Part shown: positions 1 to 41,153 of the stretch, piece by piece
Layout of the letters: the number at the start of each line of letters is the position of its first letter
How positions within the stretch are numbered: position 1 is the first letter of the stretch
Assembly: GCA_017508665.1 (NCBI GenBank)
Contig: JAFVYL010000041.1
Span: 1 to 41,153, forward strand
Origin: Clostridia bacterium
GTDB lineage: Bacteria > Bacillota > Clostridia > Oscillospirales > CAG-272
Length of the DNA stretch: 41,153 nucleotides
Direction of reading: 5' to 3'
The notes under the pieces: model-generated
Seen by the model: only the letters and a program-made list of their open reading frames with translations
The model's database searches: none
What the model was told of the DNA's origin: nothing
Made by a program: the position numbers and the translations under genes

Positions 1-1
1 G

Positions 2-3000
2 CTTAAGGGCGGAGAGCTCTCGGTTAAGTACAGCGGTATTACCGGTGCTACCGTGTGTGATTCTAAGGGTAACGCCGTAGATTTCACTATGGCAGGTAAG
101 GACATCATAACCTTCAATACCGTAGCAGGTGAGACCTACTATATTTGGGACTTTACAACCAACGAGGTACCTGAGACTGTCGAAGGGCTTTCAATAGACT
201 GTGAATATCTTTCTACCTCCACTCTCTCCTGGAACGAATCTTCCGATGCGGTAAAATACAACGTTTACGTTGCAAAGAACAACGCCCCCGATTACACACT
301 CGTAGGTACTACACGTGCAACCTCTTATACCTATACTCCCTTAGCAAATGAAAACGCGCGTCTTACTTTTGCGGTAACCGCGATCAATAATAAGGGTGAG
401 GAGAGTGAAAGAACTCTCATATACAGAAACCCCGATGTTGTTACCTCCGAGGTGCTTGAAGTAAGTGCAAACGTTGTTGGAGGTGAGCTTCAGGTTGCTG
501 TAAAATCAAACGAGCATTCCAGAAAGTTCAAGCTTTATTCTAAGAACAGCGCTAGAGACGAGTGGTCACTTCTTAGAGAGAGCAATTATCCCGTAATAAT
601 ACACCCCTCTTATGATACCGATTTGATCTACGGTGTATCCGTAGTAAGCTCCTACGGTCTTGAGAGTAACGTGTATGAGATAGACTATATAGGAACTGCT
701 CTTGATGAAGTAAAGTATGATCCCAACAATATCCTTCTCCGTGTCGGCGCTGTACCGACCGACGAAGGAATTGCATATATGCACACGAATAGCGTGTACG
801 GAGATTACGGTAAGCTTGTCGACGGTGATTTTAATACTTCATCAGGTAGATTCTCTACCAAACAGACTGCAAACGACGTCTTTGAGTTTGACGCTGTGCT
901 TCTCAGCGATTTCACTCTCGGTGAGCTTAAGATCTACGACTTTAGTGCAACTGCCACTACTGCAGAGTTCGTCGGCTCACACATGAGAATTGACGTTTAC
1001 CATAATGATGAGTGGGAAACGGTCAGAGAGTATAACTCTAATGAGGAGATAGCTGCTCTTCGTAAGGCTGGTACTAACTACTTATCCATTGATTTTACAG
1101 GCGTTAAGGCGAGAATGATACGTATAAGAATTGACACGCCCCTCGCCAAAAAATCCATTTCTATCAATGAGATAGAATGCACCGGTGCGGCTATCGATAG
1201 CGATGCCAGAGGTTACGGCAACGTATTTGAAAAATATGAGTTTGAACCTACAGATCAGGCTGCGGCTAACGACGTATGGCTTCCCTACAGTGCTCTTACT
1301 GACGGAATAGAGTCGGTTTGGGGTGACGGTAGATTTGCTACTAAAAACAACGGTCACGCAGACGGTACTCTTGACTTTGGTGGAAAGGTGTACACTCTTC
1401 ACACTCTCAAAATCAAGTATACCGGTAATGTGAGCAACGGACTTTGCGGTAAGGATATAACCGTCTATGTTTTCAGAAATGATAAGTGGTATGAGGTTGT
1501 AGACAAGGTATATCAAACTGCGGTTACAGATATAACCTTTGATCTTGGCGGTGTTGAGGCTGAAAAGGTTCGTTTCACTGTCAGTGGACAACGCGACGAT
1601 ATAACAAATGCTTATATCGGCATTTCGGAAATCTCCTGCTCCGGATTTAAGATTCTTAATGCAAAGATTCCCGAGAGTAATATTCTTCTCGGAACCACTG
1701 AGGATAAAATTGTTGTAGAGGGTGCAACTCTTCATTCGAGTTGTCCCAATCCTACCGATGCTTTTGACGGCGATCTTGGAACCAGATATGCGGTTCTTGA
1801 TAAGCAAAACTCTTATTCGCTTCAAGTAACTCTTGACGGTGCGTATAAATTGTATACACTTTCATTCTATCCTTTCTCCGATACGGCAACTTCCAGAAGC
1901 AATAACACCAAGATTGAGGTTTATTATCAAGGAAAATGGACGACTGTAGGCGAGGGTATTGAGATCCCGGCTACAAACAAAGGAAAATTTGATGTATACC
2001 TTAACGGTGTACTGGCAGAGATCATCAGGATAACCTTTAACAACACGGTATCCAATGCGAGTGCTTCTCTTTGGGAGCTTCAGTGCTCTGGTATCAAAAG
2101 CAGCGATATCAACACGTATGAGGAAAATACTTTCACCGGATATGAGTTTGTAGGTGCAGCGGATGCAGCTATCTACAATCCATATACTTATGATAATCTG
2201 ACCGATGGCATAATAGGCTCGTGGGGCAGTGATAGATTCGCGAGCGGTGCCGGCGCGGATAGACTTTATCATGCTGATGCAACTCTTGACTTCAATGGAA
2301 AAGTCTACAAGCTCGATTGCTTAGAAATTTATTATACTACGGCAAATCATAGCGGTGTTGATTTCAATTTCTACGTTTACCGTAACGGTGTATGGACTCA
2401 GGTATTGGCAAAGACGTATGATACCGGTGTTTCGAGCATCACGTTTGATCTTGGCGGTATTGAGGCTGAAAAGGTGCGCTTCTACGTTTCCAGCGGACGA
2501 ACGGTCACATCCACCAGTACTAATGCCGAAACGGGAGAAGTCACAACCACAACCAGAATAGAATACGTCGGTATCCAGGAAATGACCTGTTCGGGATATG
2601 AGGTCGTAGAGATAGGTGTAGAAACCGAAGGGTATTCCAACATACTTCAAGGCACTACCTCCGATAGACTTTCTATCAGCGGAGATAACGTAGCCGTGCA
2701 TACGGGCACAGCCGTAAAAGATCTTGGAAACGCCTTTGACGGCGATAAGACCACAAGATACGCTCTTACCGGCTCGGGTGCTCACTCATTGACGATATCG
2801 CTTACCGATTCTTACGTTCTTCACAACTTGGTTATCTATCCATTTACCGATTCGTCGGATACCAACGGACGTAGTTTGGATACTACCGTGGATCTTTATA
2901 TCGACGGTGTTTGGGTACAGGTAACTGAAAGCTTTGCTTTAGAGAAGGGTCAAAATACGATCAATCTCGGCGGTATAAAGGCAGATCAGATCAGAATAAA

Positions 3001-4660
3001 CTTTAACCGTGATGGCGCGGTATCCAGCATGACAACTATCTACGAGATAGAGTGTTACGGATATCTTGCAGCTATGGAAGAGTTTACGGAGGATGTTGAA
3101 TCCAACGTGCTTCTTGGCAGAACGGATGATCAGCTCGCGCTTCATAACGGAACTGTCCACGTTGGAGCCGGACCGCTTACTGACGCGTTTGACGGCAAGT
3201 TGAATACCAGATTTGCTATAGGAGGAGCTCCTGCATATTTCACCGTTGAAATAACTCTTGACAGTGCATCTCCTCTTTACACGATGGCATTCTATCCCTT
3301 CTTTAATAAAGGCGAGGCTTCGAGAAGTGATAATACCACGATTGAGGTTTACGCTAACGGCACCTGGATCACCGTTGTTACAGGTCTTGATATAGCTCCC
3401 TCTGCCACTCCCACTACCGCTTCTCTTGGTGGAGTTGTTACCGATAAGATAAGAGTTACCTTCGCTAATAAGACCGGAACAACTAACGCGACTATATATG
3501 AGATGACTTGTACAACCGCTTATCCGATTGCCGGTGACCGTACACAGCTTCTCAACGCTTATAAGGAGCTCGAAGCTACTGCGACACAAGGTGCTGCACA
3601 TGAGGAGCTTAAGAATCTTAAGCTGAATGAGATGAAGAAACTGCTCATGGATACCTCGGTTACAGAGGATGAGCTTGCAGAGAGCATTACAACAATGAAT
3701 GCTCAAGCAAACTCGCTTCAGTACGGTTTCCCTGTAACTGCATCTTACGGAGACTTCGCAAGCTACAATCTGGCTCTTTCCGATGATATCGGAGTTAACT
3801 TCTATGCTACCTTTAAGGATACTGCCTTCACCAATTTTGATGATTCGGCAGTAGTAATGGAGCTTGAAAACGGTACGGTTATAAAAACTCCTTTGACCGA
3901 CCTTAAAAAGAGCGGTGACAGATACGTGCTCAATCTCAAGCTTCCTGCGATGTATATGACGGATACTATAAAGATCCGCGTGATATTTGACTACAATAAC
4001 TGCGGTAAGGAGTATAAGACTTCGGTAGTTGAATATGCAAAGACTATACTTGCAGATAGCTCCTATGAGGCGAACTATCCCGGAATCAACGAGCTTGTAA
4101 AATCTATGCTCAATTACGGTGCATATGCACAGCTTTACTTTGGCTACAAGACCGAAAAGGCGGAAGATCTTGCAAACCACGGCATTTACACAGATTCCAA
4201 TAACCCTGTGCTTAACGGTGATTTCAGCGGAGCTTCTGTTGAAAAGCCTATAAAGACCGGTGTAGATGAAAGAATCGATCCTGCCGGATGGACACTTTCG
4301 ATCGACTCTGACATAACCGTTAAATTCTACTTTGCTACTCACGATATTACAAAGTATAATTTTAGCGTTGTAAAGCCGAGCGGTGAGGTCGTTTATACCG
4401 ATCCTGTTCTTCACCAGGACGGAAACATTTACAGAGTTGAGATAGGCGTAGAGGATGCTGCACTTATTGATGATGAGTACGAGCTTGTCATAACCAACGT
4501 GCAGGATGGAAAGACTATCAATGTCAGATTCTCGGCTATGATGTACGTCAACACGATTCTTTCGGGCTACGGTCAGCCTACAGAGTCGCTGTCCAATATC
4601 GTTAAATCTATAAAGCTTTATTCCGATGCCGCAAACGCTTACAGAAATAACGGCAACTGA
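2..4660 (+). CDS. Giant extracellular multi-domain protein (Fn3-like + discoidin-like modules), 5' end outside window
   Basis: The reading frame is open from the first base, so this is the C-terminal ~1550 residues of a larger protein; the GTG at 53 is only an internal valine. Counting from that GTG, one or two Fn3-like domains lie at about residues 40-215. Six discoidin/F5-8C-like modules follow (about 222-380, 392-530, 545-695, 705-865, 875-1020, 1032-1165), recognised by recurring AFDGDLGTRYA-like cores and ends such as IECTG, LQCSG or MTCSG. They alternate between a SNILLGTT-type and a YEF..LTDGI..WGDGRFA-type. A short helical stretch comes next, then two related C-terminal modules, one with SVVEYAKTILADSSY and KSMLNYGAYAQ. 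Discoidin modules usually bind glycans or surfaces, so a role in carbohydrate adhesion or degradation is inferred. Any catalytic or anchoring part lies upstream. No LPXTG motif or C-terminal membrane helix is present. Confidence 0.88.
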   Translation, partial: LKGGELSVKYSGITGATVCDSKGNAVDFTMAGKDIITFNTVAGETYYIWDFTTNEVPETVEGLSIDCEYLSTSTLSWNESSDAVKYNVYVAKNNAPDYTLVGTTRATSYTYTPLANENARLTFAVTAINNKGEESERTLIYRNPDVVTSEVLEVSANVVGGELQVAVKSNEHSRKFKLYSKNSARDEWSLLRESNYPVIIHPSYDTDLIYGVSVVSSYGLESNVYEIDYIGTALDEVKYDPNNILLRVGAVPTDEGIAYMHTNSVYGDYGKLVDGDFNTSSGRFSTKQTANDVFEFDAVLLSDFTLGELKIYDFSATATTAEFVGSHMRIDVYHNDEWETVREYNSNEEIAALRKAGTNYLSIDFTGVKARMIRIRIDTPLAKKSISINEIECTGAAIDSDARGYGNVFEKYEFEPTDQAAANDVWLPYSALTDGIESVWGDGRFATKNNGHADGTLDFGGKVYTLHTLKIKYTGNVSNGLCGKDITVYVFRNDKWYEVVDKVYQTAVTDITFDLGGVEAEKVRFTVSGQRDDITNAYIGISEISCSGFKILNAKIPESNILLGTTEDKIVVEGATLHSSCPNPTDAFDGDLGTRYAVLDKQNSYSLQVTLDGAYKLYTLSFYPFSDTATSRSNNTKIEVYYQGKWTTVGEGIEIPATNKGKFDVYLNGVLAEIIRITFNNTVSNASASLWELQCSGIKSSDINTYEENTFTGYEFVGAADAAIYNPYTYDNLTDGIIGSWGSDRFASGAGADRLYHADATLDFNGKVYKLDCLEIYYTTANHSGVDFNFYVYRNGVWTQVLAKTYDTGVSSITFDLGGIEAEKVRFYVSSGRTVTSTSTNAETGEVTTTTRIEYVGIQEMTCSGYEVVEIGVETEGYSNILQGTTSDRLSISGDNVAVHTGTAVKDLGNAFDGDKTTRYALTGSGAHSLTISLTDSYVLHNLVIYPFTDSSDTNGRSLDTTVDLYIDGVWVQVTESFALEKGQNTINLGGIKADQIRINFNRDGAVSSMTTIYEIECYGYLAAMEEFTEDVESNVLLGRTDDQLALHNGTVHVGAGPLTDAFDGKLNTRFAIGGAPAYFTVEITLDSASPLYTMAFYPFFNKGEASRSDNTTIEVYANGTWITVVTGLDIAPSATPTTASLGGVVTDKIRVTFANKTGTTNATIYEMTCTTAYPIAGDRTQLLNAYKELEATATQGAAHEELKNLKLNEMKKLLMDTSVTEDELAESITTMNAQANSLQYGFPVTASYGDFASYNLALSDDIGVNFYATFKDTAFTNFDDSAVVMELENGTVIKTPLTDLKKSGDRYVLNLKLPAMYMTDTIKIRVIFDYNNCGKEYKTSVVEYAKTILADSSYEANYPGINELVKSMLNYGAYAQLYFGYKTEKAEDLANHGIYTDSNNPVLNGDFSGASVEKPIKTGVDERIDPAGWTLSIDSDITVKFYFATHDITKYNFSVVKPSGEVVYTDPVLHQDGNIYRVEIGVEDAALIDDEYELVITNVQDGKTINVRFSAMMYVNTILSGYGQPTESLSNIVKSIKLYSDAANAYRNNGN

Positions 4661-4671
4661 TAGGAGGAAAA

Positions 4672-4803
4672 ATGGAACACATTAAAATTGAATACCTTAC
4701 TCCTGTCATAGAGCTTATGGAAACGGTCGATATTCTGACAGCGTCAAAAACGGCAGAAGATATAATTCCGGGAGATAACGATCTCCCTTCGATCGATTGG
4801 TAA
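4672..4803 (+). CDS. 43-residue peptide downstream of surface protein, unknown function
   Basis: An ATG lies 11 bases after the stop of the giant surface protein, behind a strong Shine-Dalgarno site (TAGGAGG, about 5 bases before the start). The frame runs 43 codons to TAA and is closed by an intrinsic terminator. The peptide begins MEHIKIEYLTPVIELMETVD, continues ILTAS and ends DNDLPSIDW. It is acidic, has no signal peptide or membrane helix, and contains no cysteine. Position, ribosome site and terminator suggest it is translated from the same transcript as the surface protein. I recall short Y.P.IE..E..DILTAS peptides near surface proteins of gut Clostridia but know no function for them. 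A peptide precursor or a chaperone-like helper are both possible; neither is shown. Confidence 0.7.
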   Translation: MEHIKIEYLTPVIELMETVDILTASKTAEDIIPGDNDLPSIDW

Positions 4804-4819
4804 TTTTAAATTTCACTTT

Positions 4820-4861
4820 GGGCAAGGGCGCTCCTTTGAGCACCTTTGCCCTTTGTTTTTT
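4820..4861 (+). terminator. Intrinsic terminator after the surface protein/peptide unit
   Basis: The arms GGGCAAGGGCGCTC and GAGCACCTTTGCCC form a 14-position stem with one G-U pair and one mismatch, a CTTT loop, and a following TTTGTTTTTT tract. Confidence 0.9.
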
Positions 4862-5289
4862 GCATTGATTTTGGCTTTATATATTATATAATGAAAGAAA
4901 AAAAGATTACGTTTAAAAAATAAACAAAATTGTTTATAGCTTTATCGCGAGTGATCAAAGGCCAATAAAAGACGTGATAATGACAATTTTGATTGACAAA
5001 TAAAGACGTAATCGGGCTGTTTTGTAAAAATGACGGGAAAATGCGATCGGGGTATGGTGATGTCAGTGTTCGGACACTTTTTGTCTTGCGGAGATTTTTT
5101 CTCATACCCAAATGACTGTCGGATGCCAATAAGAAATGCGCCTTATTTTGCGGTTGATGTTTTCGTGGAATATTTTTCCTTCTCTAAAGAAAAATGCAAA
5201 AAGTTGAAAAACACAAACTATTATTTACATTTTGCGCTTTATATCGTAAAAAAATATTCAAAAAAACTAAAACTTTTTTTGTAATTCTA
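4862..5289. other. AT-rich intergenic region without a recognised gene
   Basis: About 430 bases of AT-rich sequence. Short frames exist on both strands (4884-5129 minus, 5030-5284 plus), but neither has a convincing ribosome site, domain or coding bias. Nothing else is supported until the promoter at 5290. Confidence 0.6.
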
Positions 5290-5318
5290 TTGACATGCGC
5301 GTTTAGATTTAGTATAAT
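5290..5318 (+). promoter_or_regulatory. Consensus sigma-A promoter for the coiled-coil gene
   Basis: TTGACA (5290-5295) and TATAAT (5313-5318) are separated by exactly 17 bases; both boxes match consensus. Transcription would start near 5325, giving a leader of about 70 bases with the ribosome site GAGGGG before ATG 5396. Confidence 0.9.
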
Positions 5319-5395
5319 ATATGTGTATAAAAAGATAATGCCGCAGTTTTCTTCGGTATTATTGGCTTAAATTTACAATGTGAGGGGTAAAAATT

Positions 5396-6877
5396 ATGAG
5401 TTCTACACTTTCTAAGAAGGAAATGAACGCTCAGATCAAGGAGCTTAACGCTAAGATCGCGGATGCCAAGGATTCTATCAAGGCTGAGTTCCGCAACTTC
5501 GGTAAGGTATCCAAGGTTTATGTTAAGGCTACCAAGGAGTACAAGAAGGCTAAGGCTGCTTACGACAAGAAGCCTAAGGCTAAGCAGGAAAGAAAGCTTG
5601 ACGATGCTCTCGATAGCTTCTACCGTGCACACGACGATTACAGAGAGGTTTACAAGCTTATTGATTCCTATTTCAACACAGTTGAGCAGGGATACAATGA
5701 GATTTGCGATCTTCTTGAAGCACGCGGTGCTCATCGCAAGATGGAAAAGACCGCACTTAAATTTGAAAAGTACAGAGATTGGCTTGAGAACAAGCTCTCT
5801 ATCATCAGCGGCGACGTTCCTGAGCTTGCAGATGACAATAATGAAGAACAGGCTCCTGCAGAGGAGACCGTAGTAGAAGAGACTCCTGTAGAGGAAGCTC
5901 CCGCACCTGCTCCCGCAGCTGCTCCTCAGGTTGCAGTATCTCCCGTTGCTATCAATCCTGTTATCATTGATATGTCCTCTATGGTTGAGAATGCGGTTGA
6001 GAACACCATCGCTAAGTTTAACCTCTTCCTTGACAAGAAGCTTCGTGAGTACTTTGATAATCTCCAGCTTCCCGAGTCTGCACCCGCAGCTACCGTTGTT
6101 AGAGAGGTTGTTAAGGAGGTTGTTACCGAGACTCCCGCAGAGGCTCCCGTTGTTGAGACTCCCGCAGATGCAGTTGAGCTTCAGGCTGAGGTTCTTACCA
6201 AGGAACAGGAGCTTTACAACAAGCTTAAGGCAATGAGCGAGGAAGTTACCGCTATGCTCGAGGCTCTTGAGACCATCTCCGGTAAGCAGAAGGATCTTAA
6301 CGGTATGCAGAAGCAGACCAACGATACTCTTCGCCGTATCATGCGTGATCAGCAGGGTATTCAGGTCAGCCTCAGAATCGTTAACCAGGATCAGGCTGAG
6401 GTTAATGCTCAGCAGGCAGCAGTTGTTGAGGGTCAGAAGCTCGTTGTTGAACAGCAGCAGGCACTTGCAGATGCTCAGAACGGCATGATCGAGACTCAGA
6501 GCGCAGTTATCGCTACTCAGAGCGGTCTTAACGACGCAATGAAGGCAGTAATGCAGGCTCAGAAGGATATTCTCCATACTCAGAACAGAATTGCTCAGGG
6601 TAATGCCAAGGCTCATGAGGCAGGTAAGGTTCTCCTTGAGAAGCAGGCAGAGCTTGTTGAGCTTCAGAAGGCCACTATGGCAAATCAGAGACAGGTAACC
6701 AAGGATTTCAAGGATGCTACCGGCGAGGCAAAGCCTACCCGCACCAGAAAGCCTAAGGTTGAGGCTCCTGTGGAGGAAGCACCTGTTGTAGAGGAAGCTC
6801 CTGTTGTAGAGGAAGCTCCTGTTGTAGAGGAAGCTCCTGTTGTAGAGGAAGCTCCTGTTGAGGAAGTAACCGAGTAA
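5396..6877 (+). CDS. Abundant coiled-coil protein with Pro/Ala/Glu-rich linkers, unknown function
   Basis: 493 residues with no signal peptide and no membrane segment, so probably cytoplasmic. Residues ~1-145 are Lys-rich and helical and resemble a coiled coil. Residues ~155-185 are a Glu/Pro/Ala linker. A short domain follows (~185-225, containing KFNLFLDKKLREYF). After a second PAEAPVVETP linker, ~265-440 is a long Gln-rich coiled coil with spaced Gln residues (QNGMIETQSAVIATQSGL). The C-terminus (TRTRKPKVEAP onward) has a basic patch and then tandem VVEEAP units. It has its own consensus promoter, a strong ribosome site, its own terminator and strongly biased codon use (AAG for Lys, GAG for Glu), all pointing to high expression. 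I do not recognise the family. The low-complexity tail superficially resembles histone-H1-like or phasin-like proteins, but I see no firm homology. Start ATG 5396 fits GAGGGG at proper distance. Confidence 0.8.
   Translation: MSSTLSKKEMNAQIKELNAKIADAKDSIKAEFRNFGKVSKVYVKATKEYKKAKAAYDKKPKAKQERKLDDALDSFYRAHDDYREVYKLIDSYFNTVEQGYNEICDLLEARGAHRKMEKTALKFEKYRDWLENKLSIISGDVPELADDNNEEQAPAEETVVEETPVEEAPAPAPAAAPQVAVSPVAINPVIIDMSSMVENAVENTIAKFNLFLDKKLREYFDNLQLPESAPAATVVREVVKEVVTETPAEAPVVETPADAVELQAEVLTKEQELYNKLKAMSEEVTAMLEALETISGKQKDLNGMQKQTNDTLRRIMRDQQGIQVSLRIVNQDQAEVNAQQAAVVEGQKLVVEQQQALADAQNGMIETQSAVIATQSGLNDAMKAVMQAQKDILHTQNRIAQGNAKAHEAGKVLLEKQAELVELQKATMANQRQVTKDFKDATGEAKPTRTRKPKVEAPVEEAPVVEEAPVVEEAPVVEEAPVVEEAPVEEVTE
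6785..6856 (+). repeat. 18-bp tandem repeat encoding VVEEAP (four exact units)
   Basis: The unit GTTGTAGAGGAAGCTCCT occurs four times in a row (6785, 6803, 6821, 6839), followed by a partial unit. It lies in frame in the C-terminal tail of the coiled-coil gene, so copy number can change without a frameshift. Confidence 0.95.
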
Positions 6878-6905
6878 TTTTCACGATTACATAAGAACTA
6901 AACGA

Positions 6906-6943
6906 ATGAGGATGCTGCAAAGATCACAGCATCCTCATTTTTA
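6906..6943 (+). terminator. Intrinsic terminator after the coiled-coil gene
   Basis: A perfect 12-bp stem ATGAGGATGCTG / CAGCATCCTCAT with a 9-base loop, followed by TTTTTAT. Confidence 0.92.
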
Positions 6944-6955
6944 TATTCTTCAGCG

Positions 6956-6997
6956 TATAAACAAAAGCCGCCCGAGGTTGACAACGGACGGCTTTGT
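6956..6997 (-). terminator. Intrinsic terminator of spoVG (minus strand)
   Basis: On the minus strand ACAAAGCCGTCC pairs with GGGCGGCTTTTGT (one G-U pair, one bulged base) and is followed by TTTAT. It lies about 50 bases past the spoVG stop codon. Confidence 0.8.
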
Positions 6998-7046
6998 ATT
7001 GTATAATATGACAGGACGGATTTTGAGCGACCTCTATCCGAAACTA

Positions 7047-7349
7047 TCAGATAACATAGGTATCGTCGTTTTCTCTTTCATCGTGCTCAGCGGCAACGAG
7101 CTGCACGTGGTATGCATCGATTACAGCTTCCTCGAGAGCAGCTCTGAAATCAGAGTTAATGGGATGCACGATATCGCGATAGGTTCCGTCGGGATTCTTT
7201 CTCGAGGGCATTACGATAAAGTATCTGTCTCTTGCGTAGATCACCTTTATATCGTGTACTGCAAGACAATCGTTAAAGGTTACGGACACTACCGCCTTCA
7301 TAGGGCCTTCATCGAAAAATTTTCTGATTTTGATGTCTGTGATTTGCAT
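7047..7349 (-). CDS. spoVG: Septation/sporulation regulator SpoVG
   Basis: 100 residues, the usual length of SpoVG. Family hallmarks are MQITDIKIRKF at the N-terminus, AVVSVTFNDCLAVHDIKVI, the core MPSRKNPDGTYRDIVHPI, and the following helix FRAALEEAVIDAYH. SpoVG is a small site-specific DNA/RNA-binding protein, first described for asymmetric septation in Bacillus and later as a regulator in non-sporulating species too. The ribosome site on the minus strand is AAAGGA, about 8 bases before ATG 7349. The gene is monocistronic with its own terminator. I saw no clear sigma-H or sigma-A promoter in the 250 bases upstream. Its presence alone does not prove sporulation. Confidence 0.96.
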   Translation of the reverse strand: MQITDIKIRKFFDEGPMKAVVSVTFNDCLAVHDIKVIYARDRYFIVMPSRKNPDGTYRDIVHPINSDFRAALEEAVIDAYHVQLVAAEHDERENDDTYVI

Positions 7350-7605
7350 GTGTTTTTCCTTTCATCTTTCGTCTGATGTTTAGTCTGTACAAAGCTCGGC
7401 GCTTTTTACATGCTGTCATGCTGATAGTGCTACCGTTTTAGTGGCGCGGAGAATTCCGACTAGTGACATTTGTTTTTATTGCTGCATATAGTATACAATA
7501 AGATTATCGGGAAAATGCAGAGCGTTTTTTAACAAAAGATACCAAGTTTGTAAACAATCGATTAACAAATTGTGAACGCAAACAGAAATATGGGGGGCAC
7601 TGTCG

Positions 7606-9000
7606 ATTTTTAATTCTGACCTTGAGCCCGAGGTTATTGCCTCGGCTTTAAAGGACGTTGAAAATGAGATATATTTTATCGGAATACTCGGATCCGGAAT
7701 GTATCCGTTGGCAAGAATGCTTGCTGAACGCGGATACCGCATCAGCGGATCGGATGCCAAGGTCGACCGCGAATACAGCGAGGGCGGAATTGCGGTCAAA
7801 AGGCAGGGATATACTCTTAATGCGGGGATTTCTGCCGTCGTGTATTCATTGGCTGTTGCAGAGGATAATCCTGAGATACTCTGCGCAAGATCTCGCGGCA
7901 TACCTCTTATTTCACGAGCTCAGCTTCTCGGAGCTCTGATGAGTACTTATACAACGCGCATAGCGGTCAGCGGGTCGCACGGCAAAAGTACGGTTACTGC
8001 TATGATAGATAGCATACTTTTCGCCGCTTCTGTGCCTCATACGTCTGTCTCGGGTGCTAAGCTGTCATGCGGTGAACCTTACGTCGATATGGGCGGAGAA
8101 ATATTTCTTGCCGAGGCTTGCGAATACAAGGATTCGTTTTTGCGTCTTTCCCCGACACATCAGCTTATAACCTCTATCGAACTTGACCATACGGATTATT
8201 TTGAATCACTTGATCAGTTGCGCGCATCCTTTCTTACGGCAGCTCTGAGATCGGATATCGCGTTTATAAACTGCGATGATCCTCTCGCCTCGGAAATTGC
8301 CAAAGAGGTGAGACGTAATGGCGTACGTACCTGTACGTACGGTCGGTCTGACTCGGCAAACTATCGCTTGACTGATATCTCTCATGAAGGTGAGCTGACA
8401 CGTTTTTCGGTCATAACTCCCGATGGACCGATACGGCTGACCACATCTCTTATGGGAGATTTTAATCTGTATAACGCGACCGCTGCGGTAGCCGTGTCTG
8501 ATAATCTCGGCATCGGCAAAGACGGTATCAGAAGCGGAATTGCTGATTTTCGCACGGTAGAGCGCAGAATGACGCTTGTGACGGTGATAGACGGAATACC
8601 CGTATACTATGACTATGCCCATCATCCGAGTGAAATTAGGGCGGTCATCTCGGCAGCAAAGGAAAGGTACGGCACGGTCACGGTTGTATTCAGACCACAC
8701 ACATACTCACGTACAAAAAGTCTCTGGAATGAGTTTATATCCGAGTTTAGTAAATCAGACTTTACAATTATGCTTGATATATACCCTGCAAGAGAGGAAA
8801 GAATCATCGGAATAGATTCTGTTACACTCGCAAAATGCATACCTGGCTGTGTGTATGCCAAGATGAGCGAGGCGGCGCATCTTGCTCTTTCACGTCCCAC
8901 GGGAGCAATATTACTTCTCGGCGCGGGTGAGATTGACGTACCGCTTAACGATCTTACCGAAATAGGAAAAAGTACGGGATATATTCCCGAAAGGAGATAA
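7606..9000 (+). CDS. murC: UDP-N-acetylmuramate--L-alanine ligase MurC (non-AUG start)
   Basis: MurC adds L-alanine to UDP-MurNAc using ATP, the first amino-acid step of peptidoglycan precursor synthesis in the cytoplasm. The frame contains the N-terminal UDP-binding segment NEIYFIGILGSGMYPLARM, GYRISGSD, the ATP loop AVSGSHGKSTV, AEACEYKDSFL, SIELDHTDYFESL, GDFNLYNATAAV, and the C-terminal YYDYAHHPSEIRAV and VFRPHTYSRTK. The first in-frame ATG (7699) lies inside the glycine-rich loop and would remove an essential strand, so the true start is upstream. An in-frame TGA at 7573-7575 limits it. Between them there is no ATG, GTG or TTG. The best candidates are ATT 7606 (8 bases after a GGGGGG ribosome site) or CTG 7600. 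From 7606 the protein has about 464 residues, normal for MurC. The P-loop has Ser where Thr is common. Confidence 0.9.
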   Translation: MFNSDLEPEVIASALKDVENEIYFIGILGSGMYPLARMLAERGYRISGSDAKVDREYSEGGIAVKRQGYTLNAGISAVVYSLAVAEDNPEILCARSRGIPLISRAQLLGALMSTYTTRIAVSGSHGKSTVTAMIDSILFAASVPHTSVSGAKLSCGEPYVDMGGEIFLAEACEYKDSFLRLSPTHQLITSIELDHTDYFESLDQLRASFLTAALRSDIAFINCDDPLASEIAKEVRRNGVRTCTYGRSDSANYRLTDISHEGELTRFSVITPDGPIRLTTSLMGDFNLYNATAAVAVSDNLGIGKDGIRSGIADFRTVERRMTLVTVIDGIPVYYDYAHHPSEIRAVISAAKERYGTVTVVFRPHTYSRTKSLWNEFISEFSKSDFTIMLDIYPAREERIIGIDSVTLAKCIPGCVYAKMSEAAHLALSRPTGAILLLGAGEIDVPLNDLTEIGKSTGYIPERR

Positions 9001-9002
9001 AT

Positions 9003-9434
9003 ATGGAAAACATACTCGTCAGCGCATGTCTGCTTGGCATAGGATGTCGCTATGACGGAAAGCACAAGGCCAATCCCGAGGTGCTTAAGCTGAAGGAAAG
9101 ATATAATCTTATACCCGTGTGTCCTGAAATTTTTGGCGGTCTTCCGACCCCGCGAGTTCCCTCGGAGCGTATAGGTGATAAGGTTATGATGAAGGATGGA
9201 CGCGACGTAACAGAGAACTATCAGAAGGGCGCAGAGGAGGCTCTCGAGCTTTGCAGAATTTATAACATTAAGACTGCGATTCTCAAAGAAAGGAGTCCGT
9301 CCTGCGGCAAGGGATTTGTCTATGACGGTACGTTCACCGGTGTCCTCACAGAGCGTGACGGTGTCACCGCAGAGTTGCTTTTAAGCGCGGGCATACGTGT
9401 CATAGGCGAGAGCGAAATAAATATTTTACTGTAA
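9003..9434 (+). CDS. DUF523 protein, TudS-like [4Fe-4S] desulfidase candidate
   Basis: 143 residues with the full DUF523 pattern: ILVSACLLGIGCRYDGKHK at the N-terminus, PVCPEIFGGLPTPRVPSER, RDVTENYQKGAEEAL, KTAILKERSPSCG and the C-terminal GVTAELLLSAGIRVI. In characterised members (TudS) three conserved cysteines bind a [4Fe-4S] cluster and the enzyme removes sulfur from thiouracil. The matching cysteines here are those in SACLLG, PVCPE and SPSCG. Applying that activity to this gene is inference. ATG lies 2 bases after the murC stop, with its ribosome site (AAAGGAG) inside the end of murC, so the two genes are probably translationally coupled. No functional link to MurC is known to me. Confidence 0.9.
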   Translation: MENILVSACLLGIGCRYDGKHKANPEVLKLKERYNLIPVCPEIFGGLPTPRVPSERIGDKVMMKDGRDVTENYQKGAEEALELCRIYNIKTAILKERSPSCGKGFVYDGTFTGVLTERDGVTAELLLSAGIRVIGESEINILL

Positions 9435-9448
9435 TTTTAAAAAAACAC

Positions 9449-9477
9449 TTGTATTTTTTAAAAAAAGGTAGTATAAT
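9449..9477 (+). promoter_or_regulatory. Promoter of mgtE leader
   Basis: TTGTAT (9449-9454), a 17-base spacer and TATAAT (9472-9477). Transcription would begin near 9484, giving a leader of about 200 bases before mgtE. Confidence 0.8.
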
Positions 9478-9520
9478 AGCTTGGCTAAAGTGGTAAGAAC
9501 TTTAACAAGCTATTTTATTT
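9475..9520 (+). terminator. Intrinsic terminator of murC-DUF523 overlapping the mgtE promoter
   Basis: The outer arms AATAGCTTG (9475-9483) and CAAGCTATT (9506-9514) enclose an inner AAAGT/ACTTT stem, followed by TTATTT. The left arm overlaps the -10 box of the mgtE promoter, so the hairpin can only form on RNA coming from upstream genes and should stop read-through into mgtE. Confidence 0.7.
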
Positions 9521-9560
9521 ATCAGACTATTTTAAGATTTTCAGAAAGGAAATAAGCACT

Positions 9561-9635
9561 GTGGACGACGCGCGAAGTTGTATCGGAACAATTAAATACG
9601 GCGCTTCAAGGATTGCTTACTTTCTTGTCTTTTAG
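9561..9635 (+). CDS. Possible 24-residue leader peptide in the mgtE 5' UTR
   Basis: A GTG-initiated frame of 24 codons ends at TAG, preceded by AGAAAGGA about 11 bases upstream. The peptide would read from MDDARSCIGT to AYFLVF. It ends just before the hairpin that covers the mgtE ribosome site, the arrangement expected of a regulatory leader peptide. The frame is short and could be chance. Confidence 0.35.
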   Translation: MDDARSCIGTIKYGASRIAYFLVF

Positions 9636-9642
9636 AAAAAAG

Positions 9643-9677
9643 CACCCTGACCGCCGAAACCAAGGAAAGGAAGGGTG
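9643..9677 (+). promoter_or_regulatory. Hairpin that would sequester the mgtE ribosome binding site
   Basis: CACCCT (9643-9648) is complementary to AGGGTG (9672-9677), which is the end of the purine-rich ribosome site directly before mgtE ATG 9682. Formation would hide the site, suggesting translational control. I do not recognise the conserved core of the M-box Mg2+ riboswitch in this leader. Confidence 0.5.
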
Positions 9678-9681
9678 AAAA

Positions 9682-11361
9682 ATGAAAAACGAATTCTTTG
9701 ATAAAGAAAAAGAAGTTATACTCACAGACCTTAGTGATGAAAATATCGAGCCTGCACCCCTTGAGGCGAGTGAGGAGATACTCCTTGAGACCGGACTTGA
9801 TTCGGAGTTCCTTAGCGAAGAGACTTTTACCAATGATGATATTCCTTACGTCGAGGAGTCATCCGATACCGAGATACTCGATGAGATAGGTGAGGGCTTG
9901 CTTGTTGAGGATGAGCTTGACGAGATGGAGATAGTCTCCGAATACGAATACAGCGAGGAAGAGGAAACCGAGCCTATGGTCTCCGCAGAGGAAAGCGCGG
10001 AGAGGGAGTTTGGTAGGATTACCGAGCTTATCGAAAATAAAAAATATGCAGAGCTTAAGGCTTTGCTTGGTGAAATACCGCCAATAGATTTGGCAGAGGC
10101 GTTTTCTGAGGTCGAGCCTAAATACCATGCTGTCATTTTAAGACTGCTTGGCAAGGAGGCTGCTGCAGACGTCTTTGTCGAACTTGATACGGATACTCAG
10201 AGAGTGCTCATTGAGAGCTTCTCAGACCGCGAGCTTGCGGCAATTCTCGAGGAGATGTACCTCGACGATACCGTAGATATCATCGAAGAGATGCCTGCGG
10301 CTGTAGTAAAGAGAATTATCAAGTCATCGAGCAAGGATGACAGAGAGATGATAAACCGTCTGCTACTTTTCGATAAGGATACGGCAGGCGCGATAATGAC
10401 TACCGAGTACGTTCGTCTTATCCCTGAGATGACCGTGGGTGAAGCGCTTGATCATATCAAAGCGGTCGCTATAGATAAGGAAACAATATACACGTGTTAC
10501 GTTACAGACAGAAAAAGGCATTTGCTGGGTATCGTTACCGCAAAGGATATGCTTCTCAATGACCGTGACGTGACGCTTGAGAGTATAATGGAAGAGAACG
10601 TGGTGTTCTCGCGCACCTCGGACGATAAGGAGGAGGTTGCGCTGCTCTTCGACAGATACGGCTTTTTGGCACTGCCTGTTGTAGACAGTGAGTGCAGACT
10701 TGTCGGTATAGTCACAGTCGATGACGCTATGGACGTCATTAGAGAGGAGACTGAAGAGGACTTTGCTAAGATGGCAGGTATGACCCCCACCGAGACTACC
10801 TACCTGAAGACTTCTGCATTTGATTTCCTTAAGGCAAGACTTCCGTGGCTATTGCTTCTTATGTTCTCTGCGACGGTATCCACGGCTATCCTTACCATTT
10901 TTGAGGATGCTCTTTCGGCCGCTCTTGTTCTCTTCGTGCCTATGATAATGGGTACGGGCGGTAACTCCGGCGGACAGTCATCGGTAACCGTTATACGTAG
11001 CCTCTCTCTCGGTGAGATAGAGTTCAAGGATCTGTTTAGGGTAATGCGAAAGGAATTGACTGTCGGTATTTTAGCCGGCATCTTGGTAGGTATTGCCACA
11101 TTCCTAAAGGTCGTTCTTATTGACAGCCTCATTCTTGGCAACCCCGACGTATCTATGCTCGTCGCCCTTGCGGTGGCAGTGTCTCTTGCACTTACCATTA
11201 TATTTGCCAAGCTTATAGGCGCGGCGCTCCCCATTCTTGCCAAGAAGCTTGGATTTGACCCTGCTGTTATGGCATCTCCATTTATCACTACGCTTGTTGA
11301 CGCGGCATCTCTGCTTATATACTTTGTGATTGCCGCTGAGGTATTTGCTCTGCGCGTGTGA
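9682..11361 (+). CDS. mgtE: Magnesium transporter MgtE
   Basis: 559 residues. The first ~110 are very acidic and unusually long, then comes the MgtE N domain (~112-240, FGRITELIENKKYAELKALL...), a tandem CBS pair (~240-365, TTEYVRLIPEMTVGEAL and GIVTVDDAMDVI), and five membrane helices (~375-559). Diagnostic motifs are MGTGGNSGGQSSVTVIRSLS and the last-helix TTLVDAASLLIYF, whose Asp matches the pore Mg2+ ligand in structurally known MgtE. MgtE is a Mg2+ channel whose cytoplasmic N and CBS domains bind Mg2+ and close the pore. Start ATG follows AAGGAAGGG. The acidic extension could be an additional divalent-cation sensor, but that is speculation. It has its own promoter and leader, and the next gene is another cation transporter. 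Confidence 0.95.
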   Translation: MKNEFFDKEKEVILTDLSDENIEPAPLEASEEILLETGLDSEFLSEETFTNDDIPYVEESSDTEILDEIGEGLLVEDELDEMEIVSEYEYSEEEETEPMVSAEESAEREFGRITELIENKKYAELKALLGEIPPIDLAEAFSEVEPKYHAVILRLLGKEAAADVFVELDTDTQRVLIESFSDRELAAILEEMYLDDTVDIIEEMPAAVVKRIIKSSSKDDREMINRLLLFDKDTAGAIMTTEYVRLIPEMTVGEALDHIKAVAIDKETIYTCYVTDRKRHLLGIVTAKDMLLNDRDVTLESIMEENVVFSRTSDDKEEVALLFDRYGFLALPVVDSECRLVGIVTVDDAMDVIREETEEDFAKMAGMTPTETTYLKTSAFDFLKARLPWLLLLMFSATVSTAILTIFEDALSAALVLFVPMIMGTGGNSGGQSSVTVIRSLSLGEIEFKDLFRVMRKELTVGILAGILVGIATFLKVVLIDSLILGNPDVSMLVALAVAVSLALTIIFAKLIGAALPILAKKLGFDPAVMASPFITTLVDAASLLIYFVIAAEVFALRV

Positions 11362-11442
11362 TCATAAACTCATAAATGTAAACTTATATTATTAAATTCG
11401 GTGTAAATACACTCAATTATTCAGAAAGAAGGCGAAAACAAA

Positions 11443-12780
11443 TTGACCACCCCTATACTTTTGACACTTTCTATAGCGCTTCTTGCAGGACTTCTTCTCT
11501 CACGAGTTGTTAAGATCTTCGGGCTTCCCGCTGTCACCGCTTATCTTATAGCGGGCGTAATCATTGGACCGTTTGTCCTTGGACAGTTCTTTGGACACCT
11601 CGGCCTTGGATTTAACCTTGTTGAGAACAATCCTCATAACTACAAGATACTTAGCGACTTAGCCCTCGGCTTTATCGCTTTTGCTATCGGAAATGAGTTC
11701 AGACTCTCTCAGCTTAAGAAAATAGGCCGTCAGGCTACTATTATCGGTATTTTCCAGGCACTCTTTACCGCTATAGTGGTAGATGCCATTCTCATATCTC
11801 TTTCACTTATTCTCGGCGAGGACGTATTACCAATGTCTGCCGCGATCATTCTCGGTGCGGTCGCTACCGCTACCGCTCCGGCGGCTACACTTATGGTCGT
11901 AAAGCAGTACAAGGCTAAAGGCCCTCTTACCGATCTTCTATTACCTATAGTTGCTCTCGATGATGCTGTGGGACTTGTTGTTTTTGCTGTATCCTTCGGT
12001 GTTGCAAAGTCTATTGATACGGGTAAGATTGACGTTGTTTCTATGATTGTAAACCCTCTTCTTGAGGTGGTTCTTTCTATTGCTCTTGGTATAGTTATGG
12101 GTTATCTCTTCACCTTGTGCGAGAGATTCTTCCACTCACGTTCCAAGAGAATGGCAGTTTCAGTCGCATTCGTTATGGCTACCGTAGCTATTTCCGGAAT
12201 AAAGATTGATAATCTCGGCTCGGTACATATCGGATTCTCATCTCTTCTTGCTTGTATGATGCTCGGTACTATCTTCTGCAACATCTGTGATTTCTCCGAG
12301 GAGCTTATGGACAGAGCAGACAGGTGGACTGCCCCTCTTCTTGTTCTATTCTTCGTTATCAGCGGTGCTGAGCTCGACCTTTCCGTATTTACCAACGGTA
12401 TATTTGTTCTTATAGGTGTAATATACATAATCTCGAGAAGCGTCGGTAAGTACTTTGGCGCGGGCATAAGCGCGCGCATGACCGGATGCGATGACCGTAC
12501 CTCTAAATATCTCGGTATTACACTCCTTCCTCAGGCGGGTGTTGCCCTCGGTATGGCAAGTCAGGCGCTTTTATTCGGTTCTACTACCGGAAAGCTCGTT
12601 CAGTCGATAACCCTCTTTGCCGTTCTCATTTATGAGATCTTAGGTCCGTATCTCACAAAGATTGCTCTTACCAAAGCGGGAGATATTAAGCCCGAGGGAC
12701 GTGTCAGCGCGAGAACTCATCACGCGAAGAACAAAAAGCATCTTGATGAGCACCGGGAATCTCTTCCCGGAGAGCAGTAA
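11443..12780 (+). CDS. CPA2-family cation:proton antiporter (Na+/H+ or K+/H+)
   Basis: 445 residues with about 12-13 hydrophobic segments, the Na_H_Exchanger fold. Typical segments are LLLSRVVKIFGLPAVTAYL and AGVIIGPFVLGQ at the N-terminus, FAIGNEFRLSQLKKIGRQA, the unwound-helix region AVATATAPAATLMVVKQY, and VALDDAVGLVVFAVSFGVA with the paired Asp residues of electrogenic family members. No TrkA-N domain is attached; the C-terminal ~35 residues are a basic hydrophilic tail. The start is TTG 11443 behind AAGAAGGCG; no in-frame ATG is nearby and the first membrane helix begins at once. The exchanged cation cannot be decided from sequence. If the ATP synthase in this window is Na+-coupled, a Na+/H+ exchanger would link the two ion gradients. 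Confidence 0.9.
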   Translation: MTTPILLTLSIALLAGLLLSRVVKIFGLPAVTAYLIAGVIIGPFVLGQFFGHLGLGFNLVENNPHNYKILSDLALGFIAFAIGNEFRLSQLKKIGRQATIIGIFQALFTAIVVDAILISLSLILGEDVLPMSAAIILGAVATATAPAATLMVVKQYKAKGPLTDLLLPIVALDDAVGLVVFAVSFGVAKSIDTGKIDVVSMIVNPLLEVVLSIALGIVMGYLFTLCERFFHSRSKRMAVSVAFVMATVAISGIKIDNLGSVHIGFSSLLACMMLGTIFCNICDFSEELMDRADRWTAPLLVLFFVISGAELDLSVFTNGIFVLIGVIYIISRSVGKYFGAGISARMTGCDDRTSKYLGITLLPQAGVALGMASQALLFGSTTGKLVQSITLFAVLIYEILGPYLTKIALTKAGDIKPEGRVSARTHHAKNKKHLDEHRESLPGEQ

Positions 12781-12882
12781 TAGATAGATAATATCATACA
12801 AAAGGAGTTGATATAATCACAACTCTGTAATTATATACATAAAGAATATCATTTGATATATGATAGCATTTAAGCGGAGAAT

Positions 12883-12912
12883 TTGACACTCACCGTAAAA
12901 TGCGAGTATGAT
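12883..12912 (+). promoter_or_regulatory. Promoter-like sequence for a short non-coding transcript
   Basis: TTGACA (12883-12888), an 18-base spacer and TATGAT (12907-12912). No coding frame follows before the hairpin at 12963-13003. Confidence 0.5.
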
Positions 12913-12918
12913 ATTTAT

Positions 12919-13014
12919 AGAGAAATGCTTTATTTACGAGCTAAACAATACTAAAAACAGAAAGAGCAAGGATAAAAGGATCAAAGCCTTCTATTCTTGC
13001 TCTGTTCTTAATTT
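12919..13014 (+). ncRNA. Candidate small RNA (~90 nt) upstream of the T-box
   Basis: Transcription from the promoter above would run about 90 bases to a hairpin formed by AGAGCAAG (12963-12970) and CTTGCTCT (12996-13003), followed by GTTCTTAATTT. There is no open frame with a ribosome site inside. Promoter plus terminator with no gene between fits a small RNA, but the terminator is weak and no known family is recognised. Confidence 0.35.
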
Positions 13015-13100
13015 ATACCTATAAAATAACGGGTATTAGTAAAATTAATACCTCAAGCGAAATTTCAAATACATAAAAACAAAAAAACTCAAAAAACCGC

Positions 13101-13129
13101 TTGACAAAAGAATAGGGAAGTGCTACAAT
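13101..13129 (+). promoter_or_regulatory. Promoter of the T-box controlled ABC transporter operon
   Basis: TTGACA (13101-13106), 17 bases, then TACAAT (13124-13129) with a TG extended -10. The start site would be near 13136, right before the T-box leader. Confidence 0.88.
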
Positions 13130-13136
13130 AGACGTA

Positions 13137-13420
13137 TCTTTTATTTACAAAAAGCGTCTGAGTGGAAAATAGTAGCCGTACTTCGGACTCGCAGAGAGCT
13201 GTCGGTTGGTGTAAGACAGTAGTTACGTGTTCGGTGAATACATTTCGCGAGCTGTGGGCTTAAAGCTTTTAGCGAGTAGGCCTTACCGGGAGCGACCGTT
13301 ACATCGCCGAGGGTGTGTTGGCACCCGATGAGACGTATACCGTGAGGTATGCGTGAAAGCAGAGTGGTATCACGTTTTTTCGTCCCTGCATCCGTTGTCG
13401 GATCGCAAGGGCTTTTTTCT
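13137..13420 (+). promoter_or_regulatory. T-box leader, predicted tRNA-Tyr (UAC specifier)
   Basis: Stem I features occur in order: the AGTA bulge (13171-13174), the AGAGAG and GGTTGGTG apical motifs (about 13193-13210), and the specifier loop 3' side GGTGAATAC, whose last three bases, UAC (13239-13241), sit directly before the lower helix ATTTC. Further helices lie at about 13309-13326 (GGGTG..CACCC) and 13333-13354 (ATACC..GGTAT, stem III). The T-box core AGAGTGGTATCACG follows, with UGGU (13365-13368) to pair with a tRNA 3' end ACCA, then the CGTCCCTGC antiterminator partner and the terminator. UAC codes for Tyr, and UGGU demands an A discriminator base as in tRNA-Tyr; bacterial tRNA-Trp has G. 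Uncharged tRNA-Tyr would turn on the downstream importer. Confidence 0.9.
13384..13420 (+). terminator. T-box regulatory terminator
   Basis: CCCTGCATCCG (13384-13394) pairs with CGGATCGCAAGGG (13399-13411), loop TTGT, followed by CTTTTTTCT. Its left arm overlaps the antiterminator sequence, giving the expected mutually exclusive structures. Confidence 0.9.
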
Positions 13421-13510
13421 TTTTATACCGTCCTCGGTTAAATTAACCGTAAGACGTGTAAGCTTAATTAAGGTTATTTATAAAAAAATATAAAATGGAG
13501 GAATCCAAAA

Positions 13511-14503
13511 ATGAAAAAAATCGTATCCGTCATTCTTGCCTTGACACTTTGTCTCGGCGCAGCAATCTCTCTTACCTCATGTAAGAAGCAAAAAGTAGAT
13601 TTTACCGTAGGTATTATACAGCTTGCACCTCACGTTGCTCTTGACGCAGCAACTAAGGGCTTCAAAGATGCTCTTGTAGAAGAGCTTGGAAAGGCAGGCA
13701 AGGCCGTAGAATTCAAGGAAAAGAACGCAGGCGGCGAGATATCCGCTTGTCCCGGTATCGTAGGCTCGTTTGTTTCCAACCGCGTAGATCTTATTCTTGC
13801 AAATGCTACTCCCGCTCTCCAGGCGGCTGTTAAGGCTACTAAGTCTATTCCGATCCTCGGCACATCGGTTACCGAGTACGGCGTTGCTCTCGGTATTGAA
13901 AACTTCAGCGGTACAGTTGGCGGCAACGTTTCCGGCACCTCCGACCTCGCTCCTCTTGAGACTCAGGCTCAGATGATGATCGACACTCTCAGTCTTACTG
14001 AAGGTGATAGAGTTGGCCTTCTTTTCTGCTCTGCAGAGGATAACTCCCACTACCAGGTAAATGTAGTTGAGAAATACCTTCAGGCGAAGGGAATAACTAC
14101 TGAGAGATATTCGTTCTCCGATTCAAACGATATTACAACTGTTGCTACCAATGCGGCAAACGCAGGTCTTTCCGCTATATACGTACCCACCGATAACACC
14201 GCTGCAGATAATGCATCTGTTATCAAAAATGCTACTCTCGCAAAGGGTGTTCCCGTATTCGCAGGCGAAGAGGGAATTTGCGCAGGCTGCGGATATGCTA
14301 CTCTTTCCATCGACTACTACAGCCTTGGCCGTAAGACCGGCGAAATGGCTGCAAAAATCCTTCTCGGACAGGCTCACATAGAGGATATGGCTATTGAGTA
14401 CGATGCTGTTCCCACTAAGAAGTACAACCCCGAGATCTGTCAGGCACTCGGTATTGATACCGCCGCTCTTAAGGAGCTTGGCTACGTTGCTATAGGTCAG
14501 TAA
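13511..14503 (+). CDS. ABC transporter substrate-binding lipoprotein (PF04392 type), predicted tyrosine uptake
   Basis: 330 residues. The N-terminus MKKIVSVILALTLCLGA ends in a lipobox LTSC (Cys24), so the mature protein is lipid-anchored on the outer face of the membrane. The body has the two-lobe layout of the ABC_sub_bind family: VDFTVGIIQLAPHVALD, ATPALQAAVKATKSIPIL, ETQAQMMIDTLSLTEGDRVG, YVPTDNTAADNASVIKNATL and GYATLSIDYYSLGRKTGEMA. In Firmicutes this family includes TrpX, the binding protein of a tryptophan T-box-controlled importer (TrpXYZ). Here the leader indicates Tyr instead, so tyrosine or another aromatic compound is the likely ligand. The ribosome site is GGAGG 11 bases before ATG. 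The permease gene follows 18 bases later. Confidence 0.9.
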   Translation: MKKIVSVILALTLCLGAAISLTSCKKQKVDFTVGIIQLAPHVALDAATKGFKDALVEELGKAGKAVEFKEKNAGGEISACPGIVGSFVSNRVDLILANATPALQAAVKATKSIPILGTSVTEYGVALGIENFSGTVGGNVSGTSDLAPLETQAQMMIDTLSLTEGDRVGLLFCSAEDNSHYQVNVVEKYLQAKGITTERYSFSDSNDITTVATNAANAGLSAIYVPTDNTAADNASVIKNATLAKGVPVFAGEEGICAGCGYATLSIDYYSLGRKTGEMAAKILLGQAHIEDMAIEYDAVPTKKYNPEICQALGIDTAALKELGYVAIGQ

Positions 14504-14521
14504 TTGGAGTAATCGGATAAT

Positions 14522-15454
14522 ATGGAAGCTTTCTTCAACGGTCTCCCGTATGCCGTTGCCCAGGGACTTATCTGGGGAATAATGGCTATCGGTGTCTTCA
14601 TCACATACAAGGTCCTTGACGTAGCTGATCTTACCGTCGACGGATCTATCGCAACAGGCGGAGCGGTATTTGTAGTTACCTGCAACGCAGGAATGAACGT
14701 TGCACTCTGTATGCTTCTCGCGTTTGCCGCGGGATGTATTGCCGGCACAGTTACCGGATTAATTCACACGGTATGCGGTATTCAGCCGATTCTCGCCGGA
14801 ATTCTTACTCAGCTTATGCTCTGGTCTCTCAACTATAAGATAATGGACAGGGCTAATACAGCTCTTATGAAGGATACGTTCATCACTATGAACATAGACC
14901 TTCTCGGCTACACTATAACCTGGGCGCTTCTCATTTGCATCGGTATAGTTCTTCTTCTGTATCTCTTCTTTGGTACTGAGTTCGGATGCGCTATACGTGC
15001 GACAGGCGACAACGAGCATATGAGCCGTGCGCAGGGAATTAACGTTAACTTCAATAAGGTCTTCGGCCTTATGCTTTCTAACGGTCTTGTTGCCTTCTCC
15101 GGTGCGATGCTCGCGCAGTATCAGGGGGCAGCGGACATCAAGATGGGCTCCGGTGCGATAGTGATCGGTCTTGCATCGATAGTTATCGGCACGTCCCTTG
15201 TATCCAAGCTTACGAGAAACTTTGCTATCACGCTTATCGGCACAGTTGTCGGTGCTGTTATCTATTTCTCGATCTATCAGTTTGTTGTGAACCTCGATTT
15301 CAGCACAGAGCTACTCAAGATGCTCTCCGCTATAGTGGTTCTTATATTCCTTGCCGTTCCCAATCTCAAGAAAAAGTATTTCTCTGTAAAGAGATCTAAG
15401 AAGGTTGCGGCGGAAGCTTCCGTGGCAGAGAAGGGAGGAGAAGAAAATGCTTGA
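14522..15454 (+). CDS. ABC transporter permease (BPD_transp_2 family)
   Basis: 310 residues with about eight or nine hydrophobic segments. It begins MEAFFNGLPYAVAQGLIWGI and carries family features VADLTVDGSIATGGAVF, GIQPILAGILTQLMLWSLNY, IRATGDNEHMSRAQGINV (the cytoplasmic coupling loop) and SNGLVAFSGAMLAQYQG. This is the membrane partner normally found between the PF04392 binding protein and its ATPase. It lies in the T-box operon, and its last 8 bases overlap the ATPase start, suggesting coupled translation. The C-terminal ~25 residues are hydrophilic and Lys/Glu-rich. Confidence 0.93.
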   Translation: MEAFFNGLPYAVAQGLIWGIMAIGVFITYKVLDVADLTVDGSIATGGAVFVVTCNAGMNVALCMLLAFAAGCIAGTVTGLIHTVCGIQPILAGILTQLMLWSLNYKIMDRANTALMKDTFITMNIDLLGYTITWALLICIGIVLLLYLFFGTEFGCAIRATGDNEHMSRAQGINVNFNKVFGLMLSNGLVAFSGAMLAQYQGAADIKMGSGAIVIGLASIVIGTSLVSKLTRNFAITLIGTVVGAVIYFSIYQFVVNLDFSTELLKMLSAIVVLIFLAVPNLKKKYFSVKRSKKVAAEASVAEKGGEENA

Positions 15455-16244
15455 AATAAAGAATCTTTCCAAAACCTTTAATGCCGGCACAGTCAATGCC
15501 AAAACTGCGCTTGACGGTCTTTCTCTTACTCTTAACGACGGCGACTTCGTTACCGTAATAGGCGGTAACGGTGCGGGCAAGAGTACGCTCCTTAATGCGA
15601 TTGCAGGAGTTTTTCAGCCCGACACGGGTGATATCATACTTGACGGCGTACGCCTTAACGGTGTACCCGAGCATAAGAGAGCAAAATATCTCGGACGTGT
15701 ATTCCAGGACCCCATGATGGGTACTGCCGCAAATATGCAGATCGATGAGAATCTCGCTCTTGCAAAGAGACGTGGAGCTCTTCGTGGTTTGCGTTGGGGT
15801 ATCAACCCCTCCGAGCATGCCGAATACCGTAAACTTCTTCTGACTCTTGACCTCGGACTTGAGGATAGACTTACCTCCAAGGTAGGACTTCTCTCAGGCG
15901 GTCAGCGTCAGGCAGTGACACTGCTTATGGCTACTCTCAAACAGCCTAAGTTGCTTCTTCTTGACGAGCATACCGCGGCTCTTGACCCAAAGACTGCGGC
16001 AAAGGTGCTTGACATCACCGAAAAGATCGTTTCCGAGAACAAGCTGACTACACTTATGATCACTCACAACATGCGTGATGCTATCAGATACGGCAACCGT
16101 CTGATAATGATGCGTGAGGGCAAGGTGGTCGTTGACGTATCCGGCGAAGCAAAGCAGAAACTTACTGTTGAAGCGCTTCTCGAGTTGTTCACGAAGGCAA
16201 GTGGTGGCGACGAATTCCTCTCTGACCGCGCTATTCTCAGCTGA
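15447..16244 (+). CDS. ABC transporter ATP-binding protein of the T-box operon
   Basis: 265 residues. The Walker A motif is GGNGAGKSTL, the Q-loop lies in FQDPMMGTAANMQ, the signature is LSGGQRQAV, Walker B is LLLLDEHTAALDP and the H-loop is LMITHNMRDAI. ATG 15447 is chosen because AAGGGAGG lies just upstream and the family starts at MLEIKNLSKTFN; a frame from 15405 would add 14 unrelated residues overlapping the permease end. It energises the binding-protein-dependent uptake predicted for this operon. The insert RRGALRGLRWGINPSE between the Q-loop and signature is typical of this subfamily. I see no terminator before the repeats that follow. Confidence 0.94.
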   Translation: MLEIKNLSKTFNAGTVNAKTALDGLSLTLNDGDFVTVIGGNGAGKSTLLNAIAGVFQPDTGDIILDGVRLNGVPEHKRAKYLGRVFQDPMMGTAANMQIDENLALAKRRGALRGLRWGINPSEHAEYRKLLLTLDLGLEDRLTSKVGLLSGGQRQAVTLLMATLKQPKLLLLDEHTAALDPKTAAKVLDITEKIVSENKLTTLMITHNMRDAIRYGNRLIMMREGKVVVDVSGEAKQKLTVEALLELFTKASGGDEFLSDRAILS

Positions 16245-16332
16245 TTTTCGAGCATTTCCCCCGTATTCTACCAAACTCGCAATATGTAGGATATTGCTTT
16301 GGGTAGAAGTACGTAGCAACTGCCTCGAAAAT
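16244..16332. repeat. Intergenic repeat element, short copy
   Basis: Ends are inverted: ATTTTCGAG (16244-16252) and CTCGAAAAT (16324-16332). Inside are CTACCAAACTCGCAATA (16268-16284), a GCAATAT/ATATTGC hairpin, and GAAGTACGTAGCAACTGCC. The 17-bp and 26-bp blocks near its two ends recur exactly in the longer element that follows. Confidence 0.75.
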
Positions 16333-16335
16333 TGC

Positions 16336-16558
16336 ATTTTCGGTCATTCCTTTGTATCCTACCAAACTCGCAATAGGTAACTATTGCTTACTCCTATGTG
16401 ACGTAAGTTCGCGTTGCGACCTTGGTGCTATGCACCTATACTCTTTTGACAAAGAGTCGTCACGGAGCAATCTTCGCGAGCGTCCTTGTAAGCGAGCTTA
16501 CAGATACGCTTTCGCTTGATTATCTGAGGAGAAGTACGTAGCAACTGCCTCGAAAAAT
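16336..16558. repeat. Intergenic repeat element, long copy with structured insert
   Basis: It begins with ATTTTCGG and repeats CTACCAAACTCGCAATA (16359-16375) with the hairpin GCAATAG/CTATTGC, and ends with the 26-bp block starting GAAGTACGTA at 16531-16556, identical to 16306-16331. Between these lie about 150 extra bases with several hairpins: GGTGCTATGCACC (16424-16436), ACTCTTTTGACAAAGAGT, TGTAAGCGAGCTTACA and an AGCGT/ACGCT helix. Read on the minus strand, this insert matches the element at 28462-28566. Confidence 0.75.
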
Positions 16559-16605
16559 ATGTTTGTGGGCATTTACGGAGTGCTTGATCGAGCTTAGCTT
16601 ATAAA

Positions 16606-16656
16606 AACAAAAAATAACGCCTATGCGGCATTTACCGCATAGGCGTGTTTAATTTT
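16606..16656. terminator. Bidirectional intrinsic terminator
   Basis: A perfect 12-bp stem ACGCCTATGCGG (16617-16628) / CCGCATAGGCGT (16635-16646). An A-rich tract lies to the left, which gives a U-tract for the minus-strand GNAT gene, and GTTTAATTTTT lies to the right for plus-strand transcripts. Confidence 0.9.
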
Positions 16657-16666
16657 TGCATTGTTT

Positions 16667-17212
16667 TTACGGCTTTAAAATGTTGTCGTAGGCAAATTTG
16701 CTGTAATTGTGTAGGTAAAATTCGCGGTATTCGTCAAAGGTCAGGTGACAGTCTTTGCCGAGGAGCTCCATGTCCACGCCGAATAGCTTTACGTGTGTGT
16801 CCATAGGTGTAAGGCCTGCCGCAAGGTAGAAGTTCTTCCTGCGCACTCGCTCATCGTTGTTTTCGGCATTTACGTCGATCTCCTCTATCTCGAGGAAGAC
16901 TCCGTAATCATTGTAATGCTCAAGCAACATGGCAAGCATTTTTTTGCCGAGTCCTGTACCGCGACGCTCTTTAGCGACCGCAAGGTAGTCTATGAGTATG
17001 GCATCATGGCCGTTTATCGTGGCACACATACCTGCGAATTTTCCGCCCTCCTCAAAATACCATAGATCTGTACGCCCCTTTTTTGCCATCGATTTTATGA
17101 TAGAAAAGGGCTTGCGTTCGCATTTTGGAAACGCCTCTTTATAAAGACGGCGAATTCTCAGCATATCTAAGAGTCCGCGCGGTTTAAAAAATCTCATCTC
17201 CGATGTCTGCAA
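16667..17212 (-). CDS. GNAT family N-acetyltransferase
   Basis: 181 residues. The acetyl-CoA-binding motif A is seen in LIDYLAVAKERRGTGLGKKM (R-x-x-G-x-G), followed by LAMLLEHYNDYGVFLEIEEI and the late segment RRKNFYLAAGLTPMDTHVKL. The substrate is unknown. The likely start is TTG 17212 (GGAGAG about 7 bases upstream, inside the end of the previous gene); an ATG five codons on has its GGAG too close. It lies 3 bases after the WbsX-like gene on the same transcript and ends at a strong terminator, so the two genes form an operon. Acetylation of a sugar or peptide linked to that glycan gene is possible but not shown. Confidence 0.9.
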   Translation of the reverse strand: MQTSEMRFFKPRGLLDMLRIRRLYKEAFPKCERKPFSIIKSMAKKGRTDLWYFEEGGKFAGMCATINGHDAILIDYLAVAKERRGTGLGKKMLAMLLEHYNDYGVFLEIEEIDVNAENNDERVRRKNFYLAAGLTPMDTHVKLFGVDMELLGKDCHLTFDEYREFYLHNYSKFAYDNILKP

Positions 17213-17215
17213 GGC

Positions 17216-18334
17216 TTACTCTCCGTCAACAAATATCTTCTTTATTGCATTGAGATATCCGTAGCCGTAGAAGTCATCGGGCTGAAGATATGAGGTTTCC
17301 GTCCACTCGTTCCAGGAGTTTACCGTGATGAGTGCGGGACGTTCGGGATAACGGTCAATATATTCCTTTGCTGCGCGCATAGCAGCCTCGAAGTTCTCGG
17401 GCGTGTTATTTTTTACAATACCCGGACGGAATTTCTTGAATCTCGGGTTATTGTCCCAACCACAGGACACGTGAGGATAATAGGGGATGCCGTAGTCCTC
17501 TTCGGCTCTCTCCCATACACGCTTTACGTCCACCATGATTTCGTTGTAGTCACGGTCAATATCGGTAAAGTGTACGAACTGATAGTGTGTAAAGCTGTCA
17601 ATCTTCAACTTTTCCATAACCTCGCGTGAATCGATGACGAGAGAGGAATCTATACCGGACATATTGAGAGTTTGTCCGCCTCTGCCGGTTATCTGCAGAT
17701 GCACATCCGGATATCCCTTTGACTTGACCATATCGCGGAACCATCTGAGCGCGTCAACTGTCGCATCGATACCTCCGAAGCCGTCCACAAGGGTAGAGAG
17801 CTCGTATATCATAAACACGGGACAGCCGTTGATACGGTAGTAATTGGGGTAAGAGAAGTACTTGTTTACGAGCCTTACCGCCATCTCCTCAAAGCCCTCG
17901 CGGTCAATACCGCCCTTCCAGATCACAGTTTCACCACACTCAGTGTCCGAGAGCTCCTTATTCCATAAGTGATTGGCGTCGTGGTTTGCCCACATTATAT
18001 AAAACTGCATATCCGTGCAGTTCTTTGCCTTGAGGAAACCGTCGTTCAGGCAGTTTTCGAGGAAGGGGCGTCTGTCAAACCAGTACCAGTCATAGATAAA
18101 TACGTTGACACCGTGCTCGGTTGCCTCTTTTATCTGCATTTCCATGACTTTTGGATCTGCTTCGTTTAAATATCCCCACAGAGGCTTTCTCGGCCACGTA
18201 TGTCCATCAAATTTCGCTTCGGCGGTACGTACCGTCTGCCACTCGCCCTCACCCTTCGGCCAGAACATTCTCGAGCGAAGCTCGTCACCCGTGTATGACG
18301 GCCATACAAATGCCGCTATATCGTATTTTCTCAT
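17216..18334 (-). CDS. WbsX / GH99-like glycan enzyme
   Basis: 372 residues matching the Glyco_tran_WbsX (PF14307) layout: MRKYDIAAFVWPSYTG, then KPLWGYLNEADPKVMEMQI, EHGVNVFIYDWYWFDRRPFL, MQFYIMWANHDANHLW, YYRINGCPVFMIYELS, GIPYYPHVSCGWDNNPRF and the C-terminal ITVNSWNEWTETSYLQPDDF. Related proteins are (beta/alpha)8-barrels similar to family 99 endo-mannanases or occur in O-antigen and polysaccharide clusters. Conserved acidic and Trp residues are present, but the reaction cannot be assigned. There is no signal peptide, so a cytoplasmic role is likely. It has its own promoter and the ribosome site AAAGGAGAT, and is co-transcribed with the acetyltransferase. Confidence 0.88.
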   Translation of the reverse strand: MRKYDIAAFVWPSYTGDELRSRMFWPKGEGEWQTVRTAEAKFDGHTWPRKPLWGYLNEADPKVMEMQIKEATEHGVNVFIYDWYWFDRRPFLENCLNDGFLKAKNCTDMQFYIMWANHDANHLWNKELSDTECGETVIWKGGIDREGFEEMAVRLVNKYFSYPNYYRINGCPVFMIYELSTLVDGFGGIDATVDALRWFRDMVKSKGYPDVHLQITGRGGQTLNMSGIDSSLVIDSREVMEKLKIDSFTHYQFVHFTDIDRDYNEIMVDVKRVWERAEEDYGIPYYPHVSCGWDNNPRFKKFRPGIVKNNTPENFEAAMRAAKEYIDRYPERPALITVNSWNEWTETSYLQPDDFYGYGYLNAIKKIFVDGE

Positions 18335-18378
18335 GATTATCTCCTTTTTTCGGATGCGTTATTTATGATATCGCTAAT

Positions 18379-18407
18379 AGTATATCATTAGTGAAAGTAA
18401 AATTCAA
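18379..18407 (-). promoter_or_regulatory. Promoter of the WbsX-acetyltransferase operon
   Basis: On the minus strand TTGAAT (18407-18402), 17 bases, then TATACT (18384-18379). Confidence 0.8.
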
Positions 18408-18473
18408 TACGTATTATCGAATACAAGAGAAATTATATTGTAAATGCAATAAGATGTGAGGACACAAGATTTT

Positions 18474-18514
18474 TGCAAAAAAAGAGAGCGACAGTAATTT
18501 CTGAGCGCTCTCTT
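18474..18514 (-). terminator. Intrinsic terminator of the atp operon
   Basis: On the minus strand AAGAGAGCG pairs with CGCTCTCTT (18506-18514 with 18482-18490), followed by a run of seven or more U residues. It lies 27 bases past the atpC stop. Confidence 0.9.
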
Positions 18515-18540
18515 GATAGGGTATATTCACACTTTATCTT

Positions 18541-18939
18541 TTACATTTCAGCCACGTCAATGCGGTTGACCGCTCTGGCAAGCTTTGCCTTTGCGAGTCT
18601 GATCGCCTTGTCATCGTTGCTTGACGAGATTGCTGACTTTGCCGCATCTCTTGCCGCTCTTGCGCGGTCAAGATCAATATTCTCACGGAACTCAAAGGTG
18701 ATAGCTACAAGGTTGACCACACCGCGCTTGACGGTTACGAAGCCGCCGGATACCGATGCGAATCTGTCCTTGCCGTCTTGCTTGATTCTTGCTCTGCCCG
18801 TGCCGATGGATGCCATATAATCTATGTGTCCGGCAAGAAACTCGACGTCACCGTCATCCGTTCGGATAAGAAGACTCTCTACCTCAGAGTCGAAGAGCAG
18901 GCCGTCAGGTGTTACAACTTTCAGGTTAAAAGCTTTCAT
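18541..18939 (-). CDS. atpC: ATP synthase epsilon subunit
   Basis: 132 residues, normal for epsilon. The N-terminal beta-sandwich shows FNLKVVTPDGLLFDSEVESL, DGDVEFLAGHIDYMASIGTG and GGFVTVKRGVVNLVA, followed by a C-terminal helical hairpin (DLDRARAARDAAKSAI, IRLAKAKLARAVNRIDVAE). It sits on the central stalk with gamma and regulates ATP hydrolysis. It is the last gene of the operon, 9 bases after atpD. LAGH-D replaces the more common LPGH-A motif. Confidence 0.95.
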   Translation of the reverse strand: MKAFNLKVVTPDGLLFDSEVESLLIRTDDGDVEFLAGHIDYMASIGTGRARIKQDGKDRFASVSGGFVTVKRGVVNLVAITFEFRENIDLDRARAARDAAKSAISSSNDDKAIRLAKAKLARAVNRIDVAEM

Positions 18940-18948
18940 AACGTCACC

Positions 18949-20493
<1,545 letters not shown>

Positions 20494-21330
20494 TTAAAGA
20501 GCCTCAGCTCCGGATACTATCTCTGTGATTTCCTGAGTGATTACGGCCTGACGTGCTCTGTTATATTTAAGCATTAGCGTGCCTATCATCTCCTCAGCGT
20601 TCTTGTTGGCGGAGTTCATAGCCGTGCGGCGTGCTCCCGATTCTGATGCAAGCGACTCGCATAAAGCGGAATATAGTATGCCTCCGACATAGTTCGGAAT
20701 GATCTTGTCGAGCATCTCAACTCCGTCACAGTCACTTTCCATTTCGGAAGATTTACCCGATGCACACTGATTAAGAGGGAAGAGCTCCTCATATACAACT
20801 CTTTGAGTCATCATTGATACGAATTCTGTGAATATCATAATGACTCTGTCGTATTCTCCGCACCTGTATCCGTCGGATACTATGTCTCCGAGAGCAAGCA
20901 TATCTCCTACCCCCATCTCACCCGCACACTCAAAGCTGTCAGTTAAGATCTCGTGCTTTTTGTGTTTTGCGTATTCGAGAGACTTCTTACCTATTGGAAG
21001 CCAGATACCCACCGCATCGCGTGAGAGCTCCTCAGCTACTCTGAATACGTTGGAGTTGTATCCGCCGGCAAGTCCTCTGTCACCCGCAAAAACGATGAAT
21101 AATGTTTTTTTCACGCTGCGGGGTAGAAACCACTCCGACTCAATGTCGGCCGATGCCGAGATAATATCATTGATCGCAGTGCCGAGTGTCTGATAAAACG
21201 GACGTGTACGCTCAACGTTTTCTTTAGCGCGTCTGAGCTTAGAGGTAGCGACCAGCTCCATAGCTTTGGTGATCTGCATAGTGCTCTCGACACTCTTTAT
21301 ACGCGCTTTTATCTCTTTCATTCCTGCCAT
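20494..21330 (-). CDS. atpG: ATP synthase gamma subunit
   Basis: 278 residues. The N-terminal helix is MAGMKEIKARIKSVESTMQI then TKAMELVATSKLRRA, the central Rossmann-like part carries VFAGDRGLAGGYNSNVFR, and the C-terminal helix ends NRARQAVITQEITEIVSGAE. These ends form the rotating coiled coil inside the alpha/beta hexamer. The gene starts 5 bases after the atpA stop. Confidence 0.97.
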   Translation of the reverse strand: MAGMKEIKARIKSVESTMQITKAMELVATSKLRRAKENVERTRPFYQTLGTAINDIISASADIESEWFLPRSVKKTLFIVFAGDRGLAGGYNSNVFRVAEELSRDAVGIWLPIGKKSLEYAKHKKHEILTDSFECAGEMGVGDMLALGDIVSDGYRCGEYDRVIMIFTEFVSMMTQRVVYEELFPLNQCASGKSSEMESDCDGVEMLDKIIPNYVGGILYSALCESLASESGARRTAMNSANKNAEEMIGTLMLKYNRARQAVITQEITEIVSGAEAL

Positions 21331-21335
21331 AGCTA

Positions 21336-22838
21336 TCAGAATTTCTCCTTGACGGTGAGGATAGCAGCCTTAAGCTCCTCCTCACTCTCTGCAGAGAGGA
21401 CACCTGTTTCTCTGATGGAGGCGAGAAGCTCACTCTTTACCGCAGTGAGATACTCAAAGAGCTCACTTTCAAAGCGGCTGATGTCAGACAGCTCGATTTC
21501 CTTCAGCATATTGTTTACTACAGCGTAGATGATAGCTACCTGAAGCTCTACCGCAATGGGAGAATTTCTGCCCTGCTTAAGAACCTCAACTATTCTTGCG
21601 CCTTGGTCAAGTCTGGCCTTGGTATCAGCATCAAGATCAGAGCCAAACTGTGCAAAGCTCTGCAATTCTCTGTACTGCGAATAGAGTAGCTTGAGAGTAC
21701 CCGATACCTTCTTCATAGCCTTGATCTGCGCGTTACCGCCGACTCGGGATACCGAGATACCGGGGTTGACCGCGGGACGTACGCCCGAGTGGAAGAGCTC
21801 GGACTCAAGGAATATCTGACCGTCGGTGATGGAAATTACGTTAGTGGGGATATAGGCGGAGACGTCACCCGCCTGAGTTTCTATGATTGGGAGCGCGGTC
21901 AGAGAGCCTCCGCCGTATTCGGGCGCAAGTCTTGCCGCACGCTCAAGAAGTCTTGAGTGAAGATAGAATACGTCACCGGGATATGCCTCACGGCCCGGAG
22001 GACGTCTGATAAGAAGCGAGAGAGCTCTGTAGGCAACCGCGTGCTTCGAGAGATCGTCGTAAATGATGAGTACATCCCGTCCTTTATCCATAAAGTATTC
22101 ACCCATGGTACATCCCGAGTAGGGTGCGATGTACTGTAGGGGAGCGGGATCACCCGCTGTCGAGGAGACTACTATAGTGTAATCCATAGCACCTGCGCGG
22201 TAAAGAGTGTCAACTACACCCGTAACGGTGGATTGCTTTTGGCCTATAGCGACGTATATACAGATAACGTCCTTGCCCTTCTGATTGATTATAGTGTCGG
22301 TGGCGATAACCGTCTTACCGGTCTGTCTGTCACCGATAATAAGCTCTCTCTGACCTCTGCCGATAGGAATCATAGAGTCGATAGCCTTTATACCTGTCTG
22401 CAGGGGTACGGATACTGATTTTCTTTCGATAATGCCGTACGCACGTCTCTCTATGGGGCTGTATTCGGTGATGCCGGTAGGACCTTTTCCGTCAAGAGGA
22501 TTGCCGAGAGCGTCGACTACTCTGCCGATAAGGGCCTCACCCGTGGGAACTGAAACGACTCTACCGGTTCTTTTTACCACGCTGCCTTCCTTGATACCTA
22601 CATCCGAGCCGAGCAGAACGCAGCTCACGAAGGTCTCCTCAAGGTTGAGTGCCATACCGTACGAGCCGTTCGAAAACTCGAGAAGCTCGTTAGCCTTACA
22701 TTTATCAAGTCCGTGAACCTTGGATATACCGTCACCTACAGATATAACGTAGCCGATCTCGTCCTGACGGGTGCGTGACTCGTAGTTGCGGATCTGCTCT
22801 TTTATGATTTTACTTATATCATCTATTTTTGACTGCAT
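21336..22838 (-). CDS. atpA: ATP synthase alpha subunit
   Basis: 500 residues, normal length. It carries [18 protein letters not shown], the P-loop [30 protein letters not shown], the [20 protein letters not shown] segment and [20 protein letters not shown]. It holds the non-catalytic nucleotide sites of F1. The minus-strand ribosome site is GGTGA, a short distance before ATG 22838. Confidence 0.98.
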
Positions 22839-22858
22839 GTTTTCACCAACTTTATTTG

Positions 22859-23404
22859 TTAAATTACAAGCTCTGAGATGCTCTTTTCAAAACTGTCAAG
22901 CTTCGTTTTTACAGAGCCGTCGAGCTGCACGCCCATATATCTCAGCTTCATTCCGCCGAGAAGAGATGGATCGTGAATGTTGTTTATAATGATCTGCTTT
23001 CCTGTTATTCCTTCAAGCTTAGCTGTGAGGCGTGTCAACTGATCTTCTGTGAGGGGTACTGCTGAGATCACCTCTACACGCTCAATGCCGCGTGAGACCT
23101 CATACGCTCTCTCAAACTCATCGAGAACCTTCGGTAGAGTGTGCGCAAGTCTTTTCTCGGTCAGGAGCTTTGCCGTGTTGACAAGGCTCTTGTCGAGTGA
23201 TGAGAGGGACGCGTCGATAAGACTGAGTCTCTCCTCGCGTGAGAGGGCAGGGCTGTCAAGCATTTTGAGATAGTCCGGAGATGCGAGTATGACCGATCTT
23301 AGCACTTCACCGTCACGTTTTACCTCCTCGGTTAAACCGAGCTCCTCGGAAAGAGAGAAGAGTGCGTTACCGTAAGCTTTAATTCCGCTTGTTACGTCTG
23401 CCAT
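22859..23404 (-). CDS. atpH: ATP synthase delta subunit
   Basis: 181 residues. The N-terminal helical domain begins [20 protein letters not shown], and the C-terminal part carries [40 protein letters not shown] and [18 protein letters not shown], typical of OSCP/delta. It ties the peripheral stalk (b) to the top of F1. It is 14 bases after atpF. Confidence 0.96.
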
Positions 23405-23418
23405 AGCGGTCTCCTCGC

Positions 23419-23934
23419 TTAATTCTCGCCGAGCTCATCGATAAAGCTGTCGATAAGCTGCTCGTGCTCGGTAGGCGATACCTCACGGCCGATTACTGCA
23501 GCCGCGATATCTATGGCCATACCGGACACCTCGTCCTTTATCTCGCCGAGCATACGCTTCTTTTCCATAGCGATCTCACCCTCGGCTCTGTCGCGTATTC
23601 TCGTAGCCTCGACTGCCGCCTCTTTGAGAATCTCCTCCTCCTTGAGAATGGCACGTCTTTGAGCTGTACGGAGTATCTCTTCGCTCTCCTCGTTTGCCTT
23701 GGCGAGCTTTTCCTCATATTCAGCCTTCATAGCCTTAGCATCTGCTTCCGCCGTCTCGGCGTTCTGATACATATCATCAACCTCCTGCTGTCTGGAGTCG
23801 ATCATATTTTTTACCGGCTTAAAGAGGATCTTTTTGAGAAATAAATAGATAATAAGCAGATTGCACCATGCGAAGAGCATTGTCCAAACGTTAACGCCGA
23901 CAAATGACTCAAACGCATCAAAAACTACTTTCAT
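23419..23934 (-). CDS. atpF: ATP synthase b subunit
   Basis: 171 residues. One membrane helix near the N-terminus (VNVWTMLFAWCNLLIIYLFL) is followed by a long charged coiled coil (residues ~45-150) and a short C-terminal region (ELGEN) that would bind delta. It forms the peripheral stalk. It is separated from atpE by 123 bases containing three consecutive hairpins. Confidence 0.95.
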   Translation of the reverse strand: MKVVFDAFESFVGVNVWTMLFAWCNLLIIYLFLKKILFKPVKNMIDSRQQEVDDMYQNAETAEADAKAMKAEYEEKLAKANEESEEILRTAQRRAILKEEEILKEAAVEATRIRDRAEGEIAMEKKRMLGEIKDEVSGMAIDIAAAVIGREVSPTEHEQLIDSFIDELGEN

Positions 23935-23966
23935 AGTGCTCTCCTGAAAATTACTGATTTTTTAAA

Positions 23967-24027
23967 TGCACCGCAGTGCAACAGAATCTGAGATTTACGT
24001 CAGATTCGGCAGCATCCGTGATGTTGC
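23967..24027 (-). promoter_or_regulatory. Three consecutive hairpins between atpE and atpF
   Basis: TGCAC/GTGCA (23967-23980), GAATCTGA/TCAGATTC (23984-24007) and GCAGCATC/GATGTTGC (24009-24027, one G-U pair) stand side by side just after the atpE stop. There is no U-tract, so a strong terminator is unlikely. Such structures often protect the 3' end of an upstream segment, which would suit the high copy need for subunit c. Confidence 0.6.
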
Positions 24028-24057
24028 TTTACCTTTCTCGTTGTTAAAAGCGCAAAA

Positions 24058-24294
24058 TTACTTTATTCTCATGAACATGAGAAGAAGGGATACAACGAGA
24101 GAGTAAATACCTGTGGTCTCTGTTACCGCACAACCGAGAATCATGTTTGTACGGAGTGTACCTGCCATCTCGGGCTGGCGTGCCATAGCCTCGAGCGCCT
24201 TACCTACTGCGTTACCCTCACCGATAGCGGGGCCTATAGCTCCGATACCCATACAAAGTGCTGCGCCAAGCGCTCTTGCTGCTTCCTGATTCAT
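24058..24294 (-). CDS. atpE: ATP synthase c subunit, two-carboxylate Na+-type motif
   Basis: 78 residues, two membrane helices joined by the polar loop ARQPE. Helix 1 has GPAIGEGNAVGKALEA and helix 2 has VTETTGIYSLV. Aligned on the known Na+-binding c subunit of Ilyobacter, its Gln32 corresponds to Glu26 here, Glu65 to Glu59, Ser66 to Thr60 and Tyr70 to Tyr64. Two facing carboxylates with Ser/Thr and Tyr match the two-carboxylate rotor described for Fusobacterium nucleatum, which is Na+-driven. Na+ coupling here is therefore a reasoned prediction. ATG 24294 follows AAAGGAG on the minus strand. Confidence 0.95.
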   Translation of the reverse strand: MNQEAARALGAALCMGIGAIGPAIGEGNAVGKALEAMARQPEMAGTLRTNMILGCAVTETTGIYSLVVSLLLMFMRIK

Positions 24295-24347
24295 AGTGTT
24301 TCTCCTTTTGAATTTAAATTTATTTTTTGTTTTTGTTTAATCGAAGA

Positions 24348-25157
24348 TTACTTTTCGCTCTTAACTTCTTCCTCGGGCGGAGGACAAGCTCCGGCAACGT
24401 ATACCATCGTCAGAAGACAGAATACAAACGCCTGCACGAATGCGGAGAAGAAATCAAAGTAGAGCGAAAGAAATGCGGGGATGCCGGCCTGAAGAATAGG
24501 CGGACACAAGCTCGCCACAGCTGCGGGAAGCCAACCGAATAAAAGCTTCGAGGCAACCGCGAGTGCGGCATAGATAAGTGATGTAAGCACCGATCCTCCC
24601 GCAACGTTACCGAAGTGACGGAACGCCATTGACAGAGGTTGTGCTATCTCGGATACGATGTTCATCGGCGTCATGAAGACTATAGGCTCTGTGAAGCCCT
24701 TGAGCCATGCCTTGAAACCGAAGTTTTTGATGTTATTGTACCACACCATACCCGTGGTGACGAGTGCCCAAGCGAGTGTGACTGAGAGATCACCCGTTGA
24801 CGAGCGGAATATTGCCGTAGTTCCTATAAGACTTCCAAAGATGGAGCAAAGGAAGAGTGTGCCGATATAGGGGGCGAAATGCAGATTATGCTTGCCCATC
24901 GTGTCTGCTACAAGACCGTAGAGCATATTCACGAGCTTTTCGGTCACTACCTGAAGCTTACCCGGTCTCTTTCTGAGATTCCTTGATGCCACAAGACCGA
25001 GAATGATGAGAATGATTGTGACCGCAAAAAGTGACACGGTGGTTTGTGTTATGAGATTACCGAGGTTGCCGAACATGTCGACCATAGTGCCGGCGAATCT
25101 CTGATACAGCTTTTCGATCCTAACGTAGACCTTAGGGCCGTTTACTGATAGATCCAA
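24348..25157 (-). CDS. atpB: ATP synthase a subunit
   Basis: 269 residues with five or six membrane helices. The segment AQPLSMAFRHFGNVAGG contains the essential Arg of the ion path, preceded by KGFTEPIVFMTPMNIVSEI, and the last helix carries SLYFDFFSAFVQAFVFCLL. Unlike many a subunits, residues just before RHFGN read SMAF rather than SLRL, so the Arg is shifted or replaced in register; this deserves alignment. The acidic tail PPPEEEVKSEK is cytoplasmic. It starts 3 bases after the atpI stop. Confidence 0.95.
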   Translation of the reverse strand: MDLSVNGPKVYVRIEKLYQRFAGTMVDMFGNLGNLITQTTVSLFAVTIILIILGLVASRNLRKRPGKLQVVTEKLVNMLYGLVADTMGKHNLHFAPYIGTLFLCSIFGSLIGTTAIFRSSTGDLSVTLAWALVTTGMVWYNNIKNFGFKAWLKGFTEPIVFMTPMNIVSEIAQPLSMAFRHFGNVAGGSVLTSLIYAALAVASKLLFGWLPAAVASLCPPILQAGIPAFLSLYFDFFSAFVQAFVFCLLTMVYVAGACPPPEEEVKSEK

Positions 25158-25160
25158 TCC

Positions 25161-25625
25161 TTACTCACCTCTCTTTGCCGATTTTACTTTTATGAATTCC
25201 GTGACGTACAGTATAGGTCTGTACATCAGGAGGGGAATTGCCGTTGCCAGAGGTCTGAACCAACCCGTTACAAGGGCGAGGAAGAGCGAGCCTGCCATAA
25301 GGAGCATTCTGAAAATATATGACTTAGCCATAGCACCCCGTACTGCCGCACCGTGCTTTTGCGCATATTCCGCGGCTTCCTCTTCGTCCATTTCCTTTAT
25401 TCCTCTCTCCTCGACAAATTGGTTGATTGCGCGGTTAACACCCACTGAGAGGATAAGCAGGTTCACCACCGTCACCGTGCCGCCGAGAGTCGCACCGGTT
25501 ACGACCGCGTAGTCGAATTTGCCGAATATCATATAGCCACCGACTATAAGCAGGGCCACGATAAGCTCACCGACGGCAAGCCATACCGTATCGATATATT
25601 GGGATATTTTGCTTTTATTTTCCAT
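25161..25625 (-). CDS. atpI: AtpI-like membrane protein of the atp operon
   Basis: About 154 residues from ATG 25625, chosen because AAAGGA lies 8 bases upstream; a start at 25679 would add 18 basic residues overlapping the previous gene. About four hydrophobic segments are seen (LAVGELIVALLIVGGYMIFG, VTGATLGGTVTVVNLLILSV, FRMLLMAGSLFLALVTG, PLATAIPLLMYRPILYV). AtpI proteins assist assembly of the c ring in several bacteria. Its place between the AtpZ-like gene and atpB supports the call, although sequence conservation in this family is low. Confidence 0.75.
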   Translation of the reverse strand: MENKSKISQYIDTVWLAVGELIVALLIVGGYMIFGKFDYAVVTGATLGGTVTVVNLLILSVGVNRAINQFVEERGIKEMDEEEAAEYAQKHGAAVRGAMAKSYIFRMLLMAGSLFLALVTGWFRPLATAIPLLMYRPILYVTEFIKVKSAKRGE

Positions 25626-25893
25626 TTTGTTTGTCCTTTGATCTTTTCTTTGCACGTCTTTCTTCTTCCAGTCTCTCAAGAGATCTCATAGCCGTTAGTA
25701 TGAATCTGACCATAGATACGAGTCCCGAGCCGACACCGAGAAGAATTAGAGGCACGTATATCCATTCCGGAGCGCCGACAAAGCTGACAAATACCCAGCC
25801 GAGCAGGACGGATACACCGATCTGCCACAGGAGAGTGAAGATACTCTGAAAGACGATATTGATTACGTAAAACGTGCTATAACCTTCCTTCAA
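25615..25893 (-). CDS. AtpZ-like small membrane protein, first gene of atp operon
   Basis: About 92 residues from TTG 25893, preferred because GGAGGT stands 5 bases upstream; ATG 25917 would add 8 residues but has a poorer site. Two membrane helices are seen (FTLLWQIGVSVLLGWVFV and YVPLILLGVGSGLVSMVRFI), followed by a basic tail. The G-x3-LGW pattern, the short loop with Pro and the second G-rich helix fit the AtpZ/AtpI small-protein family (PF09527) that is co-encoded with F-type ATPases and linked to Mg2+ or assembly. The stop overlaps atpI. Confidence 0.7.
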   Translation of the reverse strand: MKEGYSTFYVINIVFQSIFTLLWQIGVSVLLGWVFVSFVGAPEWIYVPLILLGVGSGLVSMVRFILTAMRSLERLEEERRAKKRSKDKQNGK

Positions 25894-25969
25894 ACTAACC
25901 TCCGCTTCGGAGCGCATATACGCTTGCGCCCTTAATTAAATAAGACAAATATTATTGCAACATAAAATT

Positions 25970-25999
25970 ATTTTAACACAATAAAATAGCAAAAATCAA
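25970..25999 (-). promoter_or_regulatory. Likely promoter of the atp operon
   Basis: On the minus strand TTGATT (25999-25994), 18 bases, then TAAAAT (25975-25970). Directly upstream lies the palindrome CGGTTTAACCG (26002-26012), a possible operator. A TTGACA at 26030-26025 has no partner box. Confidence 0.5.
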
Positions 26000-26183
26000 T
26001 ACGGTTTAACCGATATTAACGCTTTGTCAAAATATTTATGACTATTTTAACTAAAATACGAAAAAAAAGTTGTGCAATATGACTCGTCGCGCGTTCACGC
26101 GCAAGTGAGGCAGAATACCGAGAACAAACTGTATGTGTATTTCACTTTTTGATGCTAATTTTTAATTTTATTGATTTTCCCCC

Positions 26184-26212
26184 TTGACAAATAGAAATGG
26201 AGGGTATATAAT
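26184..26212 (+). promoter_or_regulatory. Promoter of lexA
   Basis: TTGACA (26184-26189), 17 bases, TATAAT (26207-26212), full consensus. The inverted repeat AAGAA-N7-TTCTT (26215-26231) sits right over the expected start site and is a candidate autoregulatory operator. I do not find the Bacillus-type CGAAC-N4-GTTCG box. Confidence 0.88.
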
Positions 26213-26292
26213 TAAAGAACCTAAACTTCTTTTATAGTGCGCAAGAGGATCTCGGATATGTGTGCCGCAGTCCGTCTTGCCGAGGAGGAAAA

Positions 26293-26895
26293 ATGAAAAA
26301 GATGAATGAAGAAAAGCTCGACCAAATGGCGAGATATATAAAGGATTATATTGAGAGATACGGAGATTCTCCTAAGTTCGGTCAAATAATAGAGCATATG
26401 GGTATGTCCAATTCTGTAGGCTACCGCTACCTTATGACACTTCGCGATCGCGGTGTTATTGTATATAGCGGCAAGGATACTCTCTCCATTGAGGGACAGG
26501 AAAAGATGCGCCCCGCTTACCGCCGCGTGCCTATTCTCGGAGGCATCCCCTGTGGATCTCCCGAGGAACATACCGAGCTTGTGGAGGGGTACGTTGCGCT
26601 CCCGGAGGAGTGGCTTTTCGGTGACTGCTATCTCCTTAGAGCAGAGGGTGACTCCATGACCGGTGCGGGCATTGATGACGGTGACCTCGTGCTTATCAGA
26701 AAGACGACTTTATCGGAGACGGGTAGGGTAGTCGTTGCTCTTGTTGACGGCACTGATACCACTCTCAAGAGATACTTCGTTGAGCGTGACGGAACACCCG
26801 TGCTTCGTGCCGAGAACTCCAAGTACCGTGATATTCATCCTTTCCATCTCGATGTGCAGGGCGTTGCCGTAAAGGTTATAAAGGATGTTTATTGA
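26293..26895 (+). CDS. lexA: LexA-type SOS repressor (S24 peptidase)
   Basis: 200 residues from ATG 26293, which follows GAGGAGGA; an upstream start at 26260 lacks such a site. The N-terminal winged helix (~1-68) carries YIKDYIERYGDSPKFGQII and SVGYRYLMTLRDRGVIV. The scissile region is ILGGIPCGSPEE, with the cut predicted between Cys87 and Gly88; most LexA proteins have Ala-Gly, while Cys-Gly is known from UmuD-type relatives. Catalytic Ser121 lies in AEGDSMTGAGIDDGD and Lys159 in TLKRYF, close to the spacing in E. coli LexA (84/119/156). It would repress DNA-damage genes until RecA stimulates self-cleavage. The gene is divergent from the atp operon and ends near a bidirectional terminator. 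Confidence 0.9.
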   Translation: MKKMNEEKLDQMARYIKDYIERYGDSPKFGQIIEHMGMSNSVGYRYLMTLRDRGVIVYSGKDTLSIEGQEKMRPAYRRVPILGGIPCGSPEEHTELVEGYVALPEEWLFGDCYLLRAEGDSMTGAGIDDGDLVLIRKTTLSETGRVVVALVDGTDTTLKRYFVERDGTPVLRAENSKYRDIHPFHLDVQGVAVKVIKDVY

Positions 26896-26978
26896 TAAAC
26901 GCTCATTTCACATCGCGTGATTTTTGATTGCGATAACCTTAATGAATGTAAATAATTATTGACAAAATAATATTAAAT

Positions 26979-27018
26979 AGCACCCATAAGCCTGTATAGA
27001 CCTATGGGTGCTGTTTTG
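26979..27018. terminator. Bidirectional terminator between lexA and the lipoprotein gene
   Basis: AGCACCCATA (26979-26988) pairs with TATGGGTGCT (27003-27012); GTTTTG follows on the plus strand and an AT-rich U-run on the minus strand. It serves two convergent genes. Confidence 0.85.
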
Positions 27019-27030
27019 TATTGTTTGCTA

Positions 27031-27981
27031 TCAATTCGATACAGTAGGCAGAGACTGGCTTATGTGACGCTGTATGTCAACGTCAGAGATCTCGCCTCCC
27101 ACGCGGCGTATCTGGACGGTATATATATCCTGCTCGGTAGTATAATACCCTTTGCCAAACTGCGGGTCGACTCGCCATTCGTTTCCGTCGATAAAGAGAG
27201 TGCTGTAATCCTCGTTTGCTGCGAAGGAAACCGTGCGTTTTATCTGCTCGAAAGGAGCTTCTACGGTAGCATAGTAGATATTGACAGTGTTTACACCGTC
27301 AGCGGTATCTATAGCGATATAGAAATACTGATAAGGGTTGAGATGATCGAGTGTTTCGGTCACCACGTAGGTGTTGATCTCATAGAGTCCGCGCACGGCA
27401 AAAGCTGCATATTTATAATATTTCAGTTCCCCTACCTGCGCGCTTGCATAGGAGAGATCGGTCGCCTTGCTCACCTTTTCCCATTTGACGGAGAGCGCCT
27501 CGGATCGCATAGGCTTTTTTGTTATGAGCTGAGTAAAGTCGAACGATGCCTTGTTGAAATTGAGATTCCCCTTTGCGACGCCAAGTCTGTTGAGTCCGCT
27601 TTCATCAGAGTTCACGGTTAAAGAGTCGTTGTAGGTTACGTATTCGATCTTTTTCGGATTCTCTTCGCTGTACTCATATTTGAGAGTTACCTCTTTGACG
27701 TAGGATTCTCCGCTCGCATCCTTATGGACTATGTATCCCTTGTCAGTGCCTGTGATTACGAGGTATTCCTCATACTTGTATTCTTCGTCATTCACATAGT
27801 CATATGTTTTCGGTGTGACGTTTTCCTTGCGCTCATGCGTGGGGGTGTACGTGTACCTAGTGAGCTTGTATGTGCCTTTGAGATTACTCATTCTCTGAGC
27901 TGATATTACGAAACAGCCCGTAAAGGATAATGCCAACGCCATAACAAGCACAAGTGCAATCAGGTGCTTAATTTTTTTCAT
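27031..27981 (-). CDS. Lipoprotein of unknown function
   Basis: 316 residues. The signal MKKIKHLIALVLVMALALS ends in the lipobox SFTGC, with the lipid-bearing Cys at about residue 23. The rest is a Tyr/Lys/Glu-rich soluble domain, mostly predicted beta strands, with motifs such as LKGTYKLTRYTYTPT, EEYLVITGTDKGYIVHKDA and EWRVDPQFGKGYYTTEQ. The N-terminal part resembles the calycin-like 'LKGTYKL' openings of small bacterial lipoproteins, but I recognise no named family. It is monocistronic with a consensus promoter and a strong GGAGG ribosome site. Confidence 0.85.
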   Translation of the reverse strand: MKKIKHLIALVLVMALALSFTGCFVISAQRMSNLKGTYKLTRYTYTPTHERKENVTPKTYDYVNDEEYKYEEYLVITGTDKGYIVHKDASGESYVKEVTLKYEYSEENPKKIEYVTYNDSLTVNSDESGLNRLGVAKGNLNFNKASFDFTQLITKKPMRSEALSVKWEKVSKATDLSYASAQVGELKYYKYAAFAVRGLYEINTYVVTETLDHLNPYQYFYIAIDTADGVNTVNIYYATVEAPFEQIKRTVSFAANEDYSTLFIDGNEWRVDPQFGKGYYTTEQDIYTVQIRRVGGEISDVDIQRHISQSLPTVSN

Positions 27982-28001
27982 ATTATCCTCCTTCTATATT
28001 T

Positions 28002-28015
28002 TGCGGTGTACCGCA
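28002..28015. promoter_or_regulatory. Palindrome TGCGGT-GT-ACCGCA in the lipoprotein gene 5' UTR
   Basis: A perfect inverted repeat of 6 bases with a 2-base centre lies between the promoter and the ribosome site. The tiny centre suits a DNA-binding site better than an RNA hairpin. A related GCGGT-AAA-ACCGC occurs at 29514-29526 ahead of tdk. Confidence 0.45.
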
Positions 28016-28036
28016 TTTTTTCTTCTGATCACCTCA

Positions 28037-28065
28037 ATTTTATCATAAAAGGAATACTTTGTCAA
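28037..28065 (-). promoter_or_regulatory. Promoter of the lipoprotein gene
   Basis: On the minus strand TTGACA (28065-28060), 17 bases, TAAAAT (28042-28037). Confidence 0.85.
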
Positions 28066-28208
28066 TAAAGATATATGCGATTTAATGATATATAAGATTT
28101 TAGGAAAGTGTAAACAACTTGGGTGTCTTTATAAGCACACAAAAAACGTGCAAAAAAGATGGCTGACAAAGAAACTTTTAAAAACCTGAAAAAACACATA
28201 AAAAATGC

Positions 28209-28237
28209 TTGACAAATCATAAAAAACTTGATATAAT
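28209..28237 (+). promoter_or_regulatory. Consensus promoter of tRNA-Ser
   Basis: TTGACA (28209-28214), 17 bases, TATAAT (28232-28237), about 60 bases before the mature tRNA 5' end. Confidence 0.9.
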
Positions 28238-28295
28238 ACTATGGCAGACTACGGAGAAGGTCCGATTTGCGACACAATTTTATACTTATTGGTGT

Positions 28296-28386
28296 GGAGT
28301 AGTACTCAAGTGGTGAAGAGGCGCCCCTGCTAAGGGTGTAGGTCGGCTATACCGGCGCGAGAGTTCAAATCTCTCCTGCTCCGCCA
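28296..28386 (+). tRNA. tRNA-Ser (GCU)
   Basis: 91 bases including an encoded CCA. The acceptor stem GGAGTAG pairs with CTGCTCC (one G-U), discriminator G. The D arm is CTC...GAG, the anticodon stem CGCCC/GGGTG encloses the loop CTGCTAA with anticodon GCT, a long variable arm (GGT...ACC) is typical of class II tRNA-Ser, and the T arm is GAGAG TTCAAAT CTCTC. It reads AGC/AGU codons. Confidence 0.97.
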
Positions 28387-28450
28387 AAAATAAGGAATGT
28401 CCTTTTGGGCATTCCTTATTTTTTCTTTTGGCGAGAGCAGGAGAGATTTG
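28366..28450. repeat. 85-bp palindrome made of the tRNA-Ser 3' end, its terminator and an inverted tRNA copy
   Basis: The tRNA 3' segment plus flank (28366-28389) reappears inverted at 28426-28450 with only one extra base. Between them lies the terminator stem, so the whole block folds back on itself around the terminator loop. Confidence 0.85.
28389..28424 (+). terminator. Intrinsic terminator of tRNA-Ser
   Basis: AATAAGGAATGTCC (28389-28402) pairs with GGGCATTCCTTATT (28407-28420), one G-U pair, followed by TTTT. It begins 3 bases after the CCA. Confidence 0.92.
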
Positions 28451-28461
28451 CCCCCTGTCGC

Positions 28462-28571
28462 CCGGAGTTGCGTAGCAACCTCCGGCGCAGATAAGCAAGC
28501 GAAAGCGTATCGTGGAGCTCGCTCACCAGGACGCTCGCGCCGCTTGCTCCTAACAGGAGCATAGTTCAAAT
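28462..28571 (+). repeat. Dispersed structured repeat, second copy
   Basis: In order it contains a hairpin CCGGAGTTGCG/TAGCAACCTCCGG, CAGATAAGCAAGCGAAAGCG, a hairpin GTGGAG-CTCG-CTCAC enclosed by an AGCGT/ACGCT helix, AGGACGCTCGCG, TTGCTCC, and a hairpin GCTCCT-AAC-AGGAGC followed by ATAG. The minus strand of 16436-16549 has the same order with about 85 percent identity in the central 60 bases. No coding frame is convincing. Confidence 0.7.
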
Positions 28572-28607
28572 CGGCTACAAATCGCATTAAGCATTAATCG
28601 AGCCTGA

Positions 28608-28634
28608 CAGTCACATTCGTGGCTGCCTTTTTCT
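28608..28634 (+). terminator. Terminator-like hairpin downstream of the repeat
   Basis: A 7-bp stem CAGTCAC/GTGGCTG (one G-U pair) with an ATTC loop and a CCTTTTTCT tail. It may end transcripts that read through the tRNA terminator and the repeat. Confidence 0.65.
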
Positions 28635-28779
28635 GCTTTTTGGTCAGTAGAGAATGAAAGTAATGAATAAAATGGCTAATAATTGAGTGGCTTGTGGCGG
28701 ATACGGACGTTATATTGAACGGCAGATGCTTGCGCTTTAGTCTGCACTATATTCTTGATGCGCTCTTTAAAATACCACA

Positions 28780-28840
28780 AAACAAAGAAAAGTACAATGA
28801 ATGTACCGCAAATTTTGGTAGTATCATTGTACTTTTGCTA
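28780..28840 (-). terminator. Intrinsic terminator of tdk
   Basis: A perfect 13-bp inverted repeat AAAAGTACAATGA (28788-28800) / TCATTGTACTTTT (28824-28836) with an inner TACC/GGTA pairing. On the minus strand it is followed by a U-rich stretch (CTTTGTTTTG), 75 bases past the tdk stop. Confidence 0.8.
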
Positions 28841-28912
28841 TTTAATTCCTTGCGTTTTATCTTGCGAGATAGTGGTTGTATGTTTTTGCCGAGCAGGCTC
28901 TACCTCTATTGC

Positions 28913-29488
28913 TTAGCCCTTATTTATTCCTTTTTTGTAGCATCTGTGACACATAGCGATATATGAATCGTTACCGCCGAGCATGACTTGGCTACCTTGT
29001 GTTACAATCCTGCCGTTTTCATCGATTCTCGCGTTAACGCTCGCTTTTTTTCCGCAGGAGCAGATGGTTTTTATCTCCGAGATGGAGTCAGCAAGCTCAA
29101 AAAGACGCATTGAGCCGGGGAAAAGCTTGGTCAGGAAGTCGGTGCGCAGACCGAAACAGAGGACAGGCACGTCAAGTTCATCAACTATGCGGCGCATCTG
29201 ATCTATGTTTTCGGGCGTGAAGAATTGACACTCGTCGCTGATTATGACGTCTGCGCGGTGTTCCTCTTTTGTAAACATATCGTAGATGTTGTCCTCGGGG
29301 GCTACGGTGGTACATTCTGCCGCGAGGCCTATTCTCGATTTAAGAATGACCGCTCCGTCACGGTCGTCGAGCGCGGGTTTTATGAGCCATACCCTCATGC
29401 CTCTTTCCTCGTAGTTGAACTTGGTTATGAGTGCCTGGGCAGTCTTGCTTGATCCCATTGCGCCGTATTTGAAGTAAAGCTTTGCCAT
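28913..29488 (-). CDS. tdk: Thymidine kinase (type II, zinc-binding)
   Basis: 191 residues, typical length. The P-loop is YGAMGSSKTAQAL, the Walker B-like motif is VIISDECQFF, the lid/Zn part has TICSCGKKASVNAR and CHRCYK (four Cys), and the thymidine-binding region includes GLRTDF and GGNDSYIAMC. It phosphorylates thymidine for dTMP salvage in the cytoplasm. The minus-strand ribosome site GGAGG stands 6 bases before ATG 29488. The 5' UTR is long and holds two palindromes. It is divergent from topB. Confidence 0.96.
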   Translation of the reverse strand: MAKLYFKYGAMGSSKTAQALITKFNYEERGMRVWLIKPALDDRDGAVILKSRIGLAAECTTVAPEDNIYDMFTKEEHRADVIISDECQFFTPENIDQMRRIVDELDVPVLCFGLRTDFLTKLFPGSMRLFELADSISEIKTICSCGKKASVNARIDENGRIVTQGSQVMLGGNDSYIAMCHRCYKKGINKG

Positions 29489-29513
29489 TTTCGCCTCCGA
29501 ATTTTCTTTTTTT

Positions 29514-29526
29514 GCGGTAAAACCGC
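29514..29526. promoter_or_regulatory. Palindrome GCGGT-AAA-ACCGC upstream of tdk
   Basis: A perfect 5-base inverted repeat near the tdk ribosome site, similar in core to the palindrome at 28002-28015. Confidence 0.4.
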
Positions 29527-29534
29527 GTAAATCA

Positions 29535-29564
29535 CCCCGAAATCCTTAAATTTAAGGATCGGGT
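29535..29564. promoter_or_regulatory. Perfect 18-bp palindrome ATCCTTAAATTTAAGGAT in tdk upstream region
   Basis: 29542-29559 is exactly self-complementary; the flanks CCCCGA and CGGGT extend the symmetry with one extra base. With no loop it is better explained as a DNA operator than as an RNA hairpin. It lies between divergent tdk and topB, nearer tdk. Confidence 0.55.
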
Positions 29565-29675
29565 ACACTTTCATGCATTATTCTATCACAAAATAGCGCA
29601 GAATAAAAGAGAAGGGCGCAAAAATCGGCAAATTGCCGAGAAAAATCGTTAGTGTGACGAAATTTCAAAAAACGG

Positions 29676-29704
29676 TGGAAATTTCATAAAAAATGTGCTA
29701 CAAT
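29676..29704 (+). promoter_or_regulatory. Promoter of topB
   Basis: TGGAAA (29676-29681), 17 bases, then TACAAT (29699-29704) with a TG extended -10. The -35 is a 4/6 match. Confidence 0.6.
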
Positions 29705-29753
29705 GGTAAAGCACATTAAAATGTGCGAATAAATAAAGAGGGGAGAGAAGTGT

Positions 29754-31865
29754 ATGAAGCTTATAATAGCCGAGAAGCCGAGCTTGGCGCGCAACATTGT
29801 CGCGGGCATTGGCAAGATGGATAAAAAAGACGGCTTTTATATCAATTCGGATTATATCGTCACGTGGGCATTCGGCCATCTCTTCTCCCTTGTTGACATA
29901 GAGAGCTATACCGGTACTGATGAGACTCGCTGGACGCTCGATAATCTGCCGTGCTTCCCCGAGGAATTCCGCTTCGAGCTCCGCAAGGCAGAGGGCAAAA
30001 AGACGGTGGACTCAGGTGTGAAAAAGCAGTTCAAGATCATTGAAACTCTCGCCAACCGTCAGGACGTCGACACCATAGTGAATGCAGGAGACGCGGATCG
30101 CGAAGGTGAGATAATAGTCAGACTTTGCGTCGATAACGCGCTGAAGAGTGAGAAGGCAAAAAAACGCCTTTGGCTGCCTGACCAGACTCCCGAGACTGTC
30201 AGACGCGCTCTCGCGGAAATGAAGGATGAAACGGAGTACGACAGCCTCGCTGCAGAGGGCCTGGCGCGTACTTATATCGATTGGTTATACGGCGTTAATC
30301 TGACACGGTATGCCACTATTAAAACGGGTAAGCTCCTTAGAGTAGGCCGTGTCATAGTCCCTATCGTCAAGGCTATCTATGACAGGGATATGGAAATACG
30401 CAATTTTACACCTGAAAAATACTACGTTATATCAAGCAGTGCTAAGACACACGATGAGAAAATAGAGCTCACAAGCAAACAAAAGTTTACAAAAGATGAG
30501 CTAACAAAGGCTGAAGAGCTCGCAAGCCTATACAACGAGGCGGGAGCTACCGTCACAAGTGTAGAGAGTAAAAATGATAAGATCCTCCCCGGAAAGCTCT
30601 ATTCTCTTTCCACTCTGCAGAACGTACTCGGCAAGAAGTACAAGATGTCTATGGCGGAGAGTCTTAAGATAATTCAGAAGCTCTACGAGGACGGATATCT
30701 CACCTATCCCCGTACAAACTCCGAGTATCTCGCCACGGCTGAAAAAGATAAAATGAAGGCTATAATCTCAAACGTAGGCAAGCTCGGATATCCGGTTAAA
30801 TTCAAGGACTCGAAGTATATCTTTGACGACTCCAAGATAGAGTCGCACTCTGCTCTGACTCCTACCTATAAGATTCCTAATAAGGATAAGCTCACAGAAC
30901 GTGAGAATCAGGTGTACTCCACCGTTTTCCGTCGCTTTGTCGCGGTGTTCTGCGCAGAGGACTGCGTCGCAGAGAAGAGTGAGATCAAGATAAAGGTCGG
31001 CGAATACGAGGAATTTTCCCTTAAGGGAACGGTTATACTCGAGCCCGGCTGGACTAAGTATGACGACTATACCGCAAAGGATAAGATCCTGCCAAAGCTT
31101 GAAGTGGGAGAGTCGGTGGTCCTTGACTTCAAGCCGGTGGAAAAGGAGACTACACCGCCAAAGCATTACACGATAGAAACTTTAAATAAATACCTCAAAA
31201 ATCCCTTCAAGGACGATAAAGCGAAGGCCAAAGAGCTTGAGGAGAGTGGCGAGGTAGACGATGCCGACGATTATAAGGCTATTTTTGAGGGACTTGAGCT
31301 TGGCACAGAGGCTACGAGGACCGGTATTATAGACAACGCGAAAAAAAGCGGATATATCGACCTCAAAAAAGACGTTTACACCATTCTTCCGGGTGGCGAA
31401 TTTCTCATGGAATCCATCGCTCGCCTCGGTATAGTTATGGATAAATACAAGACCTCAGAGCTCGGAAAGGCGCTCAAAAAGGTGTTCCGCGCGGAGATGA
31501 GTATAGACGAGTCTGTAAGACTCGCCCAGCGGGAGATCGCTGCCGTATTTGCCGATCGACAGAATAATCCGCCTATGCCCAAGGTTGACACCGGTAAGCT
31601 CGGACAGATAGTTGGTCCTTGCCCTCTTTGCGGCAGAAACGTGGTAAGAGGCAAGTATAATTACGGCTGTATGGGCTACTCCAACGGCTGTAATTTCAAG
31701 ATGGGTGTCAGCATTTGCAGACGCGATATTCCCATCACAGAGGCGGCGCGCCTTCTCGCTACGGGATCGACCGCGCTGCTGACGGATTTCGTGTCTAAGA
31801 ACGGCAAGCGTTTTAAGGCAAAGCTCGTCTTGAAGGATAGGGAAGTCGTATTCAAATTTGATTAA
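29754..31865 (+). CDS. topB: DNA topoisomerase III
   Basis: 703 residues. The TOPRIM domain begins MKLIIAEKPSLARNI and holds the metal-binding AGDADREGEIIVRL (Asp113, Asp115, Glu117). Domain 4 begins with YIDWLYGVNLTRYATI. The catalytic Tyr is Tyr318 in YLTYPRTNSEYL, followed by HSALTPTYK. The C-terminal ~90 residues contain one Cys-rich segment CPLCGRNVVRGKYNYGCMGY resembling a degenerate topoisomerase zinc ribbon, then a basic beta tail. Type IA enzymes nick and rejoin one strand to resolve hemicatenanes and recombination intermediates. ATG 29754 follows GAGGGGAGAG. Neither mobile-element partners nor a RecQ gene is adjacent, so this is probably the chromosomal enzyme. Confidence 0.95.
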   Translation: MKLIIAEKPSLARNIVAGIGKMDKKDGFYINSDYIVTWAFGHLFSLVDIESYTGTDETRWTLDNLPCFPEEFRFELRKAEGKKTVDSGVKKQFKIIETLANRQDVDTIVNAGDADREGEIIVRLCVDNALKSEKAKKRLWLPDQTPETVRRALAEMKDETEYDSLAAEGLARTYIDWLYGVNLTRYATIKTGKLLRVGRVIVPIVKAIYDRDMEIRNFTPEKYYVISSSAKTHDEKIELTSKQKFTKDELTKAEELASLYNEAGATVTSVESKNDKILPGKLYSLSTLQNVLGKKYKMSMAESLKIIQKLYEDGYLTYPRTNSEYLATAEKDKMKAIISNVGKLGYPVKFKDSKYIFDDSKIESHSALTPTYKIPNKDKLTERENQVYSTVFRRFVAVFCAEDCVAEKSEIKIKVGEYEEFSLKGTVILEPGWTKYDDYTAKDKILPKLEVGESVVLDFKPVEKETTPPKHYTIETLNKYLKNPFKDDKAKAKELEESGEVDDADDYKAIFEGLELGTEATRTGIIDNAKKSGYIDLKKDVYTILPGGEFLMESIARLGIVMDKYKTSELGKALKKVFRAEMSIDESVRLAQREIAAVFADRQNNPPMPKVDTGKLGQIVGPCPLCGRNVVRGKYNYGCMGYSNGCNFKMGVSICRRDIPITEAARLLATGSTALLTDFVSKNGKRFKAKLVLKDREVVFKFD

Positions 31866-31877
31866 CCTTATATAATG

Positions 31878-31904
31878 AGCGGGCCCGGATGGGCTCGCTT
31901 TTTT
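31878..31904 (+). terminator. Intrinsic terminator of topB
   Basis: AGCGGGCCC pairs with GGGCTCGCT (one G-U pair), loop GGAT, followed by six T. Confidence 0.92.
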
Positions 31905-32209
31905 ACGTCATCGGCACGAAATATTCTGTACCTTTTGACCGTCGGGGCGGCTCTCGACGACAGGCGTTTATCACTCTCAAATTCTCCCAATTAATAATAC
32001 ACGTTTGCGGCAGCGGTGTTACGGAATGGCGCGTGGGTTAACCATCTGAAATGACTGATTTTCAGCCGCGTTTTTTTCATTTTTACAAAACTGACAAATA
32101 TTCTCTTTAAAATTCTCCGAAATCAACAAAACGCCATCGGCAAAATGCACAAATTATTTCCTTTATAATAAGCATTTTTAATGAAAATTAAATTAATGAT
32201 TCAAACCTA
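31905..32209. other. Intergenic region upstream of the giant lipoprotein
   Basis: About 300 bases without a gene. A weak CTGAAA/TTTCAG hairpin followed by CCGCGTTTTTTT lies near 32046-32077. Nothing else is recognised. Confidence 0.5.
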
Positions 32210-32239
32210 TAGACACTTTATTAATAATTGTGTTATAAT
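32210..32239 (+). promoter_or_regulatory. Promoter of the giant Cys/His-repeat lipoprotein
   Basis: TAGACA (32210-32215), 18 bases, then TATAAT (32234-32239) with a TG extended -10. The ribosome site AAAGGAG stands about 9 bases before ATG 32304. Confidence 0.75.
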
Positions 32240-32303
32240 TGGTACGGTAAGCTTTAAGGCACGTTTACCTAAAGACTTAAAATAAAAAAAGGAGAAAACG
32301 AAA

Positions 32304-35300
32304 ATGAAAAAGGTTTCTTTGTTGATCTTCGTATCACTGATCCTTTTACTCGCATTCACGTCTTGTAGCATCATCTTCGGCCCCTCTGAGGACCCGAAGC
32401 CCGAGCACGAGCATGAATGGACTGAAGCTACATGTGAAGCACCTAAGACTTGTGCTACATGTGGTGATGTTGAGGGCGCGGCTCTCGGCCATGATTGGGC
32501 TGAGGCTACTTGTACCGCTCCCAAGACTTGTAAGACTTGCGAGAAGACTGAGGGTGAAGCTCTTGGTCACGATTGGGCAGCTGCAGATTGCACTACTCCC
32601 AAGACTTGTAAGACTTGCGGCGAGACCGATGGCGCAGCTCTCGGTCATAACTGGGACGATGCAACTTGCACCGATCCTAAGACTTGTAAAACTTGCGGCG
32701 CTACAGAGGGCGAAGCAAAAGGCCATACTTGGTCTGATCCCACCTGTACCGCTCCTAAGACCTGTACCGCTTGTGGCGCAACCGAGGGCGCAGCTCTTGG
32801 CCACACCGAGGAAGTAGTTCCCGGTAAGGCTGCCACCTGTACTGCTACCGGTCTTACCGAAGGCAAGAAGTGCTCCGTTTGCGGAGAGACACTTGTTGCT
32901 CAGGAAATAATTCCTGTGTTGGACCACACCGAGGAAGTAGTTCCCGGTAAGGATGCAACCTGTACCGAATCCGGTCTCACCGAAGGTAAGAAGTGCTCCG
33001 TTTGTGGCGAGACTATCGTAGCTCAGACTGAAATTCCTAAACTCGGTCACACCGAGGAGACTCTTGAGGCTGTAGATGCAACTTGTACCTCTACCGGTCT
33101 CACCGAAGGTAAGAAGTGCTCCGTTTGCGGAGAGATACTTGTTGCTCAGGAAACCATCCCTGCTCTCGACCACATTCCTATGGAAGCCGGCGAAGAGAAC
33201 AGAGTAGAGCCCTCTTGTAAGGCTCCCGGCGGATATGACACTGTTGTAAGATGCTTCATCTGTGACGGTATCATTTCTTCCGTACATACCGAGCTTGCTC
33301 AGCTTGAGCACGTTTTCGGCGAATACGTTTACAACAACGATGCAACCTGTGAAAACGACGGTACCGAGACTGCCACCTGTACTCTTCTTGTATGTGGCGG
33401 CGTTCAGGATACTCGCGTTAAGGAAGGCACCAAGCTTGGTCACGAGATGCCTGCTGATGCAGTATGTGGCGAGCATTGGAACTGCGTAAGATTCGACGAG
33501 TGCGGATACACCTCTCCCGAGCCTCTCGCTCACGACTATGCAGATGCTACCTGTCAGGTTCTCGCAACCTGTAAGAACTGTGGCGCGACCACCGGCGAGC
33601 TTGCTCCCTGTGTTCCCGGCGCAGCAGTAGAAGAGAATCGTGTAGCTCCCCAGTGTGAGGTTGCAGGTTCTTACGATCTCGTTACCTACTGTACTGTTTG
33701 TGGTGCTGAATGCTCCAGAGAAGCTCAGACTATTGATGCTACCGGACATAAGATGGCTCCCGCTACCTGTGACGCTCCTTCCACTTGTGAGAACGGATGC
33801 GGCAAGACCGAGGGCGAGGCTATTGCTAACCACACTCCCGTTGCTACATTGTTTGACGGTGTACTCACCTACAAGTGTACTACTTGTGATGACTCCTTCA
33901 CTACCGAGCAGCTCATTACTTATGTTGGTAACGATAAGGCGGATCTCTTCTTCACTAAGAACGGTGATCCTACAGTATCTATAGTAGACGGTGCGTACTA
34001 CATCCAGGCAGGTGAGGTAAGATCTCAGTACATGATCTACGGTCCTTCCAACGATAGAAACCACCCCAACACTATGACCGGTTGGAATAGCACCAACGAG
34101 TCCTTCGGTGTATTCTCCTTCCGTATTCAGCTTGGTAATATCACCGAGCATGTGCGCTTCATCGTTATGTCCTCCCGTAACAATCCCAACTGGGATGCTA
34201 ACAAGCTTCCCGACGCAGGCGATGGTTGGAGCGGCAACTCTCTTGACTTGCTCTCTATTACTCCCAACGGTGATGGAACATTCGAGATCGCTGGCAGAAA
34301 TATAACCTCTAACACCTTCGCTACCGTTTCCGGTGATGAGTGGGTTGACGTTAAGATGTTCATGCAGATCACTACAGAAGGCCTCTTCACTGTCAGCTAC
34401 TACATCGACGGCGAGTTTATGAACACTTACACAAGAGATCTTCTTGATCCCGCAACTACTCAGACAATCAAGAATCTCGACATTAACAACTTCTACATTT
34501 GCGGCTGGACTGCTCCCGGCACCGGCTTTGCAATTGACGATATGTACTTCGGTTATGCTAAGAACCAGGAATGGCTCTTCGACGAGCACGAGCACAGATG
34601 GGCAGACGCTGACTGCGAATCTCCTAAGCACTGTACCGCTTGTGGCCTTACCGAAGGCTCCGCTCTCGGTCACACCGAGGCAACCAGAAACGAGAACGTT
34701 GTAGCTCCTGACTGTGTAAACACAGGTTCTCACGACGTAGTTACATACTGTACCGTATGTAATAAGGAACTTGGTAGAGAGACCGTTGTTGATGCAGCTC
34801 TCGGCCACACTCCCGGCGAGGTTGTAATTGAAAACAACGTAGATCCTACCTGCGTACTTGACGGTAAGTATGACGAAGTTCAGTACTGTACCGTATGTAC
34901 CAAGGAAGCTAACAGAAAGACCGTTACTGTTCCCGCTACCGGACACACAGAAGTAGCAGTTCCCGGTAAGGATGCAACCTGTACCGAACCCGGTCTTACC
35001 GAGGGTAAGGTTTGTTCCGTTTGTGACGCAACTCTTGTTGCACAGGAAGTAATTCCCGCTAAGGGACATACAGAAGAAGTAGTTCCCGGTAAGGACGCTA
35101 CCTGTACCGCTACCGGTCTCACCGAAGGCAAGGTTTGTTCCGTTTGTGACGCAACTCTTGTTGCACAGGTTGAGATTCCCGTAGTAGCTCATACCTATGA
35201 CAATGACGAAGATGCTGATTGTAACGTTTGCGGATACACCCGTGACGTAGCATGTACGCATGAAAACACCACTACCCTTGATGCTGTAGCAGCTACTTGT

Positions 35301-38300
35301 ACCGCTACCGGTCTTACCGAGGGTAAGAAGTGTAATGACTGTGGCGAAACTATCACCGCTCAGGAAGTAGTTCCCGCACTCGGTCACCTTAATGACATAA
35401 CCCTTGATGCTGTAGCAGCTACTTGTACCGCTACCGGTCTTACCGAGGGTGTTAAGTGCTCCAGATGTGAAGAAACCACCACTGCTCAGGTAGAGGTTCC
35501 CGCACTCGGTCACCTTAACGACGTAACCATTCCCGCTGTGGATGCTACTTGTACCGCTACCGGTCTTACCGCAGGTATTAAGTGCTCCAGATGTGGTGAA
35601 ACCACTACCGCTCAGACTGAGGTTGCAGCGCTTGGTCACTCCTTCAACAACTATGTTAAGGATAACAACGCTACCTGTCTTGCTGACGGTACTAAGACCT
35701 CTAAGTGCGACCGTTGTGATGTAACTGATTCCATCACCGACGAGGGCACTAAGCTCGATCATACTCCCGGCGAGGCAGTTAAGGAAAACGTTGTAGCTCC
35801 TACTTGCTCCGTTAAGGGTAGCCACGACGAGGTTGTTAACTGCTCTGCATGTGGCACTGAGCTCTCCAGAACTACCGTTGAGGATGCAACTCTCGCTCAC
35901 ACCTGGTCCGGCGCACCTACCTGCGTATCCGGTAAGACCTGTACCGTTTGCGGCGCATCCGATCCTCAGCTCAATCCTAACGGACATAACCTCCAGGCTA
36001 CACACGATGGCGGCAAGCTCTTCTACGCTTGTCAGCTTTGTGACTACAGATTCGATGTTGAAACCTTCGTATACCACGACGGTAGCAACGCAAGTCTTCC
36101 CGGCTCCAATTACGTCGGCGGAAACTCCAAGTACAACAATGGTACTAACAATTACGCTTCCAATGGCGAATACGTTTACGCTATTACCGACATAGACGCA
36201 GCTGTTGACACCGACTCTCAGATGCAGCTCTGGGTACCCGGTATTAAGGACGGCAACGGCACCTTCAAGGGCTTCAGCCTTAATAACGCTGCAGTAGGTG
36301 CACTCTCTCTTAAGACCAAGCTTAGTCTTACTAACGCTGCTGATGCATTTACTCTTAAGCTCGTTGAGAGCGGCTGGGGTGCAGCAGGATGTATCGACAT
36401 CAACCTGCTTTCATTCACTCCCGTATTCGACGCTAATAAGACAACCTTCCAGGGTAAGATCAACGTTTACGGCTACAGCAACGTTGCAGGCGATAACGGC
36501 CAAACTCTTCTCACAACTCTTACAGTAGATGCTGAGAACTGGACTGAGTGGGTAGACATCAAGGTTATGCTCACTATGAATACCGAGACCGGTAACCTCG
36601 ACGCACTCTACTATATCAACGGTGCGTTCGTACACGCAGGTACCAAGAAGGTTACTACTACCGGACAGTCTATTTGTTCCGTATACGCTAACCTTAACGC
36701 TTGGAACAAGGGCACCGGTGTAATGCTCGATGACATCGCTTTCGGTTACACCGCTCATAGACACGACCTTGTTCCCGAGGTTATAAACGGTGTTGTTGTA
36801 TATGCATGTGATTGCGGTACTACCTTCCAGCTCACAGAATACCGTGAGTGGAACGGCGACGGCAATGATTCCAACTTCTCTCACTCTGCTAACGGTAAGT
36901 GGAACACCGTATATGAGGACGGCGCGTTCGGCTTCATGTTCCAGCCTGTAACAGAATCCGATTGGAAGAATTACAACGGTTTAGGCGGCCAGATGCAGCC
37001 TTGGCTCCCCGATAGTCAAAGAAATCAGCACACTCTTCCCGACTTCTCTTGCGCAAGCAACGCAGTTGGCGTTATCGCCTTCGACATAAAGACCAGCATG
37101 GCAAGCTGTGAAACTGCTCAGAGCAATCTCGGTCTTGGTGTCGGTAAGCCCAGAAACGCTTCTGACTGGAATGACGGTGGCTCTTGGACCGATGACTTCA
37201 TGACTATTCTTACAATTAGTGGATACAATGAAGCAGGTATCCAAGTTAAGGGCGGTGTTAACAGCGGACTTCAGCTTGCTACCATTCCTGCAGCAGAAAA
37301 CGGTTGGTCCGAGTGGTTCAACGTTATGATCGTTATCGACCTTGACGTTGATGGCACTATGACTACTTATTACTACATCAACGGTGCACTTACAGGCACT
37401 GATACCAGAAATCTTGGCACACCTGCAGCTGACGGCAGATACCTTAATCCTCAGAAGATTGAGGCATTCCAGCTCTCCGGTTGGACCTATGCAGCTGAGA
37501 CCGGTGTTATGCTTGATAACATGTACTTCGGTTACACCGCTAACGGTCACAACACTCTTGACGGACAGAGACACCAGCTCACCGAGACTACCTGTGGCGA
37601 GAAGTCCACTTGTACATGTGGCTGGAGTGGCTACACTGTGGCTCACACCTTCGAAAGCGCATGTTCTCCCGTATGTAGCGAATGCGGACTTGCAAATCAT
37701 GCTCCCGCTACTCACGCATCTCTCACTACCGCAGTTGTAGACGGCAAGGTAACTTATACCTGCTCCGACTGTAACTACTACTATGCAGCTGATAACCACG
37801 TTCTCTACTACGACGGCAATTCTGAGATCGGCGTATTCGCTAAGAATGGCGATATGGTCAGCGAAGTTGTAGACGGCGTTAACCACGTTTACCTTAAGGA
37901 TACCGACGGTAATCATTTTGCTGCAAACGGCGACCAGTATATGATGTGGGTTCCTTCCCAGTCTACTCCCGCCGAGTTCGACGGCTTCACCTGCGCTAAC
38001 AACGCTTTGGGCTTTGTTTCCTTCAAGATCAACGCTTACACCGACTCCTCAACAGGCATTGAGTTCAAGGTTAACGATGCAAGAGGCACATCCGCCTTCG
38101 ACTGGTCTAAGACCTCAGTTGGTATCTTTAAAATCATGCCCGTTACCTCTGATAGCCAGACTACCGTTAATATCACAGGTCTCAACGGTGCCGCTCTCAC
38201 CACTCTTACTCTCCCCGAGGGTAGCAAGTGGACCGGTTGGCTTGACGTTGTAATTCTCATCAAGCTTTCTGACAGCAATATGATGTCTGTTGATTATTAC

Positions 38301-39596
38301 ATCAACGGTCAGTACGTTGGCAACCTTACCAACAGTATGCTCATCAACACCAACAAGATCAGTTCTCTCTACCTCAACGGTTACACCAAGGGTGAGGGCA
38401 CAGGTTACTACCTTGATGACGTTGCATTCGGTTACACTCTCGGCGGTATGCACGAGGTTATTCCTGCCGAAGAGCCCATCTACAAGAATGAAATAGCTAA
38501 GGAAGAAGTTACTAATGAGCTTCTTACCGCTATCGTAACCAATAAGATCAAGCAGTGGGATCAGTCCGATGATCACAACGTTCACACCGGTACTCCCGTA
38601 TACGTAGTTGCTGATATGAACGGCGAGGATGTTCAGGCTCTTTACTTCTCCAAGACTACTCCTTGGGTAGGCGACGAGGGCGAGCAGTTCTCCGAGTTCA
38701 GATTCGACGTTGACGGTTCCAAGAAAGCTGCTTCCATTTCCTTCGATTACCTTGCAAAGGGTACCGTAGAGACCAATGACAGATATGAGTTCACCGACCT
38801 TGAGGGCAACAAGTTCTTCGCTGACGCTTACGTTCAGATCAAGACTCCCGCTACTCATCCCGGCGCAGGTGACAACTATCCCGAGCTTTCCGGAACAGAG
38901 CTCACTCTCGACGGTGAATGGCACACCATGACCTACACCTTCGCAGAGCCCCTTGAGATCATCAACATTCTCTTCAACCTCTATCACTTCCAGGGCGAGC
39001 TCCTTGTAGCTAACCTTGAGGTAGAGTTTGCTGCAGAGCCCTTCTACAAGAATGAAATAGCTAAGGAAGAAGTTACTAATGAGCTTCTTACCGCTATCGT
39101 AGATTCTAAGTTCAAGCAGTGCGACCAGTGCACCACTGTTAACGCACAGGGCGGTACTCCCGTATACGTAGTTGCTGATAAGAACGGCGAGGACGTTCAG
39201 GCACTCTACGTTTCCAGAACCTACGCTTGGGACGGCACTGAGGCTGAGCAGTTCACTGAGTTCAGATTTGACGTTGTTGGTAAGGCTACCTCCATTACCT
39301 TCGATTACAAGGCAAAGGGTACCGTAGAGACCAATGACAGATATGAGTTCACCGACCTTGAGGGCAACAAGTTCTATGCTGACGCTTACGTTCAGATCAA
39401 GACTCCCGATACTCATCCCGGTGCAGGTGACAACTATCCTGAGCTTTCCGGAACAGAGCTCACTCTCGACGGTGAATGGCACACCATGACCTACACCTTC
39501 GCAGAGCCCACCGATATCATCAACATTCTCTTCAACCTCTATCACTTCCAGGGCGAGCTCCTTGTAGCTAACCTCAACGTGACCTTCGAGGCATAA
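32304..39596 (+). CDS. 2430-residue surface lipoprotein with Cys/His repeat arrays and lectin-like modules
   Basis: The signal peptide MKKVSLLIFVSLILLLAFTS ends at lipobox Cys21. Residues 37-166 are five 26-residue repeats with W and C-x5-C-x2-C-x9-H. Next come three 41-residue repeats (C-x10-C-x2-C-x14-H, TGLTEGKKCSVCGE) and several longer ones. A ~215-residue jelly-roll-like module follows (about 540-755; VSYYIDGEFMNTYTRD, GFAIDDMYFGYAK). A second Cys/His block (about 760-1250), then three more related modules (about 1255-1480, 1515-1745, 1830-2050; YYINGA, LDDIAFGYT), each joined by short Cys-rich linkers. The last ~375 residues are two copies of a 188-residue module. Every Cys/His unit keeps CxxC and a following His, which could bind metal or form disulfides. 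Lectin-like modules suggest glycan binding at the cell surface. No catalytic domain is recognised. It is lipid-anchored at its N-terminus, and codon use suggests good expression. Confidence 0.9.
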   Translation: MKKVSLLIFVSLILLLAFTSCSIIFGPSEDPKPEHEHEWTEATCEAPKTCATCGDVEGAALGHDWAEATCTAPKTCKTCEKTEGEALGHDWAAADCTTPKTCKTCGETDGAALGHNWDDATCTDPKTCKTCGATEGEAKGHTWSDPTCTAPKTCTACGATEGAALGHTEEVVPGKAATCTATGLTEGKKCSVCGETLVAQEIIPVLDHTEEVVPGKDATCTESGLTEGKKCSVCGETIVAQTEIPKLGHTEETLEAVDATCTSTGLTEGKKCSVCGEILVAQETIPALDHIPMEAGEENRVEPSCKAPGGYDTVVRCFICDGIISSVHTELAQLEHVFGEYVYNNDATCENDGTETATCTLLVCGGVQDTRVKEGTKLGHEMPADAVCGEHWNCVRFDECGYTSPEPLAHDYADATCQVLATCKNCGATTGELAPCVPGAAVEENRVAPQCEVAGSYDLVTYCTVCGAECSREAQTIDATGHKMAPATCDAPSTCENGCGKTEGEAIANHTPVATLFDGVLTYKCTTCDDSFTTEQLITYVGNDKADLFFTKNGDPTVSIVDGAYYIQAGEVRSQYMIYGPSNDRNHPNTMTGWNSTNESFGVFSFRIQLGNITEHVRFIVMSSRNNPNWDANKLPDAGDGWSGNSLDLLSITPNGDGTFEIAGRNITSNTFATVSGDEWVDVKMFMQITTEGLFTVSYYIDGEFMNTYTRDLLDPATTQTIKNLDINNFYICGWTAPGTGFAIDDMYFGYAKNQEWLFDEHEHRWADADCESPKHCTACGLTEGSALGHTEATRNENVVAPDCVNTGSHDVVTYCTVCNKELGRETVVDAALGHTPGEVVIENNVDPTCVLDGKYDEVQYCTVCTKEANRKTVTVPATGHTEVAVPGKDATCTEPGLTEGKVCSVCDATLVAQEVIPAKGHTEEVVPGKDATCTATGLTEGKVCSVCDATLVAQVEIPVVAHTYDNDEDADCNVCGYTRDVACTHENTTTLDAVAATCTATGLTEGKKCNDCGETITAQEVVPALGHLNDITLDAVAATCTATGLTEGVKCSRCEETTTAQVEVPALGHLNDVTIPAVDATCTATGLTAGIKCSRCGETTTAQTEVAALGHSFNNYVKDNNATCLADGTKTSKCDRCDVTDSITDEGTKLDHTPGEAVKENVVAPTCSVKGSHDEVVNCSACGTELSRTTVEDATLAHTWSGAPTCVSGKTCTVCGASDPQLNPNGHNLQATHDGGKLFYACQLCDYRFDVETFVYHDGSNASLPGSNYVGGNSKYNNGTNNYASNGEYVYAITDIDAAVDTDSQMQLWVPGIKDGNGTFKGFSLNNAAVGALSLKTKLSLTNAADAFTLKLVESGWGAAGCIDINLLSFTPVFDANKTTFQGKINVYGYSNVAGDNGQTLLTTLTVDAENWTEWVDIKVMLTMNTETGNLDALYYINGAFVHAGTKKVTTTGQSICSVYANLNAWNKGTGVMLDDIAFGYTAHRHDLVPEVINGVVVYACDCGTTFQLTEYREWNGDGNDSNFSHSANGKWNTVYEDGAFGFMFQPVTESDWKNYNGLGGQMQPWLPDSQRNQHTLPDFSCASNAVGVIAFDIKTSMASCETAQSNLGLGVGKPRNASDWNDGGSWTDDFMTILTISGYNEAGIQVKGGVNSGLQLATIPAAENGWSEWFNVMIVIDLDVDGTMTTYYYINGALTGTDTRNLGTPAADGRYLNPQKIEAFQLSGWTYAAETGVMLDNMYFGYTANGHNTLDGQRHQLTETTCGEKSTCTCGWSGYTVAHTFESACSPVCSECGLANHAPATHASLTTAVVDGKVTYTCSDCNYYYAADNHVLYYDGNSEIGVFAKNGDMVSEVVDGVNHVYLKDTDGNHFAANGDQYMMWVPSQSTPAEFDGFTCANNALGFVSFKINAYTDSSTGIEFKVNDARGTSAFDWSKTSVGIFKIMPVTSDSQTTVNITGLNGAALTTLTLPEGSKWTGWLDVVILIKLSDSNMMSVDYYINGQYVGNLTNSMLINTNKISSLYLNGYTKGEGTGYYLDDVAFGYTLGGMHEVIPAEEPIYKNEIAKEEVTNELLTAIVTNKIKQWDQSDDHNVHTGTPVYVVADMNGEDVQALYFSKTTPWVGDEGEQFSEFRFDVDGSKKAASISFDYLAKGTVETNDRYEFTDLEGNKFFADAYVQIKTPATHPGAGDNYPELSGTELTLDGEWHTMTYTFAEPLEIINILFNLYHFQGELLVANLEVEFAAEPFYKNEIAKEEVTNELLTAIVDSKFKQCDQCTTVNAQGGTPVYVVADKNGEDVQALYVSRTYAWDGTEAEQFTEFRFDVVGKATSITFDYKAKGTVETNDRYEFTDLEGNKFYADAYVQIKTPDTHPGAGDNYPELSGTELTLDGEWHTMTYTFAEPTDIINILFNLYHFQGELLVANLNVTFEA
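32412..32801 (+). repeat. 78-bp (26-residue) tandem Cys/His repeat, five units
   Basis: Five consecutive units encode HxWxxATCTxPKTCxTCG then xTEGxALG. Each carries three Cys and, with the next unit's first residue, one His. DNA identity between units is high enough for recombination, but codons differ, so the array is not newly duplicated. Confidence 0.92.
38481..39593 (+). repeat. 564-bp tandem duplication of the C-terminal module
   Basis: The segment starting TACAAGAATGAAATAG at 38481 recurs at 39045, exactly 564 bases later. Long stretches (for example KGTVETNDRYEFTDLEGNKF) are identical in protein and nearly so in DNA; the divergent part lies around the DQSDDHNVHTG / CDQCTTVNAQGG region. 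Confidence 0.93.
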
Positions 39597-39660
39597 GAGA
39601 ATAAAACAAAAATAACCAAACCGAAAGGTTTGATCCTCTACCTTGATAGGTAGATAAGGG

Positions 39661-39690
39661 AAGAGCCCGCGAGAAATCGCGGGCTCTTTT
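39661..39690 (+). terminator. Intrinsic terminator of the giant lipoprotein gene
   Basis: A perfect 12-bp stem AAGAGCCCGCGA / TCGCGGGCTCTT with a GAAA loop, followed by TTTT. Confidence 0.95.
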
Positions 39691-39715
39691 GCGTTTAAAA
39701 TAGGAGAGAAGCGGG

Positions 39716-39958
39716 AAGTGGAAAGTAGAAAGTGGAAAATTTAAAGTTGAAAATGGAAAGTGGAAAAATGAAAGTTGAAAAACAACGTGAGTTAAACGAA
39801 AGGATGGCAAAAAAGGATTTCATTTGGAGTGCAGCCCTCTTATTAGGCTGGAGAAGGCTTGCGAAGGCTTTCACTACGGGAGAGGACTTAATTATGCATT
39901 TTGCAATATGAGTTATGCATTTACGCACCAACTTTCCATTCTCCACTTTTCATTTTAC
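39716..39958. repeat. Degenerate purine heptad tract with an inverted pyrimidine partner
   Basis: 39716-39793 is a run of irregular AAGTGGAAA / AAGTTGAAA units on the plus strand. At 39927-39958 the opposite pattern (ACTTTCCATTCTCCACTTTT) appears, so the two form a loose inverted pair around about 130 bases. No gene is seen in the whole 39691-40040 stretch. Confidence 0.6.
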
Positions 39959-40039
39959 TCTTGCATACTCCTCATTCGTCATACTCGTCGACACAGCCAC
40001 TCGTATGACACCTTCCCCGCAGGAGAAGGCTTAATAAGC

Positions 40040-40080
40040 ACAAAAAAGGATAGAGAACCGAGATTCTCTATCCTTATTAT
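40040..40080. terminator. Bidirectional terminator between the two convergent repeat-protein genes
   Basis: A perfect 12-bp stem AAGGATAGAGAA (40046-40057) / TTCTCTATCCTT (40064-40075). A-rich on the left gives a U-run for the minus-strand gene; ATTATATT follows on the right. Confidence 0.88.
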
Positions 40081-40103
40081 ATTAAATATGTAAAATGATT
40101 TGA

Positions 40104-41153
40104 TTATCTTCTTCTGCGCTTATACCAGGGAGTGGTGGTCGCAGGAGCTGCGAGAGCTATGAGGCAAATGATGATCACGATGACACACGCGCCTACGATA
40201 GCGTATGTAGTGTATGCAGGGGGGAACTGAACCTTTACGAACTCACCCTCTGTGCCACAGGTCTTACAGATCTGCTTTACGATTGCAGCCTTAGGATCGT
40301 CATTGGGATAGAAGTCGTGACCGTGAGGAGCAATTTCGTTGCTCTTTCTGGAAAGCTCTTCGTCACATACTGTACAGTATACTACGGCATCGTACTTGCC
40401 GGTGTTTACACAGTCAGGCTCTACTCTGTTTTCTACAACAGCAGCACCTGCGGTATGTCCGAGTGCGGGGATTTCAACAGACTCTCTGGAGCACTCTCCA
40501 TTACAGTTAATACAGTATACTACGCTATCATAGCTACCGGTATTTACACAGTCGGGCTCAATGCGATTCTCTTCTACAGCCTCGCCGTTAACGTGGGCTC
40601 TAAGTGAACCGTAAGATGCGCCACATCTGGTGCACACTTTCTTGTCAGTACAGGTTGCTACACCTCCGGTGTGACCAAGGGAGGAAATACTTTTCTGAGT
40701 TTTGGAGAGTTGTGCGTTACAATCGGTACAGTAAACTACGCTGTCGTAGCTACCGCGAGTTGTACAGGTGGGCTCAACTATATTCTCCTGAACTGCAGCA
40801 CCTGCAGTATGTCCCTTTGCAGAAACAACGGTAGTATCTCTGTCGAGCTCTACGTCACATACAGAGCAGTAAACTACAGTGTCATAGCTACCGTCAGTTA
40901 CACAATCGGGAGCTATGTTATTCTCGGTTACAGGAGCAGCCTCGGTGTGTCCGAGCTTGGGAACAACGGTAGTATCTCTGTCGAGCTCTTCGTCTCATAC
41001 AGAGCAGTAAACTACGGTGTCATAGCTACCGTCAGTTACACAATCGGGAGCTACGTTATTCTCGGTTACAGGAGCAGCCTCGGTGTGTCCGAGCTTGGGA
41101 ACAACGGTAGTATCTCTGTCGAGCTCTACGTCGCATACAGAGCAGTAAACTAC
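40104..41153 (-). pseudogene. Cys/His-repeat membrane-anchored surface protein, interrupted by TGA; 5' end outside window
   Basis: Read from the right edge, the frame encodes 46-residue units such as HTEAAPVTENNVAPDC then VTDGSYDTVVYCSVC, the same C-xn-C-x2-C-xm-H family as the giant lipoprotein. At 40995-40997 the codon for the last Cys of the CSVC motif is TGA; the units before and after have TGC and TGT there. Beyond the stop the frame continues undisturbed for about 297 codons through three more complete units, a short CTDKKVCTRCGAS unit, and a C-terminal membrane helix (YTTYAIVGACVIVIIICLIA) with the tail YKRRRR. That end suggests anchoring in the membrane with the repeats outside. It may be a true nonsense mutation, a recoded codon, or an assembly error in near-identical repeats. 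GTG codons after the TGA lack good ribosome sites. Confidence 0.7.
40835..41153 (-). repeat. 138-bp tandem repeats, at least two full units plus a partial one
   Basis: TATCTCTGTCGAGCTC recurs at 40835, 40973 and 41111, exactly 138 bases (46 residues) apart. Units are nearly identical; one of the differences creates the TGA at 40995-40997. Confidence 0.93.

Follow-up and report, generated by a model that had tools for sequence, protein, structure and literature searches.

What do three cysteines and one histidine do when they recur in unit after unit along a single protein? The question is raised by two convergent genes at one end of a contig from a Clostridia bacterium (JAFVYL010000041.1, assembly GCA_017508665.1). 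The window analyzed here is that whole contig, 41,153 nucleotides long; the assembly comprises 1.54 Mb and is 63.6% complete.

Layout of the array genes and anatomy of the unit

Gene 1 carries three arrays and one solitary unit interspersed with larger modules, with 32 CxxC-type knuckles in all (31 of 32 scripted entries and one C-x5-C recognized by eye). The other scripted entry, a CDQC at residue 2273, was rejected as a unit. The features are as follows.

32304..39596, + strand: gene 1, the array protein, 2430 aa, with a lipoprotein-type signal MKKVSLLIFVSLILLLAFTSC
32406..32414, + strand: N-terminal HEH (H35, H37) preceding array 1, a putative cap judging by cap statistics across arrays
32406..33908, + strand: array 1, 15 knuckles (14 scripted, and the C-x5-C at C394/C400 by eye)
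33906..34574, + strand: module 1, the first of four related modules of ~230 aa
34587..36053, + strand: array 2, an HEH cap (H762, H764) and 13 knuckles, with all three unit types
36051..36767, + strand: module 2 of the ~230-aa set
36756..36815, + strand: solitary unit, an HRH cap (H1485, H1487) and a CDC knuckle (C1502, C1504)
36825..37553, + strand: module 3 of the ~230-aa set
37581..37787, + strand: array 3, three knuckles (1770, 1791, 1820)
37785..38459, + strand: module 4 of the ~230-aa set
38490..39593, + strand: two C-terminal modules of ~185 aa each, identical at 152 of 183 aligned residues
40104..41153, - strand: gene 2, convergent with gene 1, its 5' part lying beyond the contig end (41153)
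40995..40997, - strand: in-frame TGA in gene 2, where the second knuckle Cys is expected

An earlier note, made from the sequence of this locus, had described units of 26, 41, and 46 residues, and these are confirmed as classes of 26, 41/42, and 45/46. The 26-residue skeleton is H-x6-C-x5-C-x2-C-x9-H, the 41-residue skeleton is H-x11-C-x10-C-x2-C-x14-H (with x12 in a 42-residue variant), and the 46-residue skeleton is H-x14-C-x11-C-x2-C-x15-H. In array 1, the 26-residue units come first and the 41- and 46-residue units after, while gene 2 has units of the 46-residue type and one of 26 residues. The arrays stand far above shuffled sequence in gene 1, where C-x4..12-CxxC-x7..16-H occurs 21 times (mean of 1000 shuffles, 0.35; maximum, 5); the partial gene 2 has five occurrences against a shuffle mean of 0.17 and a maximum that is also 5. 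Both genes, as noted earlier, bear the repeat. At the DNA level, the repeats match at 73-96% and are near-identical in places (a 138-bp unit, 96%).

How strictly are the four residues kept? In the 16 longer-type units of the window, only H, C, G, C, C, and H are invariant. When units were gathered with a profile whose ligand columns had been masked (E<1e-6), all three cysteines were present in 405 of 405 and the histidine in 402 of 405, units with any unaligned ligand column having been dropped. The masked model found 672 domains at 1e-3, and all four columns were aligned in 441 at 1e-2, 427 at 1e-4, and 405 at 1e-6. These conservation counts, like those below for spacing, for His at C2-3, and for common residues of the 41-residue type, also included loci L002-L008 and L090-L098. 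The count of three Cys and one His does not hold for every unit: it fails for the last units of arrays, which are without the upstream cysteine (C1), for C436 of gene 1, where Cys replaces His, for the few knuckles with x1, x3, x4, or x5 in place of x2, and at the TGA of gene 2.

Gene 1 as a whole has no family over cut-off in Pfam or NCBIfam, and PADLOC found nothing on it. Its modules, once thought lectin-like, find no support for that label: a Pfam scan up to E 5 matched none of them above cut-off, and the best PDB match (E 0.37) is not significant.

Array ends and strand geometry

Which four residues make one site? Three models were compared: (i) beads, in which every unit has its own zinc site (C1, C2, C3, and His), as the note had proposed; (ii) a site made by the CxxC with its own C1 and the preceding His; and (iii) a shared site, made by C1 and His of unit n with the CxxC of unit n+1. 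They differ at the array ends. The bead model expects C1 and His in the last unit, and the second model expects C1 there; the shared-site model expects neither, and in addition two extra ligands ahead of the first unit.

The shared-site idea was prompted by the ends of the window arrays. The final unit of array 1, CTTC (525), is without C1 and His, as is that of gene 2, CKTC, after which come a hydrophobic helix and an RRRR tail; the final unit of array 2, CQLC (1243), is without C1. Two of the three scripted last units have a His in scan range (H1258 and H1832), which we read as belonging to the following module.

The models were confronted with 80 named loci and with a held-out sample, 40 stretches taken from 37 further genomes in the same order and phylum. 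These stretches were fetched with a profile built from the earlier loci, with which they have no 300-bp segment in common at 85% identity. Terminus and cap counts were made after overlapping frames had been removed, with regular expressions that miss some knuckles (C394/C400, for example). In the named loci, 50 of 73 last units are without both C1 and His, compared to 14 of 893 internal units; in the held-out sample, the figures are 27/32 and 6/289. The other last units of the named loci keep both (4), C1 alone (9), or His alone (10), and none of the 32 held-out last units keeps both. Where both ends of an array were resolved, the quartet of the last knuckle is complete under the shared-site model in 32/37 named and 20/21 held-out arrays, against 2/37 and 0/21 under the bead model and 5/37 and 2/21 under the model with preceding His and own C1.

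The other end of the arrays obeys a looser rule. A cap, [CH]x1-3H, stands before 37 of 62 first units in the named loci and 19 of 30 held out, compared to 44/892 and 15/311 junctions that follow a C1-bearing unit. After a unit lacking C1, a cap-like motif is seen at 36/106 junctions (P 5e-17) in the named loci and 4/25 (P 0.04) in the held-out ones. In array 2, C1 is absent from the unit at C973, and C984-x-H986 is found instead. The cap rule is partial. Under the shared-site model, only 25/37 named and 13/21 held-out arrays have a complete first knuckle, and ahead of some first units lies a module with just one His to offer. Ahead of array 3 are H1748 and H1757, whose spacing is too wide for a cap. 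A His at C2-3, predicted as a stand-in for a lost C1, was not seen in that role: 26 of the 30 units that have one also have their own C1 (834/962 among others) and 29/30 follow a C1-bearing unit (889/962 among others); a looser version of this compensation gave 30/111 versus 105/1050, a first-pass count in which antisense frames and C-x5-H continuations are mixed.

Strand geometry can be read from the spacings. In 633 of 875 distinct units, the C3-H spacing is four residues longer than the C1-C2 spacing (38% on average in permutations), with the coupled pairs 5/9, 9/13, 10/14, and 11/15. Such coupling would be expected of a hairpin that the CxxC knuckle closes, C1 and His lying near each other at its open end, up to ~11 residues from the CxxC. 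CxxCG knuckles in beta hairpins are familiar from TFIIS-type zinc ribbons and rubredoxin-like knuckles, which the array unit resembles in this respect; unlike them, it has one CxxC, and its other two ligands would come from another unit.

Covariation points the same way. Among 470 units of the 41-residue type, the leading pairs fall in antiparallel A-B and B-C registers, and position -11, beside the preceding His, covaries with position 13 inside the following unit's knuckle. The 12 top pairs include 7 in the A-B band and 3 in the B-C band (either band, P 1.2e-6). The bands were defined on this result, making the other two sets the fairer test: B=11 units have 4 and 3 (P 0.0008), and B=9 units have 1 and 4 (P 0.05), the A-B band not being enriched in the latter (1 of 12, P 0.65). 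Phylogeny was corrected by weighting alone in all three. This suggests antiparallel strands that leave the C1 and His of a unit at the other end from the CxxC of that unit. For the most part, spacing and covariation are in agreement with a three-stranded up-and-down sheet as the putative fold of a unit.

What, then, of the beads? They would account for three Cys and one His per unit, and all four ligands are indeed present in 295/343 named and 142/160 held-out mid-array units, as well as in 31/37 and 16/21 first units. The same quartet is found in last units in just 2/37 and 0/21 cases, however, and the longer the strands, the farther they carry C1 and His from the CxxC. The solitary unit of gene 1 pairs its HRH with a CDC and has neither C1 nor a downstream His. 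Counted over all knuckles, completeness is 362/417 (named) and 174/202 (held out) for shared sites versus 328/417 and 158/202 within units, a modest preference, so the decision rests on the array ends. There, C1 and His are mostly dropped while the CxxC is kept, and spacing and covariation place C1 and His opposite the CxxC. Each site is thus probably formed by C1 and His of unit n with the CxxC of unit n+1, and the proposal that a unit holds all four ligands of its own site is unlikely to be right.

Metal, disulfides, and a published relative

Cysteine accounts for 7.4% of residues inside the arrays and 1.2% outside them in the same frames, and such Cys-rich arrays behind signal peptides could be taken for extracellular repeats stabilized by disulfides. 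Against this stand the odd number of cysteines per unit and a His conserved equally well (402/405). Cys and His also substitute for each other at ligand positions. C-x4/5-H knuckles make up 50 of 1558, and among 81 caps, 35 start with C and 46 with H; both counts are of pattern matches rather than aligned columns, and the patterns admit only C or H. The search for thiol oxidation covered VKOR and DsbA: VKOR was found in 0 of 40 genomes of the genus, with the control search positive in 3 of 14 genomes, and DsbA over cut-off in 0 of 40, with two sub-cut-off matches and a control of 8/14. Ligand retention, Cys/His exchange, and the lack of VKOR matches and of DsbA matches over cut-off in these genomes all favor the idea, advanced before, of a repeated metal site rather than disulfides. 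The metal reading is likely, and disulfides we regard as very unlikely. Given what is generally known of Cys3His sites, the metal is most likely zinc rather than iron.

Is anything like this known? Among PDB sequences, the sole significant match of the array profile, A3, is 9QA6, the IgA protease (IgAse) of Thomasclavelia ramosa (E 2.6e-9); the single-unit profile, A2, reaches only E 0.15 against it. Among the papers listed in a literature search that covered few subscription journals, two on this enzyme were the only ones relevant to the repeat. According to the available text of one (PMC12237041), a 2025 prediction places zinc at the subdomain interfaces of the C-terminal domains ZBD1 and ZBD2, which were modeled as three-stranded up-and-down subdomains, the sites being described as predicted, pending validation. 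The same text states that IgAse structures, whether observed or predicted, contain no disulfides; the enzyme was monodisperse only with reductant, a need that its authors attribute to another cysteine. A zinc reading of this repeat is therefore already published for two short domains, and the modeled ZBDs mean that the fold is not unprecedented.

The likeness extends beyond detectable homology, putative fold, and putative interface sites. HTH starts the IgAse repeat region, the final subdomain is without the upstream Cys, and in the available text of PMC12237041 a spacer or hinge role is suggested for BB8 with its ZBDs. Here, the sharing of ligands between neighboring subdomains would follow from the terminus rule and the partial cap rule, by sequence logic. 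The two systems differ in that IgAse has two or three subdomains, while arrays among our loci run to as many as 54 units, and in that four of the five predicted IgAse sites are His2Cys2 (the sites have 2 His and 2 Cys or 3 Cys and 1 His), whereas those here are Cys3His. Long arrays are not discussed for IgAse in the available text of PMC12237041. If the present reading is true, the modeled zinc domains of IgAse fall within a wide family.

Distribution, partner modules, and a possible function

The repeat is widespread. Within the genus, profile A2 (E<=1e-3) finds it in 36 of 40 genomes; profile A3 (E<=1e-6) finds it in 78 of 147 genomes of the order and in 7 of 199 of the phylum, the genome of the window being included in each. 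In the genus and the order it often takes the form of kilobase-long genes, and the searched libraries give it no separate family name. Clostridia MAGs, many of them from ruminants, make up most of the 80 best named relatives (of at least 419). In viral contigs, 20 pattern matches were obtained, none of which was confirmed. Among 53 array frames that lie whole within their locus, no more than 49 look exported, by a crude pattern whose false positives include the gene 2 fragment, L032, and L062, and at least 2 of the 53 are antisense shadows; 7 of the 53 have a hydrophobic helix at the end.

In 19 relatives scanned against Pfam, the array itself is uncovered, and partner modules are named: Endonuclease_1, Exo_endo_phos, LRR_5, dockerin, cohesin, SLH, choline-binding repeats, Big_2/Big_3, Glug, Flg_new, and a transglutaminase-like domain. 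One relative, L031, has DUF4907 and A24_N_bact over cut-off, with best stretches of 15 and 23 residues, none significant singly. NCBIfam gave nothing over cut-off in four relatives.

What might such arrays be for? Metal scavenging was once suggested; as a store or scavenger, the array would gather zinc for uptake or starve competitors, and gene 1 alone offers some 32 potential sites. However, Cys3His sites are typically structural; the arrays of the 19 relatives join nuclease, LRR, dockerin, cohesin, SLH, Ig-like, and transglutaminase-like modules; and the MgtE gene of the window (9682-11361) lies more than 20 kb from the arrays. Judged on the partner modules, scavenging has no support, and we hold it to be highly improbable. 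One repeat with so many different partners favors a stalk or spacer, in line with the earlier "rigid stalk", although rigidity itself is what we infer for these rods.

A further alternative is that the arrays bind a protein or glycan by their surface, metal merely stabilizing the fold. Protein binding is named as an alternative role for the IgAse ZBDs in the available text of PMC12237041. Leu, Thr, Gly, and Gln are also common at positions 5, 6, 8, and 21 of the 41-residue type (410, 440, 459, and 440 of 472 units), and these could form a surface or belong to the sheet itself; the conservation is biased because the set was fetched using such units. Most other positions vary, and unit types differ, which speaks against this alternative, and of all the readings this one seems to us the least probable.

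We consider it fairly likely that each array is a beta rod stapled by metal, most likely Zn2+, in which neighboring units share sites and which acts as a stiff spacer. The sequence itself shows the units, the rules for caps and termini, the coupled spacings, the covariation, and the signal peptide of gene 1; the metal and its identity, the sharing of sites, the geometry and stiffness of the rod, and its role as a spacer are inferred. Each unit would be a three-stranded up-and-down sheet. Strand A would run upward between the preceding His and C1, strand B down to the CxxC knuckle, and strand C up again to the unit's own His, so that C1 and His of unit n lie side by side at its top, with its CxxC at the other end. 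One tetrahedral Cys3His site, which locks neighbors together, would then be formed by C1(n), His(n), and CxxC(n+1). In most arrays, though not in all, a [C/H]-x-H cap would complete the first CxxC; in the last unit, which keeps its CxxC, C1 and His would be unneeded and are usually lost. For what is presumably an anaerobic gut cell, of a genus in which 40 genomes gave no VKOR match and no clear DsbA, this would provide a stiff spacer, and it would hold the four ~230-aa modules and the two C-terminal modules away from the cell. If this is true, anaerobes could build stiff surface spacers without disulfides. The rule of cap, shared quartet, and terminal CxxC would also make array architecture readable from sequence and allow sharp tests of stoichiometry.

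How long and how stiff might the rods be? Extrapolated from the modeled length of ~110 A published for three subdomains, the 28 units that arrays 1 and 2 have between them would span several tens of nanometers. Both IgAse papers, in their available text, report flexibility around the C-terminal domains in solution scattering (PMC12237041 being one of them), so rigidity would hold at most within an array. Periscope Proteins, as described in the available text of PMC9704523, are likewise tandem arrays within one surface-exposed chain that would serve as rods, and DNA repeats that are near-identical in places are a further point in common. The published search for them used highly identical repeats of more than 50 residues, while the units here have 26 to 46 residues and are mostly diverged (73-96% at the DNA level), and a metal staple is not mentioned in that text. 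Periscope domains fold individually; by sequence logic, array units would not be expected to do so, because each site would be shared. In the boldest reading, the arrays would be an unnamed class of exported repeat, rich in lineages, in which no unit is a complete domain and every joint is a shared metal site; the stiffness or length of such a continuous rod could even follow gut zinc, for example when the host withholds it, though we rate this a long shot.

Gene 2 adds two minor observations. Selenocysteine was considered for its in-frame TGA and rejected, since this is the sole in-array stop of its kind across the scanned loci; for the same reason, an assembly error or a true nonsense codon is likelier. 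The open part of the gene (40107-40994) matches Pfam DUF4625 with 29.6 bits (cut-off, 27), over model positions 83-128 of 131, which corresponds to one unit only.

Array units and their partner domains

A typical array unit carries a first Cys (C1), a CxxC knuckle (C2 and C3), and a His. Across the 41-residue units from the relatives' loci L009-L196, the residue directly before C2 is often Lys (288/472) or His (118/472). A His before C2 tends to be accompanied by Asp at position -7, and this D/H pair occurs in 118/470 of the units. Which domains are joined to arrays of this kind, found here in gene 1 and the convergent gene 2? In relatives, they include an Endonuclease I domain (L083:13-10527) and an Exo_endo_phos domain (L067:2380-11013).

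The gene 2 array

40995-40997, minus strand: in-frame TGA at the second knuckle Cys position of gene 2
40107-40994, minus strand: one gene 2 unit matched by the last third of Pfam DUF4625 (29.6 bits, barely above the cut-off of 27)

The TGA sits inside a 138-bp tandem repeat, 96% identical, at the contig end, and gene 2 is the sole case among the loci scanned in which TGA replaces a knuckle Cys.

Gene 1 modules, antisense frames, and the rest of the contig

33906-38459, plus strand: four ~230-aa modules with common motifs YYI.G and TG...D...FGY-like
32346-36077, minus strand: open frame of 1243 aa running opposite gene 1
36981-37916 and 38115-39545, opposite gene 1: smaller antisense shadow frames
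39716-39781: intergenic minisatellite of AAGTGGA-like units, between convergent gene 1 and gene 2
2-4660, plus strand: truncated 1552-aa protein, at the opposite contig end from gene 2

A Pfam scan of the ~230-aa modules gave nothing over the cut-off and a PDB search nothing significant; relatives of these modules are present at other places in the same genome. The 1243-aa antisense frame is a shadow of the gene 1 repeats. In the truncated protein there are F5/8 type C modules, together with an Ig-like match.
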